A DNA stretch of 64,000 bases from contig NZ_REGA01000017.1 in the NCBI RefSeq assembly GCF_003841505.1, forward strand, positions 1 to 64,000. The letters run 5' to 3'. Origin of the DNA: Natrarchaeobius chitinivorans (GTDB lineage Archaea > Halobacteriota > Halobacteria > Halobacteriales > Natrialbaceae). Position numbers and translations under genes: made by a program. Below the pieces are notes generated by a model. That model made no database searches. It worked only from the letters and a program-made list of their open reading frames with translations, and was not told where the DNA came from. The stretch's first letter is position 1, and every line of letters starts with the position of its first letter. Shown in pieces: positions 1 to 64,000 of the stretch.

Positions 1-187
1 TCCAAATTGCGCCGTGAGAACGGTCAACGCCGAGTAATTCGAGGACTGCAACGACCTCCCGAACCGACAATCCCATCGAATGCAGACGCACCGCGAACAC
101 CCTGACGGGTGTCGGGGTGCGCTCGTTCTCCCAAACCTCATCACAATCCACGTCTAAGGTCTCTCTGAGCAGGTTGGCGAGTTGCAT
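1..187 (-). CDS. IS6-family transposase, N-terminal 62 codons only
   Basis: Reading the minus strand from the ATG at 187 gives an open frame of 62 residues without a stop, starting MQLANLLRETLDVD and continuing through WENERTPTPVRVFAVRL to LELLGVDRSHGAIW at the window edge. This is the N-terminal helix-turn-helix region of the large haloarchaeal IS6-type DDE transposase family, placed ahead of the catalytic core. The catalytic DDE residues lie outside the window, so activity cannot be judged. The element sits head-to-head with a truncated TRAP permease and probably caused the truncation. Confidence 0.85.
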   Translation of the reverse strand, partial: MQLANLLRETLDVDCDEVWENERTPTPVRVFAVRLHSMGLSVREVVAVLELLGVDRSHGAIW

Positions 188-243
188 TGGACACTTCTCG
201 CCACCACCTGCTCGTTCCTCAAACTCTCATCTAGACAGTGCCC
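1..243 (-). mobile_element. Partial IS6-family insertion sequence, left part off the window
   Basis: A transposase reading frame enters from the left edge on the minus strand and starts at 187. The bases between its start codon and the TRAP permease remnant, including CTCTCATCTAGACAGTGC near 222-241, look like the terminal repeat of haloarchaeal IS6-type elements. The exact end (about 240-245) is inferred from where TRAP permease similarity begins; the other terminus and any target duplication are outside the window. Confidence 0.75.
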
Positions 244-849
244 TCCGGGGGTGTCCTCATTATAGCGGCAATTCTCGGGATGATCGTTTGCATATTACTG
301 GGTCTTGGAATGCCGACGACTGCCGCATACACGATCGTCGCGTTGCTGGTCGCTCCCGTCTACGTCAACGAATTTTTCCTGCCGGAGCTAGCCTCTCACT
401 TCTTCGTCTTCTACGCGGCCATTTTAGCTGGTCTGACGCCCCCAATTGCGACATGCGTCGCTGTCGCTTCCGGTATCGCGAAATCGGGCTTCTGGAAAAC
501 CTGCGCCGAGGCCATCAAAATCGCGGGTCCACTCTGGATAATTCCGTTCTCGTTCCTGTATCATCCGTATTTCGTCGATGGTAATTTCAGTTCAGCCACA
601 CTCATTCTGGCAGGGATAATCCTTGTCGGATCTGTCTCGGTTATTTACGGTCTCAACTATCCCTTCACGTACCGGACGCACACGAATCTCCTCTTTCGAA
701 CGTTTTTCGTGGTGTTCGGAGCGATCACTATAGTACACCCGTCAACCTATATACAGGCCCTGGGAATCGGAGCAGTGATTGTATTGACGGCTCTACATAG
801 GTCGAGTACGTTCATCAAGCCAAAAGCAATATCGAAAGAAGGCGTGTGA
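238..849 (+). pseudogene. C-terminal remnant of a TRAP transporter fused permease (DctM-like, TAXI type)
   Basis: The frame encodes about 200 residues of very hydrophobic sequence with five or six predicted membrane spans. It carries the DctM signature GLGMPTTAAYTIVALLVAP near residues 22-40 and AAILAGLTPPIATCVAVASG near residue 60, typical of the last third of TRAP 4TM/12TM fused permeases (usually 600-850 residues). An in-frame TAG at 232-234, inside the IS end, closes the frame upstream, and the only start is a GTG at the IS boundary. The N-terminal two thirds are missing, as is any substrate-binding-protein gene. It is best read as a transporter cut by the adjacent IS6 element, not a functional gene. 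Confidence 0.8.
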
Positions 850-1016
850 CTAATTTCGACGCCAATTCGTTTTACCTTTCTCCTTCTAACTGCGTATCGA
901 GCAAATCCGTTCGGAAGTGATGGAAAACGAGACACAGATCCATGATGAATAGGATGAACTAGACGCTGCTCGTAGAAATTTTGTCTTCCCGTTGATGAGT
1001 CGAAGCCACTCGAGGT

Positions 1017-1033
1017 CGTCACCTGTAGTGACG
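1017..1033. terminator. Small hairpin between TRAP remnant and HAD gene
   Basis: CGTCAC and GTGACG form a six-pair stem around a CTGTA loop, followed by GGCTTTCGTG. It lies between the 3' ends of two convergent genes and could act as a weak terminator. The style also resembles the right-end hairpins of IS1341-type elements, so it may be an IS relic. Apart from this, the gap 850-1062 holds nothing I can name. Confidence 0.3.
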
Positions 1034-1062
1034 GGCTTTCGTGCTCCCTGAACCAACTTGTA

Positions 1063-1701
1063 TTATGGTAGTTCGTCGAACGACTGGACGCGGTAATCGC
1101 CGAGGACGCACTGGCCGCGACGGTCGTGTCCGACGCGCTCGACGTGGATGGCGTCGAGTCCGGCGTTCCAGGCCGCGCCGACGTCGTTCGCGCCGTCGCC
1201 AGCCAGCACGCCGCGGTGACCGTTGTTCGCGACACCGAGATCGGCCATCACCGACTCTACCGGCTCCGGGTCTGGCTTCCAACCGGTCTGTTCGGTACAA
1301 CAGAGGCGGGCGTCGAACCAGTCGCCGATACCGACGTTGTCGAGGACGGGTCCACAGAGGAACTCCTGACAGTGGGTGACCAGTCCGATCGGCGCGTCGA
1401 GGTCGGCGACGAACTCGGCGTCGTCGTGGAGGTAAGTCTGTTCCGCCCGGACGAGCGGATCCTCCTCGGCGTGAAACGCCTCCCAGAACTCGAGCGGGTC
1501 GATTCCCCACGCCTCGAGTTGGCGATCGCGGGACCCGGTCAGGCCGTTCCAGATGATGTCCGCCTCCTGATCGGTAAACTCGCGACCGATCCGGTCGCCG
1601 ACGCTGTCGAACACCTCCCGGGTGTACGACCACTCGACGTCGACGAGCGTCCCGTCGAGATCGAGCAGCCAGAAGTCGTATTCGGACACCATTGGGGACA
1701 C
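1063..1701 (-). CDS. HAD-superfamily hydrolase (phosphoglycolate phosphatase-like)
   Basis: This 212-residue protein has the full HAD signature. Motif I is LLDLDGTLVD near residue 14, with the nucleophile Asp and acid/base Asp. Motif II is the Thr in GLVTHCQEF. Motif III is the Lys in GWKPDPEPV, and motif IV is GDGANDVGAAWNAGLD with the metal-binding Asp pair. The alpha-helical cap follows motif I, so this is subclass I, typical of phosphoglycolate phosphatase or beta-phosphoglucomutase relatives. The substrate cannot be read from the sequence. A second ATG at 1692 (MVSEYDFW) is an equally plausible start. Confidence 0.85.
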   Translation of the reverse strand: MSPMVSEYDFWLLDLDGTLVDVEWSYTREVFDSVGDRIGREFTDQEADIIWNGLTGSRDRQLEAWGIDPLEFWEAFHAEEDPLVRAEQTYLHDDAEFVADLDAPIGLVTHCQEFLCGPVLDNVGIGDWFDARLCCTEQTGWKPDPEPVESVMADLGVANNGHRGVLAGDGANDVGAAWNAGLDAIHVERVGHDRRGQCVLGDYRVQSFDELP

Positions 1702-1790
1702 AACAGTACGGTGTTCTCGAGTAAATGTCTGTCGGTCAGTCGAACAGGTCGGGCAGTCTGAGGACGGACTCCCGGTCGCCGATATCCGTC

Positions 1791-1845
1791 CGCCGCCAGC
1801 GCTGATACCCGTTCGCCGCCAGCGCTGATACCCGTTCGCCGCCAG
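1791..1845. repeat. 23-bp tandem repeat, about 2.4 copies
   Basis: The unit CGCCGCCAGCGCTGATACCC followed by GTT occurs at 1791-1813 and 1814-1836, and a partial third copy starts at 1837. It lies in the 237-bp gap upstream of the HAD gene and downstream of the LWR-salt gene. Its function is unknown. Confidence 0.8.
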
Positions 1846-1938
1846 TATCGACGCCCGATGCCGGTCGCCGATCCGGCTGGCGATTCACGCTTTCGGTCGA
1901 CCGAACCGGCCGACTGCGACCTCGAGAACCGGGCGGCA

Positions 1939-2328
1939 TCAATCCGCCTCGGTATCGACGACCCGAATACTCGAGCCGAGGTATTTCGTGAGCACTTCCG
2001 AAACTGCGTCGGCGTTGAACGGCTCGAGATCGTCGGCAATCGCCGCTTTCAGCGTCTCGAAGTACTCCTCGTCGACCTGAAGTTCGCGGAAGGAAACGGA
2101 TTCGACGGGGAGGTCGAGCCACTCCTCGGCGAGTTGGCGGCCGTGTTCTTCGTCACCGACCTCGCCCCGCCAGAGCGTGTTTCGGAAGAACAGCCAGTCG
2201 CCGGTGCCCGGTTCGGCCGCCTCCAGAAAGACGGTGACCGTCGTCTCCGCCGTGTTCGGATCGAGAGAGACGAACTCCCGTGCGGGCTCGAGTCGAACCT
2301 GTGCCGTGAACACGTACTGTCCGTCCAT
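1939..2328 (-). CDS. LWR-salt family protein
   Basis: This 129-residue acidic protein contains the motif FRNTLWRGEVGDEEHGRQLA near residues 48-67, the LWR signature that names the haloarchaeal LWR-salt family. No catalytic motif, signal peptide or membrane span is visible, so it is cytoplasmic with unknown role. It starts 7 bp after the pterin dehydratase gene and is probably co-transcribed with it and the heme genes upstream. Family assignment rests on recognising the motif; function is not known. Confidence 0.75.
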   Translation of the reverse strand: MDGQYVFTAQVRLEPAREFVSLDPNTAETTVTVFLEAAEPGTGDWLFFRNTLWRGEVGDEEHGRQLAEEWLDLPVESVSFRELQVDEEYFETLKAAIADDLEPFNADAVSEVLTKYLGSSIRVVDTEAD

Positions 2329-2335
2329 CTCCGAT

Positions 2336-2617
2336 TCAGGCGTTTCGTTCGGACTCGATCAGCTCCGCCATCTCGAGGTCGTCGTCGGTGATGCCGCCTT
2401 CCTCGTGGGAGGTGAGTCGGATCTCGACTTCCTTGTATCCGATGACGATTTCGGGGTGGTGAAACTGGGACTCCGCGATTTCGCCGACCATCTGGGCGAA
2501 GTTGACGCCGCGGAGGTAGTCGTCGAACTCGTACGTTCGGACGATTTCGTCGCCCTCGCGGCTCCACTCCTCGGGGAGTCGATCGTCTACGTCGTCGTCT
2601 GAGAGTACGTCACCCAT
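2336..2617 (-). CDS. 4a-hydroxytetrahydrobiopterin dehydratase (pterin carbinolamine dehydratase)
   Basis: The 93-residue protein has the usual length for the PCD/DCoH family. It carries the diagnostic catalytic segment SQFHHPEIVIGYKEVEIRL, in which the His-His-Pro binds and dehydrates the 4a-carbinolamine of oxidised pterin cofactors. The last third (SHEEGGITDDDLEMAELI) matches the family's closing strand and helix. It lies 75 bp downstream of hemA on the same strand. Whether it recycles a pterin for an aromatic amino acid hydroxylase or acts on another substrate cannot be told here. Confidence 0.9.
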   Translation of the reverse strand: MGDVLSDDDVDDRLPEEWSREGDEIVRTYEFDDYLRGVNFAQMVGEIAESQFHHPEIVIGYKEVEIRLTSHEEGGITDDDLEMAELIESERNA

Positions 2618-2691
2618 GCTCGGTCGGACGGATGCCAGTCAAATAACGATTGTGCCAGCCGCCCCGGCCGGGCAATTAACCGAATCGGCGA

Positions 2692-4020
2692 TCAGTCGTC
2701 GTCGGCCGTTCCGATCCGAAGATCGGAGCGACCGTTCGCATCGATCAGCGACGGCGAGCCGCCTTCGTCGCCGAATTCGGGATTGAACAGCTGGAGCGCG
2801 GTGTCGATCGTACACCAGTCGTCTTCGGCCGCCGCCTCCCGAAGGCTCCGCGTCGGCGGGGCGAGTAACTGACTCACCAGCGCGTCGGCCATCGATTCGA
2901 CGACCTCCCGCTGGTCCGGCGTCAACTCCCCGTCGAGTCGCGAGAGCGCCGTCTCGAGCTCTCGTTTTTTGATCCGTTCGGCGGATTCGTACATCGCGGC
3001 GATGACCTCGTCCGCGCGGGCTCGCTTGTACTGTTCACAGAGCAGGTCGAATTCGCGGTCGATCATGGCCTCGACCTCCCGGGCCGCGTCGACGCGTTGC
3101 TCGCGGGTTTCCTCGGTGACCGACTCGAGGTCGTCGAGGTCGTAGACGGTGACACTCGACAGCGCATCGGTCGCCGGGTCGACGTCGCGGGGCTGGCCGA
3201 GGTCGACGATCACCCGGTCGTCCTCGTAGCCTGCATCGCCCATCGCGACGTGGGCCGGTTCGAGTATCGGTTCCCTGCTGTTGGTTGCCGTGACGACGAC
3301 GTCGGCGGCGGTCACCATGGTCGCGAGGTCGTCGAGCGAAACGGCCCGGGCGTCCGTCTCGAGCCCATCGATCAGATGCGTTGCGTTGGAAACGGTCCGG
3401 TTGGCGACGACGAGTTCGTCGACGTCGGTCTCTGCGAGGCTGCGTGCCGCGAGTCGACCCATCTCGCCCGCACCGACGACCACCGCACGCGCCCCCGCGA
3501 GCGGGACGGTCTCGGCGGCGAGCTTTACTGCGGCGGAACCCAGCGAGACGACACCCTCGTTGATCTCCGTCTCCGTCCGCGCGCGTTCACCGACGTGGAT
3601 CGACTTCGTGACGGCGGCCTCGAGCATCGAGCCGATTCCGCCGGCCGCCCGGGCGTCTTCGTAGGCGGTTCGGACCTGACCGCTGATCTGGTCTTCGCCG
3701 ATGATGACCGACTCGAGACCCGCCGCAACGCGAAGCAGATGTTCGAGACTCTCCTCGTGGTCGGTGAGAACGACGGCCTCGTCGTCGACAGCGGAGAAGA
3801 ACTCCTCGAGGGTGGCCCGGCCGACCGCGGCGTCGGAGCCGACGACGTACGCTTCCACGCGATTACACGTCGAGAGGACGTAGGCTTCGTCGATTCCGGG
3901 AACCGAGAGCAACCGCTCGACGCCAGCGCGCTGACTCTCGGGGCTCGCAGCGGCGAGTTCGTCGACGGATGCGCTGTCGTGAGAGACGCGTGCAGCCGTG
4001 ACGACGCCCGAGGGGATCAC
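2692..4020 (-). CDS. hemA: Glutamyl-tRNA reductase
   Basis: HemA reduces the glutamate on glutamyl-tRNA(Glu) to glutamate-1-semialdehyde with NADPH, the first committed step of tetrapyrrole synthesis by the C5 pathway. The 442-residue protein has the catalytic Cys52 in VLSTCNRVEAYV, the substrate segment EDQISGQVRTAYEDAR, a Rossmann motif VVVGAGEMGRLAARSL near residue 185, and a C-terminal dimerisation helix bundle. Its ATG overlaps the end of the upstream precorrin-2 dehydrogenase gene by 4 bp, indicating translational coupling. A Ser/acid-rich tail of about 25 residues follows the conserved domain. Confidence 0.95.
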   Translation of the reverse strand: MIPSGVVTAARVSHDSASVDELAAASPESQRAGVERLLSVPGIDEAYVLSTCNRVEAYVVGSDAAVGRATLEEFFSAVDDEAVVLTDHEESLEHLLRVAAGLESVIIGEDQISGQVRTAYEDARAAGGIGSMLEAAVTKSIHVGERARTETEINEGVVSLGSAAVKLAAETVPLAGARAVVVGAGEMGRLAARSLAETDVDELVVANRTVSNATHLIDGLETDARAVSLDDLATMVTAADVVVTATNSREPILEPAHVAMGDAGYEDDRVIVDLGQPRDVDPATDALSSVTVYDLDDLESVTEETREQRVDAAREVEAMIDREFDLLCEQYKRARADEVIAAMYESAERIKKRELETALSRLDGELTPDQREVVESMADALVSQLLAPPTRSLREAAAEDDWCTIDTALQLFNPEFGDEGGSPSLIDANGRSDLRIGTADDD

Positions 4021-4676
4021 TGGCGTTCACCTCCGTCGGGGAGTTGCTCGTCGAGTACGTCCTCGATCACTTGCCGGTTGTTGGAAGCACCGCTACGTAA
4101 AGCTGTCCAAACCGCCGGATCGTTGACGACGTCGGTGACGATCCGCCGCCGATGGTCGGGATCGACCTCTCGCGCTTTGAGCTCCGATCGAAGCGCCCCG
4201 CACAGCGTCGCCATCTCGCCGGCCCCCGAAATCGACTCCTCGAGTTCCCGTCGGAGGTGCTTGCTCACTGCGGGTGCGGTCCCACCGGTCGCGACCGCGA
4301 CGACGACGGGATCGTCCCGGACCGTCGCCGGCACGACGACGCTGCCGGGATCACGTCCGCTCGAGCGATCCGCCCGGTTGAGGAGCGTTCCGCGGTCGGC
4401 GGCGGCGGCGGCGATCGCGTCGTTGACCGCCTCGTCGTCGGTCGCGGCGACGACGAGCGCCGGTGCGGTTCGCTCGATCCACGACGCCACGTCGTCCGGA
4501 CCGGGTTCCGCCCGGATCAACTCGGCGGAGCCGAACGATCGCTCCCCGAACGTCGGGCTGACGACGACGACGACGTTCGCCTCGCGGGCGAACCGACGGG
4601 CCTTCCGCGCGCCGACCGGTCCGCCCCCGAAGACGAGCACCGTCGCGTTCGTGAAATCGTGAAGCAGTGGAATCAT
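4017..4676 (-). CDS. Precorrin-2 dehydrogenase / sirohydrochlorin synthesis (Met8/CysG N-domain type)
   Basis: This 219-residue protein starts with MIPLLHDFTNATVLVFGGGP and continues VGARKARRFAREA, the NAD-binding Rossmann motif of the Met8p/CysG-B family. That family oxidises precorrin-2 to sirohydrochlorin and sometimes inserts iron. The NRADRSSGRDPGSVVVPATV stretch and the SISGAGEMATLCGALRSELK helix fit the dimerisation and chelatase-like part. It lies between ahbAB (27 bp upstream) and hemA (4-bp overlap), so the operon supplies siroheme for the AhbA/B decarboxylation route. Whether this protein chelates iron itself is not shown. Confidence 0.88.
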   Translation of the reverse strand: MIPLLHDFTNATVLVFGGGPVGARKARRFAREANVVVVVSPTFGERSFGSAELIRAEPGPDDVASWIERTAPALVVAATDDEAVNDAIAAAAADRGTLLNRADRSSGRDPGSVVVPATVRDDPVVVAVATGGTAPAVSKHLRRELEESISGAGEMATLCGALRSELKAREVDPDHRRRIVTDVVNDPAVWTALRSGASNNRQVIEDVLDEQLPDGGERQ

Positions 4677-4703
4677 CGGATAATCGCTACTCGGTGGGCG
4701 TCG

Positions 4704-5846
4704 CTACGCCGATCTCGTGTTGGCGTCCGCCCGCTCGGCCAGCCGAATGCCGGTCTTTTTCAGAATTTGGGTCGAAAACAGCGAGTCCCAGTCCTCGTCG
4801 GTGACGTTCCAGTGGTCGGCCATCGTCTCGCGGACCTGTTCGATCCGTCGCTCGCTTTCGGCCTCGCTGCGGCCGTGTGTCATCGCGAAGAAGTTGTACG
4901 GCCAGACCCCCTCGTGGCGCGGCCGTTCGTAACAGTGCGTGACGAACGGCAGCGACGCGATCTCGGGACCGACGTCGCCGACGAGATCGTCGGGAACGTC
5001 CCAGACCGTCATCCCGTTTTCCGTGTAGCCGAGGGCGTAGTGGTTCGGAACGACGCCGATACGACGAATCTTCCCCTCGAGGTCGAACCGTGCGATCGTC
5101 TCGAGCACCCAGTCGGTCTCCTGGCCGATCGCCTCGGCGACGTCGGCGTAGGGCGTCTCGGTGAGCGAAAGACCGTCCTGAATCTCGAGGACGAGGTCGC
5201 GTTCGGCGGGTGAGAGCCTCGAGTCACCGCTCGCCGTGACGGCGGGTCCCATGCCGGAGCAGTCGATCCCCGCGGCGTCGTTCCTCTCCAGTTCGCCGCC
5301 ACGGTCCTCGGCCCCGGCTCTGGCCGCGTCCTCGCCGTCCGCGGTTCCGGATCCGGAGAGCGGCCCGTCGACGTAGAACTTCGCCTCGACGCGGAACTCC
5401 CGTTGCTTGGGCAGGTTGTACGTCTCCCGGCCGGTCTCGTCTTCGATCTCCTCGAGGACGGCCTGAACCCGCGTCTCGTCGGCGACGCTCACGACGAACC
5501 AGACGTTCAGGTGGGGGTGTTCGCGCTCGTAGTTGTGTGCGACTTCCCGGTGGGCGTTGACCCGTTCGACGATTTCGTCGAAGCGGTCCTCGGGGGCGTG
5601 CATGGCGACGAGTGTCGCCGCGCCGCCGATCTCCTGGGCGTTGACGAGCGGCCCGAATCGGGAGAGGACACCGCGATCGTCGAGGTCGCGAATCGTCTCG
5701 AGCAACCCCGTGGCGTCGATGTCGACGCCCCGCTCGCGCATGGCCGCAGCGGCCGGGCCGAACGGCCGCTCGACGACGGGGAATCCGCCCTGATAGGCGT
5801 TGACGACCGCCCGCTCACGGCGCGTGAGGTCGAGGTCGGTGTGCAT
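4704..5846 (-). CDS. Fused siroheme decarboxylase (AhbA-AhbB in one polypeptide)
   Basis: The siroheme decarboxylase converts siroheme to 12,18-didecarboxysiroheme, the archaeal branch to heme via siroheme. AhbA and AhbB are normally two Lrp/AsnC-like subunits of about 150-180 residues. Here one 380-residue chain holds both. The first unit spans residues 1-160 (MHTDLDLTRRERAVVNAYQ, later EREHPHLNVWFVVSV). A linker rich in Gly, Ala and Asp follows, and the second unit starts near 215 (LSPAERDLVLEIQDGLSLTE) and includes YERPRHEGVWPYNFFAMTHG. The ATG at 5846 was chosen because upstream codons lack family similarity. It begins the met8-hemA operon. Confidence 0.9.
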   Translation of the reverse strand: MHTDLDLTRRERAVVNAYQGGFPVVERPFGPAAAAMRERGVDIDATGLLETIRDLDDRGVLSRFGPLVNAQEIGGAATLVAMHAPEDRFDEIVERVNAHREVAHNYEREHPHLNVWFVVSVADETRVQAVLEEIEDETGRETYNLPKQREFRVEAKFYVDGPLSGSGTADGEDAARAGAEDRGGELERNDAAGIDCSGMGPAVTASGDSRLSPAERDLVLEIQDGLSLTETPYADVAEAIGQETDWVLETIARFDLEGKIRRIGVVPNHYALGYTENGMTVWDVPDDLVGDVGPEIASLPFVTHCYERPRHEGVWPYNFFAMTHGRSEAESERRIEQVRETMADHWNVTDEDWDSLFSTQILKKTGIRLAERADANTRSA

Positions 5847-5889
5847 ACGAACGTTTCGGCAGTCCCGGGACATAAGCGAACCGGACCGG

Positions 5890-6306
5890 TTACTCGCCTT
5901 CGACGCCGGTGACGTCGTAGCCCAGATCCCGGACGTCCTCGAGGATCGCCTCGTGGTCCGCACTCGCTTCGTAGTAGACGACGACGTCGAACGACCCTTC
6001 TCGCAGGAGTTGCTGACACTCCCAGACGAACTCCTCGTCGTCGAGGGTCAGCCCCTGGTGCTGGTTCGAGGAGAAGTCGGGATCGTCGTTGCCCGAGTAG
6101 ACGTAGCACTCTTTCGGATCGTGCCCGGAGTGTTCGGCGACGATATCTCCCACGTCGATCGTCGCCTGCATCATCTGTACGTCCTCGCTTCCGTCGTACT
6201 CGGTGTGAAGAACCAGCCCGTTGAGTTCGATCTCGCCTGGCTCTAAAAGTGCTTTCGTCCGCCGGTAGAGGTCGTCGTCGATCGGACTCGAGTTCGCATC
6301 AGCCAT
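5890..6306 (-). CDS. Conserved haloarchaeal protein, DUF5778-like
   Basis: This 138-residue acidic cytoplasmic protein has no recognisable catalytic motif or membrane span. It reads PIDDDLYRRTKALLEPGEIE near the start and ends SFDVVVYYEASADHEAILED, consistent with a small alpha/beta fold. I associate it with the DUF5778 family of halophiles from memory of the N-terminal pattern, with moderate certainty. It lies 43 bp upstream of ahbAB on the same strand, so co-transcription with the heme genes is possible. Confidence 0.7.
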   Translation of the reverse strand: MADANSSPIDDDLYRRTKALLEPGEIELNGLVLHTEYDGSEDVQMMQATIDVGDIVAEHSGHDPKECYVYSGNDDPDFSSNQHQGLTLDDEEFVWECQQLLREGSFDVVVYYEASADHEAILEDVRDLGYDVTGVEGE

Positions 6307-6467
6307 CGCGTAAACCCAGGCCGCCTGTACTGATAGCCGTCACGATTCGGCGGTGTCCGGTTCGACGGTGGCGCCGTCACTCGTCGATGGGGTTGGTGTG
6401 TTGACGGTTATCAGTGGCGGAGATTGACACACAAGACACATAATCGTCGGTATCATCAAGTCGACCG

Positions 6468-7439
6468 ATGAGGCGGTGGTTCCGGCAGTACGTCGATGCG
6501 GCCTACGAGCGGTTGCTCTCGCGTGAAATCTCCGGCGCGCCGACACACGTGGCGGTGATTCAGGACGGCAACAGACGGTACGCTCGTCGCAACGGGGGAG
6601 ATGCCCACGACGGCCACCGCGCCGGCGTCGAGACGACCGAACGCATCCTCGAGTGGTGTAACGACGTCGGGGTCGAGGAGTTGACGCTCTATACGTTCTC
6701 GACCGAGAACTTCGATCGGCCGGCCGAACAGAACGAAGCGCTGTTCGATCTCCTCTGTGAGAAACTTCGCGAGTTCGCCGACGCCGAACAGGTACACGAA
6801 CACGAGATCTGCATACGCGCGATCGGCGAGACGGAGATGCTTCCCGAACGCGTCCAGAACGCGGTCGATTACGCCGAGCGTCGCACCCGCGAGTACGACC
6901 GGTTCGTCCTCAACATCGCACTCGCCTACGGCGGCCGCTCGAGGCTGCTCGAGGCCACCCGCGGCGTCGCCGCCGACGTCGAGGCGGGCGACCTCGAACC
7001 CGACCAGATCGACGTCGAGACGATCGAGCGGCGGCTCTACGACCGACCGGTCCGTGACGTCGACCTGATTATCCGGACCGGCGGCGACGAACGCACCTCG
7101 AACTTCCTGCCGTGGCACGCCAACGGCAACGAGGCGGCCGTCTTCTTCTGTACGCCGTACTGGCCGGAGTTCTCGAAAGCCGACTTCCTCCGGGGAATCA
7201 GAACCTACGAACACCGGGCCGAGTCCTGGCGGCGAACCCGCGCTCGCAGGGCACTCGCCCTCCTCGCTGCGGTGAGCGAACCGGACCTGCCGGAAGCCCG
7301 CTCGATCGTCGACCGCTTCCGGGACTCGCTGCCGACCGCCGAACGCTCCGACCTCGAGGCCATCGAACGCGCCGACGCCTCGAACGAGAACGGGCAAGGA
7401 GTCGAGGGGATCGACTCGAGCGGACGGGCGGCCGACTGA
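6468..7439 (+). CDS. uppS: Cis-prenyltransferase (polyprenyl diphosphate synthase, UppS family)
   Basis: The 323-residue protein condenses isopentenyl diphosphate in cis onto an allylic primer to make the long polyprenyl diphosphate used for the dolichol-type glycan carrier. It has the catalytic motif HVAVIQDGNRRYAR (Asp33), the substrate region TLYTFSTENFDRP, and the C-terminal signature DLIIRTGGDERTSNFLPW, which supplies the diphosphate-binding Arg and Ser residues. The C-terminal 60 residues (after about 260) form an extra charged tail. A second, apparently non-catalytic family member lies at 10190-10795, so the active enzyme may be heteromeric. Confidence 0.92.
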   Translation: MRRWFRQYVDAAYERLLSREISGAPTHVAVIQDGNRRYARRNGGDAHDGHRAGVETTERILEWCNDVGVEELTLYTFSTENFDRPAEQNEALFDLLCEKLREFADAEQVHEHEICIRAIGETEMLPERVQNAVDYAERRTREYDRFVLNIALAYGGRSRLLEATRGVAADVEAGDLEPDQIDVETIERRLYDRPVRDVDLIIRTGGDERTSNFLPWHANGNEAAVFFCTPYWPEFSKADFLRGIRTYEHRAESWRRTRARRALALLAAVSEPDLPEARSIVDRFRDSLPTAERSDLEAIERADASNENGQGVEGIDSSGRAAD

Positions 7440-7520
7440 TACCGATCGCTGTCGCTGTGTCCCGGAGCGACCGCGGGACAGCGCCCGATCGCTTCGGACC
7501 CGACTGACAGCAGTCCGTCC
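7439..7520. repeat. Decayed family-B palindromic element
   Basis: ATACCGATCGCTGT at 7439, overlapping the uppS stop codon, pairs imperfectly with ACAGCAGTCCGT ending near 7519. The 82-bp spacing equals that of the clearer family-B elements at 12291, 17114 and 31242, so this is probably a diverged copy. Confidence 0.4.
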
Positions 7521-7601
7521 GAGACGGTCCGATGGACTCGTGGCTCGGTCCAACCGCGACCGCCCGGCGACCCCACCGGCGAGACGGCCCAGCAGATCGC
7601 A

Positions 7602-7655
7602 TCACAGTACGAGAACGTCTCACAGTACGAGAACGTCTCACAGTACGAGCAACAG
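7602..7655. repeat. 18-bp tandem repeat across a stop codon
   Basis: The unit TCACAGTACGAGAACGTC occurs at 7602-7619 and 7620-7637, and a diverged third copy is at 7638-7655. The third copy contains the stop codon of the minus-strand membrane protein gene; the other two repeat that stop and its preceding codons downstream. Confidence 0.85.
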
Positions 7656-8234
7656 TACTCCGTACGCGGTCGCACCCACCGCGAACGGCCAGAATCGACT
7701 CTCCCGCGTTCGAGGAAGTTCGTCTTTGATCGAGTTGAAGACGATGCCGCCGGTCAGCAGGCCGAGCAGGGTCGTGAACGCGACGTCGGAAAGCGCGTAC
7801 GCCGCACCGACGCCGGCACCGAGGACGACCGCCGCCGCGAGGACCCACTTGCCAAAGCGGCCATACAGGTCGCGGTGGTGGTGTTCCATCGCTTCGTCGT
7901 TTCCGAAGAGGTGAAGCGCCATCGCGATTCCAAACAGCGCGACGTTGTCGGTTCCCGTCTCGCCCCGGACGAGCGCGTAGCCGATGAACGCGTTGTAGAC
8001 GGCGAAGCCACCGACGTGTACCCAGAAGACCGGTTCCTCCGTGAACGACCCCAGTTCGCGCCCGAATTCGTGAGAGCGCGACAGCGCCGCAAGCCGCTCG
8101 AGGCCGTAAAATAGCGCGAGTCCGACGAACGCGACGGCGTAGACGTGGTGTGCCGCAAGCGACCAGACGAACAGCGTGACGCCCTCGAGTGCCTCCTGGC
8201 GCTCGTCGAGTTCGGGCAGCAAGTGTACGAACGC
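7638..8234 (-). pseudogene. 3' part of a ZIP-like membrane protein gene split by an IS1341-type element
   Basis: The last 198 codons of a multi-spanning membrane protein start at AFVHLLPELDERQEALEGV and run to the C-terminus. About six hydrophobic segments are visible, with His-rich spots (SLAAHHVYAV, NDEAMEHHHRDL) and LTGGIVFNSIKDELP. The pattern recalls ZIP-type metal transporters but I cannot name the substrate. The frame continues exactly from the 58 codons at 9739-9912: joining the two gives TGGVSIVY followed by AFVHLLPEL, a 256-residue protein without gap. An ATG at 8267 lies inside the IS right end and could allow a truncated product. Confidence 0.85.
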
Positions 8235-8400
8235 GTGAAGTACCGCGGGCGCGGTGGCCCGCGGCATCCGTGTCTACCCCTCGCTGGGCGCAACGGACTT
8301 TAATTCCCTTCGCACTTGCTCCCCGCTGGAAGCTTGTGCCGCCGTTCCGCGGCGATTAACACCCGAATCAAATATTGGTCCGTGAGGGTCGGCCCCTCCA
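8235..8400 (-). ncRNA. Possible TnpB-associated guide RNA (omega RNA / reRNA) region
   Basis: In IS605-family elements the RNA that guides TnpB derives from the 3' end of tnpB plus the right end, and its guide is the flank just beyond the boundary. Here that flank is the host gene from 8234 downward. The right-end hairpin at 8243-8264 fits the scaffold. The 5' limit is a guess, and there is no direct evidence of transcription. Confidence 0.35.
8243..8264 (-). other. Right-end hairpin of the IS1341-type element
   Basis: CCGCGGGC pairs perfectly with GCCCGCGG around a six-base loop, ending about 8 bp before the IS right boundary. This is the position of the transposase recognition hairpin in IS605-family elements and of the 3' structure of the TnpB guide RNA. 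Confidence 0.8.
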
Positions 8401-9623
8401 CCAGGGCCCGATACCGTCCGTCTCACCTTCGTTACTCGCGGAAGGGTGTTGAGAGACGGCACAGTCTCATCTCTATCCCACAGCCACTCCTGACATACGC
8501 ACACTGCTGCTTTCCGATCTGCATGATCCTGGAACGAACACGCCGTACACTTGAACCGCTTCTTCCTGCGGTTTGTACGAGCTTTGTGCAAGCACTCAGT
8601 GCATGGGCAACGCTGACTCGTGTATTCAGGATCGACGTCTTGGCTTGGGATGGCGTTCCAAGCGGCTTTGTACGTGATGAATTCGCGTAGTTTAGCGAAT
8701 GGGAGGCTGTGGAGGCGTCGATTCATTTTGGTGCCGTAGTCGATGTCGTCTCGCATGTCTTTGAGGTCTTCAAAGACAACAACCGGTGTATCGAACTGCG
8801 AGAGCCACTCGACCACGTCCCGTGAAACCTTGTGAAGCTGATCGTGAACGAAGTCCCGTTCCTCAGTCTGCACGACCGCATCCATCGCACTCTGTCCCGC
8901 CTCTTGCATACGCTTGCGTTTCGTGAAGAACTCGTGACGCACACGCTTGATATCGGGATATTCGATGACCGTGGAATCGATGACGCCGTCTTCACGGGTC
9001 ATGGCGGCGAGTGCGATGCAGTCTTCGTTGATATCGACACCGACGATCGTTTCAGCGGTATCTGGTGAGGCAACTGTGTGCGTTTCGTGAGTAGTGGTGA
9101 CGTGAAGCCGCCATTCGTCGTGTTTGTACACGAGTTCGGCAGTGCCGACACGCCAGTCAACGCTGGTAAGTGCAGTCTTTACTCGTTCGAGGTGATCTGG
9201 GCTGCCCTGGAGGGTGCCGCGAACGAAGTGCCGTTTCTTGTAACTGATGCGGAACTCAACCTCTCCATCTTCGTTGAGTGTGAGGGCGTACCCTTCATTG
9301 TGATTCATCCGCACCGGGTACGGCTCATCGATGTATGTTCGCGGCCTGCCCCAGTCAAGGCGATCGTTGTCTTTGTGTTCGTGGTAGGTTTCGATCTCTT
9401 GGAGAGCCTTCTCGATGAGTTGTTGGGTGGTGTTTTTGACGTGGATAGCGCGTTCAGTGACGGGATCTTCGATGTCGTCCCAGTTCCACCCTTGCCGGTC
9501 GAGGCGGTTGACTTCGTTACGGATGCGTCTGGCTTCAAGCGACGCCTCACGCAAGTTGGCAGGCTCACCCTCGGTAATGTCGAGACCGAACGACAGCGAG
9601 CGGGTGAGTGCTACCTCTTGCAT
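8274..9623 (-). CDS. tnpB: RNA-guided endonuclease TnpB (IS1341 group)
   Basis: TnpB is the RNA-guided RuvC nuclease of IS605-family elements and the ancestor of Cas12. From the ATG at 9623 (MQEVALTRSLSFGLDI) it has 449 residues. RuvC motifs are present: Asp in ETIVGVDINEDCIALAA, Glu in TPVVVFEDLKDMRDD, and Asp in FQDHADRKAAVCV. The zinc ribbon is Cys-x-Cys-x2-Cys (SQRCPCTEC) and Cys-x2-Cys (FKCTACSF). All three catalytic acids are intact, so it is probably a working nuclease. The position where homologues usually read DxNAA is DRKAA here. The ATG at 9647 is an alternative start. Confidence 0.9.
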   Translation of the reverse strand: MQEVALTRSLSFGLDITEGEPANLREASLEARRIRNEVNRLDRQGWNWDDIEDPVTERAIHVKNTTQQLIEKALQEIETYHEHKDNDRLDWGRPRTYIDEPYPVRMNHNEGYALTLNEDGEVEFRISYKKRHFVRGTLQGSPDHLERVKTALTSVDWRVGTAELVYKHDEWRLHVTTTHETHTVASPDTAETIVGVDINEDCIALAAMTREDGVIDSTVIEYPDIKRVRHEFFTKRKRMQEAGQSAMDAVVQTEERDFVHDQLHKVSRDVVEWLSQFDTPVVVFEDLKDMRDDIDYGTKMNRRLHSLPFAKLREFITYKAAWNAIPSQDVDPEYTSQRCPCTECLHKARTNRRKKRFKCTACSFQDHADRKAAVCVCQEWLWDRDETVPSLNTLPRVTKVRRTVSGPGGGADPHGPIFDSGVNRRGTAAQASSGEQVRRELKSVAPSEG

Positions 9624-9697
9624 ATGTCTATCATTGTGATAACCCATTGTAAAACTACAGATCCGCAGTGAGAGTTGCACTGAGTGACGGCATTCAG

Positions 9698-9719
9698 CCC
9701 CGGGCACGGTGGCCCAGGG
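9698..9719 (-). other. Left-end hairpin of the IS1341-type element
   Basis: CCCTGGGCCACC and GTGCCCGGGG form an imperfect stem about 20 bp inside the left boundary. Its loop and stem resemble the right-end hairpin, as expected for the pair recognised by a Y1 transposase. Confidence 0.7.
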
Positions 9720-9738
9720 CACTCTGCCTGTTACCTCT

Positions 9739-9912
9739 GTAGACGATCGAGACGCCTCCGGTCAGCGAGAGCAGGTTCTCCCTCGAGAGACCGACCGAAT
9801 CGGGGAGCTCGTCGGGCAGCAGGTGGACGGTCGCGACGATCGCCACGAGAACGACGACGAGAATCGTCTCGCTGTCGACCGCCGTCGCGAACGCGGCGGG
9901 CATCGTTCGCAA
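9739..9912 (-). pseudogene. 5' part of the ZIP-like membrane protein gene interrupted by the IS
   Basis: Fifty-eight codons encode MRTMPAAFATAVDSETILVV and a first membrane span, then LSRENLLSLTGGVSIVY, where the IS begins. Beyond 9739 the frame runs into IS sequence and is lost. It joins seamlessly to codons at 8234-7638. An alternative start is the ATG four codons later. Confidence 0.85.
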
Positions 9913-10077
9913 CTGTCACCGTGAAGACTGCTTTCGCTTACGGTGCACCTGCCGGGTGGACGCCGGGCTCGACTTCGGACCGTCCCGACGTCGTCCGGCA
10001 TATCGTCGGTGTCGGATTCGCGGATCGACTCGAGACGATTGAGAGGCGGCACTTCGAGTGCCGATGATGGTACTTGA

Positions 10078-10161
10078 ACTGCCGCTCGAACCGACGCGAA
10101 CCCCGACTGCCGCTCGAATCGACGCGAACCCCGACTGCCGCTCGAATCGACGCGAACCCTG
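10078..10161. repeat. 28-bp tandem repeat, three copies
   Basis: Units begin at 10078, 10106 and 10134. Each reads ACTGCCGCTCGAAYCGACGC followed by GAACCCYG, with single-base differences between copies. They lie in the 277-bp gap 9913-10189 between the interrupted membrane protein gene and the 3' end of the second cis-prenyltransferase gene. Nothing else is recognised in that gap. Confidence 0.9.
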
Positions 10162-10189
10162 ACTACCGGCGGATTGATACGAAATTCGA

Positions 10190-10795
10190 TCATCGGCCGA
10201 ACCGTCGCGATCGGTTGCAGTACTCCCTGACGGCTCGCAGGAAGTCCCGTCTCCGAAAGTCCCGCCAGTTGACGTCCGTGAAGTACAGTTCGGAGTAGAC
10301 CGACTGCCAGATCATGAAATCCGAGAGCCGTTCGGCCCCGGTCTTGACGACCAGATCCGGTTCCGAGGGGAAGACGAGGTGTTCTTCGACCCGTTCGTCG
10401 TCGATCTCCTCGGGATCGATCTCCCCGGCCTCGACGCCCTCTGCGAGCGTCCGGACGGCGCTCGTAAACTCGTGTTTGCCGCCGAGACCGATACCGATCT
10501 GTATCGGTGCGTCCGCCGTCGTCCGGTCGTCCGGGCCACGGACTGCTACGTCACGCGGCGCGTCGATCTCCTCGAGGTCGCCTCGCAGCGCCGGAACGGC
10601 TTCGGCATCGAGGACGCTGACGTAGACGGTTACCCGCGTCGCGTACTCGAAGGCCCACTCGAGACAGTCGGCGAGCGTCTCGTAGCCGCCGGGTTCGAGC
10701 AGATCGCGCTCGGTGATGACGAGTGCGACGTGATCGGGGGGGTCCCCCTCGTGGCGTCGAATTCGACGAGCGAGGTAGCGTTCGTACAGTCCCAC
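10190..10795 (-). CDS. Non-catalytic cis-prenyltransferase homologue (NgBR/Nus1-like subunit)
   Basis: This 201-residue protein aligns with UppS over its whole length but has lost the catalytic motif: where UppS reads HVAVIQDGNRR this reads HVALVITERDL, replacing the Asp, Gly and Asn. The C-terminal half is well kept (DLVVKTGAERLSDFMIWQ, then SELYFTDVNWRDF). The last residues are RRFGR, giving an Arg-x-Gly near the C-terminus like the RxG motif that NgBR/Nus1 subunits contribute to the active site of heteromeric enzymes. I infer a regulatory or co-catalytic partner of the uppS product at 6468-7439. A diverged stand-alone enzyme is the alternative. Confidence 0.8.
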   Translation of the reverse strand: MGLYERYLARRIRRHEGDPPDHVALVITERDLLEPGGYETLADCLEWAFEYATRVTVYVSVLDAEAVPALRGDLEEIDAPRDVAVRGPDDRTTADAPIQIGIGLGGKHEFTSAVRTLAEGVEAGEIDPEEIDDERVEEHLVFPSEPDLVVKTGAERLSDFMIWQSVYSELYFTDVNWRDFRRRDFLRAVREYCNRSRRFGR

Positions 10796-10959
10796 GCCTT
10801 CGCTTTCCCGATCCGAAACTATACAGGTTCCGGGACGTGTCCGCCAGCTGGTTCGTCGGTGAGAACGAAAGGGGCCAACAGATGCGCTGAAACGGACTAA
10901 ATCGACGCGGCTCCCGTTCGGGAACCTTCAAGTAACCGCCACAGAAAGACACCGGTATC

Positions 10960-12291
10960 GTGACAACATCCGTTCGACGAGCCGCCGTCTTCGCGGCGCT
11001 CTGTACGCTTTCGCTCGTCGTTCCGCTGTTCGGACCGGTGGTGGGAGCCGCGGTGGCTGCGGTCACGCTACTGGGTGCGTTCGCCATCACCGACGGTCCG
11101 CTGTTCGACCTCCTCGCCTACCCCGGCGATTACGAAGACAACCGGCTCTACGGGCTGATCACGTTCGTCCTCGCCGGAATCGCACTCGGGCTCATCGCGG
11201 TAACGTCGTCGATGTCTCTCGCCGTCTTCGTCGGGACCGTCTTCCTCATCGGCTACGGCAACGTCGCCGAACAGATCGCTCGAACGCGTACGGACCACGA
11301 CGTCGTCGTCGTAACCGTCTTCTGTCTGGCCGCGACGGCCGCCGCGGTGGTCGGTCACGCGGGAACGCTAGCGATCGAAAACGTCCCGCTCGAGACGGTC
11401 GCACCGACGATCGTCTTCCTCGCGGCCAGTGGCGCGTTACTCGCCGCCTTGCTCCGCGACGTGTTGTTGCTCTACGACGATCCGGTCGTCATGCTGTCGG
11501 TGGGGCTTCTCCTGTGGCTTCTCGCCGAACTCGAGCCCGCGATCGGTTCGCTCGAGATCGTCGCCGCGATCGCGGTCACCATCGCGCTGGGATACGTCTC
11601 GTATGCGCTCGATACGGCGTCGGTCGCGGGGATGTTGACCGGCGTCCTCCTCGGACTGGTGACGATCGTCCTCGGTGGCTACGGCTGGTTCGTCGTCCTC
11701 ATCGCCTTCTTCGCGCTCGGGGGGCTCTCGACGAAGTTCAAGTACGGCCGAAAGGAGGATCTCGGCGTCGCCGAGGACAACGACGGCGCACGCGGAAGCG
11801 GCAACGTTCTGGGTAACGCCGCCGTCGCGCTCGTCGCCGTCCTCGGATACGCCGCCAGTTCCGCGTTGCTTCTGCCCGGAAACCCCGATCCCGGTCTCTT
11901 CCTGTTCGCGTTCGCCGGCTCCGTCGCGACCGCGATGAGCGACACGTTCTCGAGCGAGATCGGGAGCGTCTTCGAGACGCCGCGGTTGATCACGACTCTC
12001 GAACCCGTCGAACCGGGTACCGACGGCGGAGTCACCTGGCAAGGCGAGGTCGCGGGACTGGTCGGGGCCGCGATCGTCGCCGCGATCTCGTACGCACTGT
12101 TTCCGGAAGTCGACGCCGTCGGGGGGGCGATCATCGTCGCCGCCGGCTTCATCGGGATGACCGTCGATAGCCTCCTCGGGGCGACCCTCGAGGGGTCGGT
12201 CCTCGGAAATCAGGGCGTCAACTTCCTCGCGACGCTTTCGGGTGCGCTGGTCTGTGCGGTTCTGGTCCTCGCGTTCGCCCTCCTCGGCTGA
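10960..12291 (+). CDS. DUF92 family membrane protein (VTE6/polyprenyl-phosphate kinase-like)
   Basis: This 443-residue membrane protein starts at GTG and has about twelve spans. The C-terminal half contains the DUF92 block: GGLSTKFKYGRKEDLGVAED, the conserved AMSDTFSSEIGS (as in the Asp-Thr-x-Ser-Glu of the family) and FIGMTVDSLLGATLEG. Plant VTE6, a DUF92 member, is a phytyl-phosphate kinase, so a CTP-dependent kinase for an isoprenyl phosphate is the best analogy. It is divergent from the non-catalytic cis-prenyltransferase gene and close to uppS, which fits a role in polyprenol phosphate metabolism. Substrate is inference. Confidence 0.85.
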   Translation: MTTSVRRAAVFAALCTLSLVVPLFGPVVGAAVAAVTLLGAFAITDGPLFDLLAYPGDYEDNRLYGLITFVLAGIALGLIAVTSSMSLAVFVGTVFLIGYGNVAEQIARTRTDHDVVVVTVFCLAATAAAVVGHAGTLAIENVPLETVAPTIVFLAASGALLAALLRDVLLLYDDPVVMLSVGLLLWLLAELEPAIGSLEIVAAIAVTIALGYVSYALDTASVAGMLTGVLLGLVTIVLGGYGWFVVLIAFFALGGLSTKFKYGRKEDLGVAEDNDGARGSGNVLGNAAVALVAVLGYAASSALLLPGNPDPGLFLFAFAGSVATAMSDTFSSEIGSVFETPRLITTLEPVEPGTDGGVTWQGEVAGLVGAAIVAAISYALFPEVDAVGGAIIVAAGFIGMTVDSLLGATLEGSVLGNQGVNFLATLSGALVCAVLVLAFALLG

Positions 12292-12372
12292 TACGGATTC
12301 CTGTCCCGATGTCCCGGCACATCCGCCGCCCGGGTCGCAGTTGCACCGGAACTGACGTACAGCAAACCGTAT
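12291..12372. repeat. Family-B palindromic element (82 bp)
   Basis: ATACGGATTCCTGT at the left and ACAGCAAACCGTAT at the right form inverted ends. The left end overlaps the stop codon of the DUF92 gene. The GC-rich centre (CCGCCGCCCGGG) gives a weak inner palindrome. The same termini and length occur at 17114 and 31242. Confidence 0.8.
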
Positions 12373-12410
12373 GGGGCCTTCTGGCCAGCCACCGCGGTGA
12401 AAACGGGATA

Positions 12411-13784
12411 TCAGGACTTTTTCGGCGGCTTCTTTGCAATCTCGTCGATCGCGTGGACTCGAACACTCGTCGGCCGTTTGGTGAACTGACCGAGCGATCG
12501 TGCCACGATTCGGTCGACGCCCCGGTCGGCGGCGAGGTCGAGCAACTGCTGGTTGAGGATGCCGTCTACCACGAGCGTGTCGGGGACAGGTTCGGTCTCC
12601 TCGAGCGAATCGTAGGTGTCGTTCGCGTCGATTTCCTCGAGAACGGCCCCGTCGTCGCCGACGAACCGACAGCGGTCGGTTCCCGATCGGATCACCTCCG
12701 TCGCGTGCTCGTAGACGGTCGACGGAACCGAATCACCGTTCTGGTCGCTTTCGGCCGCAGAGTCGGCGGCTTCGACGTCCGAACTGTCGGCGGACGTCGT
12801 CCGCGGTCGTGACGTCCCGGGTGCAACGGATTCCGTCCGCGATCGGCCGGAATCGTCGGCGTCGGAATCGACCGATTCCTCGTCGATGGTCGGCGGCGAG
12901 ACGACCTCGGAGTCGGTCGGTGCCGGTGCCGGCGTCGCGCTCCCGTCGGTCGCCGCGACCGCCTCGCGAGGATCGTTGAGTTCAGAAACGCTGTCGTAGG
13001 GGACCTTGTTCCGGAGGGCGGCGAACAGCTGGTGGTGGTCGAGTTCCTCGACGGATTCGTCGGCGGGCGCAAACGCGACGTAGTCGACGTCGCCGACCTG
13101 TGACAGTTCCTCGAGGATGAGGTCGCCGCCCCGGTCGCCGTCGAGAAACGCCGTCACGGTCCGGTGGCGGGTGAGTTCCGCGACCGCGTCGGGTACGTTC
13201 GTTCCCTCGACAGCGATGGCGTTTTTCACGCCGTATTTGAGCAGCGTGAGGACGTCCGAGCGGCCTTCGACGATGATGATGGCGTCGCTGTCGGTCACCC
13301 GCGGGCCGGCCGGAAGGCCCTCGTACTCGGTGATGTCCTCGACGCGAACGTGCTGGCGGACCTCGGCCAGTATCTCTTCGGAGCTCATTACGGTTTCGTC
13401 GAATCCCGCTCGAAGCAACTCCTTCGCGCGATCGACGACCTCCTTTCGTTTCGCCGCACGAACGTCTTCGATCTCGGTCACTTCGAGGTCGGCCCGGCAG
13501 GGCCCGACGCGAGTGATCGTCTCGAGGGAGGCCGCGAGCGTGGCCGTCTCGACCTTATCGAGGCTGGTCGCGATCGTGAGGTGACCGTGTGAGTTCCCCT
13601 TGGTACTCGAGATTTCGACGTCGATGCGGCCGACCCGTTGTGACTGGCGGAGATCGCGGAGATCGAGTTCGTCGCCCAGCAGACCTTCGGTCTGACCGAA
13701 GATAGCGCCGACGACGTCGCTCCGCTCGACGACCCCGTCGGCCCTGACGTCCGCGTGAATGAGATATTTCGTGGTGTCTTCCAT
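12411..13784 (-). CDS. dnaG: DnaG-type primase (archaeal)
   Basis: The 457-residue archaeal DnaG homologue starts MEDTTKYLIHADVRADGVVE. A TOPRIM domain lies near residues 165-260, with the acidic triad in IIIVEGRSDVLTLLKYG and TAFLDGDRGGDLI. In archaea this protein can prime DNA but is also a core exosome subunit that binds poly(A) RNA. A disordered Asp/Ser/Thr-rich insert of about 90 residues (near 275-365) separates the TOPRIM part from a C-terminal conserved segment (VVDGILNQQLLDLAADRGVD). The product ends in a lysine/proline-rich tail. Confidence 0.93.
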   Translation of the reverse strand: MEDTTKYLIHADVRADGVVERSDVVGAIFGQTEGLLGDELDLRDLRQSQRVGRIDVEISSTKGNSHGHLTIATSLDKVETATLAASLETITRVGPCRADLEVTEIEDVRAAKRKEVVDRAKELLRAGFDETVMSSEEILAEVRQHVRVEDITEYEGLPAGPRVTDSDAIIIVEGRSDVLTLLKYGVKNAIAVEGTNVPDAVAELTRHRTVTAFLDGDRGGDLILEELSQVGDVDYVAFAPADESVEELDHHQLFAALRNKVPYDSVSELNDPREAVAATDGSATPAPAPTDSEVVSPPTIDEESVDSDADDSGRSRTESVAPGTSRPRTTSADSSDVEAADSAAESDQNGDSVPSTVYEHATEVIRSGTDRCRFVGDDGAVLEEIDANDTYDSLEETEPVPDTLVVDGILNQQLLDLAADRGVDRIVARSLGQFTKRPTSVRVHAIDEIAKKPPKKS

Positions 13785-13998
13785 TGGAGATCAGCCCCTG
13801 GGAGGCTCGTCGGCCTGCCGTACCGAGTTGCCGGTGTAACCGCCGGATGGCCGTGGTCCCACCGGCAACGACGGGCAGCAGTCCGCTATCGATAGCCCGG
13901 TTGGTGCGTACAGAGACTGGTTTGTGTAGAATATGGACCGTGAGATGCAAATAGCTGTTGACCTCCGGAAGAAATCGACCGATCAGTACGTCGGTCGA

Positions 13999-14243
13999 TA
14001 TAGTAACAACTGGGACTATTCACACCCTGATCGCACAGCTCACGGGTCACTCCGTTCCCCGCTCGCCATATCGCGGTTCTCGCTCGTTTCACTCGCTCAC
14101 GGGTCACTTCGTTCCCCGTTCGCCGTTGCGCGGTTCTCGCTCGTTCCACTCGCTCCGAACCGCGTACGCTCCGAACCGCGTACACTCCGAACCGCGTTCT
14201 CCTCGTGCGATCAGGGGCGCATTGCCTTCCAGTGGCTACTATA
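13999..14243. repeat. 245-bp family-A element with internal direct repeats (MITE-like)
   Basis: The ends TATAGTAACAACTG (13999) and CAGTGGCTACTATA (14230-14243) are the same inverted termini as in the 84-bp elements at 18857 and 48815. Next inward, CACACCCTGATCGCAC and GTGCGATCAGGGGCGC form a second inverted pair. The interior holds two copies of a sequence containing CACGGGTCACTCCGTTCCCC (about 14040 and 14098) and repeated CTCCGAACCGCGTAC units. It occupies most of the gap 13785-14210 and overlaps the last codons of the HTH gene at 14211. Confidence 0.75.
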
Positions 14244-15170
14244 CCAGTACCAGTAGATCGTCACGGCGAGCAAGACGACCAGCCCGCCGAGAAAAAACAG
14301 CAGTCCTGGCGGGATCGTTCCGACGACCGCGTCCGTGGCCTCAGCGCCGCCGTCGACGAACGTTCCGTCGTCGGCTGCTGGCTCGGGTCCTGTATCGAAC
14401 TCTACCGTCGGCTCTCCGTCGTCGGCGTCGGCTGTCGGCGCCTCTTCGTCTTCCTCGAGTGCCGGCTCGGCGTCCGCAGCGTCGGCGTCGTCGGCGGACT
14501 CGTCTTCGGGGGCATCCTCTGCGTCGACGTCGTCCGCTTCGTCGTCGGCTTCGGAGATGCCGAGTTCGTCTTCCTCGTCGGCCGGCTCGTCAGCGCCAGA
14601 ACTGTCCGCTGGCTCCTCTTGTCGGTCCTCAGCGTAGAGATACTCGTCGCGACTCGCTTCGTCTTCGTCGGCCGTCGACGGCGCGCTTTCGCCTGCCGAG
14701 GGAGCGGAATCATCGAGCAGGCTTTGTCCCCCGGCCCACCGACTAACGCCGTACTGGACCAGCAGACTCCCGCCGGCGAGCGCGCCGATACCGCCGATCA
14801 GCCGAGAAATCGCGGTTTTCAACTGCGAGGCCGTCGACTCGTCGCTCGTGACGATCAACGGCCCGTCCGTGGTCGCGTAGACGCTCATCTCGTTGCCCCG
14901 CGACGAGTACCACGTATCGATCACCTCGATGAGACCGGCCTCCTCGAGGTTCTCCAGGTGATACCGAACGTTCTGGATCGAGGAGTCGATGGCGTCGGCG
15001 ACGTCACTCGGCGTCCCGGGATCCTCGTCGAGTTGCGCGTAGATCCGTCGAGCCGTCGTCGACGAGAGGGCACTGAACACCGCGTCGGCGTCTTCCCCCT
15101 CGAGATCGACGATACGTGGCTGCCCGTCCCGGGCAGTCGTCTCGGAGCGAAATGGAAACAGACGGGCCAT
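14211..15170 (-). CDS. Membrane-anchored winged-HTH (ArsR-like) regulator
   Basis: From the ATG at 15170 the protein has 319 residues. The N-terminal 130 contain a winged helix (ADAVFSALSSTTARRIYAQL, then DSSIQNVRYHLENLEEAGLI) of the ArsR type that binds DNA. Next come a short hydrophobic segment (LIGGIGALAGGSLLVQYGVS), a low-complexity acidic region of about 130 residues, and a C-terminal membrane span (PPGLLFFLGGLVVLLAVTIY). This is a membrane-tethered haloarchaeal regulator with both termini on the cytoplasmic side if two spans are used. Its last codons lie within a family-A repeat, so the C-terminus may have been altered by that element. The signal sensed is unknown. Confidence 0.82.
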   Translation of the reverse strand: MARLFPFRSETTARDGQPRIVDLEGEDADAVFSALSSTTARRIYAQLDEDPGTPSDVADAIDSSIQNVRYHLENLEEAGLIEVIDTWYSSRGNEMSVYATTDGPLIVTSDESTASQLKTAISRLIGGIGALAGGSLLVQYGVSRWAGGQSLLDDSAPSAGESAPSTADEDEASRDEYLYAEDRQEEPADSSGADEPADEEDELGISEADDEADDVDAEDAPEDESADDADAADAEPALEEDEEAPTADADDGEPTVEFDTGPEPAADDGTFVDGGAEATDAVVGTIPPGLLFFLGGLVVLLAVTIYWYWYSSHWKAMRP

Positions 15171-15366
15171 GTCGACTTCGGCTGTCAGTCTCTGTCCGAC
15201 CCCTATACGCTTTTTCCTACGTGAAAGAGCGGTTTTAGCTATCAGGGAGTGGCTACTCGTCGGTGCGAGGCCCTCGGATCGACGCTCATCCGTCCCGACG
15301 GATCGGTATCTTCGACGTCGGTGGTCGAACGAAACGGTTACACACGATAGGTACCGACTGACTCGC

Positions 15367-15648
15367 ATGCGCCGGCGAGAACTCGCGGGGTGGGCAGCCG
15401 TCGGAATCGTCCTCTGTACGTTCGCGATTCCGTGGTTCCTGTGGGGTGATGGAACCGTCATTGCTGGCATTCCGCTGTGGCTCTGGTGGCACATCGGCTG
15501 GATGGGACTCGCCTCGGTTGTCTTCTGGCTGTTCGCCAGCCGCGCGTGGGGTATCGGCATCGAAACCGAGCCGAGATCGGCGTCCTCGCGCGACGACCGC
15601 GGCGGGGATCGATCAGCCACGACGGCTGCCGGGGGTGACGAGGCGTGA
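15367..15648 (+). CDS. DUF3311 small membrane protein, symporter partner
   Basis: This 93-residue protein has two membrane spans (GWAAVGIVLCTFAIPWFLWG and PLWLWWHIGWMGLASVVFWL) and the aromatic pattern typical of DUF3311, followed by a polar tail. These small proteins are regularly encoded just before sodium:solute symporters, and here the stop overlaps the symporter's GTG start by 4 bp. It probably acts as an accessory subunit; that role is inferred from context only. Confidence 0.85.
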   Translation: MRRRELAGWAAVGIVLCTFAIPWFLWGDGTVIAGIPLWLWWHIGWMGLASVVFWLFASRAWGIGIETEPRSASSRDDRGGDRSATTAAGGDEA

Positions 15649-17114
15649 CGCTCGCGATTCAACTCGGGATCATCGTCGGCTACCTCATGCTCGCGCTGGT
15701 CGTCGGACTGGTCGCCTACCGGGTGAGCGAGCGGACCGCCGAGGACTTCTACCTCGCGAGTCGGACATTCGGGACGATCGTCCTCCTGTTTACGACGTTT
15801 GCAACGCTTCTATCGGCGTTTACGTTCTTCGCCGGCCCGAACATCGCCTACCACGAAGGTCCGGAGTGGGTCCTCGTCATGGGGTTGATGGACGGAATCA
15901 TCTTCGCGATCCTCTGGTACGTCATCGGCTACAAACAGTGGCTGCTCGGGCAACGGTACGATTACGTCACTCTCGGGGAGATGCTCGGCGATCGGTTCGC
16001 CTCCCGGGAACTTCGCGGACTCGTCGCCGGCGTCAGCCTGCTCTGGCTGTTCCCGTACGTAATGCTCCAGCAGGTCGGCGCGGGAACGGCCCTCGAGGCA
16101 CTGACGGAGGGAGCCGTCCCCTACGCCGTCGGCGCGGGACTGATTACGGCGTTTATGATCCTCTACGTCGTCGTCGCAGGGATGCGCGGCATCGCCTGGA
16201 CCGACACGCTCCAGGGGGCGTTCATGCTGGTAACCACCTGGGTCGCGATGATCTGGGTGCTCGCCGTCGTCGGCGGTCCCGGCGCGGCGACGGCGGCGCT
16301 CGAGGCCGAGGCCGCACACCACCTCGCGCTGGGAAGCGATCACTACACGGTCCAGTGGATGCTCTCGACGGCGATCGTCATCGGCTTCGGCGTCGCGATG
16401 TTTCCGCAAGTCAATCAGCGCTTTTTCGCCGCCGGCTCCCGGACGGTTCTCAAGCGATCGTTCACCCTCTGGCCGATCCTCTGTGTCTTGCTTTTCGTCC
16501 CTGCGTTCATGCTGGGTGCGTGGGGACGCGGCCTCGACGTTACTGTTCCGGAGGGTGGAAACGTCCTTCCTGTGATACTCGCCGAGTTCACGCCCGTCTG
16601 GTTCGCCGCGCTGGTCATCGCGGGCGCGATGGCCGCGATGATGTCCTCTTCGGACTCGATGTTGCTGTCGGGATCGTCGTACTTCACGCGCGATCTGTAC
16701 CGGCCGTTCGTGGACCGAACCCTTACGGACCGCCGCGAGGACCTGCTCGCCCGCGTCGGCGTCGTGATCTTCGCGACGGCCGCCTTCGGCGCGAGTCTCC
16801 TCAATCCGGCGACCCTGTTCGAACTCGGGGACGCCGCTTTCAGCGGCTTCGCCCAGCTCGCATTACCCGTCCTCGTTGCACTCTACTGGCGGAAGACGAC
16901 TCGAGCTGGCATCACGGCGGGGATTCTCGCGAGTCAGCTCTTTTACCTGGCGAGCCTGTTCGTCCCAGCCGTGCCCGGTTCCTACGCGGGGTGGACCGCT
17001 GGCCTCGTCGGCATGGGGATCGGCCTCGTCGTCACTGTCGGCGCGTCCCTGCTCACGTCCCCCGCGGCCGAGGAACGGCGGTCGATCTACTTCGACGAGC
17101 TAGGGGCGGACTGA
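15645..17114 (+). CDS. Sodium:solute symporter (SSS family)
   Basis: This 489-residue permease has about thirteen predicted membrane helices and the SSS-family layout: LASRTFGTIVLLFTTFATLL in the early helices, GMRGIAWTDTLQGAFMLVTT in the middle, and AGAMAAMMSSSDSMLLSGSS in the conserved sodium-binding region. It starts with GTG overlapping the DUF3311 stop codon, so the two are translationally coupled. Substrate is not evident; relatives carry proline, pantothenate or short monocarboxylates. Confidence 0.92.
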   Translation: MTLAIQLGIIVGYLMLALVVGLVAYRVSERTAEDFYLASRTFGTIVLLFTTFATLLSAFTFFAGPNIAYHEGPEWVLVMGLMDGIIFAILWYVIGYKQWLLGQRYDYVTLGEMLGDRFASRELRGLVAGVSLLWLFPYVMLQQVGAGTALEALTEGAVPYAVGAGLITAFMILYVVVAGMRGIAWTDTLQGAFMLVTTWVAMIWVLAVVGGPGAATAALEAEAAHHLALGSDHYTVQWMLSTAIVIGFGVAMFPQVNQRFFAAGSRTVLKRSFTLWPILCVLLFVPAFMLGAWGRGLDVTVPEGGNVLPVILAEFTPVWFAALVIAGAMAAMMSSSDSMLLSGSSYFTRDLYRPFVDRTLTDRREDLLARVGVVIFATAAFGASLLNPATLFELGDAAFSGFAQLALPVLVALYWRKTTRAGITAGILASQLFYLASLFVPAVPGSYAGWTAGLVGMGIGLVVTVGASLLTSPAAEERRSIYFDELGAD

Positions 17115-17195
17115 TACGGTTTACTGTACGTCATTGCCGGCGCACCCGCCACCCGGGTGGCGGGTGCGCCGGTACACAGTTACAGTACTCCGTAT
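17114..17195. repeat. Family-B palindromic element (82 bp), best-preserved copy
   Basis: ATACGGTTTACTGT and ACAGTACTCCGTAT are the inverted ends. The centre is a near-perfect GC palindrome with CGCACCCGCCACCCGGGTGG and its continuation, able to form a long hairpin. It begins 1 bp before the end of the symporter stop codon, so it could also serve as transcription terminator. The remainder of the gap to 17328 shows nothing further. Confidence 0.85.
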
Positions 17196-17328
17196 GATAC
17201 AGTCCGCTTAACGATTTGTCGTACACCCGCAGGACGGTGCGCGGGCACATCAGAAGGGGCCGACAGTATCTGCCCGAGCAATCGCCACATCGCCAGACCG
17301 AAACCCGTCCGTCCACTACTCGAGTCCG

Positions 17329-17946
17329 ATGACGCGTGATTTGCCGGAGTCACTCGCCGAGACGTGGACGCCGCTTGGGACCCGAGTCGGAGAATCGAGC
17401 GTTCTCGTCGTTTCGATCACCGCGGAGACGACGCTGTACGAACCCGTCGAACCGTTACCGCTCGCCGACGCCGTCACGAGTGACGTTCCGCTTCGATCGC
17501 TGTTCGCGGTGGACCTGTCGTTCTCGCCGTCCCTGTCGTCGGTCGGCGTCTCCCCCGAGTCGGTCCACTCGACCGCTGCGTCCAGAGCCAAATCGCAGTT
17601 CGTCGACTTGCTCGAGGACGACGGAGTGGCCGTCGAGGGCGTCCGCGACGACCTCGAGTTCGAGGGGCCAAACGGTAGTCAGGGAACGTGGTTCGTTCTC
17701 GACGTCGTCTACCCCGTCGACCCCGCGGTGACCGTCGACGGAACCGAGTGCATCCGCGCTGAGGGCCACGTTGCCGTCTGGCCAGCGGAGACGACCTACG
17801 GAGTCGCCGGCGGGACACTCCCCCTCGAGACGGTCACGCTCGACGGTGATTCGACCGAGGATCAGCGACCGAGTACGGATTCGGCTGCCGTCGACCCCGA
17901 ACGCGACCGGGAAGTCGTCTCGACGCTCGTCGACGGTCTCGAGTGA
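17329..17946 (+). CDS. Conserved haloarchaeal hypothetical protein
   Basis: This 205-residue acidic soluble protein has no recognised motif. It starts MTRDLPESLAETWTPLGTRV and has alternating beta-strand-like segments (VGESSVLVVSITAETTLYEP, TWFVLDVVYPVDPAVTV), suggesting a beta-rich fold. No signal peptide or membrane span is seen. It stands alone between the symporter and a convergent zinc-ribbon gene. Confidence 0.75.
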   Translation: MTRDLPESLAETWTPLGTRVGESSVLVVSITAETTLYEPVEPLPLADAVTSDVPLRSLFAVDLSFSPSLSSVGVSPESVHSTAASRAKSQFVDLLEDDGVAVEGVRDDLEFEGPNGSQGTWFVLDVVYPVDPAVTVDGTECIRAEGHVAVWPAETTYGVAGGTLPLETVTLDGDSTEDQRPSTDSAAVDPERDREVVSTLVDGLE

Positions 17947-17980
17947 GTTTCGACCGGGTTCGATAGCGGAGTAAACGCAG

Positions 17981-18700
17981 CTAGACCTGGATTTCTCCCT
18001 CGTTGATCCGCTCTGCGGTCTTGTAGGCGTCGTAAATCGTATAAATTGCGACCAGGGGGAACGTGACGAAGCCGATGAGCACGAAGACGAGGAGGACGTT
18101 TACCGCCTGAATCAGTCCGAACGCGATCCCCTTGCCGACCTGTCCGTTGTATATCTGTCCCGCACCGGCGGCGATCGGAACGAAAAAGCCGATCCCCGAG
18201 AGCAACGCGGCGACCCCCGGATCCTTCTCGGTGGACCCCGCCGATTTCTTCTGTTCGACCCCGCAATGGGGACAGATCCGCGCCTCCGCCTTGATGATCT
18301 CACCGCAACTCGAGCAGTACTGTTCGTCCGGCCGGGGCTCGTCGCGTCCCCCGTTCCCACTGCCTCCCGACTGCGCGGTTACGTCCTCCGACTGTGCCGC
18401 TTCGTCATCTGACTGCGCGGCTTCCTCCTCCGGCTGCGCCGTCTCGTCCGTCTCCTCGGCGACATCGGCCGTCGACTGCACACCGTCGCCGACTGCCGGT
18501 TCGCTTTCGGCACCGTCGGCCGTTCGGTCGTCGTCCGAGCCGTCGATAGCTGGTTCGTCATCCAGGCTGTCGATAGCTGGTTCGTCGTCACCGCCAGCGT
18601 GGATCGAATCGCTGTCAGTGTCGTCGACTCTCGAGTCGGCGACTCCGTCGTCGCCCCCGTTCGCGTCCCCATCCCGTCGTTCCTCGACTTCGTCTGGCAT
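17981..18700 (-). CDS. Zinc-ribbon membrane protein with acidic N-terminal region
   Basis: This 239-residue protein has three parts. The first 120 residues are a low-complexity Asp/Glu/Ala/Ser region. A zinc ribbon follows with Cys-x2-Cys pairs (YCSSCGE and ICPHCGV). The C-terminal 80 residues carry two or three membrane spans (GVAALLSGIGFFVPIAAGAG and AVNVLLVFVLIGFVTFPLVA), with GQIYNGQVGKGIAFGL between them resembling the TM2-type hairpin. It probably sits in the membrane with the ribbon in the cytoplasm. Function is not known. Confidence 0.82.
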   Translation of the reverse strand: MPDEVEERRDGDANGGDDGVADSRVDDTDSDSIHAGGDDEPAIDSLDDEPAIDGSDDDRTADGAESEPAVGDGVQSTADVAEETDETAQPEEEAAQSDDEAAQSEDVTAQSGGSGNGGRDEPRPDEQYCSSCGEIIKAEARICPHCGVEQKKSAGSTEKDPGVAALLSGIGFFVPIAAGAGQIYNGQVGKGIAFGLIQAVNVLLVFVLIGFVTFPLVAIYTIYDAYKTAERINEGEIQV

Positions 18701-18856
18701 TTCGATCGTTCCTACTCGACGACTGATCCATAAACGTTTGCCAGAACTGATATATGATAGAACCTGTACGGTCCGTACGTCCGTTGGATCGTCTCTCTGA
18801 CGTCTGCTCCTCGACTTCTCTCACACTGGTTGATTGCACCCTCTCCGCTGGTGAAC

Positions 18857-18940
18857 TGTAGTGGCCGCTGGGCGTTACTGCGCGCCTGATCGCCAGACGG
18901 ATCGGCGATCGGTGTGTGAACCGTTTCAGTTGTTACTATA
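18857..18940. repeat. Family-A palindromic element (84 bp)
   Basis: The right end GTTTCAGTTGTTACTATA and centre GATCGCCAGACGGATCGGCG match the copy at 48815 almost base for base; the left end TGTAGTGGCC is diverged. It fills the middle of the 312-bp gap 18701-19012, where no gene is seen. Confidence 0.85.
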
Positions 18941-19012
18941 CACAACTGTGCTGATCGTTCGTCGAGGAGTCACAAAGACAGTATACGATCCGTTCTCTGA
19001 CATTCGCTTTTG

Positions 19013-19381
19013 TTACTGAGGGCTGGGACTACACTTGAATTCGGCGTGGTGCTTGTACAACGCTTCTAGTACCGGCCTGACGTCACCGAACCTCGGTCCT
19101 CTTTCGACACGGTCTAACTCTCTGTTCCAGTTGATAAAGCCGTAATCGTCTAACTTCGGTAGATGTTTGTGACGATATTCGATCCGGTCTAGGTTGCCAG
19201 GCGGCGTATCCAGATTATTTGGCAGATCTGTCTGAGGTGCCTCATTTAGTAGCGAAAACAATAGGTTGCGTCGCGTTTCGTTCGATATTGCGTCATATAA
19301 CTCGTCCTGATTGGCACACATACAAACATCATCATTATACACACACATAGCCATTTCTATACCTCGTAGTAATTTCACCAT
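19013..19381 (-). CDS. Haloarchaeal HTH protein, DUF7344-like
   Basis: From the ATG at 19381 it has 122 residues; ATGs at 19354 and 19348 are alternatives. It carries the pattern of small winged-helix regulators common in halophiles: ELYDAISNETRRNLLFSLLN, then YRHKHLPKLDDYGFINWNRE, with an aromatic-rich end. The region is clearly more A+T-rich than its neighbours, which hints at recent acquisition. It is divergent from the CARF-HTH gene at 19525 with about 140 bp between starts, so mutual regulation is possible but not shown. Confidence 0.7.
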   Translation of the reverse strand: MVKLLRGIEMAMCVYNDDVCMCANQDELYDAISNETRRNLLFSLLNEAPQTDLPNNLDTPPGNLDRIEYRHKHLPKLDDYGFINWNRELDRVERGPRFGDVRPVLEALYKHHAEFKCSPSPQ

Positions 19382-19492
19382 CCCGTAACTGTTCGAATCC
19401 GCTATCCCATTTTGAACCGAGTCACAAGACGGTCCGGGCCGCGGAGACGGCAAACAGCGACGGTCGGTAATCGAGTAGTCGAAAGTCTGGTG

Positions 19493-19501
19493 ATATTTAT
19501 A
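19493..19501 (+). promoter_or_regulatory. TATA box of the CARF-HTH gene
   Basis: ATATTTATA is centred about 28 bp upstream of the ATG at 19525. That is the spacing expected when a haloarchaeal transcript starts at the initiator codon, so the mRNA is probably leaderless. Confidence 0.6.
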
Positions 19502-19524
19502 CGCCCCGAGTCGCTGTATCACGT

Positions 19525-20433
19525 ATGCAGACTCACATCGTCCCGGTCGGCTTCGACTACGACCGGCTGATCGCCCCGCTGGTCCGCGATCAGATCGACG
19601 TCGACAGCGTCATTCTCCTCGAGGGCGCGGTCGGGAGCGAGGCTAACGTCGAGTACTCCCGTCACCTCTCGACGAAACTCGAGACGGACTTTCGGAACCT
19701 GCTGGGTGCCGAGACGGACCGGTTCGTCCTCGAGGACGTCTACGACTACGACGAGGCGTTCGAACAGGCATACGAACTCATCACGGCCGAACTCGACCGC
19801 GGGAACGAGGTGTGGGTGAACGTGGCAGCGATGCCTCGAACCGTGAGTTTCGCGTTCGCCAACGCCGCCCACTCGCTGATGGTCGAACGCGAAGACGAAC
19901 GCGAATCGATCCACACATACTACACCGCCCCCGAGAAGTACCTCGAGACCGAACTCGCCGAAGAATTGCGCGAACAGATCGCCCTCCTCGAGGACCTCGA
20001 CATCGACGACAGCGAGGGGATCGAAGACGAACGCATCGGGACCCGCCTCGAGAGCGCCCGCGACCTGCTCGCGGAGTTCGACGAGCGCGGGACGACGATC
20101 GGAGCGAAAGAGATCGACGGTCGCCACATCGTCGAGTTGCCGGTCGCCTCGTTTTCGAACGTCAAACCCTTCGAGGAACTCATCCTCTACAAACTCGGCG
20201 AGGACGGTGAGTTCGCTTCGGTCTCTGAACTCGCCGAGTCGCTCGCGCGCGAACTCAACGAGGAGTACACCGACAGCTTTCGCTCGAAGGTCATCTACAA
20301 CGTCGACCGACTCGGGCCGGGCGGCAAGGGGTACATCGAGCGCGAAGAACACGGGAAATCTTACCGTACACGCCTCTCGAGAATCGGGGAACTGTGGGTC
20401 CGAGCGCACTCCGACAGCGGCCTCGAAGGTTGA
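19525..20433 (+). CDS. CARF-like/HTH regulator (DUF6293, HFX_2341 type)
   Basis: This 302-residue protein has an N-terminal Rossmann-like domain of about 150 residues (MQTHIVPVGFDYDRLIAPLV, DRGNEVWVNVAAMPRTVSFA) resembling CARF domains that sense cyclic oligonucleotides. A linker and a C-terminal winged helix follow (ELAESLARELNEEYTDSFRS, then VDRLGPGGKGYIEREEHG). This layout matches the haloarchaeal DUF6293 family and is similar to Csa3. No cas gene or CRISPR array is present in the window, so it is a stand-alone regulator. The ligand is unknown. Confidence 0.85.
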   Translation: MQTHIVPVGFDYDRLIAPLVRDQIDVDSVILLEGAVGSEANVEYSRHLSTKLETDFRNLLGAETDRFVLEDVYDYDEAFEQAYELITAELDRGNEVWVNVAAMPRTVSFAFANAAHSLMVEREDERESIHTYYTAPEKYLETELAEELREQIALLEDLDIDDSEGIEDERIGTRLESARDLLAEFDERGTTIGAKEIDGRHIVELPVASFSNVKPFEELILYKLGEDGEFASVSELAESLARELNEEYTDSFRSKVIYNVDRLGPGGKGYIEREEHGKSYRTRLSRIGELWVRAHSDSGLEG

Positions 20434-20438
20434 CATCC

Positions 20439-20461
20439 GCCCCCCTCTGAAGAGACGGGGC
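20439..20461 (+). terminator. Hairpin and T-run after the CARF-HTH gene
   Basis: GCCCC pairs with GGGGC around TCTGAAGAGA and is followed by TTTCTCCTT. It starts 6 bp after the stop codon. The flanking TTGACATCCGCCCCCCTCTG also resembles the end sequence of IS1341-type elements, so it may be a solo IS end that now works as terminator. Confidence 0.45.
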
Positions 20462-20511
20462 TTTCTCCTTGCCTTTCCGTATACTGTGGGGCCGAGCTCT
20501 GTGAAGATCGG

Positions 20512-21303
20512 TCACTCAGAGAGCGACCGCGCGACGACCGCGAGGGGATCGTAGCCGTCCTCGAGAGTTGTACGTGCGAACCATCCCCAGACGCGGGCGA
20601 GGCCGTTGAGGGCGTGCAGCGTCGCGAACAGAAGGGCGACGCCGAGGACGGCGGCGAGCAGGGCTTCCGGAAGCGTCGAAATCCGCCAGTAGCCGAGGGT
20701 AAACACGGCCTCGACGCCGACGAGCAGGTAGTTCCAGCCCAGATAGAGCGTCTGGTGGATCTCGGGGGCGCGATCCGAGACGACGCCGACGTACAGCCCC
20801 GGTCGGTCGTAGTAAAACGGAAGCATCACCATGCTCACCGCAGTCGACAGCCCCGTCGTCACGAGGACGAGCGAGACGACGCCGAGAACGAACTTCACGG
20901 GGACGTAAATCAGCGACGACCAGGTTTTCGGTTCGGTGAGCAACGAGACGAGCAGATCCCGGTGTCGCTTTCCGTCTAACTCGGTTCCCGGTTCTATCTC
21001 GAGGTCGAGTAGCGCCGCCGTTAGCCAGCGTTCGAAGCCGGCGACCGCGAGCGTGATGCCGACCGTAAGGAGGAGGATGGGGATTCCGATCGGAAGTCCG
21101 ACGATGGAGAGCGAAAAGCCGATCCCGACCGAGACGCCGATCGTGACGACCACGAAGTATGCGAGTCCCAGCGGAAACGCGAGCACGAGGTACGCGAGGT
21201 TGAGATACGTCTGCCGTCGAAGGGGTACCGCGACGAACCGTCGGATACCGGCACCGATCCGGCCGGATCGATCGTCGGCGTGTGTGGTCGCGGCACCTGA
21301 CAT
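20512..21303 (-). CDS. Sensor-domain membrane protein (Pfam Sensor type)
   Basis: From the ATG at 21303 (MSGAATTHADD) the protein has 263 residues and four to five membrane spans. The first pair reads TYLNLAYLVLAFPLGLAYFV and GIPILLLTVGITLAVAGFER; the loop LLVSLLTEPKTWSSLIYVPV and the later spans follow the pattern of the 'putative sensor' family found at the N-terminus of some kinases. No kinase or HTH domain is attached here. Signal and partner are unknown. Confidence 0.8.
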   Translation of the reverse strand: MSGAATTHADDRSGRIGAGIRRFVAVPLRRQTYLNLAYLVLAFPLGLAYFVVVTIGVSVGIGFSLSIVGLPIGIPILLLTVGITLAVAGFERWLTAALLDLEIEPGTELDGKRHRDLLVSLLTEPKTWSSLIYVPVKFVLGVVSLVLVTTGLSTAVSMVMLPFYYDRPGLYVGVVSDRAPEIHQTLYLGWNYLLVGVEAVFTLGYWRISTLPEALLAAVLGVALLFATLHALNGLARVWGWFARTTLEDGYDPLAVVARSLSE

Positions 21304-21393
21304 TCGATGGTGACTGCCCGGCGTGAGCAAATAAACGTTCGGCTCGAGCGTCGTGCCCGGCCGATGTAGTCGGCCTCGAACGAGGAAAACGGC

Positions 21394-22227
21394 TCAGCTG
21401 AGGGAACCGAGCGTGATCCGGCCGGTACTCGTCTCGAACCGAAGCGTCGGGCCGCCGTCGCCGAGCGTTCCCGTGACGAGGTCGCTCCCCTCCGCCGCGT
21501 CGGTCAACTCGAGGTCGTCGACGTCGATCCTTCCGGTACTGGTGGTGACGTGGAGGTCCGCGTCGATCTCCGGATCGATCGCGGCCTCGATACGTCCGGT
21601 GCTGGTCGACACCGTCGTGTCGCCGTCGATCGCCGGAACGTGAGCGTCGACGCGACCCGTACTCGTGGTCACGTCGTGGAGCACGTCCACGTCGCGGATC
21701 GTCACCCGACCCGTACTCGTTCGTGCGCCGACGGCCCCGTCGACGCCGTCGACGTCGACCCGGCCGGTACTCGTCTCGACGGCCAGATCGCCGGTGACGT
21801 CCCTGACGGTGACGCGGCCGACGCTGGTCCGAACTTCCTCGAGCGGGAGATCCCGGGGCAGTTCGACCTCGAGGTTCATCGACGGCTCACTCTGGAACCA
21901 CCCCTCGCGACCCTCCCACTCGGGGCCGATTACGAGTCCGTCGTCGGTGTGATCCGCACGGAGGCGTAACTCCTCGAGATCTGTCCGGATCGAACTCGAT
22001 TGCTTCTCGGCGTCGACGGAGACGTCGTCGCGGTCGCGGCCGGTTACCGAGACGGTACCGACGTTGCCGTGGACGAGGACTGATTCGGCGTCCCCGAGCG
22101 AAATCGTCTCGGTTTGCTCGAGGCGCTGTCCGACCAGCGGGGTCATACTGCTACAGCCGGCGAGCGCCGCGAGACCGGTCGTCGCGACGCCGCCGAGGAG
22201 GGCTCGTCTGGTTTGCTCTGCGGTCAT
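21394..22227 (-). CDS. Tat-exported lipoprotein with DUF4097 beta-repeat
   Basis: From the ATG at 22227 the first 25 residues (MTAEQTRRALLGGVATTGLA) combine a twin-arginine motif with a lipobox (LAGC), so the protein is probably exported by Tat and lipid-anchored outside the cell. The mature part is a beta-solenoid-like DUF4097 domain with regular repeats carrying TSTGRV or TSTGRI at about 20-residue spacing, at least six times. The regular repeat and the Asp-rich surface suit a wall-associated protein; ligand unknown. A longer upstream start lacks support. Confidence 0.85.
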   Translation of the reverse strand: MTAEQTRRALLGGVATTGLAALAGCSSMTPLVGQRLEQTETISLGDAESVLVHGNVGTVSVTGRDRDDVSVDAEKQSSSIRTDLEELRLRADHTDDGLVIGPEWEGREGWFQSEPSMNLEVELPRDLPLEEVRTSVGRVTVRDVTGDLAVETSTGRVDVDGVDGAVGARTSTGRVTIRDVDVLHDVTTSTGRVDAHVPAIDGDTTVSTSTGRIEAAIDPEIDADLHVTTSTGRIDVDDLELTDAAEGSDLVTGTLGDGGPTLRFETSTGRITLGSLS

Positions 22228-22314
22228 ATGCGACACGACGGGTGCACGAACCGTTAAAACGGGTGGACGACTGGCGACCCGCCATCCGACCACCAAGCTA
22301 TATATATGCCGATC

Positions 22315-25300
22315 TCACCTTCCGGCCGACCGCCAGCCGAGGAACCGCTCGCGAAGCACCAGCAGACACGGTAACACGGTGAGACAGGCGACGAACGCGA
22401 AGACGATACTCACGCCGGTCACGATCCCGAACCGCTGCAGCGGCGGGGCGAGTGCCAGTGCGAGGACACCGAACCCCGTCGCGGTCGTGGCCGCACTTCC
22501 GAGCAGGGCACCACCCGTCCCGGTGACCGTCGCCTCGAGGGCCTCTTCGACGGCTTCGTCTCGGTCAGTACCTTCCCCGTCACTCGTGGTCCCATCCCGG
22601 GAATCGGCTCCGCCGACCCCTCGTCGTTCCCGTTCGACGACGAACCGCTCGCCGAGGTGGATGCTGTAGTCGACGCCGAGACCGATCGCCAGGCTCGTGA
22701 TGACGGCCGTCTCGCTGTTGAACGGGACGTCGAGCAGGGCCATCGTTCCCAGCAGCCACGCCAGTGCGATGACGACGGGCGCGAGCGTCACGAGTCCGAG
22801 CGAGAGCGCCCGATGGCGCACCCAGTAGAGGATCGTGAGGAACGCACCGATGACGACGAGCGTCACCGCGAGCGCCTGCACCAGCGTCTCGAGCAAGGCA
22901 TCCTGGACGACGGCGGTGGTCACGGGACCGCCCGTCGCGACGGCCGTTACCGGCGCGTCACTGCTGTCAATCGTCGTGTCGCTGCTATCGAACGCAGTAT
23001 CCCCTCCGTCGCTCGCTCCCGAACCCGTCTCGGATTCGATTCCGCTTGCGAGCGCCCGTACGTCGTCGGCGACGGCCTGTGCCGACTCGTCGCCGCGGAC
23101 GCTGACGATCAGGCGAGCGGACTCGTACTCCCCGTCTTCGGTCCGGTCGAGTACTGTCGATGCTTCATCCGAGTCGGCCTCGTACAGCAGGTCGTACAGC
23201 CCCGCAAGATCTTCGTCGGGGACGCCGTCGCCGGTCGTGTCCCGTTCATCGAGTCCGTCGGCAACCGTCTGGTCGTCGTCGGCGACGGCCTCGAGGACAG
23301 TGAGCGGCCCCTCGACTGCCGCCGTTCCGTCACTTCGGGCGTCGATGGTGGCGTCGTCTCCCGTTTCGGCGTTCTCGCGAGCGTCCTCGATCGCGGCGAG
23401 CGTCGTCGGGTCGGTCACGTCCCCACGTATCAGTATTTCCGCCTGCGAGTCGGGATCCTGGAAGTTGTCGGCGAGGTACTCGGCGTCGTCCGCGATCGTG
23501 TAGGTGTCCGGCGCGAGCGGGCCGGGCAGCGATTTCGCCCAGTCGGGCCCGTCCTGGGGGAGGAAATCGGCCTCGTTAAACTCGGTGTCGATCCCGGTCG
23601 CGCCGTACGCGCCGCCGACGGCGAGTAGGAGGGCGACGAGGACGACCGCGAGCGGTGCCCGTCGGGCGAAGACGACCCCGCTCGAGAGCACTCGATTGAT
23701 CGGTCCCGGCGTCACTCCGAACGCCGGTTTCGCGCGGGTGCGGTCGGACCGCTTCTCGAGCAGGCCGTCGACCTCAACTTTGAGCGCCGGGACGAAGACG
23801 CCGAACGCGACGAACGTCGCGAAGATGCCGCCCGCCGCGAGGATCGCGAAGTCACGAATCGCCGGCAACGGACTGACCACGTTCGAGAGGAACCCGACGC
23901 CCGTCGAGAACGTGGCCACCGCGAGCGCCAGGACGACCCCGCCCAGCCCGAGTACCATGCCGGCACGGACACCTCGAGCTACCCCGTCAGTCACCTCCGA
24001 CGACCGACCGTCATCCCTTGCCGGTGCCTGGCCGCTCGAGTCCTCTCTCAGCCGACTGTCCGAGTCGTCTGGGACACGATCTGCCGAGTCCGGGTTCAGT
24101 TCTGGGCCACCGATCTCGAGCGTCCCCGCCCTCGCCTCCCGGTAGCGCATGACGACGTGGAGGGCGTAGTCGATCGAGAGCCCGATCAGCAGGAAGGGGA
24201 CGGCGATCAGCAACTGGCTGGTCGGGATCTGGAGCCATCCCAGCAATCCGGCGAGCCAGGCCATCACGACTCCGATACCGGCCAGACCGATCACCACGTC
24301 GACGACGTCCCGGTAGGTGATCGCGAGGATGGCGAGGACGGCCACGAGCGCGACCGGCGTGATGATCGCGAAGCTGTCGCCGACGGCGCTCGACGTCGCC
24401 GCGTCGGTGATCGCCTCGCCGAAGACGAAGCCGTCGTCGAAACGCTCCTCGAACAGCGACTGAACCTCGAGTTGGGCCTCGGCGGCGGGTTCGGAGAGGT
24501 CGTCGTCAGCGGCTTCTGACGGGTCGTCGTCCCCAGCCTCGGCACCGCCGTTGCCGGTTTCGTCCCCGGCAGATTCGCCCTCCTGGAAGAAGAACGTAAT
24601 CCGTGCGTCCGCGGAAGTGTCGCCCGGTTCGTACCCCTGTGGAACGAAAACGGTTGGATCCTGGCCGCTGCCGGCGTCCGAATCGGGGTCGAGCACGTCC
24701 GCGAGGAGTTGTTCGACCGCCTCGTCCGACCGATCCTCGAGGGCGGCGATCTGTTCGTCGAGCGTCGGACCGTCGTCCTCTTCGAACGCGTCGCGTTCCG
24801 CCTCGAGCGCCTCGAACTCCTCTTCCAGCGTCTCGAACTCCTTTTCGAGGAGGCCGACGGTTGCGGCGGCGTAGACCCCTTCGATGGCTTCCGTCGTCTC
24901 CTGGTACTCGGCGGTTTCCTCCGGTTCGTCGGTCGCCTGTTCGATCCCGAACTGCGCGGACTCGAGCCCGCGAATCTCTCTCGTGAGGTTCTCGTACTCC
25001 GCAGCCTTCTCGTCGTCGAGTTCCGCCGCCTCGGTCGCGTTCTCGACGGCGGTCTCGAACTCGGCCTCGAGTTCGGCGGCGCTTTCCTGGTACGCCGGAT
25101 CGCTCTCGTCGGTCGTCGCGTTCAGTCGTTCGTAAGCGCGCTGGATCTCTCGAACGTCGTCGAGTCCCGCTTCGAGGGCGTCGCTTCGGGCCTCGAGTTC
25201 CTCGCCGCGCTCACCGAGTTCCTCGCCGCGTTCCTCGAACTCCTCGATCCGATCTTCGGTGTGTGCCGCGGTTGCGACGACGTTTTCCACGCCGACGAAT

Positions 25301-25641
25301 CCGTCGTCGTCGAGCGTCTCGGTTACCGACTCGTTCTCGCGGGCCTCCGCCTGGAGCGCCAGCCCCTCGAGCAGCGACTCTCTGGTGAGAACGTCGCCCC
25401 CGTCCTCTCGGACGACCAGTTGGGTGACGATCCTGTCGTCGGTCTCGTAGTTCTCCTCGACGTACTCGAGAGCCGCCTGCTCCTCGGAGTCGGTTTCGAA
25501 CTCGCCGATACCGGCGTCTTCGGTCTCGTTGACGACCGCGCCGGCACCGACCAGCGCCGTGAGGAGGAGGACGACGGCGACGACGATGGCGCTCCGTCCG
25601 ACCACCGCGTTCGCGTACCGATCGGCGAGATCACGACCCAT
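22315..25641 (-). CDS. RND-superfamily exporter (MMPL/HAE3-like)
   Basis: This 1108-residue protein has two similar halves, each with one span, a large external domain and a bundle of five spans. The first external domain contains a coiled coil of roughly 200 residues rich in Glu and Arg (near 115-320). Transport-core segments are QLLIAVPFLLIGLSIDYALH in half one and AVITSLAIGLGVDYSIHLGE in half two. Each carries the GLxxDYxxH pattern of archaeal and bacterial MMPL transporters. It probably exports hydrophobic molecules with the proton or sodium gradient; substrate is not known. It is divergent from valS. Confidence 0.9.
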   Translation of the reverse strand: MGRDLADRYANAVVGRSAIVVAVVLLLTALVGAGAVVNETEDAGIGEFETDSEEQAALEYVEENYETDDRIVTQLVVREDGGDVLTRESLLEGLALQAEARENESVTETLDDDGFVGVENVVATAAHTEDRIEEFEERGEELGERGEELEARSDALEAGLDDVREIQRAYERLNATTDESDPAYQESAAELEAEFETAVENATEAAELDDEKAAEYENLTREIRGLESAQFGIEQATDEPEETAEYQETTEAIEGVYAAATVGLLEKEFETLEEEFEALEAERDAFEEDDGPTLDEQIAALEDRSDEAVEQLLADVLDPDSDAGSGQDPTVFVPQGYEPGDTSADARITFFFQEGESAGDETGNGGAEAGDDDPSEAADDDLSEPAAEAQLEVQSLFEERFDDGFVFGEAITDAATSSAVGDSFAIITPVALVAVLAILAITYRDVVDVVIGLAGIGVVMAWLAGLLGWLQIPTSQLLIAVPFLLIGLSIDYALHVVMRYREARAGTLEIGGPELNPDSADRVPDDSDSRLREDSSGQAPARDDGRSSEVTDGVARGVRAGMVLGLGGVVLALAVATFSTGVGFLSNVVSPLPAIRDFAILAAGGIFATFVAFGVFVPALKVEVDGLLEKRSDRTRAKPAFGVTPGPINRVLSSGVVFARRAPLAVVLVALLLAVGGAYGATGIDTEFNEADFLPQDGPDWAKSLPGPLAPDTYTIADDAEYLADNFQDPDSQAEILIRGDVTDPTTLAAIEDARENAETGDDATIDARSDGTAAVEGPLTVLEAVADDDQTVADGLDERDTTGDGVPDEDLAGLYDLLYEADSDEASTVLDRTEDGEYESARLIVSVRGDESAQAVADDVRALASGIESETGSGASDGGDTAFDSSDTTIDSSDAPVTAVATGGPVTTAVVQDALLETLVQALAVTLVVIGAFLTILYWVRHRALSLGLVTLAPVVIALAWLLGTMALLDVPFNSETAVITSLAIGLGVDYSIHLGERFVVERERRGVGGADSRDGTTSDGEGTDRDEAVEEALEATVTGTGGALLGSAATTATGFGVLALALAPPLQRFGIVTGVSIVFAFVACLTVLPCLLVLRERFLGWRSAGR

Positions 25642-25832
25642 CGACGGCGTTCCATCGACGTACTCGCTGGATCGGCTTCGGTCCGTTCATCCAGATGTGC
25701 TCCAGTACGCCGACGGATAACGCTTCCCCCAAACGGACGGATTTCACCGACCAGGCGCCCGTCGACACGGCACGACCCCGAGGACCGACGAACGCGAAAC
25801 ACCTAACACGGATCCCCGGAGTATGAGCAGGT

Positions 25833-25907
25833 ATGAACGTCGCCGTCGTGAGAGATGGCGGAGCCGTCTCCGAACCGCAGACCGCAGTTTTCGTAGGGGC
25901 CTCGTAG
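25833..25907 (+). CDS. Possible valine-rich leader peptide upstream of valS
   Basis: A 24-codon frame starts at ATG 25833 and stops at TAG 25905-25907. It holds six valines (MNVAVVRDGGAV, then AVFVGAS), and the stop sits inside a GGGGC/GCCCC hairpin (25896-25911). Its position 145 bp upstream of valS invites comparison with attenuator leader peptides. A different frame starting at 25823 is also open for 52 codons, so coding is unproven. Other than this, the gap 25642-26051 holds the divergent promoter region of the RND exporter and valS. Confidence 0.3.
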   Translation: MNVAVVRDGGAVSEPQTAVFVGAS

Positions 25908-26051
25908 CCCCCCACTCACCACCCCGTTTCGACGGATGTATTGTCGGCGACCAGCATTCATCGACCAACGACCAGTACCAGACATGATCGATCTATCACG
26001 CAGACGGCAGAATTCGATGCACCGACGACGCCCCACGCGGGCGGTGAGAGC

Positions 26052-28766
26052 ATGAGTATGGACGCGCCGGAGCAAGCGGACGACGGCGGCGATGGGCCGT
26101 CGCTCGAGGGCGGCTACGATCCCGAGGCCGTCGAGTCCCGCTGGCAGCGACGGTGGGTCGACGAGGAGACCTACGCCTACGAGGGCGATGCGGAACGCGA
26201 CCCGAACACCGTTTACGCGATCGACACGCCGCCGCCGACGGTGTCGGGCAGCCTTCACATGGGTCACCTCTACGGTCACACGCTGCAGGATTTCGCCGCG
26301 CGCTTCCAGCGGATGGCCGACGGCGACGTGCTCTTTCCCTTCGGCTACGACGACAACGGGATCGCGAGCGAACGGCTGACCGAACAGGAACTCGACATCC
26401 GCCACCAGGACTACGAGCGACGGGAGTTCCAGGAACTCTGTCGCGAGGTCTGTACGGAGTACGAGGCCGAGTTCACCGACAAGATGCAGGATCTGGGCTG
26501 CTCGATCGACTGGTCGAGTACGTACAAGACGATCGAGCCCCGGGTCCAGCGCATCTCCCAGCTCTCCTTTCTCGACCTCTACGAGAAGGGGCGGGAGTAC
26601 CGTAAGAAAGCGCCGGCGATCTGGTGTCCGGAGTGCGAGACGGCCATCTCGCAGGTCGAGATGGAAGACGACGAACGCGGATCGCACTTCAACGACATCG
26701 CGTTCGAGGTGGCCAGTGACGGCACGGACCGCAACGAGTTCGTCATCTCCACGACGCGACCCGAACTGATCCCCGCCTGCGTCTCCGTTTTCGTCCACCC
26801 CGACGACGACGAGAATCAGGACCTCGTCGGCGAGGAGGCGAGAATCCCGATCTTCGGCCACGAGGTGCCGATCATCGCCGACGAGCGCGTCGACATGGAG
26901 AAAGGCAGCGGCATCGTCATGTGCTGTACCTTCGGCGACCAGAAGGACATCGAGTGGTACCAGGCCCACGACCTGCCGCTTCGCGTCGCCATCGACGAGT
27001 CCGCCACGATGACCGACCTGGCGGGCGACTACGAAGGGATGTCGACCGAGGAAGCCCGCGAGGCCATCGTCGAGGACTTAGACGAGGAGGACTACCTCCG
27101 CGACCGCTGGGAGATCACCCACGCCGTCGGCGTCCACGAGCGCTGTGACACGCCCGTCGAGTTCCGCGTCTCCAAGCAGTGGTACGTCGAAATCTTAGAT
27201 CACAAGGATGAGTACCTCGAGGCCGGCCGGGAGATGGAGTGGTACCCCGAGAAGATGTTCACCAGGTATCGCCACTGGATCGAGGGCCTCGAGTGGGACT
27301 GGCTCATCTCCCGCCAGCGCGACTCGGGCATCCCGTTTCCGGTCTGGTACTGCGAGGAGTGCGATCACCCGATTATGGCCGATCGGGAGGACCTTCCAGT
27401 CGACCCGCTCTCGGACGAACCGCCGGTCGACGCCTGTCCGGAGTGTGGCCACGACGGGTTCGAGGCCGAAGAGGACGTCTTCGACACCTGGGCGACCTCC
27501 TCGCTGACGCCGCTTATCAACGCGGGCTGGGACTGGGACGCAGACGCCGAGGAGTTCGCGATGGAGAAGCCGGAACTGTACCCGTTCGACCTCCGTCCGC
27601 AGGGCCACGACATCATCTCGTTCTGGCTGTTCCACACTATCGTCAAGTGCTACGAACACACCGGCGAGGTGCCGTTCGACGCGACGCTGATCAACGGCCA
27701 CGTGTTAGACGAGAACCGCGAGAAGATGTCCAAGTCCAGAGGGAACGTCGTCGCACCCGACGAGGTGCTTGCCGACTACCCCGTCGACGCGGTTCGCTTC
27801 TGGGCGGCCAGTGCCGCCGTCGGCGACGACTTCCCGTATCAGGAGAAGGATCTGCGCGCCGGCGAGAAACTCCTCCGGAAGCTCTGGAACGCCTCGAAAC
27901 TGGTCGACACGCTCGCGCCTGCCGATCCCGACGAACCCGACGAACTCGAGCCGATCGATCGCTGGCTGCTCGCGGAACTCGACGACGCGATCGAAACGCT
28001 GACGGCCAACTTCGAGAACTACGAGTTCGCCAAAGGCCGGGATCGACTGCGAACGTTCTTCTGGAACACCTTCTGTGACGACTACCTCGAGATCGCCAAG
28101 GGGCGAGAGGACAACCCCTCGACCCAGTACGCGTTGCGGACGGCACATCGAACGTTCCTCGAGCTGTGGGCCCCGTTCTTGCCCCACGTGACGGAAGAGA
28201 TCTGGCAGGCCGTCTACGCGGACGGCGAGGAGCGTCGCGTCTCGGAGAGCTCGAGCGGCGAGAGCGAGCCGCGAGACCGCCTCGAGAGCATCCACACCCG
28301 CGACTGGCCCGAGCCGCAGGGGCACGAGGCCGACCTCGAAGCAGGCGAAACCGCGATGGAAGTGATCGGTGCGCTCCGCCGGTACAAGAGCGAGAATCAG
28401 CTTCCGCTGAACGAACCGCTCGAGACGGTGTCGGTGTTCGGACCCGTCGGCGGTTTCGAGGACGCGATCCAGAACGTGATGCACGTCCAGAACCTCGACT
28501 TGCTCGAGACGGAACCGGAGGTCACCACGGAGATCGCGTCGATCGACCTCGACTACTCGACGCTCGGACCGAAGTTCGGCTCCGCGGTCGGGGACATCGA
28601 CGCCGGTATCGACGCCGGCGAGTACGAAATCGACGACGACGGGGACGTCCTCCGCGTCGCCGGCGAGGAACTCGAGAGCGACCTCTTCGAGGTCGAACGC
28701 GAGCGCACGTACTCGGGGGCAGGCGAGATGCTCGAGACCGACTCGGCGGTCGTCGTCGTCGAGTAA
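26052..28766 (+). CDS. valS: Valine--tRNA ligase
   Basis: ValS charges tRNA(Val) with valine and edits misacylated threonine. The 904-residue class I synthetase has the HIGH-type motif SLHMGHLYGH near residue 70, the CP1 editing domain (FVISTTRPELIPACVSVFV near 240) and the KMSKS motif EKMSKSRGNVV near 557. An anticodon-binding helical domain (LWAPFLPHVTEEIWQAVYAD) and a C-terminal arm follow. A zinc-type knuckle (WCPECETAIS) is visible. The ATG at 26052 fits the conserved N-terminus (EGGYDPEAVESRWQRRW) better than the upstream start. Confidence 0.95.
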   Translation: MSMDAPEQADDGGDGPSLEGGYDPEAVESRWQRRWVDEETYAYEGDAERDPNTVYAIDTPPPTVSGSLHMGHLYGHTLQDFAARFQRMADGDVLFPFGYDDNGIASERLTEQELDIRHQDYERREFQELCREVCTEYEAEFTDKMQDLGCSIDWSSTYKTIEPRVQRISQLSFLDLYEKGREYRKKAPAIWCPECETAISQVEMEDDERGSHFNDIAFEVASDGTDRNEFVISTTRPELIPACVSVFVHPDDDENQDLVGEEARIPIFGHEVPIIADERVDMEKGSGIVMCCTFGDQKDIEWYQAHDLPLRVAIDESATMTDLAGDYEGMSTEEAREAIVEDLDEEDYLRDRWEITHAVGVHERCDTPVEFRVSKQWYVEILDHKDEYLEAGREMEWYPEKMFTRYRHWIEGLEWDWLISRQRDSGIPFPVWYCEECDHPIMADREDLPVDPLSDEPPVDACPECGHDGFEAEEDVFDTWATSSLTPLINAGWDWDADAEEFAMEKPELYPFDLRPQGHDIISFWLFHTIVKCYEHTGEVPFDATLINGHVLDENREKMSKSRGNVVAPDEVLADYPVDAVRFWAASAAVGDDFPYQEKDLRAGEKLLRKLWNASKLVDTLAPADPDEPDELEPIDRWLLAELDDAIETLTANFENYEFAKGRDRLRTFFWNTFCDDYLEIAKGREDNPSTQYALRTAHRTFLELWAPFLPHVTEEIWQAVYADGEERRVSESSSGESEPRDRLESIHTRDWPEPQGHEADLEAGETAMEVIGALRRYKSENQLPLNEPLETVSVFGPVGGFEDAIQNVMHVQNLDLLETEPEVTTEIASIDLDYSTLGPKFGSAVGDIDAGIDAGEYEIDDDGDVLRVAGEELESDLFEVERERTYSGAGEMLETDSAVVVVE

Positions 28767-28767
28767 G

Positions 28768-28848
28768 ATCGTCGATTTTCGGGATAATCGAGCGAACGGT
28801 TTTCGGAGACGATCGAACGATTTTCGGGGGCGATCGAGCGAACGGTTA
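28768..28848. repeat. Short direct repeats between valS and a convergent gene
   Basis: The phrase CGATCGARCGAAYGGTTTTC, or a near variant, occurs three times in 80 bp. The T-runs in each unit (GATTTTCGG, GGTTTTCGG) could help terminate transcription from both sides. Confidence 0.6.
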
Positions 28849-29385
28849 GTTATCGGAGTCGGAGTCTCCATCGTCGCTATCGGAGTCGGAGTCAGCATCA
28901 CCGTCGTCGCTATCGGAGTCAGTGTCCCCGTCGGAGTCAGCATCACCGTCGTCGCTATCGGAGTCGGTATCAGCGTCGGTGTCGCCGTCGAAACCAGTAT
29001 CACCCCCGCCGTCTGCGTCGGTCGAGCGCGGACTACCGGTGACGCTCCTCGAGTCGTCGTCCGTCCTGCGGCCCCGTTCGGTCCGGGCGCTGTCGCTCGA
29101 ATGTCGCCTACCGGTGGCTTCCGGACGGTCTCGCTTCGATTTGCTCGGGCGGACACCGACGTCGACGCCGAGCGTGTAGAGGACGACCGGTGGCAGGACG
29201 TAGGACGCGATTGCCACCGCTGCAAAGATCGGATCGACGAAGACGAGCAGGCCGAAAATGGCGAGCGCTGCCGCCGACGCGGTGTGGATCGGAGTCGCCG
29301 TATATGTCCGGTAGTACTCCCAGAGGCCGCGAATCCAGCCCGCCACCGTCGGCCGCTCGCCTCGGTCGATCACTCCCAGGGGCAT
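28846..29385 (-). CDS. Membrane protein with Ser-Asp repeat tail
   Basis: From the ATG at 29385 (MPLGVIDRGERPTVAG) the protein has 179 residues. Two membrane spans occupy residues 30-80 (IHTASAAALAIFGLLVFVDP and AAVAIASYVLPPVVLYTLGV). A charged linker leads to a tail of about 50 residues made of DSDSDDGDAD-type repeats, coded by a repetitive DNA tract at 28850-28985. The tail is probably disordered and cytoplasmic. Repeat length is likely to vary between strains by slippage. Function unknown. Confidence 0.75.
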   Translation of the reverse strand: MPLGVIDRGERPTVAGWIRGLWEYYRTYTATPIHTASAAALAIFGLLVFVDPIFAAVAIASYVLPPVVLYTLGVDVGVRPSKSKRDRPEATGRRHSSDSARTERGRRTDDDSRSVTGSPRSTDADGGGDTGFDGDTDADTDSDSDDGDADSDGDTDSDSDDGDADSDSDSDDGDSDSDN

Positions 29386-29440
29386 ACTCACAGTTGGGCT
29401 TCGACGACCAAGAGCCCCCGTCCAGCCGGCGGACAATCGG

Positions 29441-30160
29441 TCAGACGTCCCGGCGGTGTACTCGAGCGAGGGCGAGTTTTAGTTTCTCGACGCGGATCGC
29501 AAGCGCGAGAAAGAGCGCGAGCAGCGTAAACGTCACCTCGCCGGCGGCGACGACTCCCAGCGCGTCCGCGCCGAGGAACATCGGCGTGTCCTGTCCGACG
29601 GGAATCGTCGTGTGGTGGACGCCGTGTGGCCCCTCGACGATCGGAACGAAGTAGTCGACGATCAGGTTGCTCGAGTACCACAGAAGCGCGACGGCGACTG
29701 CCCGAACGGGGAAGTCGGTGATACGGTGGAGGACGAGCGCCTGGACGACCATCCCGAGGTGACTCCAGAAGAGAAACTGGTACATAAGCGGGTGGAGGTA
29801 GGAGTAGGCGTCGGAGAAGACCAATAGCGTGTAGGGCGTCCAGAGGCCCAGAATCACGTTTCCGAAAAACGCCAGTGCCGTCAGCCACGGCAGTTCGTAG
29901 CCGAGTTTCCAGGCTGCAATCGCGAGTGCGATCAACAGCGTCGCCATCGGACTGTCGGGAACCCAGGGCCACATGATCGCCGGCGTCTCGGCGAACTGGC
30001 CCGAGTAGTACCAGAAGCCGAAAACCGTCCCCGCGAGGTTGACCGCGACGACGAGCCACGCAAACCGCAATCCGAGGTCCTCGATCCGTTTCGGGACGGG
30101 TGCGAGGTATCTCGGCAGCGGATCGCGCGCCGGGAGGTCGCGTCCCCTCGAGTCGGTCAT
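29441..30160 (-). CDS. DUF1405 family membrane protein
   Basis: The 239-residue protein has about six membrane helices and the aromatic pattern of DUF1405 (NLAGTVFGFWYYSGQFAETP near residue 40; SNLIVDYFVPIVEGPHGVHH near 170). It contains conserved polar residues in membrane helices, such as PVGQDTPMFLGADALGVVAA. Members are found in bacilli and halophilic archaea; role unknown. Confidence 0.87.
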   Translation of the reverse strand: MTDSRGRDLPARDPLPRYLAPVPKRIEDLGLRFAWLVVAVNLAGTVFGFWYYSGQFAETPAIMWPWVPDSPMATLLIALAIAAWKLGYELPWLTALAFFGNVILGLWTPYTLLVFSDAYSYLHPLMYQFLFWSHLGMVVQALVLHRITDFPVRAVAVALLWYSSNLIVDYFVPIVEGPHGVHHTTIPVGQDTPMFLGADALGVVAAGEVTFTLLALFLALAIRVEKLKLALARVHRRDV

Positions 30161-30333
30161 CGTCCGGCGCGACGGACGGCGGACGCAAAACGATAGCGAT
30201 TACGACCGTTCGGCTCGAGACAGGTTTGCGTTTTCGCCAGCCTGTTTTGGAGTGACAGGCGACGTGCGTCGCCGGTCGTGGGTCCGTGAGGAAACACGAC
30301 ACGCGTAAGTGGAACGGATCCTAACGCCGGAGT

Positions 30334-31242
30334 ATGCCAGAGGATACTGATCTCGAGGAACTGCGACGGGGAACCGACCTCGTCAAGCGCGGGTTCGCAC
30401 AGATGCAAAAGGGTGGCGTAATCATGGACGTCGTCGACCCCGAGCAGGCCAGGATCGCCGAGGACGCCGGCGCGGTGGCAGTTATGGCCCTCGAGGCGGT
30501 GCCCGCCGACATCCGCAAACGCGGCGGCGTCGCCCGGATGGCCGACCCCGCAGACGTCGCCGAGATCGTCGACGAAGTGTCGATCCCCGTCATGGGCAAG
30601 TCCCGGATCGGCCACGTCAAGGAGGCCCAGATCTTGGAGGCCGTCGGCGTCGACATGATCGACGAATCCGAGGTGCTGACGCCGGCCGACGACGCTTACC
30701 ACATCGACAAACGCGACTTTACCGCCCCGTTCGTCTGTGGCGCGCGCAACCTCGGCGAGGCGCTCCGTCGGATCGACGAGGGCGCGGCGATGATCCGGAC
30801 CAAGGGCGAAGCGGGCACCGGCGACGTCAACCAGGCCGTCCACCACCAGCGTACGATCAAAGGCGAGATCCGCAAGATCGAGGGGATGACTCACGAGGAA
30901 CGCGAAGCCTACGCCCGCGAGATCGAAGCGCCCGCCGAACTGGTCCACGAGACTGCCGAGATGGGCCGACTGCCGGTCGTGAACTTCGCCGCGGGTGGCA
31001 TCGCGACGCCTGCCGACGCCGCGCTCATGATGCACCACGAGTGTGACGGCATCTTCGTCGGCAGCGGCATCTTCGGCGCGGAGAATCCGCCGGCGATGGG
31101 CGAGGCGATCGTCGAGGCCGTCAACAACTGGGACGACGCCGAGGCGCTCTCCGACATCTCGAAGAACCTCGGCAAGGGGATGAAAGGCGACGCGAACGTC
31201 GATCTCCCCGAAGAGGAGAAGATGCAGGGCCGAGGCGTCTAA
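30334..31242 (+). CDS. pdxS: Pyridoxal 5'-phosphate synthase lyase subunit
   Basis: PdxS builds the PLP ring from ribulose/ribose 5-phosphate, glyceraldehyde 3-phosphate and ammonia, in a dodecamer with the glutaminase PdxT. The 302-residue (beta/alpha)8 protein has the active-site lysine region [20 protein letters not shown] near residue 90, [13 protein letters not shown], the second lysine near [20 protein letters not shown], and the phosphate site [20 protein letters not shown]. pdxT is not adjacent, so the glutaminase subunit must be elsewhere. Confidence 0.96.
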
Positions 31243-31323
31243 TACGGATTACTGTCCCTGTGTACCGGCGCACCCACGACCCGGGCGGCGGGTGCGCCGG
31301 CAATGACGTACAGTAAACCGTAT
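31242..31323. repeat. Family-B palindromic element (82 bp)
   Basis: ATACGGATTACTGT and ACAGTAAACCGTAT are the inverted ends; the middle has CGCACCCACGACCCGGGCGG and GGGTGCGCC forming an inner hairpin. It starts at the last base of the pdxS stop codon. Middle and ends match the copy at 17114 closely. Confidence 0.85.
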
Positions 31324-31396
31324 AACACGGCGACGACTGTCTGCTCGAACCGAAGCGTCGTTTTCACGGTTATTTCGGGGACCGAATACGATGCGG

Positions 31397-31744
31397 TCAG
31401 CTCTGCGAACTCGTCCTCGATCGACGGACCGTCACGAGAGCCAGAAATACCAGATACGTCGTGAGTGCGCCGCTCACTGCTGAAAGGACGTGCGAGGGTG
31501 CGACGGTCGCGCCGCCGACGATCGTAGCGAGAGCGGTGACGACCGCAGCGACCTGTACCGGTCGCGACTCCCATCGCCGCCGGATCGGTTCGGGGTTTCG
31601 AGCCGCCACGACCTCGAACGCGACCGTTCCGAGGCACCCCAGAACGGCTGCAGAAACTGAAACCGACGCCTCGACGAGGACGAACGCAGCCCACGCCGCG
31701 AAAAGAACGATCACCGCGAGTGCGGCGTCCGTCCTGTGGCTCAT
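31397..31744 (-). CDS. Small membrane protein downstream of thrB
   Basis: The 115-residue protein has four hydrophobic helices (LAVIVLFAAWAAFVLVEASV, VSAAVLGCLGTVAFEVVAAR, PVQVAAVVTALATIVGGATV, LTTYLVFLALVTVRRSR). It starts 3 bp after the thrB stop codon and is likely co-transcribed. It is a conserved-looking haloarchaeal protein with no known role. Confidence 0.75.
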   Translation of the reverse strand: MSHRTDAALAVIVLFAAWAAFVLVEASVSVSAAVLGCLGTVAFEVVAARNPEPIRRRWESRPVQVAAVVTALATIVGGATVAPSHVLSAVSGALTTYLVFLALVTVRRSRTSSQS

Positions 31745-31747
31745 ACG

Positions 31748-32629
31748 CTACTCGCGATACAGTCGCGCACTCTCGCCGACGTGGGTCTGGTACGCCCGGC
31801 TCTCGATGCCGACGGCGTCGAATGCGTCGAGCATCGCCGAGGCAACTGCCCGACGACTCGAGCGCCGACAGACGGCCAGTACGCCCGGACCGGCACCGCT
31901 TACGGTGACGCCGGTCGCACCCGCCTCGAGTGCGGCGTCGCGCACGCGGTCGTAGCCGTCGATGAGTGCGGCGCGTTCGGGCGTGACGATCTCGTCGTCC
32001 ATGCCCCGGCCAACGATCGCCGGATCGTTTTTCGCCATCCCGACGGCGAGCGTCGCGGCGTGACCGACGGTGTCGACGACGTCTTCGATCCCCGCTCGAT
32101 CGGGAACGACCTCGCGCGCGTCCCGCGTCGAGACGGTCGTTTCCGGGAGACAGGCGACGACGGGAATGGAGGCGTCGACCTGGGTCACGTCGTCGCGAGT
32201 GACGATCGTGAACCCGCCGAGCAAGGAGGGGGCGACGTTGTCCGCGTGCGCTTCGCCGGAGACGAGCGCCTCGCCTTCAGCGGCGATCGGAACGAGTTCC
32301 TCGCGCGAGAGTCCGCGATCGTAGAGCGCGTTGAGCGCAACGGCGGCACCGGCGGCGCTCGCCGCGGACGAGCCGAGGCCCGAAGACGGACGAACGCCCT
32401 TGTCGATTCGGATGTGTGCCGGCGCGTCGAGCGCATCGGCGACGGCTCCGACGGTGTTTTTCTCCGGATCTTCGGGGATGTACTGGCTTCCGACCCCGGT
32501 AACCGAAATCGTCGTTTCCGAAGCGCGTTCGACGCGAACGACGTCCGCGGGCGCTCCGAGCGCGACGCCGAAGACGTCGAAGCCGCTCCCGAGGTTCGCA
32601 CTCGTCGCTGGGGCCCGCACGGTAAGCAT
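31748..32629 (-). CDS. thrB: Homoserine kinase
   Basis: ThrB phosphorylates homoserine with ATP in threonine synthesis. The 293-residue GHMP-family kinase has the N-terminal motif VRAPATSANLGSGFDVFGVA, the ATP loop RPSSGLGSSAASAAGAAVAL near residue 95, and the C-terminal GHMP motif GATGVTVSGAGPGVLAVCRR near 250. The ATG at 32629 was chosen because it places the conserved start at residue 1. No other threonine genes are adjacent. Confidence 0.94.
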   Translation of the reverse strand: MLTVRAPATSANLGSGFDVFGVALGAPADVVRVERASETTISVTGVGSQYIPEDPEKNTVGAVADALDAPAHIRIDKGVRPSSGLGSSAASAAGAAVALNALYDRGLSREELVPIAAEGEALVSGEAHADNVAPSLLGGFTIVTRDDVTQVDASIPVVACLPETTVSTRDAREVVPDRAGIEDVVDTVGHAATLAVGMAKNDPAIVGRGMDDEIVTPERAALIDGYDRVRDAALEAGATGVTVSGAGPGVLAVCRRSSRRAVASAMLDAFDAVGIESRAYQTHVGESARLYRE

Positions 32630-32787
32630 GCGGATTTCTTGCCAGAGTGCAGGCAAAAAGGTAGCGAACGACGACGGCAACGCCGGGACGACTGTCGATC
32701 CGCTCGAGGACGTCCACGAGAGTCGGCGCATCGTCTTGCGGCCGATCCCGACGTTACCGGACAGACGTTCGGCCGCTGGCGACGTCG

Positions 32788-35700
32788 CTACTCCTTCTCG
32801 GTCGTCTCTCCGAACGTGAACACATCGTCAGCGTTTTCGAACTCTCCGCCGTCGTCTTCGGATTCGTCGCCTTCCGGGTCGGGTTCGGTGTCGCCGTCTT
32901 CGGACTCGACGCTCTCGTCGGCGTCACCGTCGAACTCGGCGTCGTCTTCCGTTTCGGATTGGGTGTCTCCGTCGAGTTCGACGTCATCGTCCACCTCGAG
33001 TTCGCCTTCGCCGGTTTCGACGGCTGTCTCTTCTGTCGCCGGAATCGACGACTCGTCGCCTGGTTCCGAGTCAGAGGCGTCGTCGCCCGGTCCGAGAGCG
33101 AGCGGATCGTCTTCTGTCTCGGTATCGACCGACCCGTCTGCGAGCGGATCGTCTGCCTCGGGCGTAGCCGTGTCGTTTTCCGACTTGGGTACGAGTGGGT
33201 CGTCATCCGGACCGATCGCAAGGGGATCGTCATCCGCACCGCCGGTCAACGGATCGTCTTCCGATTCGGTGCCTTTCGACTCGGGTGCGTTCGGATCGTC
33301 GTCCGTATCGAAAGCCAGTGGATCGTCTTCCGATTCGGAACCTTCCGAATCAGCCGCAAGCGGGTCGTCAGTCGACCCGGCGGCAAGCGGGTCGTCAGTC
33401 GACCCGGCGGCAAGCGGGTCGTTTTCCGCCTCGAGACCTCCGGGGTCGTCCTCGAGTTCCTCATCGCTCGGCCCAGGATCGGCCGGCTCGTCACTCCAGT
33501 CCGGGTCGCCGAGATCCCCGGCTTGCAGTGGATCGTCGATCGTCGGTGCCGTGTTCGGCTGGGCCGACGTCTTTTCGTCGCTCGAGTCGTCCTCTGGCTC
33601 CGGGTCGAGGTCGTCGTCACGATAGCCGAATGCTTCGTCGTCGACCGGCTCGTCACTGAGCGCTTCGTCGTCGACCGACTCGCCGTCGTCATCGCCTCGA
33701 GAGAGATCGACGGGGCCGCTTCCGAGCGGATCGGCAGCCTCGATCGGTTCGTCAGGTGTCGCTTCGGGAGTCGATGAATCTCTGGTCACCTCGCCCGCGA
33801 GATCCTCGGTCGGTGGCTCCGCGTCGAACGAGACGGATTCGTCGTCGAGGTCGAGTCGGTCGGCTTCCGACTCCGATTCGTCGGTCGGACTGGCATTCGA
33901 CTCGAGTGGGTCCGACTCCGGTCGGTCGGCTGTGAAGGTAATTCCCCCCTCGAGATCTTCCTCCCCGATTGAAATTGCATCGGCTACGGGTTCATCGGCG
34001 TCAGTTGCAGCTTCGTCGGGATCGGGTACGGGTTCATCGGTGTCAGGTGCGGCTTCGTCGGCGGCGCTGTCCGCATCCGCCACGTCGACGGAGGGAGAAG
34101 CGGCGTCGCCGTCATCGACACCGTCGCCCGTATCGTCGTCGACAGCACCCTCGTTGGCCCCGACCGCGTCTTCGGAATCGGCCACGACATCCCGCAAGGC
34201 GTCGGCGGGTCGGATTTCGTCGGCGGCGGCGCTTTCGCCGGTTGCCGTATCGTCCGAAACGTCCGCGACGGTTTCTCCGGGATCGACCTCGAGGTCGTCC
34301 TCGTCGACGTCGGTGTCGAATCGATCGAGGATTCCTGCTAGTTCCGTCGACTGTTCGGCGAGTCTCGAGGCCGACTGACTCACTTCGGTCAGCGCACTCT
34401 CCTGTGCTTCGGCCGCGGAGGCGGCGGTCTCCGACCGCGTGCTCGTTCGTTCGGAAATCGTCGCCACGTCGTCGACCATGGCGACGACTTCCTGGGTCGA
34501 CGCGGCCTGTTCTTCGGTCGTCGCGGAGATTTCCTGTACCCCGCTGTTGGTCTCCTGGGCCAGATCGGCGATCTCCTCGAGGGCCTCGACGGCTGCCTCG
34601 ACCTGTTCGCTCGCGTCTTCGATGTGCGCACTGGTTCCTTCGACCTCGGCCGCCGATAGTTCGGTCCGCTCGCGGATCGCCTCGAGTCGCGCTTCGGCTT
34701 CGTTCGCCGCTCCGGCGACGTCCTGGGAGAGGGCCTTGACCTCTCTCGCGACTGCCGAAAAGCCTTCTTCGTTCTCCCCGGACGCCGAGCGCGAGGCTTC
34801 GATGTTCGCGTTGAGCGCCAGCATGTTGGTCTGGTGGGCGATGTCCGAAATCGTCGCGATCAGTTCGTCGATCTGCTGGACTTCTTCTTCGAGTCGCTGA
34901 ATTTCGGCGACTGCGCCTTCGGATTCGCCTTCGATCTCGTTCATCGCCTCGATCGCCGCGCGTGCGGCCCCACGCCCCTCTTTTCCGGTTTCGACCGTCC
35001 GCTCTGCGATGTCTGCGACGTCGTTTCCTGTCGCCGCGATCTCTTCGGTCGTCGTCGAGAGAACGCTCATCTCCTGGTTGACTGCCTGCAACGACTGGTT
35101 TTGTCGGTCGGCGTTGTCGGAAATCTCCCGGACCGAGTCGGTGACCTGCTGGGAGGTGGCCCGAACCTCTTCGCTCGAGGCCGTTACCTCCTCGGAGGCC
35201 GCCGAAACAGACGCGGCGAACTGGTTCAGTTCCGCGACGGTTCGTTCGACCTCCTCGATCATCTCGTTGAACTCCGTCGCGATCGCGTCCATCGCGTCGT
35301 CCTCGGCGTCGCCGTCCATCCGCGCCGTCAGGTCTCCCTCCGCAGCCGTCGCCAGTACCTCGCTGTACTCGTCCGCGCGTCGCTCGAGGCGGTCGTTGAC
35401 CTGGGCGAGGTGCTCGCGTTCCCGTTCGGCGTCTTCACGCGCCGCGTGCGCGTCGTCGATCTGCTCGGTCAGCGACGTCTGTACCGATTCGAGTTCGGCG
35501 GAAAGACGGCCGATACCGTCGATCCGTTTCGTCTCGAACGCGACGTCACGGTTTCCGTCCGCGACCTCGGCCGCCTGTGCTCGGAGACGGCCGATCGCCG
35601 ACGACGTGTTTCGCCCGAGGACGATACCGACCAGCCCGAACAACAGGATACCGACTCCTGCGCCGATGGCCCCCCACTCGTTGACCGCAGCGACGAAGCC

Positions 35701-36570
35701 GTACGCCTCGCTTTCGGGCGTGTGAGTGAGAACGACCCAGTCGGTGCCGTCGACGACCGCACCACTCACGACGTAGCCTTCGTCTCCGTACCCGTAGTTC
35801 TCGAGAACGCTCGCGCTTCCGGCGGACGCCTGTCGCACGTACGTCCCGTCTCCCCGCGCCCAGCCCGGATCGCCGCCGTCGTACTCGAGACCGAACGCCT
35901 CGGAGCCTGCACTGTCGAGGACGATCCGATCGTTTCCGTCGACGACTACCGTCGTGGCCGAGCTTCCGTCCGCGAGCTGGCTCCCGTAGGATTCGACGTC
36001 GACCGTGTAGACGACTGCCCGATCGTTCTGGCCGGAGGCAGCGAGGACGTAGGTCACGACGGCCGTTTCCTCCTCGAGACCGTCGTCGGTCAGGTACGGA
36101 CTCGACGTCCAGGGGTCGTCGGTCGGTGCCCCGGTTGCGGCGTCGGCGTCGACGCCGTCGAGGTCGTCGAGTGAGCGGTCGCCGAGTTCGTCGGCGGTGC
36201 TCACGAGCACCGTCCCGTCGGTCGTGTCGACGTAACTGAGCGCGACGGCGTCGTCGCCGAGGCGTTGTTCCCACTCGAGGAACTGCGCCTCGATCGCGTC
36301 GGTATCGTCGCCCGCGATGGCGTCCGACGAGGCGACCATCGAAACCGTTCGGTCGTTCCGTTCGTGCCACTGCTGTAGTCCCTGTGCGTCCCGTTCGGTA
36401 ACGGAGAGCTGACTCGACTCGGCGCGCTGTTCGACGTCGTCCGTGACGACGGCGGCCGCACCGAATCCGAGGAGGCCAACCGACAGACCGACGAGCAGGA
36501 AGACGATCGCAAATTTGACCGTGTACCTGCGTCGGATCGCTGCCGGTACCAGTCGTCGAAGGAAACTCAT
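32788..36570 (-). CDS. Methyl-accepting chemotaxis transducer with very long acidic tail
   Basis: From the ATG at 36570 this is a 1260-residue halobacterial transducer. It has a first span (FAIVFLLVGLSVGLLGFGAA), an extracytoplasmic sensor domain (about residues 40-295, Cache-like), and a second span near 307 (IGAGVGILLFGLVGIVLGRN). HAMP segments follow, then a signalling hairpin whose tip reads HQTNMLALNANIEASR near 585. After about residue 745 it carries a tail of some 515 residues dominated by Asp, Glu and Ser, with repeats of the form DDPLAAGST. Ordinary transducers end shortly after the hairpin. Ligand unknown. Confidence 0.9.
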   Translation of the reverse strand: MSFLRRLVPAAIRRRYTVKFAIVFLLVGLSVGLLGFGAAAVVTDDVEQRAESSQLSVTERDAQGLQQWHERNDRTVSMVASSDAIAGDDTDAIEAQFLEWEQRLGDDAVALSYVDTTDGTVLVSTADELGDRSLDDLDGVDADAATGAPTDDPWTSSPYLTDDGLEEETAVVTYVLAASGQNDRAVVYTVDVESYGSQLADGSSATTVVVDGNDRIVLDSAGSEAFGLEYDGGDPGWARGDGTYVRQASAGSASVLENYGYGDEGYVVSGAVVDGTDWVVLTHTPESEAYGFVAAVNEWGAIGAGVGILLFGLVGIVLGRNTSSAIGRLRAQAAEVADGNRDVAFETKRIDGIGRLSAELESVQTSLTEQIDDAHAAREDAEREREHLAQVNDRLERRADEYSEVLATAAEGDLTARMDGDAEDDAMDAIATEFNEMIEEVERTVAELNQFAASVSAASEEVTASSEEVRATSQQVTDSVREISDNADRQNQSLQAVNQEMSVLSTTTEEIAATGNDVADIAERTVETGKEGRGAARAAIEAMNEIEGESEGAVAEIQRLEEEVQQIDELIATISDIAHQTNMLALNANIEASRSASGENEEGFSAVAREVKALSQDVAGAANEAEARLEAIRERTELSAAEVEGTSAHIEDASEQVEAAVEALEEIADLAQETNSGVQEISATTEEQAASTQEVVAMVDDVATISERTSTRSETAASAAEAQESALTEVSQSASRLAEQSTELAGILDRFDTDVDEDDLEVDPGETVADVSDDTATGESAAADEIRPADALRDVVADSEDAVGANEGAVDDDTGDGVDDGDAASPSVDVADADSAADEAAPDTDEPVPDPDEAATDADEPVADAISIGEEDLEGGITFTADRPESDPLESNASPTDESESEADRLDLDDESVSFDAEPPTEDLAGEVTRDSSTPEATPDEPIEAADPLGSGPVDLSRGDDDGESVDDEALSDEPVDDEAFGYRDDDLDPEPEDDSSDEKTSAQPNTAPTIDDPLQAGDLGDPDWSDEPADPGPSDEELEDDPGGLEAENDPLAAGSTDDPLAAGSTDDPLAADSEGSESEDDPLAFDTDDDPNAPESKGTESEDDPLTGGADDDPLAIGPDDDPLVPKSENDTATPEADDPLADGSVDTETEDDPLALGPGDDASDSEPGDESSIPATEETAVETGEGELEVDDDVELDGDTQSETEDDAEFDGDADESVESEDGDTEPDPEGDESEDDGGEFENADDVFTFGETTEKE
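33355..33425 (-). repeat. 27-bp tandem repeat inside the transducer tail
   Basis: GCGGCAAGCGGGTCGTCAGT followed by CGACCCG is repeated in tandem, coding DDPLAAGST. Neighbouring codons (33085-33440) show a looser version of the same unit, so the tail probably grew by repeat expansion. Confidence 0.75.
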
Positions 36571-36717
36571 GGATATCGAACGGGTGAGGGCGTCGGCACA
36601 TAAATGGTAATCCACGATTATCAGCTCCGATAATCGATCGCGTTCGAACGGGGTGCTGGCGTTCGTCGGCGGGGATTCTCGCCGATCGGATCTGTCGCGG
36701 GTGCGCCGTAAATCGGT

Positions 36718-36731
36718 ACAGCAATCCGTAT
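36718..36731. repeat. Family-B half element
   Basis: ACAGCAATCCGTAT, preceded by GGGTGCGCC, is one end of a family-B repeat overlapping the stop of the MFS gene. The opposite end is not recognisable. Similar single ends lie at 43774-43787, 46796-46809 and 50779-50792. Confidence 0.6.
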
Positions 36732-37996
36732 CAGTCGTCGGCTTTCGCTTCGGGACCGTGTTCGGCCCAGAGAAAGCGGTGGAGTCCGGCGGCCAGCGTC
36801 GCCGACAGCAACGCACCGGCGAGGGCGAAGCCGGCGATCAGCACGAAAAACGCCGCGAGGGAGAAGTCCTCGAGGACGAATCCGGCGATCGCGATGCTCG
36901 CCGCGCCGAGGCCGAACTCGCCGAGGTAGGTGTACCCATAAGAGAGCCCCCGCGTGTCCGGCGGCGTGTACACTGCAACGGCGTTCTGGTAGAACGGCTG
37001 GATGGCAAAGAGAAAGAAGCCGAAGACGCCACAGAGGGCGACGATCGCGCCGAGACTCATCGAGGTAACCGGCACGAATGCGAGCGCGAGAATCGCGAGT
37101 ACGGCGAAGAGGCCGACCAGTCCGCGGGCCGGTGCGACCCGATCGGTCAACTTCCCGCCGACGTACTGGCCGGCCATGCCGACGACCAACAGGCCGACGT
37201 AGATGTAGTCCGCCGGTTCGATCCCCTCGAGGCCCGCCGGGAGCGCGAGGTCACCCATCGCGGGCAACCCGTGAAGGATTTCGGGGAGATACGTCAGCAT
37301 CCCTCGGTAGTAGAGTCCTTCGAAGGTGACGACGACGAAGACGATCGCGAACGCGCTCGCGAACAGCGCACGCGAGTTCGAGACGAGTTCCGACGGCGAG
37401 AGCGCTTTCGACGACGCGGCGTCGACCTCGTCGTCGACGGCCCCGGTCGGATCGAACTGCGCGCTGACCCCGTACAGACACGCGAGGAATCCGGGGACGG
37501 CGAGAATCGCCGCGACGAACTGCCACTCGAGGGCGATCAACAGCGTGGCGGCGACGAACGGGCCGAGGGCGATACCGACGTTGCCGGCGATGCCGTGCCA
37601 GGCGAACACCGTCCCGCGGTCCTCGACGCCGGTGCTGATGAGCGAGAGGCCGGCGGGGTGGTAGACGCTCGCGGCGATGCCCCACAGGACGAGGCCGAGG
37701 GCGATGGCGTATATCGAACTCGCGAGCGCGAGGACGAGAAACGCCAGGCTCATGCCGGCGAGACAGGCCAGAATGAGCCGCTTCGTCCCGTATCGATCCG
37801 CGAGGACGCCGCCCGGCAGCGCGCCGAGGCCGAACGGCGCGTAGCCGAGCGCGACGACGAGGCCGAACAGCGCCACGCTCACGTCGAACTCGGCCAGCCA
37901 GACGACCAGAAAGATCGGGATCGACGTTTCGAACCAGTGAACGAGCGCGTGACCTGCCATCGTAAATCCCGCGATCGACCGATCGTTCTCGTCCAT
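36731..37996 (-). CDS. Major facilitator superfamily transporter
   Basis: The 421-residue protein has twelve predicted spans. MFS loop motifs are PFGLGALPGGVLADRYGTKR between helices 2 and 3 and GMAGQYVGGKLTDRVAPARG in the second half. The overall pattern suits a drug or metabolite exporter of the DHA1-like group, but the substrate is not visible. The gene stands alone; its stop codon lies within a family-B half repeat shared in position with other gene ends in the window. Confidence 0.9.
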   Translation of the reverse strand: MDENDRSIAGFTMAGHALVHWFETSIPIFLVVWLAEFDVSVALFGLVVALGYAPFGLGALPGGVLADRYGTKRLILACLAGMSLAFLVLALASSIYAIALGLVLWGIAASVYHPAGLSLISTGVEDRGTVFAWHGIAGNVGIALGPFVAATLLIALEWQFVAAILAVPGFLACLYGVSAQFDPTGAVDDEVDAASSKALSPSELVSNSRALFASAFAIVFVVVTFEGLYYRGMLTYLPEILHGLPAMGDLALPAGLEGIEPADYIYVGLLVVGMAGQYVGGKLTDRVAPARGLVGLFAVLAILALAFVPVTSMSLGAIVALCGVFGFFLFAIQPFYQNAVAVYTPPDTRGLSYGYTYLGEFGLGAASIAIAGFVLEDFSLAAFFVLIAGFALAGALLSATLAAGLHRFLWAEHGPEAKADD

Positions 37997-38197
37997 GCTC
38001 GAGTCGTTGTGGAAAACGGAACGCCGGGGCTACTTAGCCGCTTGGAAACGTTGTTTTCACGCCAGAGGACACTCTCGGAATCGCGTCCGAAATCTCGCTC
38101 GGACCGCGGCGCGTCTTCTTCCCGTTCGGTTCTGTCCGTCGTTGCCGTATGAGCGCGACCTGTCCCCGCTCCCACCGGTATCTCGGTACAATCCGCC

Positions 38198-38794
38198 TCA
38201 CTCGTCCGCGTCGGGAGCGTCCTCGACGCCGACGGCCTCGGAGACGTCGACGTCGTTCGGCTCGTCCCGCCCGCCAACGACGAGTTCGCCCTCCGCCGTC
38301 TCGACGTAGACGTCGTCCGCGAAGCCGCCTTCGGCGTGGGGGTGTTCGGGGTCCTCGAGCCGTTCCGGTGTCGACGGCGCGTCGGGCAGTCCCTCCGGCG
38401 GCGCGAACTGCCCCAGCGGCTCGTCGATCGTGATATCCCAGCGCTCGAAGAACTCGCGGTACCGATCGTAGTGGGCCTCGAGTTCGTCGGCCGGGAACTC
38501 CATCATCTCCGTCCAGCCGTGGTTGTAGAAGTCGAAGTTCGCCTGAACGTGGGTAATTTCGCGCGCCTCGGCTTCGGAGTAGCCGTCCTGCAGCGCCCGG
38601 AGGTACGTATCGACCGTCGCCTCGAACAACGCGTCGAGGTGGTCCTCTCGCTCGTCGGCACGGGCCGGATCCGCCTTCCCGAGAAACACCCTCGTGTGAA
38701 GCCGAACCAACCCCGACCTGGCGACCGACCGGACGACCGGCGTCTCGAGTGCCTTTTGCGACGCGAAGTGGCGAGCGTTCTGGCGGAGTTTCAT
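38198..38794 (-). CDS. DUF6149 family protein
   Basis: The 198-residue haloarchaeal protein starts MKLRQNARHFASQKALETPV. The helical core includes THVQANFDFYNHGWTEMMEF near 82-101, followed by an acidic C-terminal part (YVETAEGELVVGGRDEPND). No membrane span or catalytic motif is recognised. The DUF6149 label is from family recognition; function unknown. Upstream (38795-39111) is a 317-bp gap with divergent promoters for this gene and the oxidoreductase and no gene that I can see. Confidence 0.78.
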   Translation of the reverse strand: MKLRQNARHFASQKALETPVVRSVARSGLVRLHTRVFLGKADPARADEREDHLDALFEATVDTYLRALQDGYSEAEAREITHVQANFDFYNHGWTEMMEFPADELEAHYDRYREFFERWDITIDEPLGQFAPPEGLPDAPSTPERLEDPEHPHAEGGFADDVYVETAEGELVVGGRDEPNDVDVSEAVGVEDAPDADE

Positions 38795-39111
38795 ATCGGC
38801 GTCTTGGGCAAGGACGGTAAAGAGCGATTCGCTCTCGCGAGCGAGCCAGCTGTTCGAGCACTGCTGCGTGTGGACAACCCGCTTTGATTACCGTACTCGA
38901 GGGGGGTGCCACCACGGGACAAACCGGAAATATTCACGCAGTCCTCCCGGAGAGTTTACAATATCGAGAAATACCCTTGAAGGAGCGACTCTCGAGTGAA
39001 ATCGTAGTCTTACGTTCGGTTTCGGCGAACGATCGTCAACAGGAGGCGGGTTGAGAGGTGAAATGAAAGAGATAGCAACCCACTTTAACCCGCATTACGA
39101 ACGATCCGGAT

Positions 39112-40347
39112 ATGAGCCAGTACGTTATCATCGGTGACGGGATCTCGGGCAGTTCGGCTGCCGAGACCCTACGGGAGGAGGACCCGGAATCGGAGATTAC
39201 CGTCATCACCGATGAAGGGGAGCCACTGTATAACAGAATCCTCATCAAGGAACACGCGAAGGGAAAGCTCCCCGAAGCACCGATCTCGATCCACGAGGAG
39301 GAGTGGTACGAGGACCGCGACATCGAACTCTCGCTTAACACCCACGTGACGTCGATCGATACCGACGAGAACGTCGTCCACACTCACGAGGGTAACGATT
39401 TCGACTACGACAAACTGCTGGTCGCGACCGGGGGAACGCCGACCCAGCTTCCGGTCGAGAACAGCGACGCCGACAGCATCCACCACTTCTGGACGTTTCA
39501 GGACGCCCGTGCGATCCGCGAGAGTGCGCAAGCGGCGGATCGAGGCGTTATCGTCGGTGCCGGACTTCTCGGGATCGACTTCGCGGCCGTCTGTGGCGCA
39601 CAGGGCGTCGACGGCAAATACCTCATGCGCGGCGACCGATGGTGGCGCTACGCGCTCTCGGGAGACGGCGCGGAGATCATGCACGAGGGGATGCGCGACG
39701 TCGGCGTCGAACCGATCTTCGACAGCGGCGTCGATCGCTTCGAGACGGACGACGACGGACGCGTCACGGCGGCAGTCGACCCGAACGGCGACCGCTACGA
39801 GTGCGATTTCGCCGGGGTCGCAATCGGTCTGACGTTCAACACCGAATTTCTCCGAGGCGCCGGTCTCGAACAGGAAAACGGGATTATCGTCGACGAGTAC
39901 ATGCAGACGAGCGTCGACGACGTCTACGCTGCCGGCGACATCACGCGCTTTTACGACGTGTTGCTCGGAGAGCAAGCCCAGAACGGTTCGTGGGGGTCGG
40001 CAAAGGAGCAGGGCCGGGTCGCTGCGATCAACATGGCTGCCGACGCCGACGAAGAGGCCTTCGAGTGGGTCTCGTCGTACTCGATCACGCACTTCGACTT
40101 TCCGTTTCTCTCCTTTGGCCACCCGACGCTTGGCGACGAACACGCCGAACGGCGCTACAGCGACACCGAGTGGCGACGAATCGCCTTCAAAGACGGGAAG
40201 ATCGTCGGCGGCGTCCTCATCGGCGACCTCTCGCCACAGAGTACGTTCAAACAGCTGATGCGTGAACAGCGCGAGGTAGCCGATCAGGCCGAACTCCTCC
40301 TCGAGAAATCGGTCAACCTCGACGAACTGGCGCCGACCCAGAGCTAG
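39112..40347 (+). CDS. FAD-dependent pyridine nucleotide-disulfide oxidoreductase (NirB N-domain-like)
   Basis: The 411-residue flavoprotein has an N-terminal FAD Rossmann motif (YVIIGDGISGSSAAETLREE), the middle NAD(P) site (RGVIVGAGLLGIDFAAVCGA near 143) and the FAD-closing motif DVYAAGDITRFYDVLLGE near 270. The C-terminal dimer domain follows. The pattern resembles the N-terminal half of NAD(P)H nitrite reductase and rubredoxin reductases, without the siroheme or Fe-S domains. It could pass electrons between NAD(P)H and a small carrier. It is followed 200 bp later by an orphan NrfD subunit on the same strand; a shared role is inference. Confidence 0.88.
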   Translation: MSQYVIIGDGISGSSAAETLREEDPESEITVITDEGEPLYNRILIKEHAKGKLPEAPISIHEEEWYEDRDIELSLNTHVTSIDTDENVVHTHEGNDFDYDKLLVATGGTPTQLPVENSDADSIHHFWTFQDARAIRESAQAADRGVIVGAGLLGIDFAAVCGAQGVDGKYLMRGDRWWRYALSGDGAEIMHEGMRDVGVEPIFDSGVDRFETDDDGRVTAAVDPNGDRYECDFAGVAIGLTFNTEFLRGAGLEQENGIIVDEYMQTSVDDVYAAGDITRFYDVLLGEQAQNGSWGSAKEQGRVAAINMAADADEEAFEWVSSYSITHFDFPFLSFGHPTLGDEHAERRYSDTEWRRIAFKDGKIVGGVLIGDLSPQSTFKQLMREQREVADQAELLLEKSVNLDELAPTQS

Positions 40348-40381
40348 ATCGGGTCATAGAGCGCACGCGTCGTCGGCTGTC

Positions 40382-40445
40382 CGATGCGGCTTTTCGATCG
40401 TCCGATGGTACAACGTGGCTTCTGTTCGATGCGGCTTTTCGATCG
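40382..40445 (+). promoter_or_regulatory. Direct repeat upstream of nrfD-like gene (possible operator)
   Basis: CGATGCGGCTTTTCGATCG occurs exactly at 40382-40400 and again at 40427-40445, 45 bp apart (about four helical turns). It lies in the 202-bp gap before the NrfD gene and could be a pair of regulator sites or a small duplication. Confidence 0.5.
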
Positions 40446-40549
40446 GTTCAAGCGAGGACGACGAGCGTCGTCGCCGGTGAAACGGGCCTGCGAGTGCAAC
40501 GCCGGAAACGATACCCGTGGCCGGAATACGTTCGTGAGATTCGGTCACA

Positions 40550-41893
40550 ATGAGTACGAAAACGCCGAGTGAGGAGGACATTCTCAGACCGATTCGACAG
40601 ACGTCGACGAAGTACTACGTGTTGCTTGCGGTCGCGGGACTCGCGTTTGCACTGTTTCTCGTGGGGTGGCTCTACCAGCTCTACGAGGGCATGGTCGTAA
40701 CGGCGCTTTCTGACTGGGGGACCGGCGGCGGCGTGACGTGGGGGGTGTACATCGGGGCGTTCATCTGGTGGGTAGGGATCGCCCACGGTGGGATCATCCT
40801 CTCGGCAGCCGTCCGTCTGCTGGGCATGGAGCGATACATGCCGGTGGCTCGGCTGGCGGAGTTGTTGACGCTCGCGGGGCTCTCGGCGGCCGGCTTTTAC
40901 ATCGTCGTCCACCTCGGTCGACCCGATCGGATGGTGACGAGCATCATCGGCCACTACCACATTACGATCCACAACTCGCCGCTGGTGTGGGACGTGACCG
41001 TCATTACGGCGTACTTCGTCCTGACGGCGACCTATCTCGGACTGACGCTTCGGTACGACGTGAGCCGACTGCGCGGGGATCTTCCGGATCACTTCAACCC
41101 GATTTACCGGGGACTGACGATCGGATACACCGAAAAAGAAGACGAGATCGTCCAGCGGATGGTCTGGTGGCTCGCGCTCGCGATCATCATTATGGCCCCG
41201 CTGTTGCTCCACGGCGGCGTGATTCCGTGGCTGTTCGCCCTGCTCCCGACCTACCCCGGCTGGTTCGGCGGCGTTCAGGGCCCCCAATTTCTGACCATCG
41301 CGTTGACTTCGGCGATAAGCGGCGTCATCCTCCTGTCTTACTCCTTCCGCCGGGCGTACGACTGGGACCACATCATCACGAACGACATCTTCCGCGGACT
41401 CACGCTGTGGCTCGGCTTCTTTAGCCTGCTGTTTCTCTGGCTTCAACTCCAGCAGGTGACGACGGGAACGTTCTTCCCGCCGGTCGATCTGGGCTACGCC
41501 TGGCTGGCGACTCTCACGCACCCGGTCTACATCGTCTCGATGGGACTCGTGGCTGCCGTCCTCGCGTACATCTTCGCACAGACCGTCCGGCCGTCGCTGT
41601 TCTCCAGGGGTCGTGCGGTCGTCTGCGGCGTCGCAATTCTGACGGCGACGCTCCTCGAGAAGATCCTCTTCGTCGTCGAAGGGCTGATGTACCCCTCGTT
41701 CGACATCTACTACGCAACACCCGGCGTCTACTTCCCGAGTTTGATCGAAATCGCGTCGGTCATCGGAACGATCGGGATGGTGATTGTGTTTTTCTTGCTC
41801 GTCTCCAAGGTGGTTCCGGTCGTCGAACTCCACGCGATCGAACACCTCCGTGCGGATCACGACCACGATCCCGAGGAGCAACGACACGACTAA
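40550..41893 (+). CDS. NrfD/PsrC-family quinone-interacting membrane subunit (orphan)
   Basis: The 447-residue integral membrane protein has about ten helices and the NrfD pattern: GVYIGAFIWWVGIAHGGIIL near residue 64, HNSPLVWDVTVITAYFVLTA near 141 and GGVIPWLFALLPTYPGWFGG near 223. NrfD subunits take or give electrons to quinone for Fe-S partner proteins (polysulfide reductase, alternative complex III). No molybdopterin or Fe-S partner gene is adjacent. The His-rich C-terminal end (AIEHLRADHDHDPEEQRHD) is unusual. Partner unknown; the FAD enzyme upstream is a candidate. Confidence 0.88.
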   Translation: MSTKTPSEEDILRPIRQTSTKYYVLLAVAGLAFALFLVGWLYQLYEGMVVTALSDWGTGGGVTWGVYIGAFIWWVGIAHGGIILSAAVRLLGMERYMPVARLAELLTLAGLSAAGFYIVVHLGRPDRMVTSIIGHYHITIHNSPLVWDVTVITAYFVLTATYLGLTLRYDVSRLRGDLPDHFNPIYRGLTIGYTEKEDEIVQRMVWWLALAIIIMAPLLLHGGVIPWLFALLPTYPGWFGGVQGPQFLTIALTSAISGVILLSYSFRRAYDWDHIITNDIFRGLTLWLGFFSLLFLWLQLQQVTTGTFFPPVDLGYAWLATLTHPVYIVSMGLVAAVLAYIFAQTVRPSLFSRGRAVVCGVAILTATLLEKILFVVEGLMYPSFDIYYATPGVYFPSLIEIASVIGTIGMVIVFFLLVSKVVPVVELHAIEHLRADHDHDPEEQRHD

Positions 41894-42028
41894 TTCGGAT
41901 CGTCGTTCCGACGCCGCGGGAATCTCGATCGGTCGGCGACTTCTGCCTCGAGACGCCCGTGTAAACAAACACACCTTCACAAAGACAAATCAGGTAGTAT
42001 TTTGTCGGTTCTCCGTCGATGGCCACAC

Positions 42029-42541
42029 ATGCCAACCCAACAACCGGTCAGAGAGGAAACACCGCTTCAGGACTCGTTTACGGAGATGAGTGAGATACTG
42101 ATGCCGAACAACACGAACAACCTCGGGCGAGCACTCGGTGGGTCGGTCCTCCACTGGATGGACATCTGCGGTGCGATTGCCGCGCGGCGATTCTCTCGGT
42201 GCCAGGTAGTTACGGCCGCGATGGACCACGTCGATTTCATCGCACCGATCGAACTCGGGGATATCGTGACGATCACCGGCTACGTGTTCGATACGGGGCG
42301 AACGAGCATGGACGTCAAGGTCGACGTACGCGCCGAACGTCCGATAGAGGGGGAGCGAAACGAAGCAGCGACGTCGTTTTTCAGCTTCGTCGCGCTCGAC
42401 GACACCGAGACGTCGACCGCAGTTCCGGCGCTTCGCTGTCCGACGGAATCCCAGGCAAAACTCCGAGAACACGCACTCGAGCAGCGACGCGAGCGTCGGC
42501 GAACGCTCGCGGAGACGACCGCGGACAAAAGCGATACGTGA
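42029..42541 (+). CDS. Acyl-CoA thioesterase (hotdog fold, YciA/BACH type)
   Basis: From the ATG at 42029 the protein has 170 residues. It shows the single hotdog thioesterase domain: LMPNNTNNLGRALGGSVLHW with the active-site Asn region, MDICGAIAARRFSRCQVVTA with the catalytic Asp, and AMDHVDFIAPIELGDIVTIT. It hydrolyses acyl-CoA thioesters; chain-length preference is not visible. A charged C-terminal helix (LREHALEQRRERRRTLAET) extends the domain. Confidence 0.9.
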   Translation: MPTQQPVREETPLQDSFTEMSEILMPNNTNNLGRALGGSVLHWMDICGAIAARRFSRCQVVTAAMDHVDFIAPIELGDIVTITGYVFDTGRTSMDVKVDVRAERPIEGERNEAATSFFSFVALDDTETSTAVPALRCPTESQAKLREHALEQRRERRRTLAETTADKSDT

Positions 42542-42736
42542 ACCGGGCGAGTCGAGGACCCGGGGCTGATACCGTCTGACAGAACTATTCGATGATCGGT
42601 CGCTCTCTTGTGGCCGTCTCCGATAGTGACGGCCGCGGATTGGCGACCGACGTCCACTGACTTCTGTCCAACAGTATGAATCGGCATCGAACGGGGGAGC
42701 GCAACCTCTTTTTGTCGACCGGTACAACCCCGGTGC

Positions 42737-43636
42737 ATGACCGAATCCGAGGTGGACCTGACGTCCGAGCAGTACGAAAAACACCGCGAAGCGGGCGAAA
42801 TCCTCGCGCAGGTGCGCGAAGAGACGGCCGAGCGCGTCGAGGTCGGCGTGACCCACCTCGAGATTGCGGAGTACGCCGAAGACCGCATCCGGGAACTCGG
42901 CGGCAAGCCCGCGTTTCCGGTCAACATCTCGATCGACGAAGAAGCCGCCCACGCGACCCCGTCGATCGACGACGACTCGACGTTCGGCGAGGAGATGATC
43001 AACCTGGACATCGGGGTCCACATCGACGGCTGGCTCGCCGACACCGCGATCACCGTCGACCTCTCGGGCAACCCGGAACTCGCCGAGGCACCCGAACAGG
43101 CCCTCGAGGCAGCGATCGACGTCATCGAACCCGGCGTCGAAACCGGCGAGATCGGGGCGGAAATCGAGGACGTCATCGACGGCTACGGCTTCAACCCCGT
43201 CGTCAACCTCACCGGACACGGACTCGGCCACTGGGAACAGCACACGAGTCCGAACATCCCGAACCGCGCCGTCTCGCAGGGTACGACCCTCGAGGTCGGC
43301 GACGTCGTCGCCATCGAGCCGTTCGCGACCGACGGCGGGGGCAAGGTCAGCGAAGGGGCGAGCGAGGAGATTTTCTCCCTCGAGCGCGAGGGAACGGTTC
43401 GTAACCGCCAGGCGCGGGATGCGCTCTCCCAGATCACCGAGGAGTTCCGAACGCTGCCGTTTGCGACTCGGTGGCTCGAGACCGATCGAGCGGAGATGGC
43501 GCTTCGTCGACTCAAACGAAGCGATATCGTCCACGGCTATCCGGTCCTCAAAGAGGACGACGGCTACCTCGTCAGCCAGAAAGAGCACACGATCATCGTC
43601 ACCGAAGACGGCTGTGAAGTGACGACTCGGAACTGA
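42737..43636 (+). CDS. map: Methionine aminopeptidase (type II, archaeal)
   Basis: MAP removes the initiator methionine cotranslationally. The 299-residue enzyme has the metal ligands in order: Asp in INLDIGVHIDGWLADTAITV (two Asp), His in VNLTGHGLGHWEQH, Glu in GDVVAIEPFATDGGGKV, and Glu in LVSQKEHTIIVTEDG. The helical insert between the last two (about residues 215-275) marks type II. It stands alone on the plus strand. Confidence 0.96.
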   Translation: MTESEVDLTSEQYEKHREAGEILAQVREETAERVEVGVTHLEIAEYAEDRIRELGGKPAFPVNISIDEEAAHATPSIDDDSTFGEEMINLDIGVHIDGWLADTAITVDLSGNPELAEAPEQALEAAIDVIEPGVETGEIGAEIEDVIDGYGFNPVVNLTGHGLGHWEQHTSPNIPNRAVSQGTTLEVGDVVAIEPFATDGGGKVSEGASEEIFSLEREGTVRNRQARDALSQITEEFRTLPFATRWLETDRAEMALRRLKRSDIVHGYPVLKEDDGYLVSQKEHTIIVTEDGCEVTTRN

Positions 43637-43773
43637 CGGCTCGGAACTGGCCAGGCGGTAGTACGGTTGGCGGCGAAAGAGCAGCGCAATTTGTGGATTT
43701 CCCCACTGGGACGGTCTGCGATGAGTCGTTACCGGCCGATCCCACAACGGCCGGCGATCGACCGGCAATCACT

Positions 43774-43787
43774 CCAGCAAACCGTAT
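43774..43787. repeat. Family-B half element
   Basis: CCAGCAAACCGTAT matches the right end of the family-B repeat at 12359-12372. A possible left partner, TAGTACGGTTGGCGG, lies near 43660. It is in the 249-bp gap 43637-43885, where no gene is recognised. Confidence 0.5.
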
Positions 43788-43885
43788 GATACTGTCGGGG
43801 ATTTCGATGGGGGTGGAGGAAATCGGCCGAAAAAAGCACGGGAGACCGGGGGTGGCAACAGGGACGGCGGTTCAGACGCCTGCGA

Positions 43886-44086
43886 TCAGGCGTTGTTCAT
43901 CCGCTGGCTCGTCCGGTGGCCACACTGTTGACATTCGCTAACGCGGTACGGTTCGCGGGAGAACTGCGCGTTCTCTTCTTTTCTGCTCTCGGTTCGAATC
44001 TGCACCGAAACTTCGTGAAGAGTATCCAGGTCACAGCTCTCACAGTGTTCGGTCATCCCGTTGAATGAGTCATCTGTCGTTGCCAT
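43886..44086 (-). CDS. Small zinc-ribbon protein (DUF7835-like)
   Basis: From the ATG at 44086 (MATTDDSFNGMTEHCESC) the protein has 66 residues. Two Cys pairs (HCESCDL and ECQQCGHRT) about 40 residues apart form a probable zinc beta-ribbon. Small stand-alone ribbons like this are common in halophiles and often bind nucleic acid or protein; the role here is unknown. A longer start lacks family-like sequence. Confidence 0.75.
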   Translation of the reverse strand: MATTDDSFNGMTEHCESCDLDTLHEVSVQIRTESRKEENAQFSREPYRVSECQQCGHRTSQRMNNA

Positions 44087-44189
44087 TATCGAATTCTTCC
44101 GATAGGATTGTCTTAAACCCATGCTTACTATCGAATCGTGAGCCGACCCCGTTCTCGTCGCCCCCTCCCTCAAAACACGGCATGTGAGC

Positions 44190-44330
44190 GCTTCTTACCG
44201 TTTAAATCGAGTTTTAATGACTCATTAACCACACTCTCATAATTGACAATCCGGTAACTTTGTATCATACGTCGGTCAGTAGCTGATGATAATTCCTAAT
44301 GAAGATAATTATTACTTATTAGATGTGTTC
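44190..44330. promoter_or_regulatory. A+T-rich divergent regulatory region
   Basis: Between the zinc-ribbon gene and the HIT gene (321 bp, 44087-44407) the sequence is strongly A+T-rich, with runs such as CTAATGAAGATAATTATTAC and TTTAAATCGAGTTTTAATGA. Several small inverted repeats (GATAATTATTA) could be promoter or regulator sites. No gene is seen. A probable TATA element TGTTTAGG lies about 27 bp before the HIT start. Confidence 0.5.
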
Positions 44331-44407
44331 GATCGGCCTCTCGATAGCACGTCCCCACCGACACAACAGACCGCATCTGTTTAGGACTCCCTCGAGTGGT
44401 ATCGAGT

Positions 44408-44947
44408 ATGGATCAGGTGTTCGCACCGTGGCGGATGGACTGGATCAGACGCGAGAAGAAAAACCCGGACGTCGAGGATTGCGTCTTCTGTGAGCTCCCC
44501 GAGTGGGACGACGACCGCGAGAACCTCCTCGTCGCACGAAGCGATCACGCGTTCGTCCTCCTGAACAACTACCCGTACAATCCGGGGCACGTGATGGTGA
44601 TTCCACGAGAACACACGGGCGACTACGGTGACCTGACCGACGAACAGTTGCTCGATCACGCCCGTCTGAAACAGCGGACGTTCGCCGCTCTCGAGGTCGC
44701 ACTCGAGCCCGACGGCTTCAACGCCGGTCTGAATCTCGGCGAGGGTGCAGGTGGATCGATCGGCGATCACCTCCACACTCACGTCGTCCCCCGCTGGCAC
44801 GGCGACACCAACTTCATGCCTGTCCTGAGCGATACGACGGTGATCGTCGAAGCCCTTGAGGAAACCTACGACCACCTCCACGAGGCGTTCGCGGAACAGG
44901 ATGGTGCGGTCGTTCCGGACGAGGAGTCGGCGGTCGTCTTCGATTGA
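44408..44947 (+). CDS. HIT family nucleotide hydrolase/transferase
   Basis: From the ATG at 44408 the protein has 179 residues. The histidine triad is in SIGDHLHTHVVPRWHGDTNF near residue 115, with upstream VLLNNYPYNPGHVMVIPREH shaping the nucleotide pocket. A Cys-x2-Cys-like pair (CVFCELPEW) near residue 25 suggests the zinc-containing subgroup related to Ap4A phosphorylase. It probably cleaves dinucleoside polyphosphates or AMP conjugates. Confidence 0.92.
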   Translation: MDQVFAPWRMDWIRREKKNPDVEDCVFCELPEWDDDRENLLVARSDHAFVLLNNYPYNPGHVMVIPREHTGDYGDLTDEQLLDHARLKQRTFAALEVALEPDGFNAGLNLGEGAGGSIGDHLHTHVVPRWHGDTNFMPVLSDTTVIVEALEETYDHLHEAFAEQDGAVVPDEESAVVFD

Positions 44948-45072
44948 TCGTCGCTCGATACACCGCCGTCACACTATCGACGGCACATCGCAGTCACACC
45001 ATCGACGTCTCCCCACGGTATCTGTCACAAAACGAGCCGAAATATATGGCTGTACTCGACTGATCACACAGC

Positions 45073-45303
45073 TTGGGTTTCGAATCGCCGCGATCGAAAC
45101 CCATCGGACTGGCACAATTCGTTCTCGGGGCGCTCGTCGTCGTGATCAGTGCCTACGCTATCGTCACGTCGTATCCGTTGCTGGGTGCCCTCGCGGTGGC
45201 GATCGTCCTGCTCGGATATTTCCTGATCCAGTTGCTCATCGAATTCGTTCGCCTCTTCCGTCGGATGGTCGTCGCCCTCGAGCGGATCGCGGAGAACTCT
45301 TAG
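45073..45303 (+). CDS. Small two-span membrane protein
   Basis: Seventy-six residues with two hydrophobic segments (AQFVLGALVVVISAYAIVTS and LAVAIVLLGYFLIQLLIEFV), then a basic end. The only fitting start is TTG at 45073, so the true N-terminus is uncertain. No family recognised. Confidence 0.6.
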   Translation: MGFESPRSKPIGLAQFVLGALVVVISAYAIVTSYPLLGALAVAIVLLGYFLIQLLIEFVRLFRRMVVALERIAENS

Positions 45304-45372
45304 AGCGTGTGAGGGTCGTGCGAGCGCTGTATCCCGCCCCACTCACTCGGCTTTGCCTCGCTCCTTGCGGAC

Positions 45373-45387
45373 GGGGGCTTAGCCCCC
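45373..45387. terminator. GC hairpin between convergent genes
   Basis: GGGGGC and GCCCCC flank a TTA loop, followed by TATAATT. It lies between the small membrane protein gene and the 3' end of the tRNA methylthiotransferase gene and could terminate both. Confidence 0.55.
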
Positions 45388-45397
45388 TATAATTCGG

Positions 45398-46651
45398 CTA
45401 AACGGGCTCGCCGAAGGCGTACATCGTCTCGTGAGCCGTCACCTCGAGATCGACGAAGTCGCCGGGCTCGAGGCCGTACTCGTCGGCGTTCTGGACGATG
45501 ATCTGCCGGTAGGCCGAATCGCGACACTTGACCGAGTCGGCGGTGCCTTCCTCGACGACGAGACAGTCCTCCCGACGCTCGCCGACCATCTCGGCGTGGG
45601 CCTCGCCGACGATCTCTCGCTTCGCGGCGCTCATCTCCTTCGATCGTTCCTTCTTGATCGTCCCGCCAAGCCCCTTCATTTCGGCGGCGTCGGTCCCCGG
45701 TCGCTTCGAAAATCGAGTGACGTTGACCTTCTCCGGTCGCGTCTCCCGGAGCAACGCCATCGACTGGGCGTGGTCGTGATCGGTTTCGGTCGGGAAACCG
45801 ACGATGAAGTCCGTCGAGAGCGTCCAGTACTCGAGTGCGTCGTCGAACGTCTCGACGACCTCGAGGTACTCCTCGACCTGGTGCTGGCGGCGCATGTCGC
45901 CGAGGACGTCGTCCGACCCGGACTGGACGGGTGCGTGCAGGAAGTCGTAGAGTTCGTCGTGTGCGGCGAAGACGTCGGCGAGCTCCCGGCGGATCCCGTG
46001 GACGCCTTTCGGGTTTGCCATCCCGACCCGGACGCGAAAGTCGCCATCGATCGCACAGACGCGCTCGAGCAGTTCGTGGAGTGTGCGCTCGCCGTCGTCC
46101 CAGCCGTAGACGCCGGTGTCTTGACCCGTGATGCGGATCTCTTTCGCGCCGGCGTGGATCAGCGCGCGGGCCTTCTCGACGTTCTCCTCGATCGGCGGCG
46201 AGTCGATCCGTCCCGTCGCGTGCTTCGTGATACAGTACGAGCAGTCGGACAGACAGCCCCGTGCGATCGGGAGGATGCCGACGACGCCGTCCAGGACGGG
46301 TTCGGCGTCGGGCGTCGTCGTCGGACACTCGCCGTTGGTGACCGCCTGGGGGACCTCGTCCCAGTGGAGCACCTGGCCGTCGACGTCGCTCCGTCGAAAC
46401 TCCTCGCCCTGTGCGAGGGCCATACAGCCCGTGATGAAGAGATCCGCGGTCTCGTCGGCCAGCTCCTCGGCCCGACGGAGCATGTTTCGCTCGGTCTTCT
46501 CGACGACGGTACAGGTGTTGAGGATGGCGACGTCGGCCTCGTCGGGGCCGTCGACCCGGTAGTGGCCCGCATCGCGGAGCCGCCGCTCGATCTCCCGGCT
46601 CTCCCCGCGGTTCGACGTACAGCCGTACGTTTCGATGTGATACCGGGCCAT
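45398..46651 (-). CDS. tRNA t6A37 methylthiotransferase (archaeal MtaB/CDKAL1 type)
   Basis: The 417-residue radical SAM enzyme adds a methylthio group to t6A37 of ANN-decoding tRNAs. It has an N-terminal MTTase domain (MARYHIETYGCTSNRGESRE), the radical-SAM cluster Cys-x3-Cys-x2-Cys in CLSDCSYCITKHATGR near residue 155, and a C-terminal TRAM domain that binds tRNA (near 355-417). The tRNA target is inferred from the archaeal/eukaryotic e-MtaB subfamily. It stands alone. Confidence 0.92.
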   Translation of the reverse strand: MARYHIETYGCTSNRGESREIERRLRDAGHYRVDGPDEADVAILNTCTVVEKTERNMLRRAEELADETADLFITGCMALAQGEEFRRSDVDGQVLHWDEVPQAVTNGECPTTTPDAEPVLDGVVGILPIARGCLSDCSYCITKHATGRIDSPPIEENVEKARALIHAGAKEIRITGQDTGVYGWDDGERTLHELLERVCAIDGDFRVRVGMANPKGVHGIRRELADVFAAHDELYDFLHAPVQSGSDDVLGDMRRQHQVEEYLEVVETFDDALEYWTLSTDFIVGFPTETDHDHAQSMALLRETRPEKVNVTRFSKRPGTDAAEMKGLGGTIKKERSKEMSAAKREIVGEAHAEMVGERREDCLVVEEGTADSVKCRDSAYRQIIVQNADEYGLEPGDFVDLEVTAHETMYAFGEPV

Positions 46652-46795
46652 GCTCGGTAGTCGTCGGTCGTACGTCGGTTGCGAGGAGCCAAAAGCCCGA
46701 CGGATCCACGCTCGAGACGGGCCGAGCGTTCGACGCCTCGTCCGTCCGAGACAGCCACCAGTTCGAACGCGCCTCGAGTCGCCGGACCCGTTTTC

Positions 46796-46809
46796 ACAGT
46801 AACCCGTAT
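46796..46809. repeat. Family-B half element
   Basis: ACAGTAACCCGTAT, one end of the family-B repeat, lies 17 bp downstream of the AI-2E-type permease stop, between it and the methylthiotransferase start. Confidence 0.5.
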
Positions 46810-46825
46810 CAGTTGCGTCTCCGAC

Positions 46826-47860
46826 CTACGTCGGTTCACCGTCGTCTCCGAGTCGGTCGTAGTGTTCGTCGAAGACGTTGATCGTGGCGATCAGGGCACC
46901 GATGATGACGGGACCGAAGAACAGCCCCATAATGCCGAACGCGTAGATACCGCCGAGCACTCCGAGGATGATGATCGCCGGACTGAGATCGGCGTACCGG
47001 TCGACGACGATCGGTCGCAAGTAGTCGTCTGCGACCCCGACGACGATCGCGCTGTAGATAGCGAGTGCGATCGCTAACAGCGGCTCTCCGGTCGCGAGGA
47101 GGTAGACCACTGCGGGGCCCCACACCAGAAAGGCACCGATCAGTGGAACGAGCGAGAGGATCACCATGACGAACGTCCAGAACGCGGCGTTAGGAATCCC
47201 GGTCGCAAACAGCCCCAGCCCGGCGATAACCCCCTCGATAATCGCGATCAGGACGTGACCGGCGAGGACGGCCCACATCACCTCGTCGAGTTCGCCGTAG
47301 AAGTCGTCCTGGACGTCCGACGGAAGCGGTGTTCGGTCCCGAATCCACTCCATCAGTTGGTCTCCCTCCTTGAGCAGGTAGTAGAGTACGAAAAGCGCCA
47401 GTCCGAAACCGATCAACGTGTGCGTAAACAGTCCGAACCAGGCCGTCGTCTGCTCGACGATGACCGTTCCGATCTGTTCGGCCGATCCTGCGATCGTCTC
47501 GGTCACGTCGACGTCGACCCCGATTTCCGCTTCGATCCACGCTTCGAGGTCCGCGATCCGCAGGTCCTGCGGGTCGACGGTGGCGAGTATGTCCGCGGCG
47601 TCGTCGGCGATCACTACCGCGACGAGGACGACCGGGACGATGAACCCGACGACCGCGAGGGCGACCAGCGCGAACGCGGCGATCGTCGGCGAGCTCACCC
47701 GCTCGAGTCGGCGCTGGAGCGGGTAGAGAACGAACGCCAGCAGGAGCGCTCCGAGTACGTACTGGAGAAACGGAACGACCAGTTGCCACGAGAGATACGC
47801 GAAGATCGCGACGAGAACGAGGAGAAATCCCTTGCTCCGATTCACACGGGATTCGACCAC
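46826..47860 (-). CDS. AI-2E family transporter (DUF20 permease)
   Basis: The 344-residue membrane protein has about seven spans with the family pattern: first spans FLLVLVAIFAYLSWQLVVPF and GALLLAFVLYPLQRRLERVS, a central soluble part, then FATGIPNAAFWTFVMVILSL and VPLIGAFLVWGPAVVYLLAT. Members export small molecules including autoinducer-2 or act as Na+/H+ antiporters; the haloarchaeal substrate is not known. It is divergent from the DUF547 gene. Confidence 0.9.
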   Translation of the reverse strand: MVESRVNRSKGFLLVLVAIFAYLSWQLVVPFLQYVLGALLLAFVLYPLQRRLERVSSPTIAAFALVALAVVGFIVPVVLVAVVIADDAADILATVDPQDLRIADLEAWIEAEIGVDVDVTETIAGSAEQIGTVIVEQTTAWFGLFTHTLIGFGLALFVLYYLLKEGDQLMEWIRDRTPLPSDVQDDFYGELDEVMWAVLAGHVLIAIIEGVIAGLGLFATGIPNAAFWTFVMVILSLVPLIGAFLVWGPAVVYLLATGEPLLAIALAIYSAIVVGVADDYLRPIVVDRYADLSPAIIILGVLGGIYAFGIMGLFFGPVIIGALIATINVFDEHYDRLGDDGEPT

Positions 47861-47960
47861 GTTCGAGAGGATAAAACCGGCTGGGATTTATCCGGAAACG
47901 AGACTGTCGTATTCAGGCGTCACACTCCTTCAAGGGGCTGGTTCGCCAATGTTAGGTCGA

Positions 47961-48695
47961 ATGTCGACTCAGCTCGATCCGCTCTCGCTCTCGGCGGATC
48001 TGTTATACACGGTGAAAACCGAGGGCGAAGCCGACTGGTTGCGAGAGCAACTCGCAACGCTCGAGCGACCACGGCTGAGACGAGCGCTCTCGAGTCGCCA
48101 GGCGAAACTTTCCTTCTGGCTCAACTGTTATAACGCGTACGGACAGGTGTTGCTCGAGGAGGAGTCGACGCTGCTTTCCGGCAGCGTCCTCGATCGCTGG
48201 AAGTTCTTCGCCCGCGACCGGATTCCGGTAAGTGGCATCTGGCTGAGTCTCAACGACGTCGAACACGGACTCTTGCGCCGGTCGAAACTTCCCTGGGGCT
48301 TTGGCTACCTGCCACGGCCGTTCCCGTCGTCGTTCGAACGGCAGTTCCGACTCGAGGAGTGTGATCCCCGAGTCCACTTCGCGCTGGGCCGTGGCGGCGA
48401 GAACTGTCCGCCGATTACGGTGTACTCGCCGGCAAACGTCGACGAAGAACTGGACATCGCCGTCGAGTGGTACCTGGAAGAGAACGCCGAGTACGATCCC
48501 GACGAGGGCGTCGCGACGATCCCGCGGGTGTTTCGACGGTACCGGGGCGACTTCGGCGGAAAACGCGGGATTCTCGAGTTTCTCCGGGAGTACAACGCGA
48601 TCCCCGACGAGGCGACGCCGTCGCTGACCTACGCTCGATCCGATCGCGCGCCCGACTTCGACCTCGATCTGGAACTGGACGACCTGCGGCCCTGA
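47961..48695 (+). CDS. DUF547 domain protein
   Basis: From the ATG at 47961 the protein has 244 residues; the ATG at 47949 is an alternative. The DUF547 core is visible: KLSFWLNCYNAYGQVLLEEE near residue 55, SLNDVEHGLLRRSKLPWGFG near 95, and VHFALGRGGENCPPITVYSP with a conserved Cys near 140. The fold resembles a papain-like/transglutaminase relative with a Cys-His arrangement, but activity has not been established. No signal peptide. Confidence 0.85.
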   Translation: MSTQLDPLSLSADLLYTVKTEGEADWLREQLATLERPRLRRALSSRQAKLSFWLNCYNAYGQVLLEEESTLLSGSVLDRWKFFARDRIPVSGIWLSLNDVEHGLLRRSKLPWGFGYLPRPFPSSFERQFRLEECDPRVHFALGRGGENCPPITVYSPANVDEELDIAVEWYLEENAEYDPDEGVATIPRVFRRYRGDFGGKRGILEFLREYNAIPDEATPSLTYARSDRAPDFDLDLELDDLRP

Positions 48696-48814
48696 TCGAC
48701 GACTCCTGGTAACTGGCTGACTCTCCAACGGGGCGGCTACGGTCGAGTTCTCCCTCGAGTCGGTTGCGCCCGGATCCTCCCTCGAGACGGTTGCGCCCGA
48801 GCCCTCTCTCGAGA

Positions 48815-48898
48815 TATAGTAACCACTGAACGTCATTGCACACCCGATCGCCAGACGGATCGGCGATCGGTGTGTACATCGTTTCAGTTGTTACTATA
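48815..48898. repeat. Family-A palindromic element (84 bp), intact ends
   Basis: TATAGTAACCACTGAACG at the left and CGTTTCAGTTGTTACTATA at the right form near-perfect inverted ends; the middle GATCGCCAGACGGATCGGCG is itself palindromic. It lies in the 294-bp gap 48696-48989 between two plus-strand genes. The first part of the gap also has a short repeated phrase (CCTCGAGTCGGTTGCGCCCG, CCTCGAGACGGTTGCGCCCG). Confidence 0.9.
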
Positions 48899-48989
48899 GT
48901 TACGACCGGGATCGTGTGCCGAATCCGGACGGAACGACAGACCCGGCTCAGCCGGAGTACTTTTGTCGGTTCCCCGTCTTCGCTCGCTC

Positions 48990-49805
48990 GTGACTACGAG
49001 CAATCGACACGGCGATCCGGACGCCGTGTTCGACCGCGACGAACACACCTGTCGGCGTTGCGGAACGACGGCCGACGAGGACCCCCAGGGGCTTGCGCTC
49101 TATCCGGTTGGAGACGTCTCCGAAACGGGAACCGTCCACGAGAGTTCCCTCGTGACCGTCTGCTCGCCGTGTTTCAGCTCCCTCCGATCGACGCCGGACG
49201 CCGACGTGGTACTCGACGGCGACGAACTCTTCGACCTCGTCCGGGAGACGACCGAACGCCAGGGCGTGACGGTCTCTGCGGTCGCCGCCTTCGCGTCGCT
49301 CGCCACGGAGCTTCCGCACGACCTCGAGGCCGCCGTGTCGTCCGACGAATCGGCGTCTCCCGACTCGAGCGATGCAGTCGCGGACGAGTACGTCCAGGCC
49401 CGGCGCGAAGTTCTCCTCGCGATCGACTCCGTCGACTCGCGTCTCGATCGATTCCACGCCCTCGACGATTCGACCCTCGAGGACGTCGTCGCAGACGCGG
49501 TCGTGGCGTTTACCGGGGCCGGGACGAAACTCCAGTCGGAACTACGCGGCATCGTCGCGCTCGGCGAGGGCGTGGCCGCTTCGCTCGAGCGCTGCCACGG
49601 TTGTTTCGAGGCGCTCGAGGACGACGTCGATTCCTGCCCGACGTGTGATCTCGGCCGTCGCGACGTGAGCGACTGGGCCGGGGAAGACGGTGTGGAGTTC
49701 CACCGGCTGTTCAACGCGATCAACGACACCCTGCTTGCGGCCTCGGAGACGACGAAAACGTTGACGACGAAAACGACCGCCGTCGCCGAACAGCTTCGGG
49801 GTTGA
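48990..49805 (+). CDS. Zinc-binding HNH-like haloarchaeal protein
   Basis: From the GTG at 48990 (read MTTSNRHGDPDAVFDRDEHT) the protein has 271 residues. The N-terminus resembles an HNH nuclease fold with CRRCG near residue 23 and VTVCSPCFSSLRS near 57, but the catalytic His-Asn set is not clear. A middle helical part and a second Cys pair (CHGCFEALEDDVDSCPTC) near 203-220 indicate another zinc site. A Thr/Lys-rich helix ends the protein. Role unknown. Confidence 0.75.
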   Translation: MTTSNRHGDPDAVFDRDEHTCRRCGTTADEDPQGLALYPVGDVSETGTVHESSLVTVCSPCFSSLRSTPDADVVLDGDELFDLVRETTERQGVTVSAVAAFASLATELPHDLEAAVSSDESASPDSSDAVADEYVQARREVLLAIDSVDSRLDRFHALDDSTLEDVVADAVVAFTGAGTKLQSELRGIVALGEGVAASLERCHGCFEALEDDVDSCPTCDLGRRDVSDWAGEDGVEFHRLFNAINDTLLAASETTKTLTTKTTAVAEQLRG

Positions 49806-49918
49806 TCGTTCCCAGACGACGGGTTGGCTCGAGGGCGTGAGCACCCGTCGATCTGATCCAATTCTCGGGTTCTCGAGACAGTCCGGAGCGATCGTGTACC
49901 AGCGTATCGTCAACGGTG

Positions 49919-50647
49919 TTACAGCGTCGTCGTCGCCTCGAGGGCGATGTCGATGGCGCGACCGACGTTGTCTTTGGCCTTCTCGGGAAGTTCGTCGTCT
50001 TCGGTGTCGGTCCCTTTCTGGGTGCCTTTCACGAGGTTGCCGTCGACGGTACAGATCGCGCCGGCGCGGAGGCCGCGGCGGCGAGCGATCGTAAAGAGCG
50101 CGGCGGCTTCCATCTCGATCGAGAGCAGGCCGGCTTCTTCCCAGTCTGCGACGTACTCGTCGGTTTCGGCGTAGTAGGCGTCGTCCGAGACGATCGGGCC
50201 GACGTGGATCTCTTCGCGGTTTTCCTCCGCGGCGTCGACCAGCGCGGAGAGCACGCCGTAGTCGGGGACGGCCGGGTACTCGGCGTTCTCGTAGCGTTTC
50301 GTCGTTCCCTCGTCTTTCGCGGCTCCGGTGGCGACGATCATGTCGCCGATCTCGATCTCCGACTGGAGCGCGCCGGTCGTTCCCACCCGGATGACGGTGT
50401 CGACGCCGACGTTCGCGAGTTCCTCGAGGGCGATCGCTGCCGACGGACAGCCGATCCCCGTCGAGCAGATGGTCAACTCCGTCCCCTCGTAGCTCGCGTT
50501 GACCAGCTTGTACTCGCGGTTTTCGGCGATCGTCTCGGCGGTATCGCAGTGGTCGGCGATCCGGTCGACGCGTCCGGGGTCGCCAGGGACCAGCGCGATA
50601 TCGTTCAGTTCGCCCTCCTCGACCAGCAGGTGCGGTTGCGTTCCCAT
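49919..50647 (-). CDS. udp: Nucleoside phosphorylase (uridine phosphorylase family)
   Basis: The 242-residue enzyme cleaves a nucleoside with phosphate to base and ribose 1-phosphate. It has the PNP/UDP family-1 signature: STGIGCPSAAIALEELANVG near residue 63, VIRVGTTGALQSEIEIGDMI near 87, and the nucleoside-binding LSIEMEAAALFTIARRRGL near 175. The base specificity is not visible; in halophiles a guanosine phosphorylase of this family feeds the pentose bisphosphate route. Downstream partners (PfkB kinase, R15P isomerase) lie just upstream on the same strand. Confidence 0.92.
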   Translation of the reverse strand: MGTQPHLLVEEGELNDIALVPGDPGRVDRIADHCDTAETIAENREYKLVNASYEGTELTICSTGIGCPSAAIALEELANVGVDTVIRVGTTGALQSEIEIGDMIVATGAAKDEGTTKRYENAEYPAVPDYGVLSALVDAAEENREEIHVGPIVSDDAYYAETDEYVADWEEAGLLSIEMEAAALFTIARRRGLRAGAICTVDGNLVKGTQKGTDTEDDELPEKAKDNVGRAIDIALEATTTL

Positions 50648-50778
50648 ACGCCGCGTTCCGTGGGTGACGAGAAAAAAGGTTCGAGAGAGCCGGATCGGTC
50701 GACGCGTTCGGACGGGCTGCTGTCGTGAATCGGTACCGCCGCACCCGGCCTGTATCGTGAGTGTACCGATAAATCGGT

Positions 50779-50792
50779 ACAGTGGTCCGTAT
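50779..50792. repeat. Family-B half element
   Basis: ACAGTGGTCCGTAT, preceded by ACCGATAAATCGGT (a short palindrome), sits at the stop codon of the HalOD1 gene. The same position relative to gene ends is seen for other family-B copies. Confidence 0.55.
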
Positions 50793-51094
50793 CAGTCGCT
50801 CGAGGACACCTCCACGCGACTGGGCTCGACGACGACCGTCGCCCCCTCGACGTCGAACTCGATCCGCCGAACGGTTCGCTCTCGCCCGTCGTTGGTCCCC
50901 GAAAACAGCGAATCGAGCGCCTCCGGATCGACGTACTCATAGAGGTGAGTGGACGATCCGAGGACGTCTTCGCCGCGATACTGCGCCAGCGCGGTCGCAA
51001 CGGCGATGCTGGGCGGTTCGTCCTCCCCACGTTCGTACTGGACGCGTCGACCGTACGCGCCCCGGTCTGACTCGCATGTCCTTCGTTTCGTCAT
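50792..51094 (-). CDS. HalOD1 output-domain protein
   Basis: The 100-residue protein is a single HalOD1 domain: PPSIAVATALAQYRGEDVLG, then HLYEYVDPEALDSLFSG and VRRIEFDVEGATVVVEPSRV. This domain is usually the output module of haloarchaeal signalling proteins but here stands alone. It may be part of a multi-protein relay; nothing around it suggests the input. Confidence 0.87.
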   Translation of the reverse strand: MTKRRTCESDRGAYGRRVQYERGEDEPPSIAVATALAQYRGEDVLGSSTHLYEYVDPEALDSLFSGTNDGRERTVRRIEFDVEGATVVVEPSRVEVSSSD

Positions 51095-51203
51095 GTCTCT
51101 CCGTCACGTCTCCGTGACTGTCTATCAGAACGGCCAACGGCTCGGCCCATATAGTTACCGTCAGACGACACGTTCTGAGAAGGTTGAGAGGCGGTACCGC
51201 ATG

Positions 51204-52085
51204 TCAGTACCGGGACTCGAGAAAGGCGTCGACTGCCGCCGCCGTCGGCGCGCTTCGCGCACCCTCCTCGCTCGCGGTGAGCGCACCACAGGCGTTAGCG
51301 TACTCGAGTGCGCGTTCGACGTCGCCGTGTCCGAGTATGCTGGCGATGAATCCGGCGGCGAAGGCGTCTCCGGCCCCCGCGGTGTCGACGGTATCGACGT
51401 CGAACCCCGGATGGACGTACGATCCGTTGGGGGTGTGCACGTTCGCACCGTCGGCTCCGTGTTTTACGACGACCGTCCGATCGCTGAAATCGGAGTCGAC
51501 GTACTCGTCCTCGAGGAGGGAAGCGACTTCCCTGTCGTTTGCGAACACGATGTCCGTCATCGCGAGCGCCTCGCCGTAGTCCCGATCGCCCAGTCGCCGT
51601 CCGGGATCGAAACTGACCGTCGAACCCGTCTCGCCCGCGATCGTGGCGATTCGCGCCGCCGTATCGGGCCGCTGGCTCGTGAGGTGGACGTGGTCGGCGC
51701 GTTCGACTCGAGAGGCGTCGACGTCGCCGGGACCGACCGCTTCGTTTCCCCCGTCGTTTCCGAGAACCGCGACTTCGCCCTCGTCGTCGACCAGGAGGTA
51801 TTTAACCGCGGTGTCTGCCCCGGAGACGACGCGGAGTCCGTCGAGCGAGACTCCGGCGGTCTCGAGGTCCCGGCGGGCGAGCAGTCCGTTGTCGTCGTCG
51901 CCGAGGCTGCCGATGATGCCGGTTTCGACGTCGAGACCGGCGAGGGCGGCAGCGACGTTCCCCGCGCTTCCGCCGCCGGACTGGCGCTGGGAGCGGATGG
52001 CAGCCTCCCCGTCGGGTTCGGGAAGTCTGTCGACGCGAAGCGTCACGTCCCAGTTGACGTGGCCGGCAGTGAGGACCCGTACCAT
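51204..52085 (-). CDS. PfkB-family sugar kinase, candidate ribose-1-phosphate kinase
   Basis: This 293-residue kinase has the PfkB N-terminal GGGSAGNVAAALAGLDVETG near residue 36 and the catalytic motif VDTAGAGDAFAAGFIASILG near 245, including the base Asp. Its position beside a nucleoside phosphorylase and ribose-1,5-bisphosphate isomerase fits an ATP-dependent ribose-1-phosphate kinase, which makes ribose 1,5-bisphosphate in the halophile nucleoside route. That substrate is inferred from context; other PfkB kinases act on nucleosides or ribose. Confidence 0.88.
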   Translation of the reverse strand: MVRVLTAGHVNWDVTLRVDRLPEPDGEAAIRSQRQSGGGSAGNVAAALAGLDVETGIIGSLGDDDNGLLARRDLETAGVSLDGLRVVSGADTAVKYLLVDDEGEVAVLGNDGGNEAVGPGDVDASRVERADHVHLTSQRPDTAARIATIAGETGSTVSFDPGRRLGDRDYGEALAMTDIVFANDREVASLLEDEYVDSDFSDRTVVVKHGADGANVHTPNGSYVHPGFDVDTVDTAGAGDAFAAGFIASILGHGDVERALEYANACGALTASEEGARSAPTAAAVDAFLESRY

Positions 52086-52121
52086 TCGATTACCGGAACG
52101 TCGGTCGCCGACGAGAAAAAC

Positions 52122-52943
52122 CTAGGCGATCATGAAGAGGAGAACGTTGTGAACCCCCGGACCGAGGCCGATGGCCGCGATAAATGCGAGGACGATTCGT
52201 GCCTGTGCGGGGTCGACCTCGACGTACTCCCGAAACAGTCCGAGGATGACCAGCGCGAGGGCGACTTTCACCGCGACGAACAGCCAGCCGGCCCCGATGT
52301 ACTCCGCCGTCGGGAGCGCTTCGCCGGCCTCGAGGATCAGCCGCGAGGCCGGAACCTCCTCGTGCGCCCCGAGGAGGTCGTAGCCTACGGCCGTCGAAAT
52401 GCCGTCGAGCGTGTGTCCGAAAACGACGAGCGCGCCCGTCGCGCCGGTCGTCGCGGCGACGTCGGTAAACCAGAGCCCGAGCCCGAACCACGCGAGTGCA
52501 GTGACGACGACCGAGAGAACGACGATGGCGATGAGCCAGAGCGGTCGGAAGGTTCCAGACCCGACGGCTCTCGCGACGAGCAGGGACACTGCGCTGACGA
52601 AGACGACGGCACCGATTCCACCCAGGAGTCGCTCGCTCGACCGCCGAAGCCCCGCCTCGTAGAGGAAGATGCCGACGATCCAGACTACGCCGGCGAGAGC
52701 GGCGGTCACCAGATACACACTCGGCGTCGCGAACAACACCGAAATCGCGTCCGGATACATCTCGAGGCGGTAGAAGACGTGCAACGTCGACCCGACCATC
52801 ATCCACGGCGCGAACGCGAGGACGGTTCGATCGGTCACCGGCGGCTCGAGCGACCACAGGAGCGCCACGACCCCGAAGAGGACGGCCAGCAGCGGAACGA
52901 GGAGGTACCACGGCGGAAGCACGAACCCCTCTGGAAGTACCAT
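52122..52943 (-). CDS. DUF63 family membrane protein
   Basis: The 273-residue protein has about eight spans and the DUF63 pattern (TLHVFYRLEMYPDAISVLFA near 55; VVFGHTLDGISTAVGYDLLG near 175). Its substrate is not known. It lies between the R15P isomerase (48 bp) and PfkB kinase (36 bp) genes on the same strand and is probably co-transcribed with them; whether it imports nucleosides or is unrelated is not known. Confidence 0.85.
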   Translation of the reverse strand: MVLPEGFVLPPWYLLVPLLAVLFGVVALLWSLEPPVTDRTVLAFAPWMMVGSTLHVFYRLEMYPDAISVLFATPSVYLVTAALAGVVWIVGIFLYEAGLRRSSERLLGGIGAVVFVSAVSLLVARAVGSGTFRPLWLIAIVVLSVVVTALAWFGLGLWFTDVAATTGATGALVVFGHTLDGISTAVGYDLLGAHEEVPASRLILEAGEALPTAEYIGAGWLFVAVKVALALVILGLFREYVEVDPAQARIVLAFIAAIGLGPGVHNVLLFMIA

Positions 52944-52991
52944 ATCGGCAGAGGAACCCGCCGGTGGCTAAATGTTCCGATTATCGACCGT

Positions 52992-53975
52992 TCAGGTTTC
53001 CCACGGCTCGCCGATCGTTTCGCCGAACAACTCCCGCATGAGCGTCACGATACTTTCCGGCGGGAACTGACCGCGCTCGGTCACGATCGCGTCGACGTGT
53101 CTCGGCGGGGTCACGTCGAACGCCGGGTTTTCGACTGTCAGGCCGTCGTCTTCGGATTCCTCGAGCCCCGTAATTTCCGTTCGTTCGTCCGGCGCGAGCA
53201 CTTCACTGTCCTCGCGCATCTCGATGGCGACTGTGTGGCCGGTCATCGTGTCCGGGTGCAACTTGATCGTCTGGGCGGCGACCATCACCGGCACGCCTCG
53301 TTCGCGGGCGTTGACCGCGAGGCCGCTGGTTCCGATCTTGTTGATGACGCTGCCGTCGGCGGCGATGCTGTCCGCACCGACGAGGACGTGATCGGCGTCG
53401 TCCAGGTACCGACGGGCGGCGTTGTCGACGATCAACGTCACCGGAACGCCCCACTCCCGCAACTGGCTGGCCGTAATGTGGCCCTGCTTTCTCGGTCGGG
53501 TTTCCTTGACGATCGCCTCGACGTGTTTGCCCGCCTCGAGTGCGGCCTCGATACACGACAGCGCGTCGGTCGAGTGGCAGTGGGTCATCACCACGTCGCC
53601 GTCGCGCAGACGGTTCGCGCCGATCTCACCGAGTTGGGCCTGTGCCCGTTCCAGGTCGCGCTGGAACGTTTCGGCCCTGTCCACCGTCGACGCTCGGAGT
53701 TCGGAGACAGTCTCGCCGTCCATTCCCTGAAGGACGTATCGCAGGGCGTTGGGCAGGCTGACGGCCGTCGGGCGCGTCTCGTAGAGCCGTCTGGCGGCGG
53801 CTCGCATCCCGCTTCGGAACGCGTCGGGACTCGAGGCATCGGAACGGGTTGCTTGCGTCGCGAGCGCCTCGGCGGCCGCGTCGGCGATCGTCGCAGCGCC
53901 CCGGATCCGCATGTCGGCGATGTCGGCGGCGGTCGAATCGACGACGGGTTCGACGCCGGGCGGTTCCTCTCCCAT
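52992..53975 (-). CDS. Ribose-1,5-bisphosphate isomerase (e2b2 family)
   Basis: From the ATG at 53975 the protein has 327 residues. It belongs to the eIF2B-related isomerases and converts ribose 1,5-bisphosphate to ribulose 1,5-bisphosphate. Key segments are [20 protein letters not shown] with the catalytic Cys, [20 protein letters not shown], and [20 protein letters not shown] with the catalytic Asp. The N-terminal helical part ([19 protein letters not shown]) binds substrate phosphate. No Rubisco gene is nearby. The gene is divergent from deoC with 71 bp between starts. Confidence 0.92.
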
Positions 53976-54046
53976 GCGACCGTCTTGTGCGTCTGAGACC
54001 AAAAGGGATCGGTCGGCTTTTTGATCGTCCGGCGAGTCGGTCCGCT

Positions 54047-54691
54047 ATGGATCGAAGCGAACTCGCCCCCCTGATCGACCACACCGTCCTCGGACCCGAG
54101 ACGTCGATCGGTGACGTCAGAGACGTCCTCGACGCCGCCCAGGACCACGGCATGAACGCCTGTATCCCGCCGTACGCCATCGAGGAGGCGGCGGAGTACA
54201 CCCCTGACGTGACGCTCGCGACGGTCGTCGGCTTCCCACAGGGTCAAAACAGCCGGGACGTGAAACGGCGAGAGGGGGTCCTCGCGTGGAAAGCGGGGGC
54301 GGACGAACTCGACGTCGTGATCAACGTCGGCCGGCTGAAAGCGGGCGAAGACGACGTCGTCCGGGCCGAACTGGCAGAACTCGTCGCCGCGGTTCCGACT
54401 CCCGTCAAGGTGATCCTCGAAACCGCGTTGCTCACCGACGAGGAGAAACGTCGGGCCTGCGAGGCCGCCGTCGCCGCCGACGCCGCGATGGTCAAGACCT
54501 CGACGGGCTTCGCTGACGGCGGTGCGACCCTCGAGGACGTCGAACTGATGAGCGAGTACCTCCCCGTCAAGGCAAGCGGCGGCATCGGCAGCTACGACGA
54601 GGCGATTGCCATGCTCGAGGCCGGCGCGGAACGGATCGGTGCCTCGAGCGGCGTCGCAATCCTCGACGGTTCGCCCGAGAACTCGGCGTAA
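54047..54691 (+). CDS. deoC: Deoxyribose-phosphate aldolase
   Basis: DeoC cleaves 2-deoxyribose 5-phosphate to glyceraldehyde 3-phosphate and acetaldehyde. The 214-residue class I aldolase has [20 protein letters not shown] at the start, [17 protein letters not shown] near 83, and the Schiff-base lysine in [20 protein letters not shown] near 148. Another Lys in [19 protein letters not shown] completes the active site. It starts 71 bp from the divergent R15P isomerase gene and so probably shares regulation with nucleoside degradation. Confidence 0.94.
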
Positions 54692-54733
54692 TCGCGCGGA
54701 TCGCGTCGACCGCGCCAATTCCCGACCGTCCGG

Positions 54734-55921
54734 TCACTCGTCCGAGAGGATGCGGTCGATCACGTCGGAATCGTCCCCACCCAGCGCGGATCGCACGAGC
54801 AGATGCCCGCCGAGCAACGCCGGGCTGATGACGACGTCCGCACCTGCGCGCTCGAGTTTCCTCGTGTTCTCGCGGTCGGTCGCGGCGGCGACGATGCGCG
54901 TCTCCGGGGCGAGCTGTCTGGCAGTGAGGATCGTAAACGCATCCTGTGCGTCCTGATTCGTCGCGACCAGGATCGCGGCCGCCCGTTCGATCTTGGCGCG
55001 GTGGAGTGGGCTCTCGTCGCTCGGGTCTGCCGTCACCACCGGTACGTCCTCGTCCGAGAGCGCGTCGGCCGCGTCGTGGTTCGTGGTCACGACGACGAAC
55101 TCTCGGTCGTTCGCGGCGAGTTCGTCGACGATCGGTTCGGTCAGTTCGCCGTAGCCGAGCACGAGGACGTGCTCGTTCAACAGTTCGAGTTCTGATTCGG
55201 TCATCTTTCCGAGGGTTTTCGCGATTCGCGTCTGGATCGCCGGCCCGACGAGCACCCCGACCGCAAGGCCGAAACTGGAGACGCCGAGGACGAGCACCGA
55301 CATCGTAAACAGCTGTCCCTCGGTCGAATCGAGGTGCGGCGTGACGTCGCCGTAGCCGACGGTACTCGAGGTGATCAGCGTGAAGTAAAAGGCGTCGAGA
55401 AGCGTGTCGATGCCGTCGAACTCACCGCGGAGCGCGTACGCGCCGATCGTTCCGTACGCCTGGACGCCGACGAGGGCCGCGCCGGCGGCGATCTGGGTCG
55501 TGTTCAGCGAGAGCGGCTTGGTAAAGTGATCACGGGTGAGCAACAGGATCGGAATCGAAATGAGCGAGAGGGCGATCAGCGGCACCGAGTACTGGCTCAC
55601 CTGCAGGAATCCCTGCGCCGCCGTCAGCGGGAGCAGGAGGGTCGTCGCCCACCATCCCACGCGCAGTCCGCGCCGGAGTGCAAGGGCGCTTGCGACCATC
55701 AAAAACCCGGTCACCGCACCGGTGAAACGGGCCGTTCGCTGAACGATATCCGGAATGAACGGATCGAGCGGATCGTACGCCGGCTCGACGCCGATGTTGA
55801 ACACCGCCGTCGCGACCGAGAGCAGGGCCACCGCCAACGCGAGCCCGATCGCGGCCCGCGTCGTGAGTACCCGCCGCCAGTTTTCGGGGAGCCACGCCTC
55901 GAGCGACCGGCCGTCGACCAT
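54734..55921 (-). CDS. Potassium channel with RCK (TrkA-N) domain
   Basis: The 395-residue protein has about five or six membrane spans, a pore with selectivity filter SSTVGYGDVTPH near residue 193 and a C-terminal Rossmann RCK domain starting LNEHVLVLGYGELTEPIVDE near 245. The RCK part ends with AGADVVISPALLGGHLLVRS. It resembles Kch/MthK-type channels and gates K+ in response to NAD(H), ATP or ions. For a salt-in organism this is a probable K+ homeostasis gene. Confidence 0.9.
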   Translation of the reverse strand: MVDGRSLEAWLPENWRRVLTTRAAIGLALAVALLSVATAVFNIGVEPAYDPLDPFIPDIVQRTARFTGAVTGFLMVASALALRRGLRVGWWATTLLLPLTAAQGFLQVSQYSVPLIALSLISIPILLLTRDHFTKPLSLNTTQIAAGAALVGVQAYGTIGAYALRGEFDGIDTLLDAFYFTLITSSTVGYGDVTPHLDSTEGQLFTMSVLVLGVSSFGLAVGVLVGPAIQTRIAKTLGKMTESELELLNEHVLVLGYGELTEPIVDELAANDREFVVVTTNHDAADALSDEDVPVVTADPSDESPLHRAKIERAAAILVATNQDAQDAFTILTARQLAPETRIVAAATDRENTRKLERAGADVVISPALLGGHLLVRSALGGDDSDVIDRILSDE

Positions 55922-55993
55922 ACCCCCTCTTTCGCGTCGACGGCAATGAAGTCGGGTGGTTCGTGGCGGTTCGCTCGAGGGACGCGGACCGAG

Positions 55994-56424
55994 TCACATC
56001 GTTTCGGGATCGATCCGATCGACGAGGCCGTCGAAGTCGTCGTCGAAGCTCACGACGTGGTCGATTCCGTGACGCGCCACCAGCGCGACGGTGGTCGCAT
56101 CGGTGAAACTCAGCGCCTGATCGTCGTATCGTTCGAACACGTCGACCGCGTCGGCGAAGGCAGCAGCCGTGACGCGAAGCATCTCGTAGGTTTGCGGATA
56201 CGGATCGACGCCGCGCAATCGATCGCCGAGCCGTTTTGCCGGCTCGAACGACTCGCCCCGGGTCAGCGTAAGCGTGACCGACTCGTCGTAGACGTAGTCG
56301 CTGACGTACGGCTGGCCGAACTCGCCGTCGTACACGCCTCGAGCGCGGTGGTCGCCGCGGTGTGACGGTACACGTCCCTGTCGTGGTCAGCGTACAGAAC
56401 ACCCGTGTCGACGTGCACCGTCAT
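55994..56424 (-). pseudogene. vapC: VapC PIN-domain toxin gene with a frameshift
   Basis: The start at ATG 56424 overlaps the vapB stop by 4 bp and reads MTVHVDTGVLYADHDRDVYR and TAATTALEA, the PIN N-terminus with its first Asp. At about 56334-56337 the frame shifts: the continuation YDGEFGQPYVSDYVYDESVT is in another frame, ending DHVVSFDDDFDGLVDRIDPE. One missing base (GAGGCGTGTAC for a likely GAGGCGGTGTAC) explains it. As it stands, the first frame stops after about 60 codons and the toxin is inactive unless the frameshift is a sequence error. Confidence 0.82.
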
Positions 56425-56696
56425 CCGTAGAGTATCTCGTCGATGTCTTCCTCTCCCGTTTCGACCCCGGAACTGAATCGCCCGCGCTGCATCGTCTCCT
56501 TTTCACCATCCGAAAGTGGCACTCGTGATTCGCGAAACGAGTCGATAACGGCCTCGCGGGATTCGTAGGCATCGTCGATCAATCGCGTCAGCAGCTCTTG
56601 TTGCGTGACGCTCGATCCCGTTTGAATCCGGATCTCCGCCTGCAACTCTTCGAGTCTGGATTTCGCGTTTTCGTCGACTTTTACTGCCGTCGCCAT
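56421..56696 (-). CDS. vapB: VapB-like antitoxin
   Basis: From the ATG at 56696 the protein has 91 residues. It starts MATAVKVDENAKSRLEELQA, continues TGSSVTQQELLTRLIDDAYE, and looks like a ribbon-helix-helix/AbrB-like DNA-binding N-terminus with a Ser/Glu-rich, toxin-binding C-terminus (FSSGVETGEEDIDEILYG). Its stop overlaps the toxin start by 4 bp. The antitoxin frame is intact although the toxin frame is not. Confidence 0.82.
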   Translation of the reverse strand: MATAVKVDENAKSRLEELQAEIRIQTGSSVTQQELLTRLIDDAYESREAVIDSFRESRVPLSDGEKETMQRGRFSSGVETGEEDIDEILYG

Positions 56697-56813
56697 GAAT
56701 ACTAGTTCCATCCGAAACTGAGTAACTCTTTCTACCACCGAGACGATCGGTTCCAGCGCGATGGGACGCCCCGGAGCGGTAGCTACTTGCCCCCGGCGGC
56801 GATAGCGCCACCT

Positions 56814-57095
56814 ATGACCACGGAGTGGAAACTGTTCGCCGACCTCGCCGAACACGCGGGAGACAGACACGTGACGGTCGACGCCTCCTCGGGCGACACC
56901 GTCGAGGACGCCCTCGAGCAACTCCTCGAGGGCCGGCCGGATCTCGAGGATCGGGTTCTCGAGGACGGAGCGCTCCGCTCACAGATCAACGTGCTTCGCA
57001 ACGGGACGAACGTCCTGGTCGAGGAGGAGGGCCTCGAGACGGAACTCGACGACGGAGACGAACTGGCCCTGTTCCCGCCGGTCAGCGGAGGGTAG
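56814..57095 (+). CDS. Ubiquitin-like small archaeal modifier (SAMP1/MoaD type)
   Basis: From the ATG at 56814 the protein has 93 residues of beta-grasp type: TEWKLFADLAEHAGDRHVTV, VLRNGTNVLVEEEGLETELD, ending FPPVSGG. The C-terminal Gly-Gly is adenylated and either forms isopeptide bonds to lysines (sampylation) or carries sulfur for molybdopterin. The length and ending match SAMP1 better than SAMP2. E1 enzyme not in the window. Confidence 0.92.
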   Translation: MTTEWKLFADLAEHAGDRHVTVDASSGDTVEDALEQLLEGRPDLEDRVLEDGALRSQINVLRNGTNVLVEEEGLETELDDGDELALFPPVSGG

Positions 57096-57119
57096 GGCCG
57101 ACCCCGATGTCCGGTTCGA

Positions 57120-58109
57120 TCAGCGGCCGTCGGCGGTCAGATCGATCTCGAGGACGAACTCCGGTTCGTCGGCGAGGCCGGCACCCGTGGCCGCCGCGTC
57201 GGTGACGAACCCGGCCGTCTCCGGAATCGCGACGCGGGTTCGGTCCGCACCGGTCGCCGCGGCGTCCCGTGAAATCGCTGCGAACAACGCTCGAGCCGCG
57301 CCGACGTCGTCCCAGGCACCGACGCCGTACTCGGCCCACGTTTCCTCGACACCGTCGTCGTTCCGACGGTCGTACGTTCGCGATCGGTAGGCGACGCCGG
57401 AGAGCCCGTCCGGCCCCTCGACGACGATCACCGACGTCTCCCCGGCGAAGCGCTCGAGGTCGGCGGCCGTAAGTTCCCGAAGCGCCCACGACTCCTCGGA
57501 CGCGAGACCGAGTCCGCGGAGATGATCGCGTGCGTCGCTGTGTGTCCAGTAGCGCCACGCGGCCGTCGGATCGGTCGAGATGGTCCGAGACGCCGGCCCT
57601 GTCGCGTCGGGATCGGGGTCGGGGTAGGCGAATCGAAACTCGGTGCTCGGATCGAAGCCGATCGCCCGCGCACTCGCGAGCGACGCGGCGTTCCAGGAGA
57701 AGACCATGATCCGGCCGACCGTCGCCCCGCGGTTGCGTGCCCACTCGAAACAAGCCTCGTTCAGCCGGCGGCTCACCCCCTGTCGACGGTAGTCCGAGGC
57801 GACTCGCAGGCTCTGAAACCAGGCCTCGTCCGGCGAGAGCATCACCGCCTGAACGATCCCGACCGCGGTCCCGTCGACGGTCGCCAGAAACGTCTTCCGA
57901 TCAGTTTCGTCCTCGTCCTCGAGCCACTCGTGGTAAATGTCGGGGAGGTAGTCGCCGCCGCGGTCGGCCCAGATGTCGCTCGTGAAGTCGACGACCCCCT
58001 CGTAATCGTCGTGGGTCGCTCGGCGAATCTCGAGGGGGCCCTCCGCGTCGCTTTCGTCGTCGGTCGGGGTCTCGGTGTCGTCGGCCGAGATTTCGATGTC
58101 GCCACCCAT
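57120..58109 (-). CDS. GNAT family N-acetyltransferase
   Basis: From the ATG at 58109 the protein has 329 residues with a standard GNAT domain near 25-170 (EIRRATHDDYEGVVDFTSDI, LRVASDYRRQGVSRRLNEAC with the acetyl-CoA loop, NAASLASARAIGFDPSTEFR). A second, degenerate GNAT-like half follows (residues 200-329). The GTG at 58118 overlaps the gatD stop (GTGA) and is an alternative start. Substrate unknown; coupling to gatD is likely. Confidence 0.85.
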   Translation of the reverse strand: MGGDIEISADDTETPTDDESDAEGPLEIRRATHDDYEGVVDFTSDIWADRGGDYLPDIYHEWLEDEDETDRKTFLATVDGTAVGIVQAVMLSPDEAWFQSLRVASDYRRQGVSRRLNEACFEWARNRGATVGRIMVFSWNAASLASARAIGFDPSTEFRFAYPDPDPDATGPASRTISTDPTAAWRYWTHSDARDHLRGLGLASEESWALRELTAADLERFAGETSVIVVEGPDGLSGVAYRSRTYDRRNDDGVEETWAEYGVGAWDDVGAARALFAAISRDAAATGADRTRVAIPETAGFVTDAAATGAGLADEPEFVLEIDLTADGR

Positions 58110-58114
58110 CGGGT

Positions 58115-59386
58115 TCACTCCCAGGGGACGGACCGTTCCTGAATCTCGCCAGCAAGCGACGTTTCCATCGCCTCGGGGACGTCCTCGGCGTTTGCGATCG
58201 CCCACATCAGCTTGACTTTCGCGGTCCCGGGCAGGGTATCGCCGGCCTCGATAACCCCTGCCTCGAGCAGGTCGCGACCGGTGTCGTACACCCGATCGCA
58301 GACCCGTCCCTCGAGACACTGGCTGGTCATCACGACCGTCGTCCCGTCCGCGATCAGTTCTTCGATACGCGGGATGAGGTCGGTGTGGACGTGTCCGAGT
58401 CCAGTCCCCTCGAGAACAAGTCCCGCCGACCCGTCGACGACCTCGAGGAACGCGGGATCCATCCCCGGCGTGAATTTGAGGAGTTCGACGTCGTCCTCGA
58501 GGTCGGGTTCGATCGTCAGGTCGGTGGCGGCACGCGCCCGGTACTCGCGTCGGAACTCGATCGCGTCGGCTCCGTCGTCCTCGAGGGCGTCGTAGTCGAC
58601 CTCGCCGAGGGGCTCCGCGCCGACGGTTTCGAAGGCGTCCCGTCGGGAGGTGTGGTTCTTCCGGACGCGGGTCCCGCGGTGGAGCGCGCAGACGTCGTCG
58701 CTCTCGGAGGCGTGCATACAGACCAGTACCTCCGCGCAGTCGCTTTTGGCCGCTTCGACTGCACAGACGGCGTTCATCACGTTGTCCGACGAGGGTCGGT
58801 CGGCCGAACGCTGACTTCCCGTAAAGACGATCGGAACCGGCGTCTCGAGCATGAACGCGAGCGCCGAGGCGGAGTACTGCATCGTGTCGGTGCCGTGCAT
58901 GACGACGACGCCGTCGGCTCCGGCCTCGATCTCTTCTGTGACCGCCCGGGCCAGGTCCCGCCAGATCGGCGGCTCCATGTTCTCCGAGAGGATGTTTGCG
59001 ACGACCCGCCCGCGGTAATTCGCCCGGCCGGCGAGATCGGGGACCGCCCGCAGGACGTCTTCCGCGTCGAACTGTGCGGTAACCGCACCCGTCCGGTAGT
59101 CGACCGTCGAGGCGATCGTTCCGCCGGTCGAGATCAGCGATATCGTCGGCAGGTCGTCGTCGAACTCGATCGTCGAATCCGTGCCGTCGGCGTCCGCGGC
59201 GTCCGCGCCGTCGATTTCGTAGACGTCCTCGGCGAGCACCTCGACGTCGGCCTCTCCGCGGTCGACGCCGACGTTGTATCCGCCCTCGAGTTTCACCACG
59301 AGGTGATCGTCCGTACTGGAGGGGAGCAACACGCCTTCGTACGTCCGGTCCGCGCGGTCGACGCGGACGCGATCGCCTGCATTCAT
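58115..59386 (-). CDS. gatD: Glu-tRNA(Gln) amidotransferase subunit D
   Basis: GatD is the asparaginase-like subunit that releases ammonia from glutamine for GatE to convert Glu-tRNA(Gln) to Gln-tRNA(Gln) in archaea. The 423-residue protein has an N-terminal AnsA-barrel-like domain (residues 1-75), the first catalytic Thr in SLISTGGTIASTVDYRTGAV near 90, the second in GVVVMHGTDTMQYSASALAF, and the Asp-Lys pair downstream (HASESDDVCALHRG, RVRKNHTSRRDAF). gatE is not adjacent. Confidence 0.95.
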   Translation of the reverse strand: MNAGDRVRVDRADRTYEGVLLPSSTDDHLVVKLEGGYNVGVDRGEADVEVLAEDVYEIDGADAADADGTDSTIEFDDDLPTISLISTGGTIASTVDYRTGAVTAQFDAEDVLRAVPDLAGRANYRGRVVANILSENMEPPIWRDLARAVTEEIEAGADGVVVMHGTDTMQYSASALAFMLETPVPIVFTGSQRSADRPSSDNVMNAVCAVEAAKSDCAEVLVCMHASESDDVCALHRGTRVRKNHTSRRDAFETVGAEPLGEVDYDALEDDGADAIEFRREYRARAATDLTIEPDLEDDVELLKFTPGMDPAFLEVVDGSAGLVLEGTGLGHVHTDLIPRIEELIADGTTVVMTSQCLEGRVCDRVYDTGRDLLEAGVIEAGDTLPGTAKVKLMWAIANAEDVPEAMETSLAGEIQERSVPWE

Positions 59387-59470
59387 GGATGGGCGTTGCG
59401 CGTCGGCGGACTTGAAGCCACGCTTTCGACGCGGCGGCTCGAGCGATAGGTCCCGCCGTCGCGGGCGAAG

Positions 59471-59704
59471 CTACGCGAGAATCCCGACGATGACCAGCCC
59501 GATCCCCGTCAGAACGAGTACGCCGACGATCAGCGCGGTCAGCAGCCGAACCGATGCGAGTGCGTCGTCGGTGAGATCGAGCCGGGGATAGAGGTGGCGT
59601 GCAGCGTAGAGAAGTCCGAACCCGGCGACGATCGAGAAAGCTCCGAACACGACCAGTTCGACGTTCACTCGTTTCCCTTCCAGCCGACCGGTCAAAAAAC
59701 GCAC
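59471..59704 (-). CDS. Small two-span membrane protein
   Basis: The 77-residue protein has two hydrophobic segments (VVFGAFSIVAGFGLLYAARH and LIVGVLVLTGIGLVIVGIL) after a basic start. A GTG about 13 codons inside (VNVELVVFGAFS) is an alternative start. No family recognised; the gene is convergent with none and lies upstream of gatD. Confidence 0.6.
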   Translation of the reverse strand: MRFLTGRLEGKRVNVELVVFGAFSIVAGFGLLYAARHLYPRLDLTDDALASVRLLTALIVGVLVLTGIGLVIVGILA

Positions 59705-59792
59705 TCACTTCTTCACACGGGGCAACCGGACGGCTCGTACGGTCTGCTGTGAATGGGAAAGGTCCATCATACTCGGCCGACAGTAAGAACGT

Positions 59793-60437
59793 ATGGGAGA
59801 GCGCTCGGACGAACTGACCGAGAGCCGGGAGACGGACGGCCCCTCCACGGAGGACCTCCTCGCGGAAACCGACCGACTGATCTCCGGTTCGGAAGCCGAC
59901 GGCGGATCGGCAGGGAGAGTGGATCAGACTGACCGATCCGCGAGGCGTTCAGACTCCGCCGCCGACGAAACGAGCGACGAGTCTGGATCGTGGTGGCCGT
60001 TCTCGAGGGGCGACGAGACCGACGCGGACCACACCGCCGAACCCGATTCCGGTCGCCTCGCTCGGCTCCGTCCGAATCGATCGGCTCGCGAATACTTCTC
60101 ACCGAAGGCGTTTCTCGCGGTACTCGTCCTCGCGGGCACGGGATTGTTCGTCGGCAGTGCGGTCCTCCCGCTCGGCGGTCTTGGTCGGATCGTCGGCCTG
60201 CTCGCCGTCACCTTCCTCCTGGGACTCCTGACGTCGAAACGGCGATACCTCGAGACGAGCGTCGCTGGGGCGTCGGCAGGAGCCATCTCTATGGTGTTTT
60301 TCAGCTTACCGCTTCTGATCGTCGGCTCCGGGCGGACGGGTCTCGCGGTCGGCGCGGCCCTCGGACTCGTCGTATCGGTCTTCGGGTACTACTTCGGTCG
60401 CGACCTTCGGAACGGCCTGGTTCGCGACATCGAATAG
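59793..60437 (+). CDS. Membrane protein with charged N-terminal half
   Basis: The 214-residue protein has a polar, disordered N-terminal 100 residues rich in Ser, Asp and Arg (SRETDGPSTEDLLAETDRL), then four spans beginning at KAFLAVLVLAGTGLFVGSAV and ending in a charged FGYYFGRDLRNGLVRDIE. A conserved-looking haloarchaeal protein of unknown function. Confidence 0.75.
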   Translation: MGERSDELTESRETDGPSTEDLLAETDRLISGSEADGGSAGRVDQTDRSARRSDSAADETSDESGSWWPFSRGDETDADHTAEPDSGRLARLRPNRSAREYFSPKAFLAVLVLAGTGLFVGSAVLPLGGLGRIVGLLAVTFLLGLLTSKRRYLETSVAGASAGAISMVFFSLPLLIVGSGRTGLAVGAALGLVVSVFGYYFGRDLRNGLVRDIE

Positions 60438-60603
60438 CCGGTGGCAGGCATCTGCCGGCGAGGGACACGACCTCGGTAGCGGGCCAACCCGGCGATCGAG
60501 TTCGGTGTGGGCTGTCTCGGAACCGACTGCGGTCTGGTTCGATTTCGCTCGGTAGTCGCCGGTTGAAACGGTACTACACGATTATTGTGTGGCACTGCGT
60601 AAC

Positions 60604-61428
60604 ATGGGCATGGATGCAACCCTCGATGACATCGAGTTCCTCGTCAGTTCGACCCATCGCGTCGGAGTGCTCGACGCACTAACCAGCGGTCCGTGCGATC
60701 GGACCGACTTGCGTACCACAACGGGGGCATCCGCTCCGACCATGGGTCGAATCCTCTCGGACTTTCAGGAGCGCCACTGGGTCGAACGAGACGGGAATGT
60801 GTACCGGCTGACCGGATTGGGTGAGTTCGTGGCCGCTCAGTTCCAGGAGTTCGTAGCGGCGATGGCGCATCAGCGTCGGCTCCGCGAGGTCTGGCCGTGG
60901 CTCCCGACCGAAATCGACGGGTTCAGTATCGAGTTGTTCACCGACGTCGTGGTCTCTCAGCCCGGGCCCGGCTATCCTTACAGACCCGTCGAACGCCTCA
61001 CGGAACTTCTCACAGCAGCGGATACGATGCGCGGATTCGGCATGGCACTGCTCAAATCGGGGAATCTGGAGCCGTTTTTCGAGCACGTCCGGGAGGACCT
61101 GACGTGTGAATACGTCTATCCGCCCGCCGTTTTCGAGGAACTCCTCTCGTGGGACGAAACGACAGTCCTGGAGACGACGAGACACGCCAACTACACCGTC
61201 TTGCTCCACGATGACCTTCCGCTCGAGGACCGGTGTGGGATCTGCCTCTTCGATGATCGGGTCTGCATCTGCTGTTACGACCCAGGGACGGGGGCGTTGC
61301 AGTCGCTCGTCGATACCGGAAGCGCCGAAATGCGTACGTGGGCGGAGTCGTACTACGAGCAGTTTCGAGACCAGGCCCGACCGCTCACCGACGCCACTGA
61401 CCTGTCCTCGGTCGAATCGATCCACTGA
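60604..61428 (+). CDS. HTH regulator with FilR1-type effector domain
   Basis: From the ATG at 60604 the protein has 274 residues. The N-terminal winged helix (EFLVSSTHRVGVLDALTSGP, TGASAPTMGRILSDFQERHW) is followed by a domain of about 170 residues (residues 90-265) of the FilR1/methanogenesis-regulator middle-domain type, containing DRCGICLFDDRVCICCYDPG. Such proteins regulate neighbouring genes in archaea; here a methyltransferase gene follows 113 bp downstream. The effector is unknown. Confidence 0.87.
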   Translation: MGMDATLDDIEFLVSSTHRVGVLDALTSGPCDRTDLRTTTGASAPTMGRILSDFQERHWVERDGNVYRLTGLGEFVAAQFQEFVAAMAHQRRLREVWPWLPTEIDGFSIELFTDVVVSQPGPGYPYRPVERLTELLTAADTMRGFGMALLKSGNLEPFFEHVREDLTCEYVYPPAVFEELLSWDETTVLETTRHANYTVLLHDDLPLEDRCGICLFDDRVCICCYDPGTGALQSLVDTGSAEMRTWAESYYEQFRDQARPLTDATDLSSVESIH

Positions 61429-61541
61429 TCGAGAGTATCTGTCGCGGGCCAGCCCCGACCACGGTGCTTTCACGGCGTGAAACTTTTCACTAGACAGTTA
61501 CACGTCCACTCGCGTCGTACCCGGTTTCGTGGTGAGTGTGT

Positions 61542-62366
61542 ATGGACGATCACGCACGTCAAGCGGCCGGCTGGCAGGTCGAACAGAACGCCTCCGAGGC
61601 CTACGAACAGTATCTCGTGCCGTCGATTTTCGAGTCATGGGCCGACCGACTGATCGAGACTGGCGAGGTACACGAGGGCGATCGAGTACTGGACGTCGCC
61701 TGCGGGACCGGTATCGTGGCGCGTCGCGTCGCTCCCCGGGTCGGTACGAGTGGGTCCGCCGTGGGGGTCGATATCAACGAGGGAATGCTTGCAGTGGCGG
61801 CGGAAACTGCTGGTGACGTCCAGCCCTCGATCGAGTGGCGACGGGGCGATGCGACCGACCTTCCATTCGCGGACGACGGGTTCGACGTCGTCTGCTGTCA
61901 ACAGGCGCTCCAGTTCTTCGACGATCCCGTCGCTGCACTCGAGGAGATGCGCCGGGTTCGTACACCGGGTGGGCGTGTGACGCTGAGCGTCTGGCGACCG
62001 CTCGAGTACCAGCCCGCATACGTCGTGCTGGCCGACGCCTTGGAGCGATACATCGGTGCCGAGGCCGGGGAGATGATGCGTTCTCCGTTCCCCGCATGGG
62101 ACGGGGAGGATCTCCGAACGCTCCTCCGAGATGCGGGATTCGACGGCGTCACGGTCACGATCGAAATCGGGTCCGTACGCTATCCGTCGGTTCCGGAGTT
62201 CGTTCGCCGCGAGGCGGCTAGTTCGCCGCTCGCCGAACCGATTGCGGCCATCGAGCGAGCGGTGCGAGACGAACTGATCCGAGCGCTCGAGGATCGGTTA
62301 GAGACGTACATCGACGACGACGGTATCGTCTCCCCGATGGAATCGTACGTCGTCACCGCAGACTGA
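61542..62366 (+). CDS. Class I SAM-dependent methyltransferase (UbiE-like)
   Basis: From the ATG at 61542 the protein has 274 residues. SAM-binding motifs are VLDVACGTGIVARRVAPRVG (motif I), VGVDINEGMLAVAAETAG (motif II), DATDLPFADDGFDVVCCQQA and LEEMRRVRTPGGRVTLSVW. It belongs to the UbiE/ menaquinone-type fold, but the substrate is not known. The HTH gene just upstream on the same strand may control it. Confidence 0.9.
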   Translation: MDDHARQAAGWQVEQNASEAYEQYLVPSIFESWADRLIETGEVHEGDRVLDVACGTGIVARRVAPRVGTSGSAVGVDINEGMLAVAAETAGDVQPSIEWRRGDATDLPFADDGFDVVCCQQALQFFDDPVAALEEMRRVRTPGGRVTLSVWRPLEYQPAYVVLADALERYIGAEAGEMMRSPFPAWDGEDLRTLLRDAGFDGVTVTIEIGSVRYPSVPEFVRREAASSPLAEPIAAIERAVRDELIRALEDRLETYIDDDGIVSPMESYVVTAD

Positions 62367-62516
62367 TTGGTGTTTTCACACCCCGAGCGGTCGACACGGC
62401 AGGCTTCTGGGATCATCTCCTCATTTGGACTCCGTGTGGATCGTCAGCGGGGTTCTCTTGTGTCCCGTGACGTGGTCGTATTACCGACGGGTTCTCGAGT
62501 CACTCCTCTTCGACGG

Positions 62517-64000
62517 TCACTTCTCCTCGACGTGGCGAATCTCGCACGCGATTCCGCGCGTGCTCTCTTCCATCTCCCGGCCGAACATCTCGGCACGGCC
62601 GACGCCGAACGCCCGCGGCCCCTCGACGACGACCTCGTCTCCGATGCGAATCTCGTCGTCGGCGTCGACGATCCCCGGCGCGAGGACGCTGCCGTGGGGG
62701 ACGAAGCCGTCGATCTGGACTCGCTTCGTCGGTGCGTCGCTCTCGACCCACCGCTTTGCGCCCTCGAGGGTAAACGAGAGGGTGCCGTACTGGGGAACCA
62801 TCGTCGCGAGCTGGGTTTCCTCGCTGTCGCGGACCTGTATCTTCGGGTAGCGACTCGTCGTCTGCATGTCCTCGAAGAGGTCGTCGCCCGCGCCGTCGCC
62901 GAGCAGGTAGTCGGCGAGGGCGCGGACAGTGTTGTGTTCGCGCTCTCGCTTCGAGTACTTGAGTTCGCCCGACAGCGCCTCCGAAAGGTTCGACAGCGAC
63001 TCCTCGTCGGTCGGATGGCCGCCTTCCGGGACGGTGTAGGTGAGCTCGAGGTCGTCGCCCTCCCACGACTCCTCGACGCGCTCGACGATGTCGCGGTAGC
63101 CGTCGTCGGGAACGTGGGCGACGATTTTCGGGTACGCGTTCCGCTCGAGGTACCGCTCCAGTACCTTCGCGACGAACTCTCTCTCGTCCTCGGACCACCG
63201 TCCCGTGACGACGGTATCGTAGTGCTGGGCCGGGTAGGTCGTCTCGAGTTCCTGTGGAACGACACCGATCGGACTCGTCATCGAGACGAGGTGGGCCCGC
63301 CACTGGACGGCGTCGTGGAACTGGCGGTGGCTCTGTGACTCGCTGTAGGGCTTTGCGGCGGAGCAGGGGACCAGCACGAGCGGGTTCTTGAACCGGTTGC
63401 GATAGCGCGTCGTCACCCGGTCGGCGAAGCGCTGGATCTCCACCCGACGGAGGGTGTCCTCGGTCGCCGCCGAAATCTGGGCGTCCCGGAGGATGGGTGT
63501 TCGCTCCTCGAGGTAGCCCCACTGCGAATCGAGTTCGCGCATCGCCGCGGTGAGCCACTGGTCCTGGCGGGCTTGCCCCTCGACGTAATCGCGGAGTCGA
63601 CCGTCGCGGATGCGCCGGCGGACGATCCCGAGTTCGGCCTCGAGGGCGTTGACGTTGTGTTCGGCGCAGTCCTCGCGAGTGAACTCCTGGCGGGGTTTTC
63701 CACAGGCGGGACACGAACAGGGCAGTTCCTCGAGGTCCTCGAGGAAGTACGCCTCGTCGGTCGTCAGGTACCGCCCTTCGGTTCCCTTCACGACCGCCGC
63801 GGTTTCGTCGAAGAGATCGATCCCGGCGTAGGCCAGCAGGGCGACGTTTCGGGGCGTTGCGACGCCCGAGAAGAGGACGGCGGTGTCCGCCGGAACGGAC
63901 TCGCGAACGCTCACGACGGCCTCGACGAGCGCCGCGCCGTGGCCCACGATCGACTGCACGTCCGAGACCGCGTAGGCGTCCGTTCCGTGATCGTCGACTC
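62517..64000 (-). CDS. arcS: Archaeosine synthase ArcS, 3' part (runs off right edge)
   Basis: ArcS converts preQ0 at position 15 of tRNA to archaeosine. At least 493 codons are present and the frame remains open to the right edge, so the N-terminus is missing. Visible are the TGT-like catalytic remnant (AVLFSGVATPRNVALLAYAG), a zinc site (CSCPACGKPRQEF, DCAEHNV), the ArcS core motif VLVPCSAAKPYSESQSHRQF near the middle, and a C-terminal PUA domain (VQIDGFVPHGSVLAPGIVD) for tRNA binding. The full protein is usually about 580 residues. The 150-bp gap to the methyltransferase holds no gene. Confidence 0.93.
   Translation of the reverse strand, partial: VDDHGTDAYAVSDVQSIVGHGAALVEAVVSVRESVPADTAVLFSGVATPRNVALLAYAGIDLFDETAAVVKGTEGRYLTTDEAYFLEDLEELPCSCPACGKPRQEFTREDCAEHNVNALEAELGIVRRRIRDGRLRDYVEGQARQDQWLTAAMRELDSQWGYLEERTPILRDAQISAATEDTLRRVEIQRFADRVTTRYRNRFKNPLVLVPCSAAKPYSESQSHRQFHDAVQWRAHLVSMTSPIGVVPQELETTYPAQHYDTVVTGRWSEDEREFVAKVLERYLERNAYPKIVAHVPDDGYRDIVERVEESWEGDDLELTYTVPEGGHPTDEESLSNLSEALSGELKYSKREREHNTVRALADYLLGDGAGDDLFEDMQTTSRYPKIQVRDSEETQLATMVPQYGTLSFTLEGAKRWVESDAPTKRVQIDGFVPHGSVLAPGIVDADDEIRIGDEVVVEGPRAFGVGRAEMFGREMEESTRGIACEIRHVEEK

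What the first reader, a model, noticed from the sequence alone, without database searches (positions are those of the whole stretch)
8235..9738. TnpB-only IS with base-exact boundaries splits a ZIP-like gene; precise excision would restore the frame
Removing 8235-9738 joins ATCGTCTAC to GCGTTCGTACAC and re-creates an uninterrupted 256-codon membrane protein, with no target duplication. Both ends carry similar hairpins. TnpB keeps all three RuvC acids, so this looks like a recent insertion with a working RNA-guided nuclease and a guide that should target the empty site (flank at 8234 and below; left flank CTAC as candidate TAM).
Basis: partly seen in the sequence, partly recalled or inferred. 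Interest (0 to 1): 0.65.

Follow-up and report, generated by a model that had tools for sequence, protein, structure and literature searches.

The report
TnpB jumping gene interrupting membrane-protein gene
A small jumping gene carrying an intact-looking RNA-guided DNA cutter has landed, to the exact base, inside a membrane-protein gene of a salt-loving archaeon; comparison with relatives confirms its ends, its landing motif and its guide-RNA scaffold, but it is an ordinary member of a well-known kind.

Summary
Bases 8235-9738 (minus strand) are a 1,504-bp TnpB-only IS200/IS605-family (IS1341-type) element in a haloarchaeal gene. Three congeners keep the gene uninterrupted across the same junction (TCTAC|GCGTT), so the insertion is exact, with no duplication or loss. 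About 35 related elements share the right end (...TTCAC|) and then diverge. The left flank is TCTAC in 9 of 9 insertions of the closest subfamily and TCTAT or TCTAC in 30 of 30 elements anchored from inside (chance 2.4%). The last ~226 nt form a covarying RNA scaffold, related to Rfam sot2652 though below its cut-off, running directly into host sequence as the guide. All three RuvC acids are intact and the TnpB core is under purifying selection. The genome holds one Y1 transposase, in a separate IS605 with related ends, as a possible helper. Nuclease activity, RNA expression and excision are inferred, not shown. 'ZIP-like' is only weakly supported. This is a new member of a known kind.

The parts
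8235..9738 (-). whole TnpB-only IS200/IS605 (IS1341-type) element, 1504 bp
   Evidence: exact junction with empty sites in congeners; shared ends with relatives
9739..9743 (-). target/TAM motif TCTAC in host DNA, left flank of the element
   Evidence: TCTAC in 9/9 close-subfamily insertions; TCTAY in 30/30 internally anchored elements, chance 2.4%
9697..9722 (-). left-end subterminal hairpin
   Evidence: sequence; shared with relatives and mini-elements
8274..9647 (-). tnpB gene (ATG at 9647; 457 aa); RuvC D 9033-9035, E 8769-8771, D 8517-8519; zinc ribbon
   Evidence: PF07282 E=1.9e-16; NF040570 guided_TnpB 142.6 bits, over cut-off 100; acids invariant in the family; core dN/dS 0.09-0.20
8235..8460 (-). 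omegaRNA scaffold overlapping the tnpB 3' end and the right end
   Evidence: RF02657 sot2652 match 8215-8464, E=4.6e-8, 45.1 bits (below gathering score 61); 16 of 48 pairs compensatory in 26 relatives
8242..8265 (-). right-end subterminal hairpin, 3' hairpin of the omegaRNA
   Evidence: compensatory changes
8215..8234 (-). predicted guide, GCGTTCGTACACTTGCTGCC, host sequence directly after the right end
   Evidence: position relative to the right end; inferred from TnpB biology (PMC8612924)
9739..9903 (-). 5' piece of the interrupted host gene (55 codons from ATG)
7638..8234 (-). 3' piece of the interrupted host gene (198 codons plus stop), polytopic membrane protein, weakly ZIP-like

Best explanation
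A TnpB-only IS200/IS605 element inserted recently, 3' of a TCTAC motif, into a conserved membrane-protein gene of a haloarchaeon, probably as a single-stranded circle mobilised in trans by a Y1 transposase such as the single one encoded on contig C6 (inferred). The 3' end of the tnpB transcript carries a structured omegaRNA (conserved structure shown) that runs off the right end into host DNA, so its guide is the host sequence GCGTTCGTACACTTGC... (inferred). TnpB with this RNA is expected to cut the empty site TCTAC+guide after excision or on an incoming empty allele, so that repair from the occupied copy keeps the element in place (inferred from ISDra2 and related TnpBs). Precise excision at the defined ends would restore the host reading frame.
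For: Exact empty sites in congeners. Right end shared by about 35 elements with unrelated flanks. Left-flank TCTAC in 9/9 close elements, TCTAY in 30/30 anchored from inside. Six copies 99.7-100% identical at different TCTAT sites in G024 show that this type of TnpB-only element moves. Catalytic acids invariant, zinc cysteines kept. Core dN/dS 0.09-0.20, rising to about 0.4-1.1 with low dS in the last 75 codons where the RNA overlaps. Covariation of the RNA, 0/500 shuffles reach the score; RF02657-related. One intact Y1 TnpA in the genome, in an IS605 with related ends. Host gene pieces show dN/dS 0.21-0.25 against congeners, like intact congeners among themselves (0.25-0.30), so the insertion is recent.
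Against: No expression or activity data. The element has no TnpA of its own. The only helper's IS605 sits after TCTAA and ends TTTAC rather than TTCAC, so trans-recognition is not certain. Two genomes with close relatives (G047, G096) show no Y1 transposase. The Rfam match is below the gathering score.
Confidence: 0.87

Rival explanations
1. The element is an inert passenger: TnpB or its RNA is no longer expressed or active, and the insertion is simply a gene knockout.
For: Single copy in this genome; no TnpA inside the element; activity untested.
Against: Open frame, intact RuvC triad and zinc cysteines, purifying selection on the core, conserved RNA with compensatory pairs.
Confidence: 0.1
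2. TnpB acts as a homing nuclease at this conserved site across species: the guide would match the same gene in other haloarchaea and promote copying into empty alleles after mating.
For: Congener sites keep TCTAC and the first 8 guide bases in G001 and G002; G015 keeps TCTAC plus 12 bases.
Against: None of the other genomes with a recognisable site is occupied. Congeners differ at 3-4 of the first 20 guide positions. Related elements sit at unrelated sites.
Confidence: 0.04
3. The insertion is an IStron-like element removed from RNA by splicing, so the host gene is still expressed.
For: TnpB elements with group I introns are known (own knowledge; a reference listed in PMC12558985).
Against: No group I intron or other splicing RNA matched by Rfam up to E=5 in 8100-9900.
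Confidence: 0.01

Closest known systems
TnpB-only (IS1341-type) IS200/IS605 elements of haloarchaea, such as the ISNph and ISHwa series (PMC3119063)
   Same: TnpB only, subterminal palindromes, no terminal inverted repeats, no target duplication, short fixed target oligonucleotide, core-deleted short derivatives
   Different: not matched to a named ISfinder element (ISfinder was not available); target TCTAC established here
ISDra2 TnpB of Deinococcus radiodurans (PMC8612924)
   Same: RuvC RNA-guided nuclease, right-end RNA with guide from the flank, TAM equal to the transposon target
   Different: ISDra2 carries tnpA and uses TTGAT; this element has no tnpA and uses TCTAC
Halobacterium sot2652 omegaRNA, Rfam RF02657 (PMC12558985)
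   Same: same position at the tnpB 3' end, matches over the whole model including the 3' hairpin
   Different: 45.1 bits, below the gathering score of 61

Membership tests
IS200/IS605, TnpB-only (IS1341-type) | TnpB with RuvC D-E-D and zinc ribbon | tested here: met
   PF07282; NF040570 over its cut-off; alignment of 31 relatives
IS200/IS605, TnpB-only (IS1341-type) | subterminal hairpins at both ends, no terminal inverted repeats, no target duplication | tested here: met
IS200/IS605, TnpB-only (IS1341-type) | insertion 3' of a fixed 4-6 nt target | tested here: met
   TCTAC 9/9; TCTAY 30/30
IS200/IS605, TnpB-only (IS1341-type) | mobilised by a Y1 transposase | tested here: inconclusive
   none in the element; one in the genome with related ends; none found in G047 and G096
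RNA-guided TnpB nuclease | structured right-end RNA running into the flank as guide | tested here: met
   sequence and covariation; expression not tested
RNA-guided TnpB nuclease | TAM-dependent cleavage of the guide-matched target | not testable with these tools
   needs biochemistry
Rfam RF02657 sot2652 | score at or above gathering threshold 61 | tested here: not met
   45.1 bits, E=4.6e-8; related, not filed as a member
ZIP metal transporter (interrupted gene) | Pfam PF02535 match | tested here: inconclusive
   no Pfam or NCBIfam hit for the joined window protein; 7 of 10 homologues match at E up to 1, best 0.00099

The most novel reading that the evidence does not exclude
The TnpB of this element cuts the same conserved site in other haloarchaeal species and acts as a cross-species homing or gene-drive nuclease in mating haloarchaea.
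Probability: 0.04. Interest if true: 0.7.

Novelty: new member of a known kind. Interest (0 to 1): 0.3.

Why it matters
It gives a haloarchaeal TnpB with base-exact ends, a statistically supported TAM (TCTAC/TCTAY), a covarying guide-RNA scaffold and a known empty site, so a salt-adapted RNA-guided nuclease could be tested directly. It also bears on an older puzzle: how haloarchaeal TnpB-only elements move where intact TnpA is scarce (PMC3119063).

Tried and rejected
IStron/group I intron: no Rfam match. Nuclease-dead TnpB repressor: rejected, all three acids intact. Viral carriage: no relative confirmed in viral contigs. Repeated use of the same site: no other genome among the homologues is occupied. 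A profile search of the host protein against PDB sequences gave no meaningful hit. No structure prediction of the host protein was made: the joined protein is not a sequence of the window, and its homologues came from a source that the folding tool does not list. The count had the motif built into its search pattern, so the TAM claim rests, whose patterns lie inside the element.

Full report
What is there. The window lies in a 4.57-Mb haloarchaeal draft genome. On the minus strand, 9738 to 8235 is a 1,504-bp element: left end AGAGGTAACAGGCAGAG + hairpin, tnpB, right end ...hairpin + ACTTCAC. Its GC content is 56% against 64% in the flanks. It is the only copy in the genome; ten other TnpB relatives there are 26-40% identical.

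The junction. Sliding the cut gives no alternative position. Congeners G001, G002 and G003 carry the gene uninterrupted with the same TCTACGCGTT at the site. No base was duplicated or lost. The two gene pieces have dN/dS of 0.21-0.25 against congeners, much as intact congeners have among themselves (0.25-0.30), and no further lesions, so the insertion is recent on that time scale.

The ends. About 35 related elements, found by DNA search, end at the same base, nearly all in TACTTCAC, and then run into unrelated sequence. Searching 125 genomes of the family with a pattern lying wholly inside the left end, together with one more left end seen (the short element of G047 contig 67), gives nine insertions of the close subfamily; all nine have TCTAC just outside, and seven of nine have G before it, which may be chance. 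For the wider clade, elements anchored on an internal motif have TCTAT or TCTAC upstream in 30 of 30 distinct cases, where 2.4% would be expected by chance for TCTA in that stretch. The motif is thus TCTAY, C here. One genome (G024) holds six copies, 99.7-100% identical, each at its own TCTAT site, so this type of TnpB-only element is mobile.

The protein. NCBIfam places it as RNA-guided TnpB over cut-off, Pfam PF07282; solved relatives are Cas12f and TnpB structures. The RuvC acids are invariant in the relatives and the zinc cysteines nearly so. The core is under purifying selection (dN/dS 0.09-0.20); in the last 75 codons the ratio rises to about 0.4-1.1 while synonymous change falls, as expected where an RNA overlaps the reading frame.

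The RNA. Rfam sot2652, a haloarchaeal omegaRNA, matches 8215-8464 with E=4.6e-8 but below its gathering score. In an alignment of 26 relatives, eight helices are supported, 98% of cells pair, 16 pairs change on both sides, and no shuffle of 500 reaches the covariation score; sliding the partners destroys it. The structure was derived from this same alignment, so the slid control leans in its favour, but the compensatory counts are large. The scaffold ends at the right end, so the guide is the host sequence GCGTTCGTACACTTGC, and the empty site TCTAC+guide would be its target. This step rests on established TnpB biology (PMC8612924).

Mobility. The element has no TnpA. The genome has one Y1 transposase, in an IS605 whose ends resemble this element's (TCTAA before the left end...GTTTAC at the right). 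Trans-mobilisation is plausible but unproven. Two genomes with close relatives show no Y1 transposase, which echoes the difficulty noted for Haloquadratum (PMC3119063).

The host gene. It is a conserved polytopic membrane protein lying between two undecaprenyl diphosphate synthase-like genes. Pfam Zip matches seven of ten homologues weakly, best E 0.001, and not the window's own protein; 'ZIP-like' is a lead only.

Novelty. Haloarchaeal TnpB-only elements, their target oligonucleotides, their omegaRNAs and their short core-deleted forms are all described (PMC3119063, PMC12558985). This is a well-defined new member of that kind, useful as a test object, not a surprise.

Noticed in passing
G113:C7 near 3093-3110 (L178) and G096:C48 near 76474-76491 (L187): Mini-elements of about 50 bp made of the left-end foot, one hairpin and the right-end foot, after TCTAC; they look like the core-deleted 'terminal-only' elements described for Haloquadratum (PMC3119063).
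   Followed up: partly
G047:C67:205703-205889 and G177:C2:544581 (L183, about 330 bp): Short non-autonomous derivatives with both ends but no tnpB, after TCTAC.
   Followed up: partly
window 8267-7638 (minus): An ATG at the foot of the right-end hairpin is in frame with the 3' piece of the host gene (MPRATAPAVLH|AFVHLL..., 209 aa), so the element could drive a truncated host protein.
   Followed up: no
window 7602-7649 and 10078-10168: Two short tandem arrays: period 18, 2.7 copies, just after the host gene's stop codon region; period 28, 3.2 copies.
   Followed up: no
window 6468-7436 (+) and 10193-10795 (-): The interrupted gene lies between two undecaprenyl diphosphate synthase-family genes; the second matches only the C-terminal half of the Pfam model.
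   Followed up: no
G121:C41 copy (L140): This relative carries a duplicated left end plus tnpB start upstream, making it about 165 bp longer.
   Followed up: no
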